Below, in pieces: positions 1-39,447 of a stretch of DNA of 39,447 nt. The stretch is from positions 1-39,447 of the forward strand of contig ONAV01000006.1 of assembly GCA_900315925.1 (NCBI GenBank). The letters run 5' to 3'. A program made the translations under genes and the position numbers. Within the stretch, counting starts at the first letter, position 1. Each line of letters starts with the position of its first letter. Under the pieces are notes generated by a model. It searched no databases and was not told where the DNA came from. It saw only the letters and a program-made list of their open reading frames with translations. Source of the DNA: an uncultured Selenomonadales bacterium. GTDB lineage: Bacteria; Bacillota; Negativicutes; Acidaminococcales; Acidaminococcaceae.

Positions 1-20
1 TGACAGGAGTTATTTTTTAT

Positions 21-94
21 TGGAGCGGGCAATGGGAATCGAACCCACCTCTAAAGCTTGGGAAGCTTTCATTCTACCAATGAACTATGCCCGC
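21..94 (-). tRNA. tRNA-Gly (anticodon CCC)
   Basis: Reading the minus strand gives a complete 74-nt cloverleaf. The acceptor stem starts GCGGGCA and pairs with TGCCCGC, the anticodon stem AAAGC/GCTTT encloses the loop TTCCCAA, the T-loop is GTTCGATTC, and CCA is encoded. The anticodon CCC reads GGG glycine codons. A good promoter lies 33 nt upstream, so this looks like a single-tRNA unit. Confidence 0.95.
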
Positions 95-126
95 AGGAAG
101 AAACTGTTTCTATTAGTTACTGTAAG

Positions 127-155
127 ATTTTAGCACGTTTTTTCCATTTTGGCAA
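127..155 (-). promoter_or_regulatory. Promoter of tRNA-Gly
   Basis: On the minus strand TTGCCA (150-155) and TAAAAT (127-132) are separated by exactly 17 bp, a sigma-A type promoter facing the tRNA. It lies between the tRNA and the 3' end of the AEC permease gene. Confidence 0.7.
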
Positions 156-187
156 CACCGGAGCAACAACATTTAATCAGCGTCTCC

Positions 188-1132
188 TTAAAACGCGCCT
201 GCCATTTGGAATAATAAAATCCAGCCAAACAACGTAATACCGGAAAAGGCGGAAGAAAGAACCACACTGTTGCCGGCCAGTACCGCGTTGCTTCCCAGCT
301 GCTGCGCCATGGCAAAGCTGGCCACGGCGCAGGGCGTCGCAAAAATACAGATCAGGGTCACAAAATCAACACCCCGGAATCCCATGATGTACGCTGTGCC
401 CAGCACCACTGCCGGTATTACCACCAGACGCCCCAGCACTACGATAACCAGGTTGCGTTTTTCTTTACTGATTTCCCCGAACCGGAACGAAGCCCCCAGA
501 ATCAGCAGCGCCACCGGAGAAGTGCAGGATGAGATCTGGCGGATCGGTTTTAAGACAGGCTCCGGCACCGTAATTCCCAAAAGCATAAATCCCGCGCCCA
601 GAATGCCGCCGATGATCATAGGGTTTTTCAGCACGACCCGGAGAGTCTCCGGCAGGAAAAATTTTCCGTTGCCCCGGAAATGTTCCAGAAAGAAGATACT
701 CACCGTATTATAAATCGGGGAAATGAATGCGATCATCATCGTGGGTACCGCAAGGGCTTCCGAGCCAAAAATGTTTTCCACCAGGGGGATGCCCAGCAGC
801 ACAAAATTGCTGCGGAACAGCGCCTGCAGCATGGCGCCTCTGGAGCGGTTGTCTTTCTCCACCGTGCATACGACCACCGCGGAAATCAACAGCATGACGA
901 ACAAAGAGATCACCGTAAATATGATCAGCCGCGGACGCAAAGCCGTGGCAAGCGTCGTCGTATACATGTTATAAAACATCATGCAGAAAAAGAATATCCG
1001 GAAGATCATCGAATTCACATGCTGCAATTCGGTGTCCGTCAGCATCTTCTGCCATCGGATATAAATCCCCACGCCAATTAGAAGAAACAGGGGAATGATC
1101 GCCTTAATCGCAACAATCAGATGTTGCTCCAT
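188..1132 (-). CDS. AEC (auxin efflux carrier) family permease
   Basis: The 314-residue protein has the usual length and about ten hydrophobic segments of the AEC/MdcF family, which exports or exchanges small organic acids or amino-acid-like anions across the inner membrane. It begins with a short N-terminal segment and a first membrane span (AIIPLFLLIGVGIYIRW). The central loop around residues 150-170 is polar, followed by a second five-helix bundle with GASFRFGE and ATPCAVASFAMAQQ, a typical AEC C-terminal signature. GAGGG lies nine bases before the ATG. It is transcribed alone on the minus strand, with the ABC importer operon upstream in the same direction. The family is clear by eye; the substrate cannot be told from sequence. 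Confidence 0.85.
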   Translation of the reverse strand: MEQHLIVAIKAIIPLFLLIGVGIYIRWQKMLTDTELQHVNSMIFRIFFFCMMFYNMYTTTLATALRPRLIIFTVISLFVMLLISAVVVCTVEKDNRSRGAMLQALFRSNFVLLGIPLVENIFGSEALAVPTMMIAFISPIYNTVSIFFLEHFRGNGKFFLPETLRVVLKNPMIIGGILGAGFMLLGITVPEPVLKPIRQISSCTSPVALLILGASFRFGEISKEKRNLVIVVLGRLVVIPAVVLGTAYIMGFRGVDFVTLICIFATPCAVASFAMAQQLGSNAVLAGNSVVLSSAFSGITLFGWILLFQMAGAF

Positions 1133-1196
1133 GATTCCACGCCCTCAAAAAACATAACACAAAAGCCTATTTAAAACACTATGACCGGTTGGCAAC

Positions 1197-1238
1197 AAAA
1201 GCCTGAATCAGAGTCTGTTTCCACTGGTTCAGGCTTTT
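1197..1238 (-). terminator. Rho-independent terminator after the ABC importer operon
   Basis: AAAAGCCTGAA (1197-1207) pairs with TTCAGGCTTTT (1228-1238). On the minus strand the stem runs into TTTTGTTG, 20 nt after the stop of the ATPase gene. The A/T-flanked stem could also work in the other direction. Confidence 0.8.
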
Positions 1239-1257
1239 GAAGTATTTGCGTATTATT

Positions 1258-2052
1258 TTATCCCAGCAGCAGTTTGTCGCTGGCCATTCCGTCGCCGCTG
1301 GCCTTTTCGAACATGGCCAGCAGGTCGGCGATCTTCAGATTTTTCTTTTCTTCGCCGTCCACATCGATCAGCACCCGGCCTTCATGCATCATGATCAGGC
1401 GGTTGCCGAAACGCAGGGCGTCCCGCATGTTATGGGTGATCATCAGGGTCGTCAGCTGATCCCGTTTTACGATCGTATCCGTTAGCTCCAGAACTTTTTC
1501 CGCTGTCTTCGGATCCAGTGCCGCCGTATGCTCATCCAGCAATAATAATTTCGGTTTTTTTATGGTCGCCATCAGCAGGGTCAGCGCCTGCCGCTGGCCG
1601 CCGGACAGCAGGCCCACGTGGGCGGTCATCCGGTCCTCCAGACCCAGGTTCAGTTCTTTCAGCATTTCATAAAACCGGTCATGCTGCTCGCTGGTACTGC
1701 TCCAGCCCAGACCCGGGAACTGCCCCCGACGGGATGCGATGGCCAGGTTTTCTTCAATCATCATGCCGGCCGCCGTCCCCAGCATGGGATCCTGGAACAC
1801 CCGGCCGATATACCGGGCCCGTTTATGCTCCGGCTCTTTCGTAATATCCACGCCGTCGATGACGATGCGGCCCTTGTCAATGGGCCAGACACCGGCAATG
1901 GCATTCAGCATGGTGGACTTGCCGGCCCCGTTGCTGCCGATCACCGTGGTAAAATCTCCCGGTTTCAGGTGCAGGGTGGTGTCCACAAGAGCCTTTTTTT
2001 CATTAATGGTTCCGGGGAAAAATGTTTTATAAATATGTTCTACCTGTAACAT
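1258..2052 (-). CDS. ABC transporter ATP-binding protein (TrpZ-like, COG1101 type)
   Basis: The 264-residue protein has all ABC ATPase motifs: Walker A GSNGAGKST near residue 40, Q-loop VFQDP, signature LSGGQRQAL, Walker B LLLLDEHTAALDP, and the H-loop ITHNM. It would hydrolyse ATP to drive import through the adjacent permease. The insertion PMLGTAAGMMIEENLAIA between Q-loop and signature is characteristic of the COG1101 group that goes with COG2984 lipoproteins and COG4120 permeases (for example streptococcal TrpXYZ). Its ATG overlaps the permease stop by one base (TGATG), so the two are translationally coupled. Substrate is inferred only by class: tryptophan or another small amino acid-like solute. 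Confidence 0.9.
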   Translation of the reverse strand: MLQVEHIYKTFFPGTINEKKALVDTTLHLKPGDFTTVIGSNGAGKSTMLNAIAGVWPIDKGRIVIDGVDITKEPEHKRARYIGRVFQDPMLGTAAGMMIEENLAIASRRGQFPGLGWSSTSEQHDRFYEMLKELNLGLEDRMTAHVGLLSGGQRQALTLLMATIKKPKLLLLDEHTAALDPKTAEKVLELTDTIVKRDQLTTLMITHNMRDALRFGNRLIMMHEGRVLIDVDGEEKKNLKIADLLAMFEKASGDGMASDKLLLG

Positions 2053-2936
2053 CAGCGCGCCACCTTTCTGCCTTTGAACTTCGCCTTGATCAGCGGCATG
2101 GACAGCGCCACCGCCACCAGCACGGAAGTAAAGAGCTTCAGATCGTTGGGCGGCATGCCCATCTGCAGTACCACGGCAATGACGATACGGTACACAACGG
2201 AACCCAGCACTACGGAGATCATGCAGTTTTTAAAACTGCGGGTACCGAACAGCACTTCGCCGATGATGACTGATGCCAGACCGATTACGATGGTGCCGAC
2301 GCCCATGCCTACATCCGCAAATCCGTTGTTCTGTCCGACCAGCGCGCCGGAAATGGCAATCAGGGCATTGCTGATGATCAGTCCCAGAATGATGGTCATA
2401 TCCGTATTCACGCCCTGGGCCCGGATCATCTGCTGGTTGAAGCCGGTCGCGCGGATCGCCGCGCCGATTTCCGTCCCAAAGAACCAGTACATGCCGATGC
2501 CGATGACCAGTGTTGCCGTCAGCCCTACCGCAAAGGTGGTCTGGGCATTATTCAGGCCCATCGCCTTCTGGGTAAACGTAAACACCGTATCCACGCCTAA
2601 TAAGGATAAATTGGCTTTGCCCATGATGCGCAGATTGACGGAATACAGCGCAATCATGGTAAGGATTCCCGCCAGCAGTGCAGGGATTTTCATTTTTGTC
2701 GTCAGGAAGCCAGTTACCGCACCGGCCAGCATACCCGCCACCGCTGCCGCCAGAATCGCAGTGCTGACGCTGTGGCCGGTTGCCATCAGCGTAGCCGCCG
2801 TAGCCGCTCCCAGCGGAAAGCTGCCTTCACAGGTCAGATCCGCCAGATCCAGCACACGAAATGTCACATACACGCCAAGGGCCATAACAGCCCACAACAA
2901 ACCTTGTGCCACAGTGGACACAGCCAGGTTACTCAT
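2052..2936 (-). CDS. ABC transporter permease (TrpY-like, COG4120)
   Basis: The 294-residue protein is strongly hydrophobic with about eight to nine membrane spans and resembles the single-permease COG4120 family, distantly related to branched-chain amino acid and ribose permeases. The segment LADLTCEGSFPLGAA near residues 30-45 is a family hallmark, and the C-terminus is basic (KAKFKGRKVAR). One permease gene implies a homodimer in the complex. GAGGT lies nine bases before the ATG. It is separated from the binding-protein gene by 205 nt that contain a hairpin, and overlaps the ATPase gene downstream. Confidence 0.88.
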   Translation of the reverse strand: MSNLAVSTVAQGLLWAVMALGVYVTFRVLDLADLTCEGSFPLGAATAATLMATGHSVSTAILAAAVAGMLAGAVTGFLTTKMKIPALLAGILTMIALYSVNLRIMGKANLSLLGVDTVFTFTQKAMGLNNAQTTFAVGLTATLVIGIGMYWFFGTEIGAAIRATGFNQQMIRAQGVNTDMTIILGLIISNALIAISGALVGQNNGFADVGMGVGTIVIGLASVIIGEVLFGTRSFKNCMISVVLGSVVYRIVIAVVLQMGMPPNDLKLFTSVLVAVALSMPLIKAKFKGRKVAR

Positions 2937-3004
2937 AAAACATTGACCTCGAATTCTTTGTAAAATTAAACTGCTAAATTAAAACTGTTACATACAAAAA
3001 GGAA

Positions 3005-3030
3005 CGGATCCGTTTGTTACGACGGATCCG
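3005..3030 (-). terminator. Hairpin between binding-protein and permease genes, possible attenuator
   Basis: CGGATCCGT (3005-3013) and ACGGATCCG (3022-3030) form a 9-bp stem with an 8-nt loop. On the minus strand it is followed by TTCCTTTTTG. It lies after the lipoprotein gene and before the permease. A partial terminator there would let the binding protein be made in excess over the membrane parts, a common arrangement. Confidence 0.55.
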
Positions 3031-3141
3031 GCCCTGCCTGTCACCATCAGATTGGAGGAACTGCTTACCCGCAACACAAAATGTTTGCCGGTTCAAACTG
3101 TATGCAATATAGCTTTTCAGTTCCCGATACACGCAAACAGA

Positions 3142-4152
3142 TTACTTAATTACTTCCGCGCCTTTCAGCAGCTCTTCCGGAATCTTGATACCCAGCTGGT
3201 TCGCTTTCTTCTGGTTAACAACAGCCTTGAACTGCTTCTGGGAACGGATGGCCATATCCTGGGGTTTTGCTTTGCCGTTCAGGATTTCCGCCGCCATGGC
3301 GCCGGTCTCTTCGCCCAGCATGTAATAATCAATGCCCAGCGTAATCAGGCCGCCGGCCTTTACTTCACCGGGTTCCGCGCAGATAACGGCCAGCTTGGCT
3401 TCATCGGTTACCTTGCACAGAGTAGGCATGGCGGAAGCCATAATATTATCAGTAGGAATATACAGGGCGTCAACCTTGCCGATCAGGCTGTGGGCAGCCT
3501 GCTGGATATCGTTAACGGTGGAAACGGTAGCTTCCTTAATCGTCAGGCCTTTTGCTGCCGCTTCTTTTTTCAGGATTTCAACCTGAATCTGGCTGTTTAC
3601 TTCACTGGAGCAGTAAATAACGCCTATATTCTTGGCAGCGGGAACCACTTTCTGCAGCAGTTCGACCTGTTCTTTGATGGGGTTCATGTCCGTGGTGCCG
3701 GTAACGTTCGTGCCCGGTTTTGCCGGATCTTTCACCAGTTTTGCGGATTTATAATCGGTAATGGCCGTGCCCACGATGGGAATCTCTTTCGTTGCGTTGG
3801 CCACAGACTGCGCGGAAGGCGTAGCAATGGCGCAGATCAGATCTACTTTATTGTTGACAAACCGGTTGGCAATGTTCTGCAGGTTAGACTGGTCTGCCTG
3901 GGCATTCTGCCGGTCAAAGGTAATATTTTTTCCTTCGGTAAAGCCCTTTTTGGCCAATCCGTCCACAAAACCTTTATTGGCAGCATCCAGCGCAGCATGC
4001 TCTACCAGCTGTACGATACCTACATTAAATTTCTTTTCCGCTTTCGGTGCCGGCTTTTTATCTCCGCCGCCGCAGCCGGCCATCCCTACAGCCAGCGTCA
4101 GCATCAGGGCTGCCGTCAGTGCTTTCATTTTAGAACCGGATAATTTAAACAT
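3142..4152 (-). CDS. ABC transporter substrate-binding lipoprotein (TrpX-like, COG2984)
   Basis: The 336-residue precursor has a signal peptide ending in a lipobox (VGMAGCGGG) with the lipidated Cys near residue 27, then a type-1 periplasmic-binding fold of the ABC_sub_bind/COG2984 family. Typical segments are VGIVQLVEHAALDAANKGF at the start of the mature domain, the AQADQSNLQNIANRFV helix, and NIGVIYCSSEVNSQ. It would capture the ligand outside the inner membrane for the downstream permease and ATPase. Its relatives bind tryptophan, tyrosine or other solutes, so the ligand is open. It is the first gene of the operon and has its own promoter about 100 nt upstream. An internal ATG at codon 9 could be an alternative start with a still complete signal peptide. 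Confidence 0.9.
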   Translation of the reverse strand: MFKLSGSKMKALTAALMLTLAVGMAGCGGGDKKPAPKAEKKFNVGIVQLVEHAALDAANKGFVDGLAKKGFTEGKNITFDRQNAQADQSNLQNIANRFVNNKVDLICAIATPSAQSVANATKEIPIVGTAITDYKSAKLVKDPAKPGTNVTGTTDMNPIKEQVELLQKVVPAAKNIGVIYCSSEVNSQIQVEILKKEAAAKGLTIKEATVSTVNDIQQAAHSLIGKVDALYIPTDNIMASAMPTLCKVTDEAKLAVICAEPGEVKAGGLITLGIDYYMLGEETGAMAAEILNGKAKPQDMAIRSQKQFKAVVNQKKANQLGIKIPEELLKGAEVIK

Positions 4153-4598
4153 TTTCCCTCATTTCCTTCCCTCATTTTTTGTACAGTTGAAAGCAAAAAA
4201 AGTAATGCAATTCCATGTATGTGTTTTACTTATAACTATACATCCTATATTGTAAGCGCAAAAGCCAATAAAGTAAATAGTTTTTAAATAATTCTGTCCT
4301 CATATCTGCCATAAATCATCATTTTATATATAAAAGCTGTAAAAAAAGTAACGGTTACGACCCGATTCATCCGAAAGAGCGCTTGCAAAACCTGTGTATT
4401 CATACTATATTTATTACAGGTGTAAATTGCGCCTGCCATAAATGCAAATTCTTTTAATGAAAAAGATATTGCAATCGAATTCCTGTAAAACCGGCGCAAG
4501 ACCAGCAGCGGATAAGCCGCTTACACTCTTTTTGATTAAATTTTTTGCGATTAAATTTTTTGTAATAAGGAAATACTGATTAGGAAAGGATGGTACCT
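4153..4598. other. AT-rich divergent intergenic region
   Basis: About 445 nt between the leftward ABC operon and the rightward exported-protein gene. It holds the probable operon promoter (4249-4277) and a 15-bp tandem repeat of GATTAAATTTTTTG (4534-4547 and 4549-4562) just before the rightward gene. A minus-strand 71-codon frame at 4284-4499 has no ribosome site or protein-like composition and was not accepted. Confidence 0.5.
4249..4277 (-). promoter_or_regulatory. Likely promoter of the ABC importer operon
   Basis: On the minus strand TTTACT (4272-4277) and TACAAT (4249-4254) are 17 bp apart, about 97 nt upstream of the lipoprotein ATG. The -35 matches four of six consensus bases. No T-box or other recognisable riboswitch was seen in the leader. 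Confidence 0.5.
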
Positions 4599-5174
4599 AT
4601 GCTGAAACGGATTTTACTCTGCCTCGCTGTCTTACTGCTGTTCGCCTCCCAGGCCTTTGCGGAAAACTGGACCTATCTGGGACGTTACGCAGTGAAGAAT
4701 AACCCCCTGTACGAAAATACGACGGACGCGCTGATCTTGAATCACCTGTTCCCCTATACAAACCAGTCTGTGAATAACCATCAGCAATACGACGTCTATT
4801 ACTTCCATGACCACAAGGAGGATGTCCGGACCGTAAATGATGTGGTCAACCTGATTTCTGTTCCCATTAAGGCAAAGATCGTTCCCCTGAACATCTACGG
4901 GAAACCCATGCTCAGCGACGGCGTGTTCTGCGGCCAGATATATTCCGATGTCAAGATCACCAATGCAGGCGTCTTCGAGGTCCGTCCCATTGCTTTTTCC
5001 ATCAGGGATTCCGTAAACGGGAAGACCATTTTCCGGGCTGAAGGCGAAATGCAGGGACAAATTCTTGTGGCCGACTCCGCAGCGCAAAAAATCGTTGCCA
5101 TTACCGGTCCCCACAAAGACTGGAAAGAAACCATCGGCGGCATGCCTCTGTCTATGTTCATGCAGCAGCAGTGA
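4599..5174 (+). CDS. Exported protein of unknown function
   Basis: No family was recognised. The 191-residue product has a clear Sec signal peptide (MLKRILLCLAVLLLFASQAFA) with cleavage predicted before ENW, so it should be periplasmic or secreted. The mature part has alternating polar/hydrophobic beta-like stretches, for example AKIVPLNIYGKPMLSDG, and no cysteine pair apart from one Cys near residue 109. The ATG at 4599 was preferred over 4590 because AGGAAAGGA (4582-4590) gives correct spacing only to 4599. It reads away from the ABC operon and has its own upstream region. Domains of this size in Negativicutes are often lineage-specific; this is inference. Confidence 0.75.
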   Translation: MLKRILLCLAVLLLFASQAFAENWTYLGRYAVKNNPLYENTTDALILNHLFPYTNQSVNNHQQYDVYYFHDHKEDVRTVNDVVNLISVPIKAKIVPLNIYGKPMLSDGVFCGQIYSDVKITNAGVFEVRPIAFSIRDSVNGKTIFRAEGEMQGQILVADSAAQKIVAITGPHKDWKETIGGMPLSMFMQQQ

Positions 5175-5323
5175 GACAGGGACCGGAATCGCTGTAAGAG
5201 GAATAACTCCCGAGGTTCGCTTTCCCTGAACTGCATTGAAAATCGCTGCTTAAGCCCTGACAGTTTTTCTGGTTAATTATCAGTTATATAATTACAATTT
5301 TCTAAAGAATCGAGTTCTCAATT

Positions 5324-6397
5324 ATGAATATGGAAATCATTAAACAGCTGGCTATCCTGATCGTCGGTTTTGCCCTGTTGGTAAAAGGGGCCGACCTGTT
5401 TGTGGACGGTGCCTCCGGCATCGCCAAAAAGTTTGGCATTTCGGAACTGATCATCGGGCTTACCATTGTCGCCATGGGCACCAGCGCGCCGGAAGCGGCG
5501 GTCTCTATTGCAGCGGCAGCCAAAGGAAGCGCCGGCATCTCCATCGGTAATGTCATCGGCAGCAACATTATGAACATCTTTATCATTCTGGGTGTTGTGG
5601 CTGCCATCACCCCGTTAAAGATAGAACGTTCTACCATACGTTACGAGATGCCTTTTACTATCACTGTCACCGTACTCTTTGTACTCATGGGCAGAGACGG
5701 CCTCATCACCAGAGTGGACGGCGCGATCTTATGGGCTGGCCTGCTGCTTTACATCGCCTATCTGCTGCGCCAGGCCAAACAAAAACCGGCAGAGGTTCCT
5801 TCACAGGCTGCAACAGCGGTCCAAAAAACAGAAGGAACCGATTCGCCTGAGGTAGTCGCGGAAACCGCGGCGAATGTTCCGAATGCCACTGCCGAAGCAG
5901 GCGTCACACCTGCCGCAGATACAGAAACCGGGGAAGCAGTTCCCGCAGAATCCCCTTCCATCTGGAAGCTTATCGTCCTTACCATCGTGGGCCTTGCCGT
6001 AATCCTGGTCAGCAGCGACTACGCCGTGGATGCCGCCGTTGCCCTGGCCAAGATTTTCAACATCAGCGACCGGGTCATCGGCCTTACCATCGTAGCGCTA
6101 GGCACCTCCCTGCCGGAACTGGTGACTTCGGTCACAGCAGCGCTCCGGGGCAATGCGGATCTGGCGGTAGGCAACGTGGTGGGCAGCTGTATTTTTAACC
6201 TGCTGTTTGTATTAGGCACTTCCGCCCTGATCCTTCCCATCCCCTGCGCCCCCAATTTCCTCAGCGACGCCTATGTAGCCGTGGGCGCTACGGTGTTACT
6301 GCTGCTCTTCGGTTTCACCCAGATGAAGATTGTCCGTTGGGAGGGCGTGCTGCTGGTAGCCTGTTATGTGGCTTATGCCTATGTGGCGTTGGTTTGA
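5324..6397 (+). CDS. Calcium/sodium antiporter, CaCA family (YrbG-like)
   Basis: The 357-residue membrane protein has the two inverted alpha-repeats of K+-dependent Na+/Ca2+ exchangers: GTSAPEAAVS...GNVIGSNIMN in the first half (about residues 50-85) and GTSLPELVTSVTAAL...GNVVGSCIFN in the second (about 260-295). These hold the acidic ion-binding glutamates. It would exchange Ca2+ for Na+ or H+ across the inner membrane. Between the halves, residues 150-210 form a long Ala/Glu/Thr-rich cytoplasmic loop that is longer than in E. coli YrbG. The ribosome site is weak (GAG nine bases before ATG 5324); ATG 5330 is a possible alternative. It is followed by a strong terminator. Confidence 0.92.
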   Translation: MNMEIIKQLAILIVGFALLVKGADLFVDGASGIAKKFGISELIIGLTIVAMGTSAPEAAVSIAAAAKGSAGISIGNVIGSNIMNIFIILGVVAAITPLKIERSTIRYEMPFTITVTVLFVLMGRDGLITRVDGAILWAGLLLYIAYLLRQAKQKPAEVPSQAATAVQKTEGTDSPEVVAETAANVPNATAEAGVTPAADTETGEAVPAESPSIWKLIVLTIVGLAVILVSSDYAVDAAVALAKIFNISDRVIGLTIVALGTSLPELVTSVTAALRGNADLAVGNVVGSCIFNLLFVLGTSALILPIPCAPNFLSDAYVAVGATVLLLLFGFTQMKIVRWEGVLLVACYVAYAYVALV

Positions 6398-6411
6398 AAA
6401 TTCATTTCATT

Positions 6412-6470
6412 AAAAAAGCCGGACTGAAGCAATTCCATTTATAAAACTTCAGTCCAGCTTTTTAATTTTT
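6412..6470 (+). terminator. Bidirectional terminator between antiporter and tRNA-Lys
   Basis: AAAAAGCCGGACTGAAG (ending 6429) pairs with CTTCAGTCCAGCTTTTT (6449-6464), with a single-base bulge, followed by TTTAATTTTTT. The A-run on the left side makes it a terminator for the converging tRNA-Lys transcript too. Confidence 0.85.
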
Positions 6471-6502
6471 TAGGAGACGCTGATTAAAAAGAGTAAAAAA
6501 AA

Positions 6503-6578
6503 TGGTGATCCATCCGCGACTCGAACGCGGGACACCCTGATTAAAAGTCAGGTGCTCTGCCAACTGAGCTAATGGACC
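6503..6578 (-). tRNA. tRNA-Lys (anticodon TTT)
   Basis: The minus strand gives a full 76-nt tRNA. The acceptor stem GGTCCAT pairs with ATGGATC (one G-U), the D-arm is GCTCAGTTGGCAGAGC, the anticodon stem CCTGA/TCAGG encloses CTTTTAA with anticodon TTT, the T-arm contains GTTCGAGTC, and CCA is encoded. It stands alone with its own consensus promoter. Confidence 0.97.
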
Positions 6579-6605
6579 ACATGGCGTTACTTTCGTAACG
6601 TGAGT

Positions 6606-6634
6606 ATTATAAAGTTTTATATAACGTTTGTCAA
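6606..6634 (-). promoter_or_regulatory. Consensus promoter of tRNA-Lys
   Basis: On the minus strand a perfect TTGACA (6629-6634) and a perfect TATAAT (6606-6611) are 17 bp apart, 27 nt upstream of the mature tRNA. A small hairpin CGTTAC/GTAACG (6584-6599) lies in the short leader, where RNase P must cut. Confidence 0.85.
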
Positions 6635-6772
6635 GAAGTTTTTGCAAAAACTGTTTGCCTGCTGTTTGCTGTCCTGCAAATTTCCCAAAAAACGTATTTA
6701 CAACAGCCCCGGTACGCGCTTACCAAACATATCTTATAAGTATACCACATAGATTAAGAAGGAAGATTCTCC

Positions 6773-8212
6773 TTACAGCAGCGCGAGCAATGCCTTTTTG
6801 TCTGTCTTCCCGCGGCTGTTCAGCGGAATTATCTTTACCAGGATAATTTTTTTCGGCATTTCCTGCTGCATCAGGGTATCCCGCAGGCGCAACCGCAGGT
6901 CCTGTTTCGTCCGGTTTTCATTTTCACAGACCACAAAAGCAGCAGCCTCCTGTCCCCGCCCCGCGTCATCATACGGCAGCACGACAGCCTGGATCACTTC
7001 CGGTAACGCACATAATGCGTTTTCAATTTTTGTGCAGCTGATCTTAAAGCCGCCTTTGTTGAGAATATCCCCTTCGCGCCCGTTAAAGATCAGATACCCT
7101 TCCCGATTAAAATATCCTGTGTCGTGAAGGGTGCAGGGCTGCTGCAGCCCTTCCACGTGATACGGCGTATCAATATAGATCAGGCCGTTTTCCACCCACA
7201 CCTTTACACCGGGCACCGGTTTGCCCACGCTGTCCGGGAAACGAAGCACCTCGTCATAGCCCAGCCAGGTAATATAATCCAGCTCGCTGGCCCCGTAGTA
7301 CAACAGAATATCGCTGTTCGGAAAGGAGCGTTTCAGCCGTTCCGCCGTCTTCGCCCCCAGCAGCTGTGAACCCGCCAGCACCATCTGCATGGAAGGGTAT
7401 TCCTGTTTCAGGTACTTTGTCAGCACCTTCAGTTTCGCCGGAACCAGATATAACACGCTTACCCGCAGGTCACGGATCATCTCCAGCCACTGACGGCAAT
7501 TGAACACATCGCTGACTGCCAGCGTACAGCCTTCATAAATAACGGAAGCCCATATGCTGAGATTGCCGGTAAAGCTGAAACTCCCTTCCAGAAAGACCAC
7601 CGCGGCCCCGTCTATGCAGAAGCGGCGGTTCTGCTCCGGAATAAAACCGGCCCAGCTTTCATAGGTGCGGTACATCACTTTCGGAACATCCGTGGAACCG
7701 CTGCTCAGCACGCCCATGCAGGCATTCTGGTACGGAACCGGTGCCGGGACAAAACCGGAAACTGTTTCTGCCGCTTTTTGCATTTTTTCAGGACGAGGCG
7801 CTGTCTCACCCGTATCCGTCTCACCTGCTTTGGTGCCGGCAGCCCCCTCCTTCGGGGAATAACCCTGCCGAAGTGTCCACCCGTTTTCTTTTTCTTCCAA
7901 CACAAAACCGATTCGGTTCTGTGTTACCAGTTTTCCTTCTGCCGCTTCCGGCAGATCATAATGTCCGATGACAGGCACCTGTCCTGCATCCATTACCGCC
8001 AGAAATGCCAGCAACTGATGATACAGGTTTTGTGTCCGGATCAGCACGCCGGTTTTATAACCAGCCGGAAACTGCTTCTTCCAGTCCGGCGTAATAAATC
8101 CGCGGACATCTTCATACGCCTGGCCATAGGTAATCTTCCTGTCCCGCAGTACGAGGTAAGGCCTGTTCTCTTTTTCTATTGCATGCTTTTGTAACAGCGT
8201 AACGTAATCCAT
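6773..8212 (-). CDS. AMP-forming acyl-CoA ligase (YhfT-like, BioY-linked)
   Basis: The 479-residue protein is an ANL-superfamily adenylate-forming enzyme. It carries the phosphate loop LSSGSTDVPKV (the usual Gly after SGST is Asp), the YYGASELDY adenine motif, the DTGYFNREGYL segment, the hinge GREGDILNKGGFKIS, and the C-terminal catalytic lysine in SRGKTDKKAL. It would activate a carboxylic acid with ATP and pass it to CoA; the acid is unknown. An unusual low-complexity stretch rich in Lys/Glu/Thr/Ala occurs near residues 115-155. ATG 8212 was chosen because GGAGA lies four bases upstream; the TTG at 8227 is unlikely. It follows the thiolase gene with a 256-nt gap occupied by a palindromic repeat. 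The trio with bioY matches B. subtilis yhfU-yhfS-yhfT. Confidence 0.85.
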   Translation of the reverse strand: MDYVTLLQKHAIEKENRPYLVLRDRKITYGQAYEDVRGFITPDWKKQFPAGYKTGVLIRTQNLYHQLLAFLAVMDAGQVPVIGHYDLPEAAEGKLVTQNRIGFVLEEKENGWTLRQGYSPKEGAAGTKAGETDTGETAPRPEKMQKAAETVSGFVPAPVPYQNACMGVLSSGSTDVPKVMYRTYESWAGFIPEQNRRFCIDGAAVVFLEGSFSFTGNLSIWASVIYEGCTLAVSDVFNCRQWLEMIRDLRVSVLYLVPAKLKVLTKYLKQEYPSMQMVLAGSQLLGAKTAERLKRSFPNSDILLYYGASELDYITWLGYDEVLRFPDSVGKPVPGVKVWVENGLIYIDTPYHVEGLQQPCTLHDTGYFNREGYLIFNGREGDILNKGGFKISCTKIENALCALPEVIQAVVLPYDDAGRGQEAAAFVVCENENRTKQDLRLRLRDTLMQQEMPKKIILVKIIPLNSRGKTDKKALLALL

Positions 8213-8255
8213 AGGTTCTCCACACAACGTAATTGAAATTTGTTATGCAGTATAC

Positions 8256-8429
8256 GACAGGAAAAAGACTTCGCAAAACCGTCCACGATTGCGATTTCAT
8301 GGACTCATTCGCCTGTGGCTTCGAAACTCGGAGCTGCGCTCCTCAGACAGTCTCAGCCACGGCCGGCTCTTTTCGTCTCATGAAATTTGGCAATCATTCC
8401 CGATGTTTTGCTTCAGTCTTTCCCCTGCC
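8256..8429. repeat. Long palindromic repeat, copy A
   Basis: This 174-bp element is an imperfect inverted repeat through its whole length. Outer arms begin GACAGGAAAAAG and end CTTTCCCCTGCC, the next arms are TTTCATG/CATGAAA, then GCCTGTGGCT/AGCCACGGC, and the centre is GGAGC-TGC-GCTCC. A second copy lies at 26624-26781. It sits between two co-directional genes (thiolase and ligase), so it may be transcribed. No open frame in it looks real. Confidence 0.85.
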
Positions 8430-8468
8430 AGCATAGTGTTTAAGCAACAAACTATAAAAATTATTCAG

Positions 8469-9713
8469 TTAACACTTTTTCACCAGCAATGCCGTGCCCA
8501 ATCCTCCGGCGCCGGCAATACTCAACAGGCCAAGCTTCCCTTCCGTCTGTTTCAGTTCCTGCCACAGATGCAGCAGCAAAATCGCGCCCGACGCGCCATA
8601 GGGATGACCGTACGCCAGTGCGCCGCCCCAGGGACAGTACCGCGCAGTCAGTTCCGGATATTTCCTGGCAAACAGCGCGCTGATCACCGCAAAGGCTTCA
8701 TTATATTCAAACACGTCAATCTGTTCCGGCTGTAAATCGCAGCGTTGCAGCAAATGCGCGCCGGTTTCTATCGCACCTTCCGGACTGTAGCGCGGGTCCA
8801 CGCCCCACTCAAAACCGGCCAGCAGTTCTGCCTCCGGCCGCAGGCCGTATTGTTCCACCGCCTGCCGGGAAGCCAGAACCACAAACGCCGCCCCGTCATT
8901 CATCAGGCAGGCATTGGCAGCCGTCAGCAGGGGAGTCACGGCGACTTTATGCTCCTGTAATACGTTTTGTCTGTCAACGTTTTCTTTTATTGGCAGCGAA
9001 GCCCTGTCTCCTGCCAGCAAATCCTTCACTTCTTCTTCCGTGAACAGTTTCGGCATCCTGGCGGCCAGTTTCGGACTCATGCGGTCACGGATTCCTTCAT
9101 CGCCTTCACTTCCAAACACGGAAACCACAATTTCATTCAGCCGGTTTTCCTCTCTGGCTTTTTTTGCCAGCCGGTGACTGCGCACTGCAAATGCATCCAG
9201 TTCCTCCCGTGAAAAGCCGTGCTTCTGACAGGTTCGCTCCGCTCCTTCCAGCATTGCTTTTGCGCTGGTCGTATCCGGGGAAAACTGGGCTACGGTAAAG
9301 CCTTCTTCCCGATAACGGGCATCTGCTTTTGCATAAACACGGACAGGCTGCATAGACGTGGACTCAAATCCGCCGGCAATCAGAATGTCCGCCATGCCGC
9401 TGCCGATTTTTGTCATGGCCAGTTCAATGGAAGCCGCCGCAGAAGCGCACTGCATATCGATCGTCAGCGCCGGAATCGTGGCAGGCAAACCGGCCTTCAA
9501 CGCAGCCAGCCGCGTAATATTTCCTCCCGTTCCCACCGCGTTGCCGCAGAGCAGACCGTCCGCCTGCAACACGAAGGGATACTTTGCCATGATTTTTTGT
9601 AAAACCGCCGCAGCCAGCTCCTCGGCAGGCACCGTCTTAAACAGGCCTCCCGTCAGCCCAATGTGACTGCGCAGTCCCCCGATCAGATAAACCTTCTCCA
9701 TACCCGTCACCAT
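8469..9713 (-). CDS. Thiolase-family protein (YhfS-like) lacking the C-terminal catalytic cysteine
   Basis: The 414-residue protein spans a whole thiolase. The nucleophilic Cys is present in DMQCASAAAS (about residue 90), EYNEAFA and GHPYGASGA (with the active His) are present, and the C-terminus ends SIAGAGGLGTALL. In standard thiolases (for example FadA, TMCIGLGQG) the second catalytic Cys lies in this last loop; ungapped comparison puts Ala here. The nucleotides read clearly GCC. It may therefore not catalyse ordinary Claisen condensation or thiolysis. Its start is the ATG in MVTGMEKV or the second Met (four codons on). It has a BioY gene upstream, separated by a terminator, and the acyl-CoA ligase downstream. 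Confidence 0.85.
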   Translation of the reverse strand: MVTGMEKVYLIGGLRSHIGLTGGLFKTVPAEELAAAVLQKIMAKYPFVLQADGLLCGNAVGTGGNITRLAALKAGLPATIPALTIDMQCASAAASIELAMTKIGSGMADILIAGGFESTSMQPVRVYAKADARYREEGFTVAQFSPDTTSAKAMLEGAERTCQKHGFSREELDAFAVRSHRLAKKAREENRLNEIVVSVFGSEGDEGIRDRMSPKLAARMPKLFTEEEVKDLLAGDRASLPIKENVDRQNVLQEHKVAVTPLLTAANACLMNDGAAFVVLASRQAVEQYGLRPEAELLAGFEWGVDPRYSPEGAIETGAHLLQRCDLQPEQIDVFEYNEAFAVISALFARKYPELTARYCPWGGALAYGHPYGASGAILLLHLWQELKQTEGKLGLLSIAGAGGLGTALLVKKC

Positions 9714-9861
9714 TTCCCCACATCAGATATGTACATCAAACATGTAAAAATTCTTTAAAAATTAATTTAGAAACTATAAACTGTGATTCACCGGGCTTCA
9801 CCCTGGTTTCTTTATAATCCTGCCGTAACCAACGTTACCAGACGCCGAGAAAAATCATATT

Positions 9862-9892
9862 CAAAAAATTCCCGGCCTGATTCCAGACCGGG
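9862..9892 (-). terminator. Rho-independent terminator of bioY
   Basis: CCCGGCCTG (9871-9879) and CAGACCGGG (9884-9892) form a 9-bp stem with a GAAT loop. On the minus strand it is followed by AATTTTTTG. It separates bioY from the thiolase gene, so the latter depends on read-through or its own promoter. Confidence 0.8.
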
Positions 9893-9935
9893 AGCTTTAT
9901 GGAAGTGTCACTGTCAACTGTTAAGGAAACACTGA

Positions 9936-10505
9936 TTAATTTTTCAAAAACATATTGATCCGCGTTGCCAGGAACGCACCGGCCAGCACCTTCACCACAT
10001 CGCCGAAGATGAAGGGAAATACCGCCGCCACCAGTGTAGCCCATACATCCATGTGCGCCACCAGATACATGGAGACGCAGCCGCCCACGTAAATGATCGG
10101 CATACCAACCGCAATTCCCAGAAACACCATTCTCTTAAAGCTGTTGGAACCGTTTAGCAGCTTGCTCATGAGCCAGGCTGCTATGGCGAAACATACATAA
10201 AACCCGCCGGTGGGCCCCAGTAGGCGTCCCAGTCCGGCAGAACCGCCGGGAAGCACCGGTACACCGATGGCGCCGATCAGCAGCCAGGCCAGTACTACCA
10301 AAAACGCGTCATTCGGTTTTAAAATGAATGCTGTCATATTTACAATAATCGTTGTCCCTACAACCATAGCCGGCGTAAAGGGCAGCGGGAACGCCAGATA
10401 CGAAGAAATTGCCAGAAACGCGACACACAACGCCATCTTCGTCAGGTTGCGGGTCTTATCTGCCGCCGTTTCACGGTGCATCGGTGTTACAGAAGTCTGT
10501 TCCAT
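9936..10505 (-). CDS. bioY: Biotin transporter BioY (ECF S component)
   Basis: The 189-residue protein has six hydrophobic segments and the BioY hallmarks: AISSYLAFPLPFTPAMV near the N-terminus, the GLGRLLGPTGGFYVCFAIAAW segment in the middle, and GDVVKVLAGAFLATR near the end. BioY binds biotin in the membrane and works alone or with an energy-coupling EcfAAT module, none of which is seen here. ATG 10505 has CGGAG nine bases upstream; ATG 10514 overlaps that site. The gene is led by a consensus promoter overlapped by a BirA-like operator, which fits repression by biotin excess. Its presence without bio synthesis genes nearby suggests biotin uptake. Confidence 0.93.
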   Translation of the reverse strand: MEQTSVTPMHRETAADKTRNLTKMALCVAFLAISSYLAFPLPFTPAMVVGTTIIVNMTAFILKPNDAFLVVLAWLLIGAIGVPVLPGGSAGLGRLLGPTGGFYVCFAIAAWLMSKLLNGSNSFKRMVFLGIAVGMPIIYVGGCVSMYLVAHMDVWATLVAAVFPFIFGDVVKVLAGAFLATRINMFLKN

Positions 10506-10588
10506 GTTGATCATCTCCGGAATTAGTATTGCGCAATGTATTCATCAGCAACTGAAGAATCGTACATTGTTATCTTTTTAATAATAAG

Positions 10589-10660
10589 GGTTAACCACTT
10601 TTCTAATTATAAATACTTACGGGTGTCTTGTCAACCTGTTTTTTCGTTTCAGTTAACCAA
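10589..10660 (-). promoter_or_regulatory. bioY promoter with BirA-like operator
   Basis: The minus strand has a perfect TTGACA (10629-10634), 17 bp, and a perfect TATAAT (10606-10611). Overlapping the -35 is an inverted pair GTTAACT (10651-10657, minus) and GGTTGAC about 14 bp apart, close to the BirA consensus TTGTTAACC-N14-16-GGTTAACAA. A further palindrome GGTTAACC (10589-10596) lies near the start of transcription. BirA binding here would block transcription when biotin is plentiful. Confidence 0.7.
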
Positions 10661-10791
10661 TTCGTTTTTTCCTCTTGGTTTCCTTTTGTTTCTTTTTGGT
10701 TTTGTCCTTTTTGCTTTGTTTTACCTGCCAGAATTTTTCACTTTCGTCACATTATTGTTATATTCTGTAACATCCTTAACATATAATCTTC

Positions 10792-10820
10792 TTGCATTTT
10801 CTGATAATTCCTGCTATTAT
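10792..10820 (+). promoter_or_regulatory. Promoter of the small RNA unit
   Basis: TTGCAT (10792-10797) and TATTAT (10815-10820) are 17 bp apart and read rightward, opposite to the surrounding genes. The expected start is about 10827. The 110 nt further left, toward bioY, are pyrimidine-rich on the plus strand and hold nothing else recognisable. Confidence 0.65.
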
Positions 10821-10970
10821 ATAAGTGAACAAAGGAAGTACCGAAAGTCCCCTCACAAGGGAAATCTTGGAAAAGGAAATGAGGATACTTCGCGAGTGAA
10901 ATTGAGAAAGGAGTGGTTCCCCCGAAATAGCTAAGGCAGTATATGGAAAAATTTTAAAGGAGTGATTCCA

Positions 10971-11000
10971 ATGCAGAGGTTGAGTCGATTCAATAGTTAA
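10971..11000 (+). CDS. Possible 9-residue peptide in the small RNA
   Basis: ATG 10971 to TAA 11000 encodes MQRLSRFNS. AAAGGAG lies eight bases upstream, ideal for translation, and the stop codon abuts the terminator stem. The frame is too short to judge by composition. It could be a leader peptide, a small functional peptide or chance. Confidence 0.3.
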   Translation: MQRLSRFNS

Positions 11001-11047
11001 ACGCCCGTGACGTTGTGAAAACAATGCACGGGCGTTTAAATTTTTTA
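10997..11047 (+). terminator. Strong terminator of the small RNA unit
   Basis: TTAAACGCCCGTG (10997-11009) pairs with CACGGGCGTTTAA (11027-11039). An inner stem CGTTGT/ACAATG is capped by GAAA, and TTTTTTATTTTTTTT follows. It may also end the converging DUF3783 gene transcript (stop at 11069). Confidence 0.9.
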
Positions 11048-11068
11048 TTTTTTTTGCTTCAGGGAACT

Positions 11069-11566
11069 TTACTTATGCATACTCTTCCCCTGCTGTTTCA
11101 TATACACATGTTCTGCTGCAATTTCCTGCAGCAGGTGACGTCCGCTCCAATGTTGGTTAAACTTGGTAAGCGCGGCTTTCAGCTCAATTTCTTTTAACTT
11201 GCCCCGTTTCACCGCGGCAAGAAATTTATTAAGCATATTTATGTCAAAGCCGCACAGAAAAACCATTTCCTTTTGCGAAGCTTCCATCATTAACTGTATG
11301 GCTGCTTTTTTCACAACGTCCGGATCCGCTCCTGCTTTCTTCGCCGCTTCCTCCAGCGTTTCAGCAAGCTTGTCTTCCTGGTTCTCCGGCGGATTCACTG
11401 CCTTTTGCGGACAGTCTTTCACACCGGCCACAAAGCCCACGGCGTCATCAAACTGTTCCAGCGGCACGGCTTTGCAGTTTACTTTTAAGATCATGCAGAC
11501 CTGCCGCAACTGCTGCAGCCGTTCCGGTTTAAAATTATAGGCTAATACAATTTTGTTCATTTTCAA
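11069..11566 (-). CDS. DUF3783 domain protein
   Basis: The 165-residue soluble protein has a C-terminal DUF3783 domain (about residues 98-155; EMVFLCGFDINMLNKFLA... then LTKFNQHWSGRHLLQEIAAEH). This domain is found in small Firmicutes proteins of unknown function. The N-terminal 90 residues include an acidic helical stretch (about 60-90). It overlaps the purA stop: the reading frame opens at a TTG six bases after AAGGA, with an ATG two codons later (11560) as the alternative start. Close coupling to purA suggests co-transcription, but no functional link is established. Confidence 0.75.
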   Translation of the reverse strand: MKMNKIVLAYNFKPERLQQLRQVCMILKVNCKAVPLEQFDDAVGFVAGVKDCPQKAVNPPENQEDKLAETLEEAAKKAGADPDVVKKAAIQLMMEASQKEMVFLCGFDINMLNKFLAAVKRGKLKEIELKAALTKFNQHWSGRHLLQEIAAEHVYMKQQGKSMHK

Positions 11567-12852
11567 ATCAATTCCTTCAGTACAATGGTCTGCTCCCGGT
11601 TAGGGCCTACGGACACGATACCCAGTTCCACGCCGGCCACTTCCGACAGGCGGCGCAGGTATTTCTTCGCCCCTTCCGGCAGGTCTTCAAACTTACGGCA
11701 CTTCGTGGTATCGCACATCCAGCCGTTGAATTCTTCGTAGACCGGTTCCACCTTGCCCAGGGTTTTCAGACTGGCGGGAATCTGTTTGATCTCCACGCCG
11801 TCAATCTTGTAGCCCACGCACATTTTGATTTTCTTCATCTGGTCCAGCACGTCCAGACGGGTCACCGCAATAGCGTCCAGACTGTTCAGGCGCACGGAAT
11901 ACCGGAGCATGAAAGCATCCAGCCAGCCGCAGCGGCGGGGCCGTCCCGTCACGGTTCCGTACTCGTGGCCGGTCTCCCGGATCTGGTGGCCGGGGCCGTC
12001 CGTATCCAGCAGTTCCGTTACAAAAGGACCGGCGCCGACCCGGGTGGTATAAGCTTTCACTACGCCTACCACATGGTCGATGAACCGGGGACCGATGCCG
12101 CTGCCTACGCAGGCGTTGCCCGCCGTGGGATTGGAACTGGTCACGTAGGGATACGTACCGTGGTCAATGTCCAGGAAGGTTGCCTGGGCCCCTTCAAACA
12201 AAACTTTTTTATCCTGGGCAAAGAGTTCGTCCAGAATCACGCCGGTATCCGTTACATAAGGACGCAGTTCCTCCGCGTATTCCAGATATTCCTTCAGCAC
12301 CGTTTCGTAATCAAAAGGCTCTGCCCCATAAATTTTCGTAATGACCTCATTTTTTGCAGCCAGGTTGACTTTCAGTTTTTCCGCAAACACTTCCGGGTCC
12401 ATCAGGTCGCAGACGCGGATGCCCACCCGGGCTACCTTGTCCATGTAGCAGGGTCCGATGCCGCCCCGGGTCGTGCCGATTTTATTCTCGCCCAGCGCTT
12501 CTTCCTGAAGCACATCCAGCTTCTGGTGATAGGGCAGCACCACGTGAGCCCTGTCGCTGATGGCGATGCGGCTGATGTCCACACCCTTGTCGTGCATCTC
12601 TTTGATTTCCTGCAGCACCACGCCGGGGTTGATTACCACGCCGTTGCCCAGCACGCAGATCTTCCCGTGATATAAAATCCCGGAAGGCAGCAGCCGCAGT
12701 TTATAGGGCACGTCGTTAACCACTACGGTGTGTCCCGCATTGGAGCCTCCGCTGTAGCGCACTACCGCGTCCGCTTTCTGTGCCAGGTAATCAACGATTT
12801 TACCTTTTCCTTCATCGCCCCACTGGGCGCCGATTACAACCACTGATGACAT
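11563..12852 (-). CDS. purA: Adenylosuccinate synthetase
   Basis: The 429-residue enzyme forms adenylosuccinate from IMP, aspartate and GTP, the first step of AMP synthesis from IMP. It has the N-terminal GAQWGDEGKGK loop, SGGSNAGHT with the catalytic His, the GIGPCYMDK segment, the KVLFEGAQAT signature, GYEYGT-like GHEYGTVTGRPRRCGW, and the C-terminal VSVGPNREQTI GTP-binding end. Length is typical of the family. ATG 12852 was chosen: GGGGAGA lies ten bases upstream, and the protein then begins MSSVVVIGAQWGDEG. purB lies upstream on the same strand with a 145-nt gap, so the two AMP-branch enzymes are probably co-expressed. Confidence 0.98.
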   Translation of the reverse strand: MSSVVVIGAQWGDEGKGKIVDYLAQKADAVVRYSGGSNAGHTVVVNDVPYKLRLLPSGILYHGKICVLGNGVVINPGVVLQEIKEMHDKGVDISRIAISDRAHVVLPYHQKLDVLQEEALGENKIGTTRGGIGPCYMDKVARVGIRVCDLMDPEVFAEKLKVNLAAKNEVITKIYGAEPFDYETVLKEYLEYAEELRPYVTDTGVILDELFAQDKKVLFEGAQATFLDIDHGTYPYVTSSNPTAGNACVGSGIGPRFIDHVVGVVKAYTTRVGAGPFVTELLDTDGPGHQIRETGHEYGTVTGRPRRCGWLDAFMLRYSVRLNSLDAIAVTRLDVLDQMKKIKMCVGYKIDGVEIKQIPASLKTLGKVEPVYEEFNGWMCDTTKCRKFEDLPEGAKKYLRRLSEVAGVELGIVSVGPNREQTIVLKELI

Positions 12853-12997
12853 ACTGTTTACATCTCCCCTCAAAGATTAAAACACATTTCGAATTTATCT
12901 GTCGCAGGCTTCCCTGATCCGCACCATCGGCACAACAGGCAGATACGCATTGCTGAACCCGGTTTACGAATCAGTTGACACTGCCGGCAATACTAAC

Positions 12998-14290
12998 TTA
13001 CAGCCCGAACCTGGCAAAAATTCTGTCAACATGCACCAGCATGGGCTTATAATCAAAGCATTCCTTAATCTCTTCCGGCGTCAGGTACTTGCGTACATCC
13101 TCATCCTTGCAGAGATTCTCGTAGAAATCTTCTCCCTCCAGCCAGCGTTTCATGGCGTTGCGCTGTACCCAGCGGTAAGCCGTATCCCGGAAGGCGCCCT
13201 TGGCTACCAGGGCCAGCAGCACCCTGGGGCTGTAGATCAGGCCGCCGGTCATGTTCAGGTCTTCCAGCATCTTCTCCGGATACACCAACAGCCGGTCGAT
13301 CAGGTTGATGGTTTCATTCAGAATATAATCCAGCGCCGTGGTCGCGTCCGGCAGCATCACCCGTTCCACAGAGGAGTGTGAGATGTCCCGTTCGTGCCAC
13401 AGGGGAATATTTTCAAAAGCAGGCAGCACATAGCCCTGCACCAGCCGGGCCATGCCGCAGATACGTTCGCTGCGCACCGGGTTCCGTTTGTGGGGCATGG
13501 CGGAGGAGCCTTTCTGTTTCGGGCTGAAATATTCTTCCGCTTCCCGCACTTCCGTGCGCTGCAGGTGACGCACTTCCAGCGCCATCTGGGACAACGTTCC
13601 GGCAATGACGCCTAACGTGGAGATATATTCCGCATGATGGTCCCGCTGCACTACCTGGGTTGCAACGGATTCCACTTTCAGCCCCAGTTTTTTGCAGACA
13701 TATTCTTCCACATAGGGGTCAATGTCCGCATAGGTGCCGACGGCGCCGGACAGTTTGCCCACGCACATGTTTTCCGCGGCCCGTTTCATGCGTTCAATGT
13801 TCCGCAGGGTCTCGCTGTACCAGAGCAGCAGCTTCAGGCCGAAGGTGGTCGGCTCCGCGTGCACGCCGTGGGTACGGCCGATGGTAGGCACATATTTGAA
13901 TTCCACGGCACGGCGTTTCAGCACTTCCGCCAGCTTCTCCAGATCTTTCAGGATCACGTCCGAAGCCTGCTTCACCTGCACATTCAGGCCCGTATCCTTC
14001 ACGTCCGTGGAAGTAAGGCCCATGTGGATATATTTGGCTTCGTCGCCCACGTATTCCGCCACGGCAGACAGAAACGCGATGATGTCGTGGTTGATTTCCT
14101 TATCGATCTCATGAATACGGTCTACATCAAAATTCGCTTTGGCTTTAATGACCTCCACCGCTTCTTTGGGAATGCGCCCCAGCTCCGCATTGGCTTCGCA
14201 GGCAGCGATCTCCACATCCAGCATGGTCTGCCATTCATTCCGTTCGTTCCAGATCTTCTCCATTTCCGGACGCGTGTATCTCGGAATCAT
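12998..14290 (-). CDS. purB: Adenylosuccinate lyase
   Basis: The 430-residue enzyme removes fumarate from adenylosuccinate and from SAICAR. It carries the fumarase/aspartase signature SSAMPHKRNP (about residue 264), the THGVHAEPTTFG segment with the catalytic His, and MGLTSTDVKDTG. The start MIPRYTRPEMEKIW is canonical for Firmicutes PurB; AAGGGGG lies eight bases before ATG 14290. It sits between dnaB and purA on the minus strand. The 156-nt gap to dnaB shows no clear terminator, so read-through is possible. Confidence 0.98.
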   Translation of the reverse strand: MIPRYTRPEMEKIWNERNEWQTMLDVEIAACEANAELGRIPKEAVEVIKAKANFDVDRIHEIDKEINHDIIAFLSAVAEYVGDEAKYIHMGLTSTDVKDTGLNVQVKQASDVILKDLEKLAEVLKRRAVEFKYVPTIGRTHGVHAEPTTFGLKLLLWYSETLRNIERMKRAAENMCVGKLSGAVGTYADIDPYVEEYVCKKLGLKVESVATQVVQRDHHAEYISTLGVIAGTLSQMALEVRHLQRTEVREAEEYFSPKQKGSSAMPHKRNPVRSERICGMARLVQGYVLPAFENIPLWHERDISHSSVERVMLPDATTALDYILNETINLIDRLLVYPEKMLEDLNMTGGLIYSPRVLLALVAKGAFRDTAYRWVQRNAMKRWLEGEDFYENLCKDEDVRKYLTPEEIKECFDYKPMLVHVDRIFARFGL

Positions 14291-14446
14291 CTTGTTGTCC
14301 CCCTTTTGCATCTGCAATTAAAAACTGTTTATATTGCCTTGCTCAATCGCCGTTCGGTCTGCCGGTCTGCTGCGTTTGATTTGCACAGCAGCTCCGGCAG
14401 CTTTTTCATAAACGCAAGAATCCTTGCTGCAGTATCCGTCTTATCT

Positions 14447-15826
14447 TCAGCCGTCGTCCCTCTTTGACAGGCTGATGAACTTCGTGCACTCATTCCGGAA
14501 GAACAGATTGACCCGTCCCACCGGCCCGTTGCGGTGCTTGGCCACAATCAGTTCTGTAATATGAGTTGGTTCCTCGTCCGCGCCTTTATAGTAATCATCC
14601 CGGTACAGGAACATAACGATATCCGCATCCTGTTCCAGAGAACCGGACTCACGCAGGTCGGACAGCATGGGTTTTTTTACCTGTCTGGCTTCCACACTCC
14701 GGCTCAGCTGGGAAAGAGCCAGTACCGGCACGTTCAGTTCACGGGCCAGCGCTTTCAGGCCCCGGGAAATTTCCGATACTTCCTGCTGCCGGTTATCGGA
14801 ATTGTTGCGGCCCACCGACCCCTGCATCAGCTGCAGGTAATCGATAACGATCAGGTCCAGGCCGCCCTCCGCCTGCAGGCGCCGCGCCTTGGAACGCATT
14901 TCCATGATAGAAAGCCCCGGCGTATCGTCAATAAAGATCTGCGCACCGGCCAGGCGGTCCGCCGCAATCCACAGATTGTTCCATATATCCGCGTTATCAT
15001 TATCCTTATCTCTGTCGTATCCGCCTGCCCGCAGCCGCTGGGCGTTAACATCCGCTTCCGAGCAGAGCATACGCTGCACCAGCTGTTCCCGGCTCATTTC
15101 CAGACTGAAGAAAGCGACCCGTTTCTTCGGCTCCCCTTCCCGGGAACCCCGAATCGCTACATTCTGGGTAATATTCAGTGCCAGGGCGGTTTTACCCATA
15201 GACGGACGCGCGGCTAAAATGATAAAGTCGGACGGATGCAGACCTGCCGTCAGATTATCCAGGTCTATGAATCCGGTGGCTACGCCGGTAATGGCCTGTT
15301 TGCTGTCCAACACAATCTGGATATGGTTGATGGTTTCCGTCAGCACATCGGAGATTGCCGCAAAATCCGTTCCCCCTTTCCGATTGGAAATCTGGAGGAT
15401 GGTTTTTTCTGCCTGGTCCATGATGTCCCGCACGTCTTCCGAACCGTCATAGCCCATGGCTGCAATCGCTGTACCGCCTTCCACCAGCTGCCGAAGCACA
15501 GATTTTTCTTCCACGATCTGGGCGTGAAACTTGGCATTGGCAGCCGTCGGCACAATATTGGCCAGCAGGGTCACATAGGAAACGCCGCCTACGTCATCCA
15601 GCTTGTTCATTTTTTTCAGTTCATCAATCAGCGTGATCATATCGATTGGCTCATTCTTGGAATGAAGCGTCAGCATCGCGCTGTAAATGACCTGATGAGC
15701 CTGCCGGTAAAAGTCTTCCGGCATCAGCTTTTCGGTTACCACGCTCACCGCGTTTTTGTCAATGAGCATAGCCCCGATTACGGATTGTTCCGCTTCTATA
15801 TTCTGCGGAGGCACTCTGTCCTGCAT
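14447..15826 (-). CDS. dnaB: Replicative DNA helicase DnaB (DnaC in Bacillus naming)
   Basis: The 459-residue protein begins MQDRVPPQNIEAEQSVIGAML, the standard start of replicative helicases. The N-terminal collar domain covers about residues 5-150, then the RecA-like motor has Walker A AARPSMGKTALAL (about 210), Walker B LIVIDYLQLM, and LSQLSRSVE and SLEQDADIVMFLYRDD near the end. It is a hexameric helicase at the replication fork. ATG 15826 follows AGGTG by six bases. The downstream position from rplI and gdpP is the classic Firmicutes order. No intein is present. Confidence 0.97.
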   Translation of the reverse strand: MQDRVPPQNIEAEQSVIGAMLIDKNAVSVVTEKLMPEDFYRQAHQVIYSAMLTLHSKNEPIDMITLIDELKKMNKLDDVGGVSYVTLLANIVPTAANAKFHAQIVEEKSVLRQLVEGGTAIAAMGYDGSEDVRDIMDQAEKTILQISNRKGGTDFAAISDVLTETINHIQIVLDSKQAITGVATGFIDLDNLTAGLHPSDFIILAARPSMGKTALALNITQNVAIRGSREGEPKKRVAFFSLEMSREQLVQRMLCSEADVNAQRLRAGGYDRDKDNDNADIWNNLWIAADRLAGAQIFIDDTPGLSIMEMRSKARRLQAEGGLDLIVIDYLQLMQGSVGRNNSDNRQQEVSEISRGLKALARELNVPVLALSQLSRSVEARQVKKPMLSDLRESGSLEQDADIVMFLYRDDYYKGADEEPTHITELIVAKHRNGPVGRVNLFFRNECTKFISLSKRDDG

Positions 15827-15871
15827 AGTTAACACCTGTTAAAGAAACACCGGGTATATACTGTCAAAATT

Positions 15872-16324
15872 TTAATTTTCATCAGTTTCCACAATCACAT
15901 TGAACTTTGCGGAAATTTCCGGATGCAGTTTGGCTACTGCCGTATAGGAACCCGGCAGCTTCACCGTGTCATTCAGTTCAATCTTGCGGCGGTCCACTTC
16001 CAGTCCCGTCTGCTTGATCAGGGCTTCCGCCACATCCTTGGAGGTCACAGCGCCAAACAGCTTGCCGTTAGCGCCTACTTTCAGTTTCAGTTTTACAGTA
16101 ACCTTTTCCACCTGCGCTGCCAGCATCACGGCTTCATCCTTACGCTGGGCAGCCCGGTGTTCCGCCACTTTTTTATCCTGCAGTGCCTGGTTCATGTTCA
16201 TGGTGTTGGCTTCTTTTGCCAGTTTACGGGGAATCAGGTAATTACGGCCATAGCCTTCTGCCGTCTCCACAATATCGCCTTTTTTACCTAAATTTTTCAC
16301 ATCACTCAATAAGATTACTTTCAT
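15872..16324 (-). CDS. rplI: 50S ribosomal protein L9
   Basis: The 150-residue protein has normal L9 length and begins MKVILLSDVKNLGKKGDIVE, followed by the GYGRNYLIPRKLA signature. A long helix connects to the C-terminal domain that starts near residue 75. Its ATG lies inside the last codons of gdpP (23-nt overlap), and GAGGAGAAAGAG just upstream serves as the ribosome site. This overlap implies translational coupling to the c-di-AMP phosphodiesterase gene. Confidence 0.98.
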   Translation of the reverse strand: MKVILLSDVKNLGKKGDIVETAEGYGRNYLIPRKLAKEANTMNMNQALQDKKVAEHRAAQRKDEAVMLAAQVEKVTVKLKLKVGANGKLFGAVTSKDVAEALIKQTGLEVDRRKIELNDTVKLPGSYTAVAKLHPEISAKFNVIVETDEN

Positions 16325-18380
16325 TCTTCTCTTTCTCCTCTGCTTCGTCTAATTGTTTTTTCGTTAATTCGATGATCTGCTGTTTCACTTCATCCGCATC
16401 GGCATTCTGAAGCTGCACGCCGGCCACCGTCTGATGACCGCCGCCCCCCAGTTCTTCCATGATGACCTGAACATTGACACTGCCATCACTGCGGGCGCTC
16501 ACATTCACATTTCCGTCTGTGCATGCGGAAATCACCACGCCGACGGAAACACCGGTTACGTTGATCAGGGCATCTGCCGCCTGGGCTGCCAGGATAGACG
16601 TGTCACTGGAATTTTCTACATCACGGTTGATGGAAATAGCCAGATGAGGTAATGGCGTCTCCGCTTCAGCAATAATACGGTACCGGTCCCGGAAGGATTC
16701 CAGATCGTCCTTAAACAGCTGCCGCACCAGGATGGGATCCGCCCCGGATGTACGGAGCAGCGCCGCCGCTTCAAAGGTACGGGCGCCGGTCTGCACGTTG
16801 AAGTTCTTGGTGTCTACCACCAGTCCGCTGTACAGTGCTGTGGCTTCCCCTTTGGTGAATTCCAGCTTGTCGTTAAAGTAGCCTGTCAGTTCCGTCACCA
16901 GCTCACTGGCGGACGAGGAAGACGGTTCCATGTATTTCAGGATCGTATTCTGGATAATATCCTCAGCCCTCCGGTGATGGTCGATGATGATCCGTTTCTG
17001 GGGGATGGCTTCCAGCACTTTCTGACTGGCGCTTAAAACGGCCCGGTGATGGTCTACCAGCATCAGCAGACTGTTGGGTGAAATTTCCTCGAGTACATCT
17101 TCTTCGTGTACAAAAAGACCTTCGTACAGTTTATCTTCTTCCGAAATGTTTAATTCGCCGTTAAACACAACCTTCTTCAGTTTTTGCAGCGAAGTACTCC
17201 GGTTGCTGATTACGATAAAGGTCGGCTTCTGCAGGGACAGGGACAGCTTGGCAATGCCGACGGCGCTTCCGATGGAATCATAATCTTCATTGGCGTGGCC
17301 CATGACAAATACCTTGTCAGCAAGTTCCATCTGCTCCCGGATGGTATGCGCCACGATCCGGGCGCGCACCCGGGTACTTTTGGCGCTGACCGCATTGGTA
17401 CCGCCAAAATACTGCATCTGCTTGTCACACTCCACCACCACCTGGTCGCCGCCGCGCCCCAGCGCCAGGTCCAGCGCTTTAGATGCGTGCAGGCTGATTT
17501 CCTGCAGGGTTTCCCCGTCTTTGGAAATGCCGATACTGATGGTAGGAGCCAGTTTGTTCTCCTGCCGGACTTCCCGCACTTTATCCAAAACGGAAAATTT
17601 GTCTTCTATGGCTTTTTGCAGATTCTTATAGTTGATGCCCACAACCAGGTTTTCTTTATTGGAACGTACCACAAACCCCTGGAGGGATTCCACCCATTTG
17701 TTCAGAATCTCGCCGATTTCCCCGTTCAGATTGGCCCGGGCACTTTCGCTGAGGCCTTTCATCACATCTTCATAGTTGTCAAAACGGACACAGGCCAGGC
17801 ACATGCGTTCTTCCGCAAAGCGCTGCTTCAGTTTTTCCCACTCGGTAATATCCGTCAGGTAGACCATCAGCGTGCTGGCTGCATCATCTTTTCTTTCCGT
17901 GTTTTTTGCCGGGTTCTGTACGCTGAAGTACTGCATCTGGTAATACCGGCCCCGCATCTGGATGACCTTACAGTCATCTTTCACGCACATCGTCTCAAAG
18001 GCATTCTCCGGTACGGGCAACACTTCTTCCGGTTTTTTCCTTTCCAGAGACTTTAATCCGGTCCACTCCTGGAATTTTTCATTTTTCCACTGGAGCTTCC
18101 CGTCACTGGAGAATACTGCGATACCTACATCCAGATTCTTGGTGGAATAGTGTACGGAACGCTCAATATTGCGAATCACGTCATCCAGATAATCAGACAG
18201 CATCTGTTTCTTTTGGGTGTAAGCCCGGCGGGCAAACCAGACTACTATAATAAGCAGCAACACTCCAGCCGGAATGAACAGCGGCTGCAGGAAACAGATT
18301 CCGACTACCAGCAGGGCAATGAGCAGCACGTAAATACAAATTTCTTTCCAGTTGGAAAACTGGCTCCTGCTTCCAAACAT
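16302..18380 (-). CDS. gdpP: Cyclic-di-AMP phosphodiesterase GdpP
   Basis: The 692-residue inner-membrane enzyme hydrolyses c-di-AMP to pApA. It has two N-terminal membrane spans (about residues 15-50), a PAS-like domain (about 75-175), a degenerate GGDEF domain (about 180-310), then DHH and DHHA1 domains. Metal-binding residues are visible in MGHANEDYDSIG, LMLVDHHR and IIIDHHR, and the substrate loop in GGGGHQT. ATG 18380 follows GAGGTG by six bases. It lies between yybS and rplI, the usual setting for this gene. It probably controls osmolyte uptake and wall homeostasis, as known for the family. Confidence 0.96.
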   Translation of the reverse strand: MFGSRSQFSNWKEICIYVLLIALLVVGICFLQPLFIPAGVLLLIIVVWFARRAYTQKKQMLSDYLDDVIRNIERSVHYSTKNLDVGIAVFSSDGKLQWKNEKFQEWTGLKSLERKKPEEVLPVPENAFETMCVKDDCKVIQMRGRYYQMQYFSVQNPAKNTERKDDAASTLMVYLTDITEWEKLKQRFAEERMCLACVRFDNYEDVMKGLSESARANLNGEIGEILNKWVESLQGFVVRSNKENLVVGINYKNLQKAIEDKFSVLDKVREVRQENKLAPTISIGISKDGETLQEISLHASKALDLALGRGGDQVVVECDKQMQYFGGTNAVSAKSTRVRARIVAHTIREQMELADKVFVMGHANEDYDSIGSAVGIAKLSLSLQKPTFIVISNRSTSLQKLKKVVFNGELNISEEDKLYEGLFVHEEDVLEEISPNSLLMLVDHHRAVLSASQKVLEAIPQKRIIIDHHRRAEDIIQNTILKYMEPSSSSASELVTELTGYFNDKLEFTKGEATALYSGLVVDTKNFNVQTGARTFEAAALLRTSGADPILVRQLFKDDLESFRDRYRIIAEAETPLPHLAISINRDVENSSDTSILAAQAADALINVTGVSVGVVISACTDGNVNVSARSDGSVNVQVIMEELGGGGHQTVAGVQLQNADADEVKQQIIELTKKQLDEAEEKEKNESNLIE

Positions 18381-18434
18381 TTCAATCACCTCATATTGCT
18401 TCGTAACTGGTACGACAATCCTGTTGCGGAACCC

Positions 18435-19427
18435 TTATTTCATTTTCTGTTCCCGTTCCGCCGCATTCTTCTTTGCCCGGAGCTTGCGGGCGTCAAACAA
18501 AATATCGTAACCGCCGATATACGTCACGATCAGTCCGAACAGGGAAATAAACATAGAAACGGGGATAATGATCCGCATCCACCACAGCGGTTTGTTATGG
18601 GTTTTAAGGTACCAGTAGATGAACACCAGCCCCTGCACCATCAGCAGCATGCTGCAGATGGCCCACACATTGGCGCAGACCGTGTAACCGATATGGGTCC
18701 GGTCATTGATAAAATACTGGATCCCAAAAAGGGCCGCCACATAAATAAGCGCCACAACCGGCGGGAAAGACCATTCGTCCACCGGGGGAAATTCCGGAAA
18801 GGTTTCCCCGGTCCTTGCCAGAATCTTACGGGCCGCCCAGTAATTGATCATCACCAGGATCGGCGCCATCAAGAGCATGGCTCCCGGCAGAATAATTTTA
18901 ATCATGGAGACCATTTCCGTCATCTGAGCGGTAAAGGCTGCCGACTGTTCCGGTGTCATGCTCCCCGTGTTAAACGATGCCGCCATTTGCGGGATGGCGT
19001 CGTCCAGCGACTGGAACATCATATCCACAGGATGGATACCCATCACATACAGGGCCAGCAACATGTTGATCCCGATGCTGGCCAGCGCCCCGATAGATGC
19101 ATACAGCAACAGCTTCTGTGCCGGCAGGTGACGGTGCATGCATTCGCCCAGCACAATCCCCATGACGCCGTACACACCGATATAAAACAGCGCGTGGATC
19201 GGATTCACTGTCATGGCTACCAGGACCGTGGACACCACCGCAGCCATAATGCTCCAGCGCATCCCGTTCCGCATGCCGCAGACCACCAGAGGCAACGGCA
19301 TGATTAAATTCAAAATAATTCCCATAAAGGGAACGTAAGCAAACAATAAGTTAAAAACGATGGCAATGGCGGCACAGATTGCGCCTTCCACCATTGCAGA
19401 CGTTCTCCTGCGATACGTTAACGCCAC
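18435..19427 (-). CDS. yybS: YybS-like DUF2232 membrane protein
   Basis: The 330-residue protein has about eight membrane spans of the DUF2232 family, with VEGAICAAIAIVFNLLFAYVP at the N-terminus and GGYDILFDARKLRAKK at a basic C-terminus. The family resembles ECF-type S components, but its substrate is not known. The start codon is GTG, five bases after AGGAGG. It precedes gdpP by 54 nt, a neighbourhood conserved in Firmicutes, and appears to be the first gene of the run. Confidence 0.88.
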   Translation of the reverse strand: MALTYRRRTSAMVEGAICAAIAIVFNLLFAYVPFMGIILNLIMPLPLVVCGMRNGMRWSIMAAVVSTVLVAMTVNPIHALFYIGVYGVMGIVLGECMHRHLPAQKLLLYASIGALASIGINMLLALYVMGIHPVDMMFQSLDDAIPQMAASFNTGSMTPEQSAAFTAQMTEMVSMIKIILPGAMLLMAPILVMINYWAARKILARTGETFPEFPPVDEWSFPPVVALIYVAALFGIQYFINDRTHIGYTVCANVWAICSMLLMVQGLVFIYWYLKTHNKPLWWMRIIIPVSMFISLFGLIVTYIGGYDILFDARKLRAKKNAAEREQKMK

Positions 19428-19557
19428 AAATTCCTCCTGCCGGAAACACAGCTTTCTTTCCCGGCTTGTCAGTTAAACAGAATCAAAGACCGGGAACCGT
19501 CATCCGGTTCCTGCTTTCTTAAAACAAAATACAAACACTTATACAGCATACCATTAT

Positions 19558-19586
19558 ATTTTACACCAAAAGCAAGATTTTGGCAA
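19558..19586 (-). promoter_or_regulatory. Promoter of the yybS-gdpP-rplI-dnaB run
   Basis: On the minus strand TTGCCA (19581-19586) and TAAAAT (19558-19563) are 17 bp apart, the same hexamers as the tRNA-Gly promoter. The leader of about 120 nt includes a hairpin (GGAACCG/CGGTTCC around 19495-19511). Confidence 0.6.
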
Positions 19587-19620
19587 AATTGTACTGCTGC
19601 CGGAAACCACAAACAGAAAA

Positions 19621-19656
19621 TGCTGAAGCCGGATCTTCGACAGAACGGCTTCAGCA
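19621..19656 (-). terminator. Terminator of the DUF697-like gene
   Basis: TGCTGAAGCC (19621-19630) pairs with GGCTTCAGCA (19647-19656), followed on the minus strand by TTTTCTGTTTG. The 317 nt between genes here hold this stem and the yybS promoter and nothing else recognisable. Confidence 0.65.
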
Positions 19657-19744
19657 GAGTATCTTCTTATTAAGTTAAACATATATGGCAGTGTCTGCTA
19701 ATGCGCTCCGGTTCTGTCATCGTTTCTTTCTGCGCGGATGCCGC

Positions 19745-21103
19745 TTACAGCTTAACGCTGGCCTTTACCTTGAGCCCTTCTTCCATCACGCTGAGGTTTG
19801 TCAGGTGCAGCACGTCCAGCACGGATTTTTTCAGGAAGCGGGTCTTGCCGATTTTGCTTTCCTGCAGCGTTTTGGTGAAATCCAGGCCGATTACGCCGTT
19901 TTCATAGGTAACTTCCACATCTTTGTTCTCAATGGTCACCTTATCAAAAATCAGGTCAATAATCGCGACGATCAGTTTGTCACCGACCGTATTCACCACC
20001 AGGGACGCAAAGTCATTATTGAAAATGTCGAAACCGTCCACTTTGATATGGGCAACCGCTTCATTCTGGTCCACGAAAAAGTCCAGGATGGAAAGTTTCA
20101 GCTCCAGCGTGCCGTATGTATTATGCTGCAGATTCATCCGCAGATAATCCGGCGCCAGATAGCCGATGTCCAGCAGGGCAAAATCGCTGCCGGCCAGTGC
20201 TTTTGTCATGTAAGATTTAATCTCACTGTACGGAATCACCAGCTCGCCCCGGGACAGCTGCTGCCAGTTCTGGGCGGAAATCCAGCGGTCGCTTTTGCTC
20301 TTCAGCGGATTTACGATGCGGTCATTGAAATCTTTTATCTTCTGGGAAATGGTAGATTCGGCCTTGTCCGCCGTGGTCTTTACACCGGCAAACAGGTCTT
20401 CCCCTTTCACATTCTTCATTTTTTCTTTCAGGGCGTTCAGATCAAATTTTTTGCTTTCGTCACCCAGGGGCTCGTCCTTGCAGTCCATGTTGCTGAAAGC
20501 TTCCGCGTTTTCCGCCCCTTCCTTCCGGGCTTTTTCAAACACTTCCCGGAAACTGGCCACGTCTTCCGGACGTCCCGCCTTCAGCCAGGCATTGGCAGCC
20601 TTGCCTACGCCGTAGGTGATGGACACAGCCAGCGGAATCTGAATTGCCGCGATCGGAAGCAGCGTGAAAACAGACTGTCCGATAAAGGTGGCGCCCAGCG
20701 AACCTAACAGTCCCAAAGCCGTCCCTTCGGACATCTTCACGCCCCGCAGGTCGGCCAGCCGGGTAATCATGTATACTTCATTGGCAATCAGCGCCATGGT
20801 ACCCAGGACCGGAGCCACTACCAGCACGCTGGCACGGGCCGCGCCCCAGCGGCACAGCTTTTCCGCTTCCCATTCCGTGTCAATATCCTCCAGCGGCTCA
20901 AGCTCCGCTTTTTCTTCTTTTGTATCGCCGGCAACTTCTTCGTTCGCTTCGCCGGCATTTTCTTCTGCAGAATCACCGGCAGCCTCTTCCGCGGTTTCCT
21001 TCACAGCGTCCTCAGCCTGAACAGTTTCCTCCGCAGCGGTCCTGCTTTCCTCAGAAGTCTGTTCGTTTGCTCCGTTTGTCTGTTTTACTTCATCTTCTGC
21101 CAT
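19745..21103 (-). CDS. Membrane protein with DUF697-like region and acidic N-terminus
   Basis: The 452-residue protein starts (ATG 21103, MAEDEVKQ) with about 80 residues dominated by Glu and Ala, which is low-complexity and likely disordered. Residues about 85-170 hold two hydrophobic segments with an intervening ADLRGVKMSEGTALGLLGSLGA motif that resembles the DUF697/YcjF family often linked to GTPases. The rest (about 170-452) is predicted as a charged helical linker followed by a beta-rich domain (for example AHIKVDGFDIFNNDFASLVV). The frame extends upstream to a GTG at 21178, but no good ribosome site supports that. Function is unknown; there is no GTPase gene nearby. Confidence 0.75.
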   Translation of the reverse strand: MAEDEVKQTNGANEQTSEESRTAAEETVQAEDAVKETAEEAAGDSAEENAGEANEEVAGDTKEEKAELEPLEDIDTEWEAEKLCRWGAARASVLVVAPVLGTMALIANEVYMITRLADLRGVKMSEGTALGLLGSLGATFIGQSVFTLLPIAAIQIPLAVSITYGVGKAANAWLKAGRPEDVASFREVFEKARKEGAENAEAFSNMDCKDEPLGDESKKFDLNALKEKMKNVKGEDLFAGVKTTADKAESTISQKIKDFNDRIVNPLKSKSDRWISAQNWQQLSRGELVIPYSEIKSYMTKALAGSDFALLDIGYLAPDYLRMNLQHNTYGTLELKLSILDFFVDQNEAVAHIKVDGFDIFNNDFASLVVNTVGDKLIVAIIDLIFDKVTIENKDVEVTYENGVIGLDFTKTLQESKIGKTRFLKKSVLDVLHLTNLSVMEEGLKVKASVKL

Positions 21104-21363
21104 AATTTCACGTGCAATCCGATCCACAGCGCAGCGTATCGGATTTATCCTTTCTCCCAGGTCAGCTGGGTAATTCACCGTTTCATATAAACTGGAATAA
21201 AAGTTTAAACCTCATTACAGGATGTTTTATTCTTGTATTTTATATTATATCCTTTATGCTATAATAAAAGTTGAAATCTTTATGAACAATTAACGGATAC
21301 ACCGTACAACCGTCATCTGAATCGCAAAGAAAAGAATTATAACTTAATTGAAGGAACACTGCC

Positions 21364-22323
21364 ATGAATAAAAAACCTGTTTCGAAGCAGAAAGTTGTGG
21401 GACGTTTTGCTCCGTCTCCCAGCGGGCGGATGCACTTGGGAAATGTATATACGGCGCTGGCAGCCTGGCTCTGTGCCAAAAGCGCAGGAGGAAAATTTCT
21501 GCTGCGCATTGAAGATCTGGATCCTGTCCGCTGTCCCCGCACCAATGCGGATCAGATCATCTCCGATCTGGAATGGCTGGGTATCACATGGGACAACAGC
21601 GATATCCCCTACCAGAGCGAACGCACTTCCATTTATGAATCCTTTTTTCAAAAACTGCGTGACCTGCAGCTTGTGTATCCCTGCTTCTGCAGCCGGGCGC
21701 AGCTGCATGTGGCTGACGCGCCCCATGCTTCGGACGGCCGCGTGGTATACGCCGGCACCTGCCGCCGCCTCACCCCGGAAGAAGTGCAGGAAAAAAGCAG
21801 AACACGCCAGCCGGCCGCACGGCTGATTTTACCGGATGAAAACATAACCTTTTGCGACGGACAGTATGGTTTGCAGCAGTTCAACTTATCCCATGACTGG
21901 GGCGACATCATCATCCGCCGCAGCGACGGGGTTTTTGCCTACCAGCTGGCCGTCACCGCAGACGATGGACTGATGGGGGTGACCCAGGTCGTCCGGGGCA
22001 GCGATTTACTGAGCTCTTCCGCGCCGCAGATTTATCTGTTCCGGATACTGGGCTTCCCTGTTCCGGAATACCTGCACCTTCCTATGCTGATCACGGAAGG
22101 CGGCGTCCGCCTGGCCAAACGGGACAAGGCAGCGGATATGGGCTTCCTCCGTCAGCAGCTTACCGGTCCGGAGCCGCTGATCGGATATATCGCCTGGCTC
22201 CTGGGACAGATCCGCAAACCGGAACCATTGAAAGCAACAGACCTGCTTCCTCTGTTCGACCATAAAAAAATCCCCGGTCACGACCTTGTCGTTCCGGGAG
22301 ATTATTGGGAATATTTAAAATAA
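21364..22323 (+). CDS. gluQ: Glutamyl-Q tRNA(Asp) synthetase
   Basis: The 319-residue protein is a truncated glutamyl-tRNA synthetase homologue lacking the anticodon-binding domain, as in GluQ (YadB). It attaches glutamate to queuosine-34 of tRNA-Asp. Visible are GRFAPSPSGRMHLGN (HIGH-like), the zinc site PCFCSR with Cys further on in YAGTC, and RLAKRDKAAD as the KMSKS-like loop. ATG 21364 follows GAAGGA by about eight bases. It diverges from the DUF697-like gene; the 260 nt between them are AT-rich. Confidence 0.93.
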   Translation: MNKKPVSKQKVVGRFAPSPSGRMHLGNVYTALAAWLCAKSAGGKFLLRIEDLDPVRCPRTNADQIISDLEWLGITWDNSDIPYQSERTSIYESFFQKLRDLQLVYPCFCSRAQLHVADAPHASDGRVVYAGTCRRLTPEEVQEKSRTRQPAARLILPDENITFCDGQYGLQQFNLSHDWGDIIIRRSDGVFAYQLAVTADDGLMGVTQVVRGSDLLSSSAPQIYLFRILGFPVPEYLHLPMLITEGGVRLAKRDKAADMGFLRQQLTGPEPLIGYIAWLLGQIRKPEPLKATDLLPLFDHKKIPGHDLVVPGDYWEYLK

Positions 22324-22369
22324 CGGTATTTACAGCACATAACCAGCATTCTTAGAAGAATTTTCGCAA

Positions 22370-22390
22370 AACCGGTTCTTCCTTCCGGTT
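22370..22390 (-). terminator. Weak hairpin after the LysM gene
   Basis: AACCGG (22370-22375) pairs with CCGGTT (22385-22390), and the minus strand continues TTTTGCG. It is short, so termination is uncertain. Confidence 0.35.
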
Positions 22391-22395
22391 ATCGT

Positions 22396-22725
22396 CTACT
22401 TTGCCGCCAGTTGTGCGCGGCCGGCGTTCCGTTCATTCTGTTCGGCAATGACATCCGCCACGGTTTTGCGTACCGGAATCACCAGCCGCTGTCCCACGGA
22501 AAGGTCACTGCCCGTCAGTTTGTTCTCTTTCTGGATCCGGAGGATCACTTCACGGATATCTTCCTCTTTGCCGCTCCAGTCCGCCGCAATATCCCACAGG
22601 GTATCTCCGGTATGGACCGTAACGACCTGCTTCTCGTAAATTTCAGGGGAAGCAGAAACCGTCATATATGTAAAACCACCGCTCAGCATAGCACCTAATA
22701 CAAAAGCCAGTAAAAATTTCTTCAT
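22396..22725 (-). CDS. Membrane-anchored or exported LysM protein
   Basis: The 109-residue protein has an N-terminal hydrophobic segment (KKFLLAFVLGAMLSGGFTYM) that could be an anchor or signal, then one LysM domain (about residues 35-88; VHTGDTLWDIAADWSG ... NKLTGSDLSVGQRLVIPV) that binds peptidoglycan. The tail (about 90-109) is polar. The layout is like B. subtilis YneA, the SOS-induced division inhibitor, but that comparison is architectural only. The promoter carries repeated GTTCGTTTG motifs. A ribosome site GAGGTGAAC precedes the ATG. Confidence 0.85.
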   Translation of the reverse strand: MKKFLLAFVLGAMLSGGFTYMTVSASPEIYEKQVVTVHTGDTLWDIAADWSGKEEDIREVILRIQKENKLTGSDLSVGQRLVIPVRKTVADVIAEQNERNAGRAQLAAK

Positions 22726-22746
22726 GTTTGTTCACCTCTTTAAAAC

Positions 22747-22852
22747 GTTCGTTTGCTATAATTATAATATAACTAAACAGTTCGTTTGTCAAGAGATTTA
22801 TTACGAACATTTTATTAAAATTTTTATTTTAAGCATATTTTGTGTTCGTTTT
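22747..22852 (-). promoter_or_regulatory. LysM gene promoter with repeated GTTCGTTT sites
   Basis: On the minus strand TTGACA (22787-22792) and TATTAT (22764-22769) are 17 bp apart. GTTCGTTTG occurs at 22747-22755 and 22780-22788 (overlapping the -35), 33 bp apart, with further related sites at 22803-22808 (inverted) and 22844-22852. The CGAAC half-site recalls the Firmicutes LexA box, but no full CGAAC-N4-GTTCG is present. Confidence 0.5.
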
Positions 22853-23008
22853 ATAAAACATCCGATTTTTACATTGGAAAAGACTTTACACAAGCCGTTG
22901 CATTATATATAATGCTTTTAAAACATTTTCCGGACCGGAAACCGATACAGGTTCATCCGTTGTCCGGGGTTGTAAACGACTTCAGATTTGGAAGGAGGAG
23001 GTAATACC

Positions 23009-23662
23009 ATGTTTACGTTCCGTTTACCCGCAAAACAGTTTATTGCAGCCTTTGATATTGATGCACAGAAAACCTTTACCCCGGTCTGCCCCGACGAACT
23101 GCCGGTAGCTGAGGGAGACAAGATTGTACCGGAATTGAATGCCCAGGCAGAATTTGCCGCGCTGCGTGTCGCCTCCCGGGACGCCCATTCCCCTTACGCA
23201 AAGTGGATTGCCACGCCGGAACATCCGTGTCTTTCTCCTATTAAGGGATATCCCGATCTGGATCTGTACTGGACGAAGCATGCCATCGTGGGTACAACCG
23301 GGTTCGATTTCATCGACGGACTTGACCCGGAAGCGTATGCTTTTCAGAGTTTAAAAGGCATTGAGCCGGACAAACATCCCTACGGCGCCTGCTACCACGA
23401 CCTTGCCAACAAACGCAGCACCGGCGTCATCGAATTTTTGCGGCAGCACGGCATCACCACCGTCATCTGCGGCGGCCTGGCCACAGACTATTGTGTGCTG
23501 AACACGGTCCTGCAGTTAAAGGATGCCGGCTTCACCGTCATTTTAAATAAAGCCGCCTGCCGCGGTATCGCCCCCGACACCACCAAAGCCGCATTGGAAA
23601 AAATGAAAGCTGCCGGCGTCATCCTGGTGGAAAACGCGGCAGCGTTGCAAAAGTTACGTTAA
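23009..23662 (+). CDS. Isochorismatase-family cysteine hydrolase, probable nicotinamidase
   Basis: The 217-residue protein has the family triad: Asp in AAFDIDAQKTF (about residue 17), a Lys in YWTKHAIVGT, and the nucleophile Cys in GGLATDYCVLNTVLQLKDAG (about residue 158). RDAHSPYAKW gives metal-binding Asp and His as in PncA. The ATDYCV motif is typical of nicotinamidases, which turn nicotinamide to nicotinate for NAD salvage. Length and motifs fit, but other amidohydrolases share them. AGGAGG lies just before ATG 23009. It stands alone on the plus strand. Confidence 0.85.
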   Translation: MFTFRLPAKQFIAAFDIDAQKTFTPVCPDELPVAEGDKIVPELNAQAEFAALRVASRDAHSPYAKWIATPEHPCLSPIKGYPDLDLYWTKHAIVGTTGFDFIDGLDPEAYAFQSLKGIEPDKHPYGACYHDLANKRSTGVIEFLRQHGITTVICGGLATDYCVLNTVLQLKDAGFTVILNKAACRGIAPDTTKAALEKMKAAGVILVENAAALQKLR

Positions 23663-23670
23663 GGCAAGTC

Positions 23671-23703
23671 AAGGAAACACTGATTACGCAGCGTCTCCTA
23701 AAA
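23671..23703. repeat. Short hairpin repeat, full copy
   Basis: The arms GGAAACACTG and CAGCGTCTCC surround ATTACG. Mismatches become G-U pairs when read from the minus strand. It lies right after the nicotinamidase-like gene and before the 3' end of the HD gene. Related full or half copies occur near 171, 4566, 6468, 9921, 27940, 30482 and 31436. Confidence 0.6.
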
Positions 23704-23708
23704 TCTTT

Positions 23709-24224
23709 TTATTCTTCATAGCCATACTGGTTATTCAGCATCGCAATGCCGCTCCCGGTTTTAAACACACGGGAGCGCATTTTTTTTATTGCTTCTTCCG
23801 GCATATTTTTTTCAAAGGAGTTCACCAGAAAATCAGCTTCCAGCAAAATCTGCCAGTCCGGCCCGTCCACCCCTTCATAGGTATGATGATGGGCAATCAG
23901 GAAGCACACCCTGTCAATCAGTTCCGGCGCATACCCGCCGACCTCTTCCAGCAATGCCCGCGCGTAAGCAGGTCCTTCCTGTTCCTGCAGCTTTCCATTG
24001 CTGAAACCGTATTTTTTCTCCGCCGGATGAATGCCAATGTCATGCAGAATAGCAGCAATTTCCAGAATCTCCTGCTGTTCCGGGGACAGGTTTTCCATTT
24101 TCCCGATCACGGCGGAAAACATATACACTTTCAGAAAATGCTGGATACGGCGTGCATCGCCTTTGTCAAACAAAATCATCCTGCGTACTACTTCAGCATG
24201 TTCCATCTGCTTCCGTCTCCTCAT
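23709..24224 (-). CDS. HD-domain phosphohydrolase
   Basis: The roughly 170-residue protein has an HD domain. The first His lies in RIQHFLKVY, then HDIGIHPAEKKYG provides the HD pair (about residue 61), followed by LIAHHHTYEGVDG and a later Asp in EADFLVNSF. Such proteins cleave nucleotides or phosphodiesters with a metal; the substrate is unknown. The frame opens at GTG 24227, but ATG 24224 fits the AAAGGA site better; ATG 24206 after GAGGAG is another option. It is translationally coupled to the exported protein gene upstream (its start overlaps that gene's stop). Confidence 0.85.
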   Translation of the reverse strand: MRRRKQMEHAEVVRRMILFDKGDARRIQHFLKVYMFSAVIGKMENLSPEQQEILEIAAILHDIGIHPAEKKYGFSNGKLQEQEGPAYARALLEEVGGYAPELIDRVCFLIAHHHTYEGVDGPDWQILLEADFLVNSFEKNMPEEAIKKMRSRVFKTGSGIAMLNNQYGYEE

Positions 24225-25396
24225 CACATTCCTTTTAACGTTTCGATCATATACAGAGCCTTGGGCAGATATTCATACTGCTTGCTTTCCGGGAAAACGA
24301 TGGCAGTGCGGTAGGTTTTGCCCGCCCGTTGCCCCGCGCTGTCCACGATCAGGCAATGTTCTCCGCCAATATAGCGGCGGATATACTGTATTTTTACATC
24401 ATCCCCCTGGATATTTTTCCTTGTTTCCGTAAACACAGGAACGGCTTTTCCGTAACCCGGGAACGTATCCTGATTTTTATAGTAATAGGTATCTGCCGGA
24501 TCGTCTGCCGTTACCGCCATAAATTCTTTTTGTGAGATATTTCGGAGCAGCATTGGGCCAAACGCAGGAAGTTTCTGCAACGGGTCATACGGCATGGAAG
24601 CAGGCAGCGCTACCACATAATGCCCTCTGCTGTTGGTGAACCAGCGGAAATCTCCCGCAGCCAGCGGACGGAACGGTGAGGGCGCAGGCACAGGCACCTG
24701 TACCGTAATTGTCTTATATTTCGCTCTGGCAGACGCCGTGCCGCTGTGCACCGGATAACTGCCTTCCCCGGCATTCCGGTTCCCCTGACCCTGCAACTGT
24801 TGTTGCGCTTCCGCCCCGTAGGATGAAAGCCCGTTTAACTGATCTTCCGGAGCACGCGTACCAAAGGTCCCGTCAGGATTTTCCAAAAAGGTTTCTGACA
24901 CGTCCTGCATTGTGTCCGGCGGAAAAAATAATTTTGGAATCTTAACGTCCATGGTTCCCGGGCGGTATCCGGATCCCACAAACGCGCCGGATACCAGGCG
25001 GAAATCCGGCCGAATCTGGGTATGCTGCCGGATCATCCGTTCCCGGAGTTCTGCTTCTGTATACCCCATAGTATTTGAAGGCCTTATTGTCGTTCCGGTA
25101 CTCCTTCCAGGCTGCACCCTTCTTCCGGGCGCCGGTTTCATCGATGTTTGTTCCCGGGATATCCTTCCCCCGGTATCGCCGGCCTGTTTCCCTCTGCCGG
25201 TCTGCGGCCGGACCACCCGGATTTTAACCGTTTCGTGTCTGCTTCCGATCGGAGCATTCCCTACAATAGTGGAATCTGATTGCGGATGGGTCGGCAGCGC
25301 CGCCTCGCCCTGCAACGGATATACGGCAATGCCGGCAAGCCAAAGACTTGCCGCAAGTACCCGTATCATCCTGTTTTGATTAACATTCCTTTTCAT
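24224..25396 (-). CDS. Exported protein of unknown function
   Basis: No family was recognised. The 390-residue protein has a signal peptide (hydrophobic RVLAASLWLAGIAVYPL, then QGEAALP with cleavage after Ala). Residues about 40-120 are low-complexity and rich in Gly, Arg, Thr and Gln. The C-terminal half (about 235-388) looks globular: FRWFTNSRGHYVVALPASM, then YYYKNQDTFPGYG and IRRYIGGEHCLIVDSAG, with a closing helix. The latter segments recall proteins that monitor a periplasmic state, but that is speculative. It overlaps the HD gene downstream. Confidence 0.75.
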   Translation of the reverse strand: MKRNVNQNRMIRVLAASLWLAGIAVYPLQGEAALPTHPQSDSTIVGNAPIGSRHETVKIRVVRPQTGRGKQAGDTGGRISREQTSMKPAPGRRVQPGRSTGTTIRPSNTMGYTEAELRERMIRQHTQIRPDFRLVSGAFVGSGYRPGTMDVKIPKLFFPPDTMQDVSETFLENPDGTFGTRAPEDQLNGLSSYGAEAQQQLQGQGNRNAGEGSYPVHSGTASARAKYKTITVQVPVPAPSPFRPLAAGDFRWFTNSRGHYVVALPASMPYDPLQKLPAFGPMLLRNISQKEFMAVTADDPADTYYYKNQDTFPGYGKAVPVFTETRKNIQGDDVKIQYIRRYIGGEHCLIVDSAGQRAGKTYRTAIVFPESKQYEYLPKALYMIETLKGM

Positions 25397-25524
25397 GAGT
25401 AACTATTCCTTTTGTTGTTCTTTTACATTTCTTTTGTTGCCGGTTTTCCGGAGTTGCCAGATCTGCGTTTCCAAATAAACCGCAACAACAGAAAAATACC
25501 TGAATAAAAACTATCCTTGCTTTC

Positions 25525-26595
25525 TTACCGTATCGTACCGCCGCCGACCACCACGTCATCCTGGTAGAACACCACAGCCTGACCCGGTGTCAGCGCCCGC
25601 TGTGGTTCATCAAACGTTACTTTGATGTTTCCGTCGTCCAACGGTTCAATCACAGCCGGCACATCTTTGGCCCGATAACGGGGCTTGGCCGTGACACGCA
25701 CCGGTCCTTTCAGTTTCGGAACGGAAATCAGATTGCAGCGCTCCGCAATCAATGTGTCAGAGAACAGCGCCTCCTGCGGTCCCAGGTACACAATGTTCTT
25801 TTCCACATCTTTCCGGACCACATAGAGCGGATACTGATAGGCAATCCCCAGTCCTTTCCGCTGCCCGATGGTGTAATGCAGCTGCCCTTTGTGGGTGCCC
25901 AGCACCGTACCGTCCAGATGGATAAACCTTCCCGGTTGCGGCTTACGCCTTGTCATATTCTCAATCACCCGGGCGTAATCCCCGTCCGGCACAAAGCAGA
26001 TATCCTGGCTGTCCGGCTTTCGGGCATTGGCCAGCCCTTCCGTTTCCGCTTTTTCCCGGATGGCCGTCTTCTGCAGATGCCCCAGCGGAAACAGGATACG
26101 GGCCAGCTGTGATTGCGTCAGGGTGTACAGCATATAGCTCTGGTCCTTTTGCCTGTCATCTCCCCGCAGCAGCAGCCAGCGTCCGGTTTCTTCATTAAAT
26201 TTTACATTAGCGTAGTGGCCCGTGGCAATGTAGTCGCATCCCAGCTCTTCCGCTTTCGGAAACAGCTGCCCCAGCTTCACATTCTTGTTGCAGTCCACAC
26301 AGGGATTGGGCGTCCGCCCGCTTTCATACTCCGCAATGAAGTGGTCTATGACAAACTGACGGAAGTACGGACAGAAGTCAAACACGTAATGGGGAAACCC
26401 CATCTTTTCCGCAACCTGCTTCGCGTCCCGCACGTTAGCAAAACTGCTGTCTGTTTCCCCTGTCAGCCCGATGTCTTTGTTTTCAAACATCTTCAGGGTG
26501 ACGCCGACCACATCATAACCCGCTTCCTGCAGCAGCAGTGCCGCCGTACTGCTGTCCACGCCGCCGCTCATGGCCATTAAAACTTTTTGCTTCAT
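25525..26595 (-). CDS. mnmA: tRNA-specific 2-thiouridylase MnmA
   Basis: The 356-residue enzyme puts the 2-thio group on U34 of tRNA-Lys, -Glu and -Gln. It has the N-terminal PP-loop AMSGGVDSSTAA, the catalytic Cys in TPNPCVDCNKN (about residue 100) and the second Cys in SQDICFVPDGDY (about 200). The RNA-binding and beta-barrel end includes LTPGQAVVFY. Length is normal. AAAGG lies seven bases before the ATG. Upstream are a palindromic repeat, an HD gene and an Rrf2 regulator; a cysteine desulfurase, the usual partner, is not in this window. Confidence 0.96.
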   Translation of the reverse strand: MKQKVLMAMSGGVDSSTAALLLQEAGYDVVGVTLKMFENKDIGLTGETDSSFANVRDAKQVAEKMGFPHYVFDFCPYFRQFVIDHFIAEYESGRTPNPCVDCNKNVKLGQLFPKAEELGCDYIATGHYANVKFNEETGRWLLLRGDDRQKDQSYMLYTLTQSQLARILFPLGHLQKTAIREKAETEGLANARKPDSQDICFVPDGDYARVIENMTRRKPQPGRFIHLDGTVLGTHKGQLHYTIGQRKGLGIAYQYPLYVVRKDVEKNIVYLGPQEALFSDTLIAERCNLISVPKLKGPVRVTAKPRYRAKDVPAVIEPLDDGNIKVTFDEPQRALTPGQAVVFYQDDVVVGGGTIR

Positions 26596-26623
26596 TTTAA
26601 AACCTTTTTATGCTCTTCTGCGT

Positions 26624-26781
26624 GACAGGATTCCGCAAAACTGTTCACGTTTGCTATTCCATGGATTTATGCGCCTGTGGCTTCGAAACTCGGGCTGCGC
26701 CCTCAAACAGTCTCGCCACTGCGGCGCATTTCATCTCATGGAATCACGCAACCGCTCTCAATGTTTTGCTTGAATCCTGCC
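26624..26781. repeat. Long palindromic repeat, copy B
   Basis: This 158-bp element is homologous to 8256-8429 and in the same orientation. Arms are GACAGGATTC/GAATCCTGCC, TTCCATG/CATGGAA, GCGCCTGTGGC/GCCACTGCGGCGC, with GGGC-TGC-GCCC at the centre. Where it differs from copy A, both arms usually change together. It lies between the HD gene and mnmA, which read in the same direction. Confidence 0.85.
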
Positions 26782-26803
26782 ACGCATATAAATCTATAAA
26801 ACT

Positions 26804-27385
26804 TTATGCTCCAAATGCAGCGCACTCTGCGTTAATCTTTGCTTCATCTACGCGCATGGCCTCAATGGTTTTTGTAATCAAGTCTTCCAGCGTCCAGCCC
26901 AGCATGTCCGCGCCCTGCTGGATAACCTCCCGGTGACAGCCTGCCGCAAATCTGTGATCTTTGAATTTTTTCTTCACGGATTTCATTTCCATGTCCTGCA
27001 CGCTTTTAGACGGACGCACCAAAGCACAGGCGCCGATGAGTCCCGTCAGTTCGTCACAGGCAAACAGAACTTTTTCCATTTCGTGTTCCGGTTTGATGTC
27101 TACCGTAATCCCGTAACCATGGCTGGCCGTTGCATGGATCAGCCGTTCATCCAGCCCCCGTTCCCGCATGATCTCCTGGGATTTTTTGCAGTGCTGGTCC
27201 GGATACTGTTCAAAATCCAAATCGTGGAGCAAACCCACCAGGCCCCAGAAATCTTCTTCTTCCGCATATCCCAACGTGCGGGCAAAATGGCGCATGGCCC
27301 CTTCCACCGTCAGGGCATGGCGCAGGTGGAACGGGTCTTTATTAAATTCAGTTAATAGTTTCCAGGCTTCTTCTCTTGTAAGCAT
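26804..27385 (-). CDS. HD-superfamily hydrolase (COG2316 type)
   Basis: The 193-residue protein starts MLTREEAWKLLTEFNKDPFHLRHALTVE, typical of the COG2316 predicted hydrolases. The first His is in HLRHALTVEGAMR, the HD pair in GLLHDLDFEQYPDQH (about residue 57), and a later Asp in FACDELTGLI. It is soluble and its substrate is unknown. AAGGA lies six bases before ATG 27385; the ATG at 27403 is too early for it. It reads toward mnmA, separated by the long palindromic repeat. Confidence 0.87.
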   Translation of the reverse strand: MLTREEAWKLLTEFNKDPFHLRHALTVEGAMRHFARTLGYAEEEDFWGLVGLLHDLDFEQYPDQHCKKSQEIMRERGLDERLIHATASHGYGITVDIKPEHEMEKVLFACDELTGLIGACALVRPSKSVQDMEMKSVKKKFKDHRFAAGCHREVIQQGADMLGWTLEDLITKTIEAMRVDEAKINAECAAFGA

Positions 27386-27473
27386 AAGGCATCCTTCTTT
27401 CATTATTAATCAAAATATTTCAATAACGCTTTCCTGAAATTTCGCAAACCATTGATAACTGCAAACGATTTCC

Positions 27474-27911
27474 TCAAATCACATAATCGGCGCCGGCTTT
27501 TTCATGATACCGTTTCACCAGATCCGCCAGAGTGATGTGATCTACCACCTGATTCACTGCCTCTTCAATTTGCTGCCAGACCTCCAGGGTCACGCAGGTC
27601 CGCTCCATTTCGCAGACACCGCTTCCGGCTTCCAGACAGGATACCGGCGCCAGACTGCCTTCCGTAGTCCGGAGAATGTCCCCTACGGTATATTCTTCCG
27701 GTGGTTTCGTCAGCTGGTACCCGCCCTGGGCGCCCCGGGCACTGCGCACCAAGCCCGCCCGGCTCAGCTGGGTAATGATCTGTTCCAGATATTTGTCGGA
27801 AATATTCTGCCGCTGGGACACTGCCTTCAGCGGAATATATCCGCATTCGTAATGTACTGCCAGGTCCAGCATCAGCCGCGTGGCGTACCGCCCTTTTGTC
27901 GAAATCCGCAT
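27474..27911 (-). CDS. Rrf2-family regulator, IscR-like
   Basis: The 145-residue protein begins MRISTKGRYATRLMLDLAVHY, the Rrf2 winged-helix start, with SARGAQGGYQLTKPPEEYTVGDILR for wing and dimer helix. Three cysteines in SCLEAGSGVCEMERTC (C-x7-C-x5-C, about residues 91-105) could bind an Fe-S cluster as in IscR, although the first gap is longer than in E. coli IscR. It could sense Fe-S status or cysteine supply. ATG 27911 follows GAGGTG by eight bases. It is followed downstream by an HD gene and mnmA, whose sulfur transfer fits an Fe-S/cysteine theme. Confidence 0.9.
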   Translation of the reverse strand: MRISTKGRYATRLMLDLAVHYECGYIPLKAVSQRQNISDKYLEQIITQLSRAGLVRSARGAQGGYQLTKPPEEYTVGDILRTTEGSLAPVSCLEAGSGVCEMERTCVTLEVWQQIEEAVNQVVDHITLADLVKRYHEKAGADYVI

Positions 27912-27939
27912 ACTGCAATCACCTCTTTCGGAAAACTTC

Positions 27940-27971
27940 AGGAACACCGATGCAGCAGTGTCTCCCTAAAA
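27940..27971. repeat. Short hairpin repeat, degenerate full copy
   Basis: GGAACAC-CG and CAGTGTCTCC pair around ATGCAG. It lies in the leader of the Rrf2 gene, and is related to the element at 23671. Confidence 0.45.
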
Positions 27972-28037
27972 CTGCAACGGCTCCATAGGGAAAGGGAAAG
28001 TTAAACCTTTCACGCAATATCATTGTATTCTTACTGT

Positions 28038-28079
28038 AATATATGCCTATATTCTACTATGAATTAAGTGATATCGCAA
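28038..28079 (-). promoter_or_regulatory. Rrf2 gene promoter with palindrome
   Basis: On the minus strand TTGCGA (28074-28079) and TAGAAT (28051-28056) are 17 bp apart. A perfect inverted repeat AATATA-TGCC-TATATT (28038-28053) covers the end of the -10 and the start of transcription, a good place for autoregulation by the Rrf2 protein. Confidence 0.6.
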
Positions 28080-28092
28080 GTTGTTTTTCAGA

Positions 28093-28143
28093 AAACAAAA
28101 ACTCCTTTTCGGCCCGCAATCCGCAACTGCAAACCGAAAAGGA
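28093..28143 (-). terminator. Terminator after the symporter gene
   Basis: TCCTTTTCGG (28103-28112) pairs with CCGAAAAGGA (28134-28143). The minus strand then runs GTTTTTGTTTTC. It ends the minus-strand symporter transcript before the Rrf2 promoter. Confidence 0.75.
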
Positions 28144-28240
28144 ATGTAGATTCATGGTATTTACTTTTTCTCTACGTTCTTCTCTTTATCATAGGAAACG
28201 CGACGACACGTAACCGATTCCGGGAAAAAACGAAACGGAC

Positions 28241-29854
28241 CTACTCCGCCGTATAGGTTTCTTTGTCTACCTGCTTCTCGCTGCAGGCCAGCATCATCGT
28301 AGAAGCGACGTCTGAGGTTACATTGCCCACGGTGCGGAACATTCCCACCGGGCTATCTATGGGAAGAAAGAGGGCGACAGCCGCTGTCGGTATCCCCACC
28401 GCCTCAAACACCGTGCTCAGCCCGATGATAGCGCTGCCGGGGCAGCCGGCCATGGTCACCGAGACCAGGAACGTGGATACGGTCAGCGTCACGAGGGTAT
28501 TCAGATTCAGTCCCACGCCTAACGAACGCGCCATCAGAACCGCTATCATCGCAGTATAAAAGCTGCTGCCGTTCATATTAAACTGCAGTCCCACCGGTAT
28601 GGAGAACATGGCCAGCCGTGAGTCAACGCCCAGTTTTTCCGCGCAAAGCTTCAGAGTCATCGGGATACAGGCGTTGGAACTGTTCAGGGAAAACGGAATC
28701 GGCGCAAAGGTCAGGGCCTTTTTCAGGAACGGAACCGGTGAAATTTTTCCCGCCAGGGTTACAAACAGGCCGGACGCAAGGACAATCAGCGCCATCCCTA
28801 CCGCATTCGCCGCCAGCACAATACCCAGGGACAGCAGCGCGTCTGTTCCGGTAGTCAGCATGAGCTGCACCATGGAGCAAAACACCACGAGAGGAATAAA
28901 TTTCACCACGACGTTCATGACGTCCATGAAGAAGAAGTTAAAGAATTCAATCAGCTCTTTCACTACGTTGGCCCGTTCCCCTGCCCGGTTGACAATGATA
29001 CCGAAAAAGCAGGCCAAGAACAGCATCTGAAGCACATTTCCGGTAGCAAAAGGCTGAATCAGGTTGGCAGGAATGATGCCCGTAATCATATCCAGCAGGG
29101 ATAAGCCCGGCTTAACATCCATATCCTGTTGGGGGACAGCTGCCGCCAGCCCGGACAGGCCATCGGAAAAGAAAATCAGTCCAAACACAACCCCCAATAC
29201 CGTACAGACAAACAGCTTCACCAGGGACAACATGATCAGTTTCCCGCCTATGCGTCCTACATCGGTGGCGTTGGACATGTGGGTGATACCGGCGATGACC
29301 GAGATGAAAATCATAGGACCGATAGTCATGGAAAGCGCATTCATAAACATCCGCAGCGCAGATCCGGCCAGCGTGACATTGATCTGTTCCAGCGCATCCG
29401 CGCTTACGGTTTCTTTTAACAGAAGTCCGCAGACAATCCCCAGTACAATCCCGATAACCGTATTGCGGAAATCCTTGGATGCGGATTTGTGGATCCGTAT
29501 GGAAACAAGATTCTTTCCGTTCTTCCTGGAATACCCCACCTCTTCCCGGTGCGCTTTCAGTATGGCAAGACCGTAGGCATCTTCCTTCCCTTCGTTTACC
29601 TCGGTCATTTCCACCAGGGGATTATACTGCTCCCCAAGGGATTCCAGACGCATACTGATATCGCCAAAACGGCGGTGCAACGTAACCGTTACCGAAAAAT
29701 CCGCCGGATCCCCGGCCCCTTTGGACAGACGGAGGAATGTTTCTTCCAGCAATAGTTGAGCCGTAAGGATTTCCTTTTGGGAAATTTTGGCTCTGGACAA
29801 TTCCTGTTCCAGCCATCCCATGGTTTCTGTAAAGGTGCTATTGCTCAATACCAC
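28241..29854 (-). CDS. Dicarboxylate/amino acid:cation symporter with N-terminal RsbW-like ATPase domain
   Basis: From about residue 135 the protein is a DAACS/SDF-family carrier with eight spans and re-entrant loops: SMTIGPMIFISVIAGI, the serine-rich FSLNSSNACIPMT (in place of the usual SSSATLP), LQFNMNGSSFYT, and DSPVGMFRTVGNVTSD near the end. It would import dicarboxylates or acidic amino acids with Na+ or H+. Residues 1-130 resemble the HATPase_c_2 fold of RsbW/SpoIIAB: ILTAQLLLEETFLRL (N-box-like helix without the Asn) and DAYGLAILKAHREEVGYSRK (G2-box-like), then the last strand LVSIRIHKS. The frame opens at TTG 29902, but GTG 29854 ten bases after AGGAGG is more likely (537 aa). The fusion suggests cytoplasmic ATP or partner sensing by the carrier; this is inference. 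Confidence 0.85.
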   Translation of the reverse strand: MVLSNSTFTETMGWLEQELSRAKISQKEILTAQLLLEETFLRLSKGAGDPADFSVTVTLHRRFGDISMRLESLGEQYNPLVEMTEVNEGKEDAYGLAILKAHREEVGYSRKNGKNLVSIRIHKSASKDFRNTVIGIVLGIVCGLLLKETVSADALEQINVTLAGSALRMFMNALSMTIGPMIFISVIAGITHMSNATDVGRIGGKLIMLSLVKLFVCTVLGVVFGLIFFSDGLSGLAAAVPQQDMDVKPGLSLLDMITGIIPANLIQPFATGNVLQMLFLACFFGIIVNRAGERANVVKELIEFFNFFFMDVMNVVVKFIPLVVFCSMVQLMLTTGTDALLSLGIVLAANAVGMALIVLASGLFVTLAGKISPVPFLKKALTFAPIPFSLNSSNACIPMTLKLCAEKLGVDSRLAMFSIPVGLQFNMNGSSFYTAMIAVLMARSLGVGLNLNTLVTLTVSTFLVSVTMAGCPGSAIIGLSTVFEAVGIPTAAVALFLPIDSPVGMFRTVGNVTSDVASTMMLACSEKQVDKETYTAE

Positions 29855-29949
29855 AATGTTTAAGCCTCCTGTTATCACGCTGCTTTTGTCGTTAAACAGC
29901 AAGACGTACCGTGACCTTACCGATTATGTCCCGTTATTCATCCGGGAAA

Positions 29950-30345
29950 TTACTTACGGCTTTTCTTCTCCGCCTTTCTGGCTTCTTTGGCATCCTGAGC
30001 CCGTTTTTCCTTCACCTTGGCCCACAGGTCGATGACTGTCTTCATCCATTCAATCATGGCCAGCTTGCCGAACTGGTGCCAGGTTTCACACTCCGTGTTC
30101 TTCGCAATAAATGCATTCCATTTTTCCTGATTTACTTTTTCGATTTCCAGCGGGTTCGTCAGGCCGAAGTCACTTTTGAACAGCATATCATCCATGGAAG
30201 TGAATTTGCTGTTCTCTTTCATAAATTTTTCATTAAACAGTTCCTGAAAGGTCATCTGCTGCATCAGACGGCCCAGTTCCGGGTCCGCTTTGTACATGTC
30301 CATATATTTTTTAAACTCAAACTCTATTTTTTTTGCGTCAACCAT
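29950..30345 (-). CDS. Small soluble protein of unknown function
   Basis: No family was recognised. The 131-residue protein is highly charged and helical, with about 10 methionines in the first 55 residues (YMDMYKADPELGRLMQQM, MDDMLFKS), a Trp-rich stretch (EKWNAF, CETWHQF, IEWMKTVIDLWAKV), and a Lys/Arg/Ala/Glu tail (about 110-131) that may form a coiled coil or bind nucleic acid. AGGAGG lies five bases before the ATG. It is upstream of the symporter gene on the same strand, 95 nt apart. Confidence 0.7.
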   Translation of the reverse strand: MVDAKKIEFEFKKYMDMYKADPELGRLMQQMTFQELFNEKFMKENSKFTSMDDMLFKSDFGLTNPLEIEKVNQEKWNAFIAKNTECETWHQFGKLAMIEWMKTVIDLWAKVKEKRAQDAKEARKAEKKSRK

Positions 30346-30696
30346 GTCGTCCTCCTAAATTTAAAACGTCTGCATTATTGTAACACATTTTTTCCTGTTT
30401 TTCTATAATTGTGTTTCATGCAAGTCCGTTTTGGCAAAAAGTTATTCTTTTTACAGGAAATGCTATCATTGTTTCTCATACTTAAGGAAACGCTGATTAA
30501 AAAAGCCACAAAAAAAACTTATTTAAGTCACGGTTTTGCCGCACCCTGCTGTTATGATACAGCTAACAAAAATATCCGGTGGGAGATGCCGGATACAACC
30601 AAATGAAGAGCTGATGCCGGTGGATAAAGAGCAGACAAGCCTGACATCAGTTCATTCCGGAAATAAGTACGGCAAAAGCCGAAACGGAGGATTATC
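30346..30696. other. Intergenic region with structured leader of the His-rich gene
   Basis: The 350 nt hold a half-copy of the short repeat (30482-30504) and two inverted repeats on the plus strand: TATCCGG/CCGGATA (30573-30579 and 30589-30595), and ATGAA-gag-CTGATG / CATCAG-TTCAT (30603-30655). No riboswitch class I know fits. A 65-codon plus-strand frame (30409-30606) looks non-coding. Confidence 0.5.
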
Positions 30697-31434
30697 ATGA
30701 TGATGCACAAAAAATTACAAAAAATATTGGCAATCGCACTGATGACAAGTTTCTTCAGTACCTCTTTCATAATGGGAGTTTCCGAAGCGGCGCCGGCCCG
30801 TCATGCCGGCGGACAGCGTCCCCCGCAGACACAGCAGGTCCGCCCGGTACATAAAAGCAGTTCCGGCCATCAGGCAAGACCGGCCATGCATCGAAGCAAT
30901 CCCGGACATCAGGGCCCGGCGGTTCACAAGAACATTCCCAAACAGCAGGGTTCTGGCATGCACCGGAGCACACAGCATCACAAAGCACAGCCCATGATGC
31001 ACAAGAGTGGCCCCGCCCATCATGGTCCGGCAGTTCATAAGAACATTCCCAAACAGCAGGGTTCCGGTATGCACAGGAACACGCCCCATCACAAGGCACA
31101 GCCTATGATGCACAAAAGCGGTCCCGCTCATCACGGACCAGCTGTACACAAAGGCGGCCCTGTCCATCACGGCCCTGCAATCCATAAAGCACCCCATCAT
31201 AAAGGCCAGCCTATGATGCACAGAGGCGGTACCATCCACCACCGCGGTCCTGTTGTAGTGCAGCGGCATCATCCGGCGCCGCCACCACCGCCCCACCATC
31301 ACCATAACGACCATCGCAGCATGCACAGCGGCGACTGGATCGGTGCATTACTCGTAGGCGGAATCATCGGCGCCATCATCGCCAACAACAGCCATCATAA
31401 GGCTGATACTGTGGAATATGTGTACGCAGATTGA
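30697..31434 (+). CDS. Secreted histidine-rich repeat protein
   Basis: The 245-residue precursor has a signal peptide (hydrophobic LAIALMTSFFSTSFIMGVSEA, cleaved before APARH). Residues about 35-200 are low-complexity with 39 histidines in the whole protein. A 37-residue unit containing VHKNIPKQQGSGMHR and HHKAQPMMHKSGPAHHG is repeated twice, with a 111-nt DNA period. A Pro/His run (PPPPPHHHHND) precedes a Gly-rich hydrophobic segment WIGALLVGGIIGAIIANN (about 215-232). The histidines suggest binding of Zn, Ni, Co or Cu in the periplasm or outside, perhaps for storage or resistance. No metal transporter is next to it. GGAGG lies six bases before the first of three ATGs. Confidence 0.8.
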   Translation: MMMHKKLQKILAIALMTSFFSTSFIMGVSEAAPARHAGGQRPPQTQQVRPVHKSSSGHQARPAMHRSNPGHQGPAVHKNIPKQQGSGMHRSTQHHKAQPMMHKSGPAHHGPAVHKNIPKQQGSGMHRNTPHHKAQPMMHKSGPAHHGPAVHKGGPVHHGPAIHKAPHHKGQPMMHRGGTIHHRGPVVVQRHHPAPPPPPHHHHNDHRSMHSGDWIGALLVGGIIGAIIANNSHHKADTVEYVYAD

Positions 31435-31568
31435 ATTAAGAAGGCGCTGATAAACAGCACACGTCGCCTATAAATTATGCTACGGAAACCAGAACTAACG
31501 AGTAGCGTACAGATTCACCAAATAACTTTACAGACACCTCCCTGCGTAAATACATGACACCTCTCTTA

Positions 31569-31615
31569 AAAAGGGACTGGTAACAGGATCAATTCCTGTC
31601 CAGTCCCTTTTGCTT
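31569..31615 (+). terminator. Terminator downstream of the His-rich gene
   Basis: AAAAGGGACTGG (31569-31580) pairs with CCAGTCCCTTTT (31600-31611), and an inner ACAGG/CCTGT extends the stem; TGCTTTATTT follows. The A-rich 5' side makes it usable for leftward transcripts also. Confidence 0.85.
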
Positions 31616-31638
31616 TATTTGTCTTCCTCTAACTAAAG

Positions 31639-31698
31639 TCAATTTTCTAATAAGTCTTCCATTGTACATCCAAGTACCTTGGCAATATTATATAAAGC
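31639..31698 (-). pseudogene. C-terminal remnant of an XRE/Cro-CI family regulator
   Basis: The minus strand reads ALYNIAKVLGCTMEDLLEN followed by stop, the typical last helix of an HTH_3 domain (L..IA..L.C...DLLE). The frame stops making sense exactly where the IS left end begins at 31699. The missing N-terminal part is not found on the other side of the IS. Confidence 0.7.
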
Positions 31699-33039
31699 GA
31701 TAAGGTACAATAAGTTGCGCAAAATTAAATAGACATGGTGTAAATCCTTTTGTAGAATTAAGTTACCACACCAAATCAACAAGGAGGATTTACCCATGTC
31801 CAACAATATTATACAGTTGAATCAAGAATTAATCCACAATGAATTAAAGGATTTGGTAAAAAACAGTGTCGAAGAAACACTGAATGCTTTACTGGATCAC
31901 GAAGCGGAGAATCTCGTTAATGCACAGAAATACGAGCGTTCCGCAAACCGTCAGGGCTACCGGGCCGGTCATTACAACCGTAAGCTGCAGACCACTGCCG
32001 GTAATGTAGACTTAAAAGTTCCTAAGCTAAAAGGGCTTTCCTTCGAGACAGCGATTATCGAACGCTATCGCCGCAGGGAAACCTCTGTGGAAGAAGCACT
32101 CATCGAAATGTATCTGGCCGGAGTATCCGTCCGTCGTGTGGAGGATATCACCGAAGCCCTGTGGGGCACAAAGGTATCGCCGGGCACAATCAGCAACTTA
32201 AATAAAAAGGCTTATACACACATCGAAGCCTGGCGTACACGTCCCCTCACCGGGGCCTATCCCTATGTCTATGTAGATGGCATTTACTTAAAACGCAGTT
32301 GGGGTGGCGAGATCCAGAACGTATCTGTACTGGTTGCCATCGGTGTAAACGAAGAAGGATCACGAGAAATTCTTGGTGCAGCAGAAGGCCTCAAGGAAGA
32401 CAGGCAAAGCTGGAAGAACTTCTTTATCTGGCTCAAAAGCCGTGGCCTGCAGGGCGTTCGTCTTATTATCGGAGATAAGAACCTGGGTATGTTGGAATCT
32501 ATACCCGAAGTCTTCCCGGATGCCGCATATCAGCGTTGTACTGTACACTTCTACCGAAATATCTTCTCGGTAACACCCCGGAAGAAGATGCGTGTCGTGA
32601 GCTTAATGCTTAAAGCAATCCATGCCCAGGAAAGCAAAGCGGCAGCACGGGAGAAAGCCAGACAGGTAGCCGATAAACTTCGTGAGATGAAATTGTCTGC
32701 GGCTGCCAGAAAAGTTGAAGAAGGCATAGAGGAAACTCTGACCTATATGAACTTTCCTACAGAGCATTGGCGTAAGATCCGTACCAACAATGCTATGGAG
32801 CGGGTCAACCGGGAGATTAAACGACGGACGAAGGCCATAGGCGCATTTCCCGATGGAGCAAGCGCCTTGATGCTAGTCTATGCCAGACTTCGTTATGTGG
32901 CAAACAGCCGCTGGGGGTGCAAGAATTATATGAATATGGATCATCTGAACGAAATCGCAGATGAATCATATGAGTATATAGATTGAATTCAACCACTACA
33001 AGGGGATTTTAAAATTTGCGCAAAACTATTGACACTATC
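31699..33039 (+). mobile_element. IS256-family insertion sequence
   Basis: About 1.34 kb, with one transposase gene and imperfect terminal inverted repeats. The left end is GATAAGGTACAATAAGTTGC and the right end, read from the minus strand, is GATAGTGTCAATAGTTTTGC; both continue GCAAA. The ends share most of 25 bases with one compensated gap. Size and ends fit IS256. The 8-9 bases on each side differ, so no target duplication is visible. Confidence 0.85.
31796..32986 (+). CDS. IS256 family (Mutator type) transposase
   Basis: The 396-residue protein is full length for the family. It has the N-terminal RQGYRAGHYNR segment, the first catalytic Asp in YVYVDGIYLK (about residue 160), the second in LIIGDKNLG (about 225, usually ISDxHKGL), the CTVHFYRNI motif, and the catalytic Glu in RTNNAMERVNREIKRR (about 340). 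All three acidic residues are present, so it could be active. AAGGAGG lies about seven bases upstream of the ATG. Confidence 0.95.
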   Translation: MSNNIIQLNQELIHNELKDLVKNSVEETLNALLDHEAENLVNAQKYERSANRQGYRAGHYNRKLQTTAGNVDLKVPKLKGLSFETAIIERYRRRETSVEEALIEMYLAGVSVRRVEDITEALWGTKVSPGTISNLNKKAYTHIEAWRTRPLTGAYPYVYVDGIYLKRSWGGEIQNVSVLVAIGVNEEGSREILGAAEGLKEDRQSWKNFFIWLKSRGLQGVRLIIGDKNLGMLESIPEVFPDAAYQRCTVHFYRNIFSVTPRKKMRVVSLMLKAIHAQESKAAAREKARQVADKLREMKLSAAARKVEEGIEETLTYMNFPTEHWRKIRTNNAMERVNREIKRRTKAIGAFPDGASALMLVYARLRYVANSRWGCKNYMNMDHLNEIADESYEYID

Positions 33040-33090
33040 TCTTCTTCTATAACTGTCTTTAGCCTATTATGCTAATTTCTCTTTACCCCC

Positions 33091-33810
33091 TTAATTTAAC
33101 CTCTTCACATCAAAATTAAAATACGTATGCGGGTAAGGCTCATTGTTTAATGTAAAATGCCACCATTCCGTATCAATACCACGAAAACCATGCTTAAGCA
33201 TAATTGTACGCAATAATTGCCTGTTTTGCTTCTGTTGCTCTGTAAGATCTGGAAAATCCGTATGGGAACGGTAACCAAAATAGTCAAACGTACCGCCCAT
33301 GTCCACATCACACTGATTGCGCAAATCATACAGTGTCAGGTCCACCGTGCTTCCCCGGCTGTGCCCGGAACGGGACGCAATGTAACCATGGGCAAACAGA
33401 TTTGCTTTCCGTTCTTCCGGATAGAAGTAGCTTTGCATACGAACATCGTTCAGGTCCCTTGCCCACTCCACAAAATGATCCACGGCCATTTGCGGTCTGT
33501 ATGCATCAAAAACTTTAATCGTGTAACCCATGGGCAACAGTTCTTTGTTGACCTCCTGCAATGCATTTGCCGTCTCGCGCGTTACAAGGGCTACCGGTTC
33601 TTCGTAACCTCGCACCCTGTCTCCGATAAAATTATACAGTGTGTAATAGCGCACTTCCATAATTGCATCCGGCACCACATCCGTCAGCACAACAAAACCG
33701 GAAGAGTCTGTTGCAGAAATTTGCGCAAAACAAGATGTAACCGCAATCCACTGAAAAAGAAAAAAAGTCAAGAGCAAACTGCTTTTTAATTTTTGAAAAA
33801 ACTTTTTCAA
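33091..33810 (-). CDS. D-alanyl-D-alanine dipeptidase (VanX/DdpX family), exported
   Basis: The 239-residue precursor starts at TTG 33810 (AAAGGAG seven bases upstream), giving a signal peptide ending IAVTSCFAQ. VTSC could be a lipobox, or cleavage may follow CFA. The M15D domain has VFDAYRPQMAVD, the zinc motif SGHSRGSTVDL (about residues 145-155) and the second zinc/catalytic motif TEWWHF (about 215). It hydrolyses D-Ala-D-Ala or other D,D-dipeptides. Outside a van cluster, DdpX-type enzymes serve in nutrient use of D-Ala-D-Ala. No vanH, vanA or sensor is present, so vancomycin resistance is not indicated. It is last in the set of envelope genes on the minus strand. Confidence 0.88.
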   Translation of the reverse strand: MKKFFQKLKSSLLLTFFLFQWIAVTSCFAQISATDSSGFVVLTDVVPDAIMEVRYYTLYNFIGDRVRGYEEPVALVTRETANALQEVNKELLPMGYTIKVFDAYRPQMAVDHFVEWARDLNDVRMQSYFYPEERKANLFAHGYIASRSGHSRGSTVDLTLYDLRNQCDVDMGGTFDYFGYRSHTDFPDLTEQQKQNRQLLRTIMLKHGFRGIDTEWWHFTLNNEPYPHTYFNFDVKRLN

Positions 33811-33880
33811 TAAAGGACTCCTTTGGATAAACGTTAGCAACCTATGACAAAGTATTGCACCAGATTGAGAAATAATGTAA

Positions 33881-34216
33881 TTATTTTTTGCTTGCTCTTT
33901 TCTTAAGCCAAGAGAAAGTTTTGTCTACAATAAATTTTTGTACGATTCCTTTACCAAAACACATTTGTAGCAACGCCTGCATAGCACCGTCCTCCTTTTT
34001 AACACCATCTTCTAACCACTGTAAGCTTCGTTCCGGATATTTTGCATACATAACTTTAAATTCATTTGCAGCTTGTGTGATTTTCCCCTCTTTTAAAAGA
34101 GAAATAATAGCACTTGGATCAAAAGTATCAGCCAATACCAACTTTTCTCCGCACATATCACAGAACTTATCATCAACCCTAACTTCGTTGCCACAAGCTT
34201 GGCAGTTTCTACCCAT
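33881..34216 (-). CDS. Small zinc-ribbon protein
   Basis: The roughly 111-residue protein begins MGRNCQACGNEVRVDDKFCDMCGEKL, a CxxC...CxxC zinc ribbon (residues 4-25), followed by a helical region (about 35-75) with TPR-like spacing (ITQAANEFKVMYAKYPERSLQWLEDG) and a basic C-terminus KKRASKK. No membrane segment is seen. GAGGAGG lies just before two ATGs (34219, 34216); the second has better spacing. The ribbon resembles those in the protein at 36530-37504. Function unknown. Confidence 0.8.
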   Translation of the reverse strand: MGRNCQACGNEVRVDDKFCDMCGEKLVLADTFDPSAIISLLKEGKITQAANEFKVMYAKYPERSLQWLEDGVKKEDGAMQALLQMCFGKGIVQKFIVDKTFSWLKKRASKK

Positions 34217-34305
34217 CATGCGCCTCCTCAAAAAGTCGTTTTTCATTAATACGACATTTTGGTCAATTTACCTTAAGTGTTTTTCTTAATCTCAATCCTT
34301 TTAAA

Positions 34306-35178
34306 TTATTGGAATGGATAAATACAAATCCTTGCATTTCGGTCTACCATCCTCAAAATTTTTATCATATTCTCTTCGGCAACAGCCACACACCCCATCG
34401 TATAGGGATAGTTACCAAAGCAATGGAGGAAAATAGCAGAGCCTTTTCCATACACATTTTCTTTGTTGTAATCAAAAAACAGTGCATAATTATACTGCGG
34501 AATATAACTGAGCAGGTGCTCACTGTTGCCGGAGCAGGTGTGCTTTATTTTGCTCACGTCAACAAACTGGTTATAATACTCTCTGTCACCGCAAAGGTAC
34601 ATGGTATTGGTCAATTTAGTGTAAGGAACCAACGAACCCGGATCATCTTTTGCACCGAAAGCCATCAACATGCCAAAATCACCGGTAGGTGTGCGAACAT
34701 CCCCCTCACGTTGTTTGTCTATTCCGTTTTTACCTAAATACGCTTTACATTGCAATACTTCTTTCCATATTCCACTTTCACTTTTTATAAGCAAAAATAG
34801 CTTGGCCACACTGAATTCCGATGCAGATTGTTCTACCAAAATAATTTGCTTAACTTCAGATTTATTTTGATACTGCATTAAATATTTTTTGCCGTTGCGG
34901 TAGTCATACTCCTGCATTTTAACTTGCAAGGTATCTCTCGTTTCTTCCGTTTTTTTATTATCATCTTTTTTCAAACTGTCAACATCAGTTTTACTATTTA
35001 CAGCACTCATGCTAACTTTACCTTGTTCTAACGCCCTATCGGTTTTTACAGGAGCATTACTGATTGTTGGCTTCATTTGTACATTTTTGGCATTTATATT
35101 TCCACAACCAAATTCAGCCATAATAACAACTGTAATCAATATGATTTTAAAAAAACAATAAATTTTTCCACTCATCAT
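34306..35178 (-). CDS. YkuD-type L,D-transpeptidase, probable lipoprotein
   Basis: The 290-residue protein has an N-terminal signal (CFFKIILITVVIMAEFGC), and the Cys could be a weak lipobox. A Lys/Asp-rich linker (about 30-85) leads to the YkuD catalytic domain, with TPTGDF (about 167-172) and the active-site motif SAIFLHCFGNYPYTMGCVAV (about residues 248-267), giving the conserved His and nucleophilic Cys. It would form 3-3 crosslinks or attach proteins to peptidoglycan in the periplasm. The ribosome site is weak (GAG before MM). A terminator separates it from the gene upstream. Confidence 0.85.
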   Translation of the reverse strand: MMSGKIYCFFKIILITVVIMAEFGCGNINAKNVQMKPTISNAPVKTDRALEQGKVSMSAVNSKTDVDSLKKDDNKKTEETRDTLQVKMQEYDYRNGKKYLMQYQNKSEVKQIILVEQSASEFSVAKLFLLIKSESGIWKEVLQCKAYLGKNGIDKQREGDVRTPTGDFGMLMAFGAKDDPGSLVPYTKLTNTMYLCGDREYYNQFVDVSKIKHTCSGNSEHLLSYIPQYNYALFFDYNKENVYGKGSAIFLHCFGNYPYTMGCVAVAEENMIKILRMVDRNARICIYPFQ

Positions 35179-35232
35179 TTTTAACTCAAAAGATCACTTT
35201 CAAAAACTTCACCATGCAACGCTAAAAACAAT

Positions 35233-35258
35233 AGGGGTAATAACTCTGTATTACCCCT
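35233..35258 (-). terminator. Terminator after the glycan-binding protein gene
   Basis: AGGGGTAATA (35233-35242) pairs with TATTACCCCT (35249-35258) with a 6-nt loop; the minus strand then runs ATTGTTTTTAG. It divides the gene set into a two-gene 5' part and a three-gene 3' part. Confidence 0.75.
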
Positions 35259-35266
35259 GCCATCAG

Positions 35267-36514
35267 TTAAAAGAAATTAACTTCTGCAATACAGGTATCT
35301 TCATATTTGTTTCCTGGGGCAACCCGTTCTACCACAAGCTTCACCTTATTTACAGTAATTGGTTGTTTAAAATTAACCCTCTGTCCGCCAAAAGTGTCCC
35401 TCAAATTATACACTTCAGAAGAACCGTCGGAACCAATCACACGCAAAGCGATAGGCCGTGCATTTTGATAGAAAAGATTCTGAGATTTCTGGTGCCCAAT
35501 CCAAATGTTCATACCATTGACTTTATAATTACCATTAAAATGAATTTCAATATTTTCGCCAATGCCTAAACCTTTCACGCCTTCTGACCAGCAGGTACTT
35601 GTATTACCATCAACAGTCAGCTTGGCAGAGTGAACATAATTCCCTTCCTGATCTGCCGAAGAATGGTAAGCGCCAACAACGCTAATCGGTTCGGCTACAT
35701 TTCCTGTATTAGTATTTTGTTGCGTTTTCATTGCATTTTGTACAGGTGCACCTGGTTTTACCGGCACTACACTATTATTATTATTATTTTTTGTATTTAC
35801 CATCTGTCCTTGCGCCATCCCCGGCTGTTGTTGTCTTATATTGCTTCGAGGTGGCTCAAAGATTGAACTAACAAATCTAAATAAAATCATCAGCACAACC
35901 ATGGCGCCAAAAACATTGATGAACATGTCGCCTACGCCTGCTTTTTCTCTGGAAAGGCGTACCAGAGATTTATCTTTAATACTGTTTTGATTTGCTGCTT
36001 CATATGCATTCTTGGAAGTTTCATACGCATTCTTTGATGCATTCATCATCTTCATGCCAACAGACTTTGCCGAAGATAGTAAGGTTCCTGAAGCAGTTTC
36101 CTGTTCCGATAAAAGGGCAGTATCTTTTTTATTGCCAACCGAATCAGTGCCGGATGCGATTACTTTTTTATCATCCTCTTTCAACGGTTCCGCCACTTTT
36201 CCCTTCTGTTCCGCACTATCATGTTGCGTAATTTGCTGCTTATTCGAAGTTAATGGTGTTGCCTGTTTAACTTCCATTGTTGCCAACAACTGCTTAGCAT
36301 TTTCCAAACCTGCATCCGCAGCCTGCATAAGATACTTTTTACCTGCTTCTATATCCTTAGGCACACCAGCAGCACCTTTAATATGCAAGGATCCTAAATA
36401 AAACTTCGCTTCCGGATCATTTTCTTGTTCTGCTAAATTCTTCAACAGTGCTACAGCTTCACCAAACTTCTTTTCTGCAAATAATTTTTTTACTTCATTA
36501 ATTCCTGTGTTCAT
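35267..36514 (-). CDS. Sel1-repeat, membrane-spanning protein with NADase-type glycan-binding domain
   Basis: The 415-residue protein has, in order, one or two Sel1/TPR-like units (about residues 5-80; AEKKFGEAVALLKNLAEQ, AKFYLGSLHIKGAAGVPKDIEAGKKYL), a charged linker, one membrane span (about 190-215; FINVFGAMVVLMILFRFV), an Asn/Gln-rich spacer (NTKNNNNNSVV), and a C-terminal discoidin-like glycan-binding domain (about 275-415) with LTVDGNTSTCWSEG, FYQNARPIALRV and CIAEVNFF. The ribbon or TPR side should be cytoplasmic and the glycan-binding side outside. AGGGGG lies seven bases before the ATG. It is 15 nt downstream of the triple zinc-ribbon gene, so they form one operon. Confidence 0.82.
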   Translation of the reverse strand: MNTGINEVKKLFAEKKFGEAVALLKNLAEQENDPEAKFYLGSLHIKGAAGVPKDIEAGKKYLMQAADAGLENAKQLLATMEVKQATPLTSNKQQITQHDSAEQKGKVAEPLKEDDKKVIASGTDSVGNKKDTALLSEQETASGTLLSSAKSVGMKMMNASKNAYETSKNAYEAANQNSIKDKSLVRLSREKAGVGDMFINVFGAMVVLMILFRFVSSIFEPPRSNIRQQQPGMAQGQMVNTKNNNNNSVVPVKPGAPVQNAMKTQQNTNTGNVAEPISVVGAYHSSADQEGNYVHSAKLTVDGNTSTCWSEGVKGLGIGENIEIHFNGNYKVNGMNIWIGHQKSQNLFYQNARPIALRVIGSDGSSEVYNLRDTFGGQRVNFKQPITVNKVKLVVERVAPGNKYEDTCIAEVNFF

Positions 36515-36529
36515 TTTCCATCCCCCTGT

Positions 36530-37504
36530 TCAAATATCATTAGTATATTTGCTATTGACTTCAGCCGTTGATGCAGTTGTTTCGTCAAAAGATCCACCTA
36601 ATAACTCATTGACCGTATTATCCAAAAAATTATTTTGCGCAAAAGAATCATTTTCAGAAACAGTTAACGCGGATTCAGATTCATTTTGTGTCGCAATCGA
36701 TACTTCTTCGATTTCTTCAGTATTGTTTGCAATGAGAGGCTGTGTTAAATTCTCGTTTTTTTCACTCACACCACCCATCAAATCACTTACAACATTATCA
36801 AGAAAGTCATTCTGTGCAACATCTTCAATTGCCTTATTAAATTTTCGCCCACATTCTCTACAAAATCTGGCTATACTACGATTGTCAGTACCACAAAACG
36901 GACAAATTAATGTGAGTATGTTTTCATTAACAGTATTTTCAGCAACATTTGCTGTTACTGCCTGTATTCCAGTTTCTATCGTTTTTTCACTCGGCAAATC
37001 AGCAGTCTTAACCGTAATATCAGGAACTGCCTGAGTAGAAGTTTCTTCTACTTCGTTATTTGATCCACCCAGCAAATCTCCTACTACATTTTCAAGAAAA
37101 CTGTTTTGTGTCAGGCTTTCATCTGAATTGGCTAACTCCTGTCCACATTCTCCACAAAATCCGGCTTCACTTTCGTTAGCAGCACCACAAAACGGACAAG
37201 TTAATGTTAGTACATCTTCATTAGCCGATTCATTATTAGCAACATTACCGCCCTCAGATACATTTGCGTTTTGTAAAGTAGTATCCGATTCTTCACCAAG
37301 AGTGTTCTTCATCACTTCAGAAGAACTTTCCATCACCTCGGCTTCTGTTTTTAATTCTGTTAGTTTCTCGCCACATTCACTACAAAATACGGAGTCCAAA
37401 GTATTTTGGGTTCCACAAATTGGACAGACATTACTGTGTTCATCAACCAAATTTGAATCTCCGCTTAATAACGAATTCAAAGTATCCTCAAGTAAGCTAT
37501 TCAC
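36530..37504 (-). CDS. Protein with three zinc ribbons and four FLDN-LLGG helical repeats
   Basis: No known full-length family. The 324-residue protein has three CxxC...CxxC ribbons: CPICGTQNTLDSVFCSECG (about 22-40), CPFCGAANESEAGFCGECG (about 101-119) and CPFCGTDNRSIARFCRECG (about 200-218). Between and around them a short helical unit recurs four times: LLEDTLNSLLSG, FLENVVGDLLGG, FLDNVVSDLMGG and FLDNTVNELLGG, each followed by a Glu/Ser/Thr-rich acidic linker. It has no signal peptide or membrane span, so it is cytoplasmic. The start is GTG, six bases after AAGGAG. It looks like a modular scaffold. It heads the operon with the glycan-binding protein. Confidence 0.8.
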   Translation of the reverse strand: MNSLLEDTLNSLLSGDSNLVDEHSNVCPICGTQNTLDSVFCSECGEKLTELKTEAEVMESSSEVMKNTLGEESDTTLQNANVSEGGNVANNESANEDVLTLTCPFCGAANESEAGFCGECGQELANSDESLTQNSFLENVVGDLLGGSNNEVEETSTQAVPDITVKTADLPSEKTIETGIQAVTANVAENTVNENILTLICPFCGTDNRSIARFCRECGRKFNKAIEDVAQNDFLDNVVSDLMGGVSEKNENLTQPLIANNTEEIEEVSIATQNESESALTVSENDSFAQNNFLDNTVNELLGGSFDETTASTAEVNSKYTNDI

Positions 37505-37563
37505 GCTAATCTCCTTCGCTTTTAAAAGTCTCTTCTTATGAATGTATTTTTAAAATATAGTCT

Positions 37564-37669
37564 GTGTCAAAATTTTGATTACCAAAATTGGCATACGACA
37601 TGTTGGTTATTCAATCACACTGAACCATATGATATTTTATAGAAAAGTATGAAACCTCAATTTTGACAC
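37564..37669. repeat. 106-bp segment with 11-bp terminal inverted repeats
   Basis: GTGTCAAAATT (37564-37574) and AATTTTGACAC (37659-37669) are perfect inverted repeats, and end two bases before the stop codon of the next gene. It could be a tiny non-autonomous element remnant or a long hairpin acting at the mRNA end. Confidence 0.45.
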
Positions 37670-37670
37670 T

Positions 37671-39447
37671 TTATCCAAATTTATCAATAAAGTTTATAAT
37701 ATACTCCAAGCCATTCACGATTGTATTCGCATCCATGCCCATTTGATCTAAAGCTTCACCAGTTTTAATGTAATACTGAACAGCTGCTAAATCAAAAATC
37801 GCCGCTGCTTTTATTGTAGCACCTTCAAGAATTATGCCAGGTACCTTTTTAAATGTTTTACTAAATTCTTCCACTTCCTCCTTATATTTCTCCTTGTCAC
37901 CTTCTTTAATAGCTTCAACTAAATTAGAGAATTTGTCTGTTGTTGATATTAATAAATTAACTCCATCACTATCCAATTTTTCTAGTGTTTCTCTTATTTT
38001 TGGCAAATCATCATTTATATGCTTCCGCAAATTTCCGGCTTCTTCTATATTTCTATAATCTGGAATGGATTCGTGAATATCATAAACAACTGTATTTATA
38101 GTACTACTTAATTTTTCAAATTTCTCAAGTGAGTAATTAACAGAGTCTTCCAACTTACGATTATCTATAAGCGCTCCATCTTCATTTTTGATTTTTTCCA
38201 TTGCTGGATTAAATCTCGCACTAGATAACCTCTTAATTCGTTCATTTGTTTCCTTTGCACTTTCTAACGCTTTATAAATATTAGGTAAATTATCTTTTAA
38301 ATTATTAACTATCTTTTCACGGTATGCATTTGTTAAATCTTCAGAACAAAGAAACTTTACAGTATCTCTTACTAATTTGCACCCCGCTTGCAATTTATCT
38401 TTAATTGGTTGTAATTTCGAAAGCAAATTTTTTTCATCTTTGATATTGAGTTTTTTTATTCCTTCATTAGCATTTTCTATTAAAATATTAGCTTTATAAA
38501 GATTGTCTTTAAGAAACTCTGTGTTTTTCGAAATATCTTTATATGCGTTATTCTTTTCTTCGTCTTGTTTTTGTTTAATTTCTCTTACAGAATATTCTGT
38601 TTCAGTTGCTAACTTGCCAACACCCTTCTCATCGTCAATCTTTTCTTGTACAGGCCGATTCCATACATCACCGTCTGAAATTTTACGATAAATATTGTGT
38701 GCATTTTCTGTTTTAGTTAGTATCGATTTTGCAGAATTATAAAAATCTGATATTTTATTATAGCATCTTCCGAACAACGTATCGTTACGTTGTTCACGTT
38801 CAAGTTTCCATTTCTTATAATCATCAGCCATTAGCTCTGTCGCACTTGCGCCTGTCTTTTTGGCCTCCTGTTCGAAATGTTTACTCATATCAGCTTTTTC
38901 TTTGTCGCTTAAAGCTGACTCCCATGCGAAATGAAAAACTTCATGATACATAGTGCCTTTACTACTGTCTAGTGATAATACTATCAGTGTATAGCCGTCA
39001 AGTTTTTGCTTGTAGCCTTCCACTAGAACATTACGGCCCAGTGCTATACCATGCTTGGTCTTTTCCCTATCTGTTTCTGATTTATCAGATATAATAATTT
39101 GATCCCTAATGCTTACCCTTAATTGCGAGCCGTTCGGCATAGTAAAGGCAATATAGTCACCTTTAATATGCACATCTCTAACACCAGGCAAAGCTTTCAA
39201 TATCTCCTGTTTCACATCTTCTAATGCTCGACGCATTTCTGGATTTTTATCTGCTATTTCACGGATAGAGTATTCTCGTTCATTTTCCGCTTGTACTTCC
39301 GTACGCGGCTCCAATCCTCCGGCGGCATCCCGTACCTCCTGCCCCGGCTTCCCTTTGGACGGCACATCACTGTTTGACTTCTGGTTCTTCATCTCATAAA
39401 AGATGTCTACCGGGTCTTCTTTCCTGTCATATTCTTGCTTCAGGGCT
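37671..39447 (-). CDS. Large polyvalent-type protein, C-terminal part, with zincin-like motif (5' end outside window)
   Basis: The frame stays open to the window edge: 18 codons upstream of the Met at 39392 read ALKQEYDRKEDPVDIFYE with no stop or ribosome site, so the true start lies beyond. The visible chain is about 591 residues. Near residues 165-172 is GTMYHEVFHFAWES (HExxH), with Glu in ATELMADD about 32 residues on, a plausible zinc-metallopeptidase site. Linkers EYSIREIADK and EYSVREIKQK are typical of giant polyproteins of phages and integrative elements. The last ~330 residues are helical and Lys/Glu/Asn-rich, with a hydrophobic stretch near the end. Strong AT bias suggests a foreign origin. 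Function unknown. Confidence 0.7.
   Translation of the reverse strand, partial: ALKQEYDRKEDPVDIFYEMKNQKSNSDVPSKGKPGQEVRDAAGGLEPRTEVQAENEREYSIREIADKNPEMRRALEDVKQEILKALPGVRDVHIKGDYIAFTMPNGSQLRVSIRDQIIISDKSETDREKTKHGIALGRNVLVEGYKQKLDGYTLIVLSLDSSKGTMYHEVFHFAWESALSDKEKADMSKHFEQEAKKTGASATELMADDYKKWKLEREQRNDTLFGRCYNKISDFYNSAKSILTKTENAHNIYRKISDGDVWNRPVQEKIDDEKGVGKLATETEYSVREIKQKQDEEKNNAYKDISKNTEFLKDNLYKANILIENANEGIKKLNIKDEKNLLSKLQPIKDKLQAGCKLVRDTVKFLCSEDLTNAYREKIVNNLKDNLPNIYKALESAKETNERIKRLSSARFNPAMEKIKNEDGALIDNRKLEDSVNYSLEKFEKLSSTINTVVYDIHESIPDYRNIEEAGNLRKHINDDLPKIRETLEKLDSDGVNLLISTTDKFSNLVEAIKEGDKEKYKEEVEEFSKTFKKVPGIILEGATIKAAAIFDLAAVQYYIKTGEALDQMGMDANTIVNGLEYIINFIDKFG

What the first reader, a model, noticed from the sequence alone, without database searches (positions are those of the whole stretch)
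8256..8429. Long palindromic repeat family with compensatory changes between copies
Two intergenic elements (8256-8429 and 26624-26781) are homologous and palindromic throughout. Between copies the paired arms change together: TTTCATG/CATGAAA becomes TTCCATG/CATGGAA, the centre GGAGC-TGC-GCTCC becomes GGGC-TGC-GCCC, and the outer arms AAAAAG/CTTTCC become ATTC/GAAT. Such covariation implies selection on a folded RNA or DNA hairpin, for example a mobile palindromic element (REP/MITE-like) or a processed transcript hairpin. Both copies lie between co-directional minus-strand genes. The family was not recognised.
Basis: seen in the sequence. Interest (0 to 1): 0.7.

Follow-up and report, generated by a model that had tools for sequence, protein, structure and literature searches.

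The report
Palindromic repeats that flip in place
Rumen bacteria of the genus Succiniclasticum carry dozens of copies of a roughly 170-base palindromic DNA element, often just after genes; its two arms change together between copies, and at matching places in related species the whole element is often found turned around.

Summary
Both window copies belong to a large interspersed family: 55 strong matches in the window's own genome, present in 11 of 14 Succiniclasticum genomes, one weak match among 286 other genomes of the class. Covariation exceeds shuffled and slid controls on four of five measures. Selection on a transcribed RNA strand is not supported: G-U and A-C intermediates are both rare and do not follow gene direction.

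New points. (1) Copies are enriched between convergent genes (47 of 128 against 13.5% of random intergenic points), and there 28 of 47 have arms laid out like bidirectional terminators; the two window copies do not. (2) At 38 orthologous sites, 34 of 84 copy pairs are in opposite orientation, once with flanks 98-99% identical; of 34 clearly orthologous pairs, 14 are flipped. (3) Several sites show loss of the palindrome centre. Arm homogenisation plus in-place inversion is what replication template switching at inverted repeats is reported to do, so I take that as the main cause of the covariation, with selection keeping a 3'-end hairpin. How copies first spread, and why 37 pairs look replaced by another copy, is unknown. 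Closest known kind: Yersinia YPAL (RU-2) repeats.

The parts
8251..8435 (+). copy 1 of the family with its outer arms, as far as pairing runs in the minus-strand fold (core 8272-8411)
8272..8411 (+). conserved core of copy 1, 140 nt, asymmetric hairpin with GGAGC-TGC-GCTCC tip
   Evidence: alignment A1, model R1
26619..26786 (+). copy 2 of the family with its outer arms, as far as pairing runs in the plus-strand fold (core 26634-26769)
26634..26769 (+). conserved core of copy 2, 136 nt, GGGC-TGC-GCCC tip
   Evidence: alignment A1, model R1
26607..26615 (+). left member of a 9-nt direct repeat (TTTATGCTC) flanking copy 2; the empty site in G004 has it once (G006: CTTATGCTT)
26803..26811 (+). 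right member of that direct repeat; overlaps the stop codon of the gene at 26804-27403
8469..9713 (-). thiolase gene that ends about 35 nt before copy 1 (reading the minus strand)
6773..8227 (-). AMP-binding enzyme gene that begins about 25 nt after copy 1
26804..27403 (-). gene that ends about 20 nt before copy 2
   Evidence: no Pfam match
25525..26595 (-). MnmA-type tRNA thiouridylase gene that begins about 25 nt after copy 2

Best explanation
This is a genus-wide family of imperfect palindromic intergenic repeats (about 165-185 bp; core about 138 bp plus outer arms) in Succiniclasticum. Shown: copies favour gene 3' ends, with a strong excess between convergent genes, and there 28 of 47 have an A-tract, paired stem and T-tract, the build of a bidirectional intrinsic terminator. 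Shown: at orthologous sites the whole element is often inverted in place, arms change together, and several sites have lost the centre. Inferred: the palindrome is a hot spot for replication template switching. One arm copied from the other keeps the arms complementary; switching to the other strand and back turns the segment between the arms around; slippage removes the centre. Inferred: selection for a 3'-end hairpin or terminator that works in either orientation, and for something in the conserved core loops, keeps the copies. Unknown: how copies first spread.
For: 55 copies over 100 bits in the own genome; 11 of 14 genus genomes positive. Covariation; between orthologous copies 91 double-changed pairs against 16.4 expected for independent sides, 73 of the 91 Watson-Crick (46 copy pairs with element identity 0.80 or more, of 84). 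No strand preference: one-sided intermediates 33 G-U, 44 A-C; by gene direction p = 0.41. In-place inversion: 34 of 84 orthologous pairs, 18 of 38 loci; among the 34 pairs whose ortholog is closer than any copy at another locus, 14 flipped and 20 same; letters (L062/L140, flanks 98-99% identical). Flips are also seen against S. ruminis DSM 9236 (L264/L015, L106/L212, L118/L092, L266/L031). Centre lost: L175; sites 1, 17. Context: 47 of 128 convergent against 81 of 600 random intergenic points of G004, p = 6e-9. A-left and T-right tracts outside the inner 16 nt: 28 of 47 convergent copies against 16 of 81 others, p = 7e-6 (34 of 47 against 23 of 81 with a wider zone that touches the stem). Template switching homogenises arms and inverts spacers (PMC8604942; PMC8794818; passages read).
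Against: The conserved asymmetric inner loops should be erased if one whole arm were copied from the other, so selection or copying of outer arms only must be added. Double changes are not clustered in neighbouring pairs (5 adjacent against 2.8 by shuffling), so multi-base switches are not shown. 37 of 84 orthologous pairs (23 same, 14 inverted) have a copy at another locus that is closer by 5 points or more, which points to replacement and is not explained by switching at one site. The minus strand folds better in 146 of 162 copies, hinting at a one-strand constraint. Short ordinary hairpins showed 0 flips against 20 conserved loops, so the inversion is not general. The two window copies have no A-tract on the left or T-tract on the right of the arms, and the tracts in co-directional copies do not clearly follow gene direction (T-right 17 of 30 in ++ and 14 of 36 in --; A-left 12 of 30 and 12 of 36).
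Confidence: 0.5

Rival explanations
1. Selection on RNA structure: the element is transcribed with the upstream gene and its hairpin is processed or stabilises mRNA; double changes are ordinary compensatory mutations.
For: Strong covariation; conserved inner loops; minus strand folds better in 146 of 162 copies; position close behind stop codons.
Against: G-U not favoured over A-C, nor by gene direction; orientation relative to co-directional genes random, 30 ++ against 36 -- (p = 0.54); orientation flips at orthologous sites.
Confidence: 0.2
2. A YPAL- or MITE-like mobile element moved by a transposase not recognised here, which repeatedly inserts at the same preferred sites; opposite orientations and different bodies at one site are independent insertions.
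For: Filled and empty sites; 37 of 84 orthologous pairs look replaced; possible flanking direct repeats of 5-9 nt, some imperfect, at sites 6, 32, 36 and 44, of varying length as reported for YPAL.
Against: 14 flipped pairs are closer to their ortholog than to any held copy elsewhere; no near-identical copies within the own genome (maximum 94%); sites 13 and 33 show no repeat and sites 0 and 49 only 4 nt; Y1 transposase not found in G000, G001, G002 and G013, which carry 64, 51, 10 and 21 copies, though G000 and G002 are incomplete. Other transposases were not surveyed.
Confidence: 0.2
3. A dedicated invertase or cruciform-resolving enzyme recognises the conserved core loops and flips the element.
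For: Inversion in this family but in none of the comparisons of short hairpins (0 against 20 conserved loops; p = 0.0008); conserved asymmetric core.
Against: Arm length and size alone could explain the difference from short hairpins. One promoter-like match at the edge of copy 1, none in copy 2. No recombinase was searched for.
Confidence: 0.07
4. The flips are assembly artefacts of short-read metagenome bins at a repeated palindrome.
For: Most of the named records are metagenome bins; the element is repeated and palindromic.
Against: The arm shared at the flip boundary can be short (about 14 nt with one mismatch in L062/L140), shorter than usual assembly words (recalled); flips against S. 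ruminis DSM 9236; assemblies agree with each other (L048, L116, L130 in one orientation, L047 in the other; L264, L079, L110 against L015).
Confidence: 0.03

Closest known systems
YPAL / RU-2 (Yersinia palindromic sequence, about 168 bp)
   Same: Size, abundant intergenic palindrome, no TA termini, filled and empty sites, target duplications of varying length, targets in or next to dyad symmetry (as described in PMC2229807 section 11; the last two points are only suggestive here).
   Different: Other phylum; sequence relation not tested; in-place inversion and terminator-like arms are not mentioned in the section that I read; no near-identical copies here.
ERIC / IRU / RU-1 (127 bp, enterobacteria)
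   Same: Intergenic repeat, reported to act on neighbouring mRNA (PMC2229807 section 5, part 1 of 2).
   Different: There the effect depends on orientation; here orientation is random. Length differs.
Inverted repeats evolving by replication template switching (yeast coding genes, rRNA stems)
   Same: Arm homogenisation, compensatory changes and inversion of the segment between arms (passages of PMC8604942 and PMC8794818).
   Different: There the inverted spacers are a few bases; here about 140 bases, in a dispersed repeat family, with both orientations at 18 of 38 compared loci.
Small inversions at stem-loops of chloroplast genomes
   Same: Stem-loop segments turn around in place (recalled; only a search listing was seen).
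   Different: Not a dispersed family; not bacterial.
REP / REPIN with RAYT transposase
   Same: Extragenic palindromes in many copies.
   Different: REP units are 20-40 bp (abstract listed); no link with Y1_Tnp genes here.

Membership tests
YPAL / RU-2 | about 168 bp palindromic intergenic repeat | tested here: met
YPAL / RU-2 | target duplications of variable length (3-26 bp) | tested here: inconclusive
   direct repeats of 5-9 nt, some imperfect, at 4 of 8 clean empty sites; 4 nt at two, none at two
YPAL / RU-2 | target in or next to dyad symmetry | tested here: inconclusive
   8 sites, mean score 5.2 against 4.3 in random windows of short intergenic gaps, p = 0.07
YPAL / RU-2 | sequence homology to Yersinia YPAL | not tested
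   no Yersinia sequence was fetched
MITE of a DDE transposon | terminal inverted repeats conserved between copies | tested here: not met
   outermost arms differ between copies
MITE of a DDE transposon | target duplication of constant length | tested here: not met
   8 clean empty sites
REP / REPIN | a RAYT (Y1_Tnp) in genomes with many copies | tested here: not met
   none in G000, G001, G002, G013
Rfam RNA family | match to a described family | tested here: not met
   only two tRNAs at gathering score in the window; none at E up to 5 around copy 1; copy 2 was not searched at the lax threshold
Bidirectional intrinsic terminator | A-tract, stem, T-tract between convergent genes | tested here: met
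   both tracts in 28 of 47 convergent copies, 16 of 81 in other contexts, 13 of 31 unclassed; neither window copy has them
Bidirectional intrinsic terminator | termination in vivo | not testable with these tools
   no expression data
Template-switch inverted repeat | arms change together and the segment between arms is inverted | tested here: met
Template-switch inverted repeat | clusters of simultaneous changes within an arm | tested here: not met
   5 adjacent double changes against 2.8 by shuffling
Phase-variable inverton | promoter within the invertible segment and a recombinase | tested here: inconclusive
   one promoter-like match at the edge of copy 1, none in copy 2; recombinases not surveyed

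The most novel reading that the evidence does not exclude
A dispersed, orientation-indifferent terminator hairpin that is continually turned around and swapped at fixed genomic sites by an element-specific process (cruciform resolution, ectopic conversion or an unknown enzyme acting on the conserved core loops), so that each site keeps a hairpin while its sequence and orientation turn over faster than the flanking genes.
Probability: 0.2. Interest if true: 0.8.

Novelty: new variant of a known kind. Interest (0 to 1): 0.55.

Why it matters
Covariation is commonly read as proof of selection on RNA structure. Here a family with very strong covariation also shows frequent in-place inversion and no dependence on the transcribed strand, so a large part of the signal may come from the way palindromes are copied. 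With 38 comparable loci it is a natural data set to measure how fast bacterial palindromes flip, homogenise and collapse, and to test whether terminators are born from repeats. Ten searches of the held open-access papers listed no title or abstract that describes this family; most subscription papers are not held.

Tried and rejected
Rfam families: none for the element. Phages, plasmids and viral contigs: no match. RAYT link: rejected. SbcCD loss as the condition for long palindromes: SbcD over the cut-off in 5 of 14 genomes, namely three carriers (G001, G005, G011) and two non-carriers (G008, G009), so it does not sort them. Idea that the core inserts into loops of existing terminators, the arms being the old stems: of the 60 commonest 8-letter stem words of 442 short hairpins outside elements in 1.9 Mb of G004, 9 occur in element arms at all, at most 6 times and mostly A-rich; G004 mini-hairpins with element-like arms look like collapsed elements. 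Target dyad symmetry: not significant. RNA strand preference: not significant. Clustering of double changes: not significant.

Limits and dropped rows. One search left out one of the 34 pairs (columns 30-107), which is a fixed G-U on the plus strand in 150 of 164 copies; with it the plus strand has far more G-U cells. Of the 125 A-C cells, 49 are from one column pair. Gene contexts rest on a simple ORF caller; 36 of 164 copies had too little flank to be classed, and the 31 unclassed of the 159 used are left out of the Fisher tests. The null for contexts is from G004 alone, the copies from many genomes (54 of 164 from the own genome). My first tail measure could catch A-runs inside the stem, so repeats it further out; both are given. 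The measure was uninformative. Genome-wide counts are lower bounds: one search scored 150 of 722 candidates, 80 per genome, 10 per genome. An earlier ortholog count of 45 pairs, which included replaced copies, gave 236 double changes kept as Watson-Crick against 48-73 slid, 87 G-U and 107 A-C. In one search, 33 full-length G000 copies had a matching G004 region: 6 held a full element, 27 did not. One search printed 26 of the 33; one of these (site 40) is among the 6; 8 were taken as clean empty sites, others are remnants or ambiguous. One search was a script error, repeated.

Full report
Observation. A search of the own genome with copy 1 listed 40 matches, its scoring limit. A covariance model (R1) built from 40 copies listed 68 matches at E up to 0.001, 55 of them above 100 bits. 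In a quicker search of 41 genomes, 11 of 14 in the genus had 10-64 matches and 0 of 27 others had any. In 300 genomes of the class, with only ten candidates scored per genome, the same 11 of 14 were positive, and 1 of the 286 outside the genus gave a single weak match of 31 bits. One Selenomonadales bin (L087) has only a partial, weak match (24.9 bits). Six contig lengths identify G004 as S. ruminis DSM 9236.

Anatomy. The core (about 138 nt) has CGCAAAAC/GTTTTGC arms, a GATTGC/GCAATC stem, an ATTCCATGGA/TCTCATGGAAT stem, GTGGC/GCCAC and a tip such as GGGGC-TTCG-CCCC. Between the stems lie asymmetric loops that hardly vary. Outside the core, outer arms differ between copies but stay complementary in each. 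In the 40-copy alignment 20 of 34 pairs have double changes; 96.4% of cells pair, against 88.6% in shuffles and 39-46% with slid partners; the number of further pair types (32) is no higher than in shuffles (31.6). A longer variant of about 205 nt keeps the 5' part and has another palindromic module in the middle; two copies carry the same 118-nt insert at the same core position; one copy is a mosaic of two.

Is the covariation RNA selection? Over 164 distinct copies and 33 pairs (one fixed G-U pair left out, see Tried and rejected), 5092 cells are Watson-Crick, 57 G-U, 125 A-C (G-U on the other strand), 81 other and 57 have gaps. The A-C excess leans on one column pair (49 cells). If the transcribed strand were under selection, G-U should be favoured on + where genes read + and on - where they read -. 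The ratio does not differ (10:23 against 8:33, p = 0.41). Between orthologous copies with element identity of 0.80 or more (46 of 84 pairs), 91 pairs changed on both sides, 16.4 being expected for independent sides; one-sided changes were 33 to G-U, 44 to A-C and 92 to other mismatches. So co-change is real and happens within sites, but shows no transcribed strand. Against this, the minus strand folds better in 146 of 162 copies, through fixed wobble positions: a family-wide feature that I cannot explain.

Place. With a simple ORF caller, 47 of 128 classifiable copies lie between convergent genes, against 81 of 600 random intergenic points of G004 (13.5%; p = 6e-9); 160 of 256 neighbouring gene ends are 3' ends, at a median of 48 nt from the core. 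Orientation relative to co-directional genes is random (30 and 36, p = 0.54). Sixteen to forty nt outside the core, an A-rich stretch on the left occurs in 82 of 159 copies and a T-rich stretch on the right in 83 of 159, against 17 and 36 further out. Both together occur in 28 of 47 convergent copies, 8 of 30 ++, 6 of 36 --, 2 of 15 divergent and 13 of 31 unclassed (p = 7e-6 for convergent against the 81 other classed copies; a wider zone gave 34 of 47 against 23 of 81). This is the layout of a bidirectional terminator. In co-directional copies the tracts do not clearly follow the gene direction, and the two window copies lack them.

Turnover. At the second window copy, one species (G010) has the same element with wholly different but complementary outer arms, another (G012) has the window's arms with the centre lost, and two (G004, G006) have a short gap without the element. 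Matching copies by both flanks gave 84 orthologous pairs at 38 loci: 50 in the same orientation, 34 inverted, 18 loci with both. Because orthologous sites can also hold a different family member, I asked whether the partner is closer than any held copy at another locus. That is so for 34 pairs (20 same, at 14 loci; 14 inverted, at 8 loci). In 37 pairs (23 same, 14 inverted) a copy elsewhere is closer by 5 points or more; 13 are unclear. The clearest case is L062 against L140: flanks 98-99% identical over about 590 nt each, the element inverted between outer arms of about 14 nt. Flips are seen against S. ruminis too. As a control, 103 comparisons of short hairpins of G004 gave 20 with the same loop, 83 changed and 0 inverted, 17 more being uninformative; the difference in size and arm length limits this control. 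Some sites without a full element show collapsed remnants (for example sites 1 and 17).

Spread. The closest copies within the own genome are 94% identical, the mean 79% (54 copies), so there has been no recent burst. Flanking direct repeats of 5-9 nt, some imperfect, occur at 4 of 8 clean empty/filled pairs. The Y1 transposase of REP systems was not found in four carriers. Spread is therefore old, or its agent unknown.

Reading. In the passages that I read, template switching between inverted repeats is described as homogenising the arms and inverting the segment between them (PMC8604942), and as able to create and keep hairpins, with loop inversions rare in rRNA (PMC8794818). Both marks are here at once, at long palindromes. 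The replaced bodies, the conserved inner loops and the lack of clustered changes are left over.

Relation to known families. The nearest description that I read is YPAL/RU-2 of Yersinia (PMC2229807: outline, section 5 part 1 and section 11): same size, palindromic, varying target duplications, targets near dyad symmetry. Homology was not tested. I file it as looking and perhaps working like YPAL, not as a member.

Noticed in passing
L221 213-416, L222, L223, L224 (own genome): A longer variant of about 205 nt: same 5' arm, then another palindromic module (CAGGGCAATCCG ... CGGATTGCCCTG); a similar module stands alone upstream of the element in L012.
   Followed up: partly
L225 1067-1323 and L016 175-430: The same 118-nt insert at the same core position in two copies with different arms, so a composite element seems to have been copied or recombined.
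   Followed up: partly
L219 972-1151: Mosaic copy: left half as in the orthologous element of L141 and L112, then a jump into another family member.
   Followed up: partly
own and related genomes: SbcD over the curated cut-off in only 5 of 14 genus genomes; G004 and G012, 98-99% complete, show only a weak 21-24 bit match.
   Followed up: no
G004 contig ends: Besides two near full-length matches, 29 partial Y1_Tnp (IS200-type) matches lie mostly at contig ends, as expected of a multicopy insertion sequence that breaks the assembly.
   Followed up: no
G004, 1.9 Mb fetched: Short hairpins with stem words such as ACAGCCGT and GAGCCAAA/GAGCCGAA recur 10-13 times: other small repeat families.
   Followed up: no
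window 31796-32986: Mutator-type (IS256-like) transposase gene.
   Followed up: no
window 33881-37504: Neighbouring genes for proteins with repeated zinc-ribbon-like motifs seen in the translations.
   Followed up: no
family-wide; window 8251-8435 and 26619-26786: The minus strand folds better in 146 of 162 copies through fixed wobble positions.
   Followed up: partly
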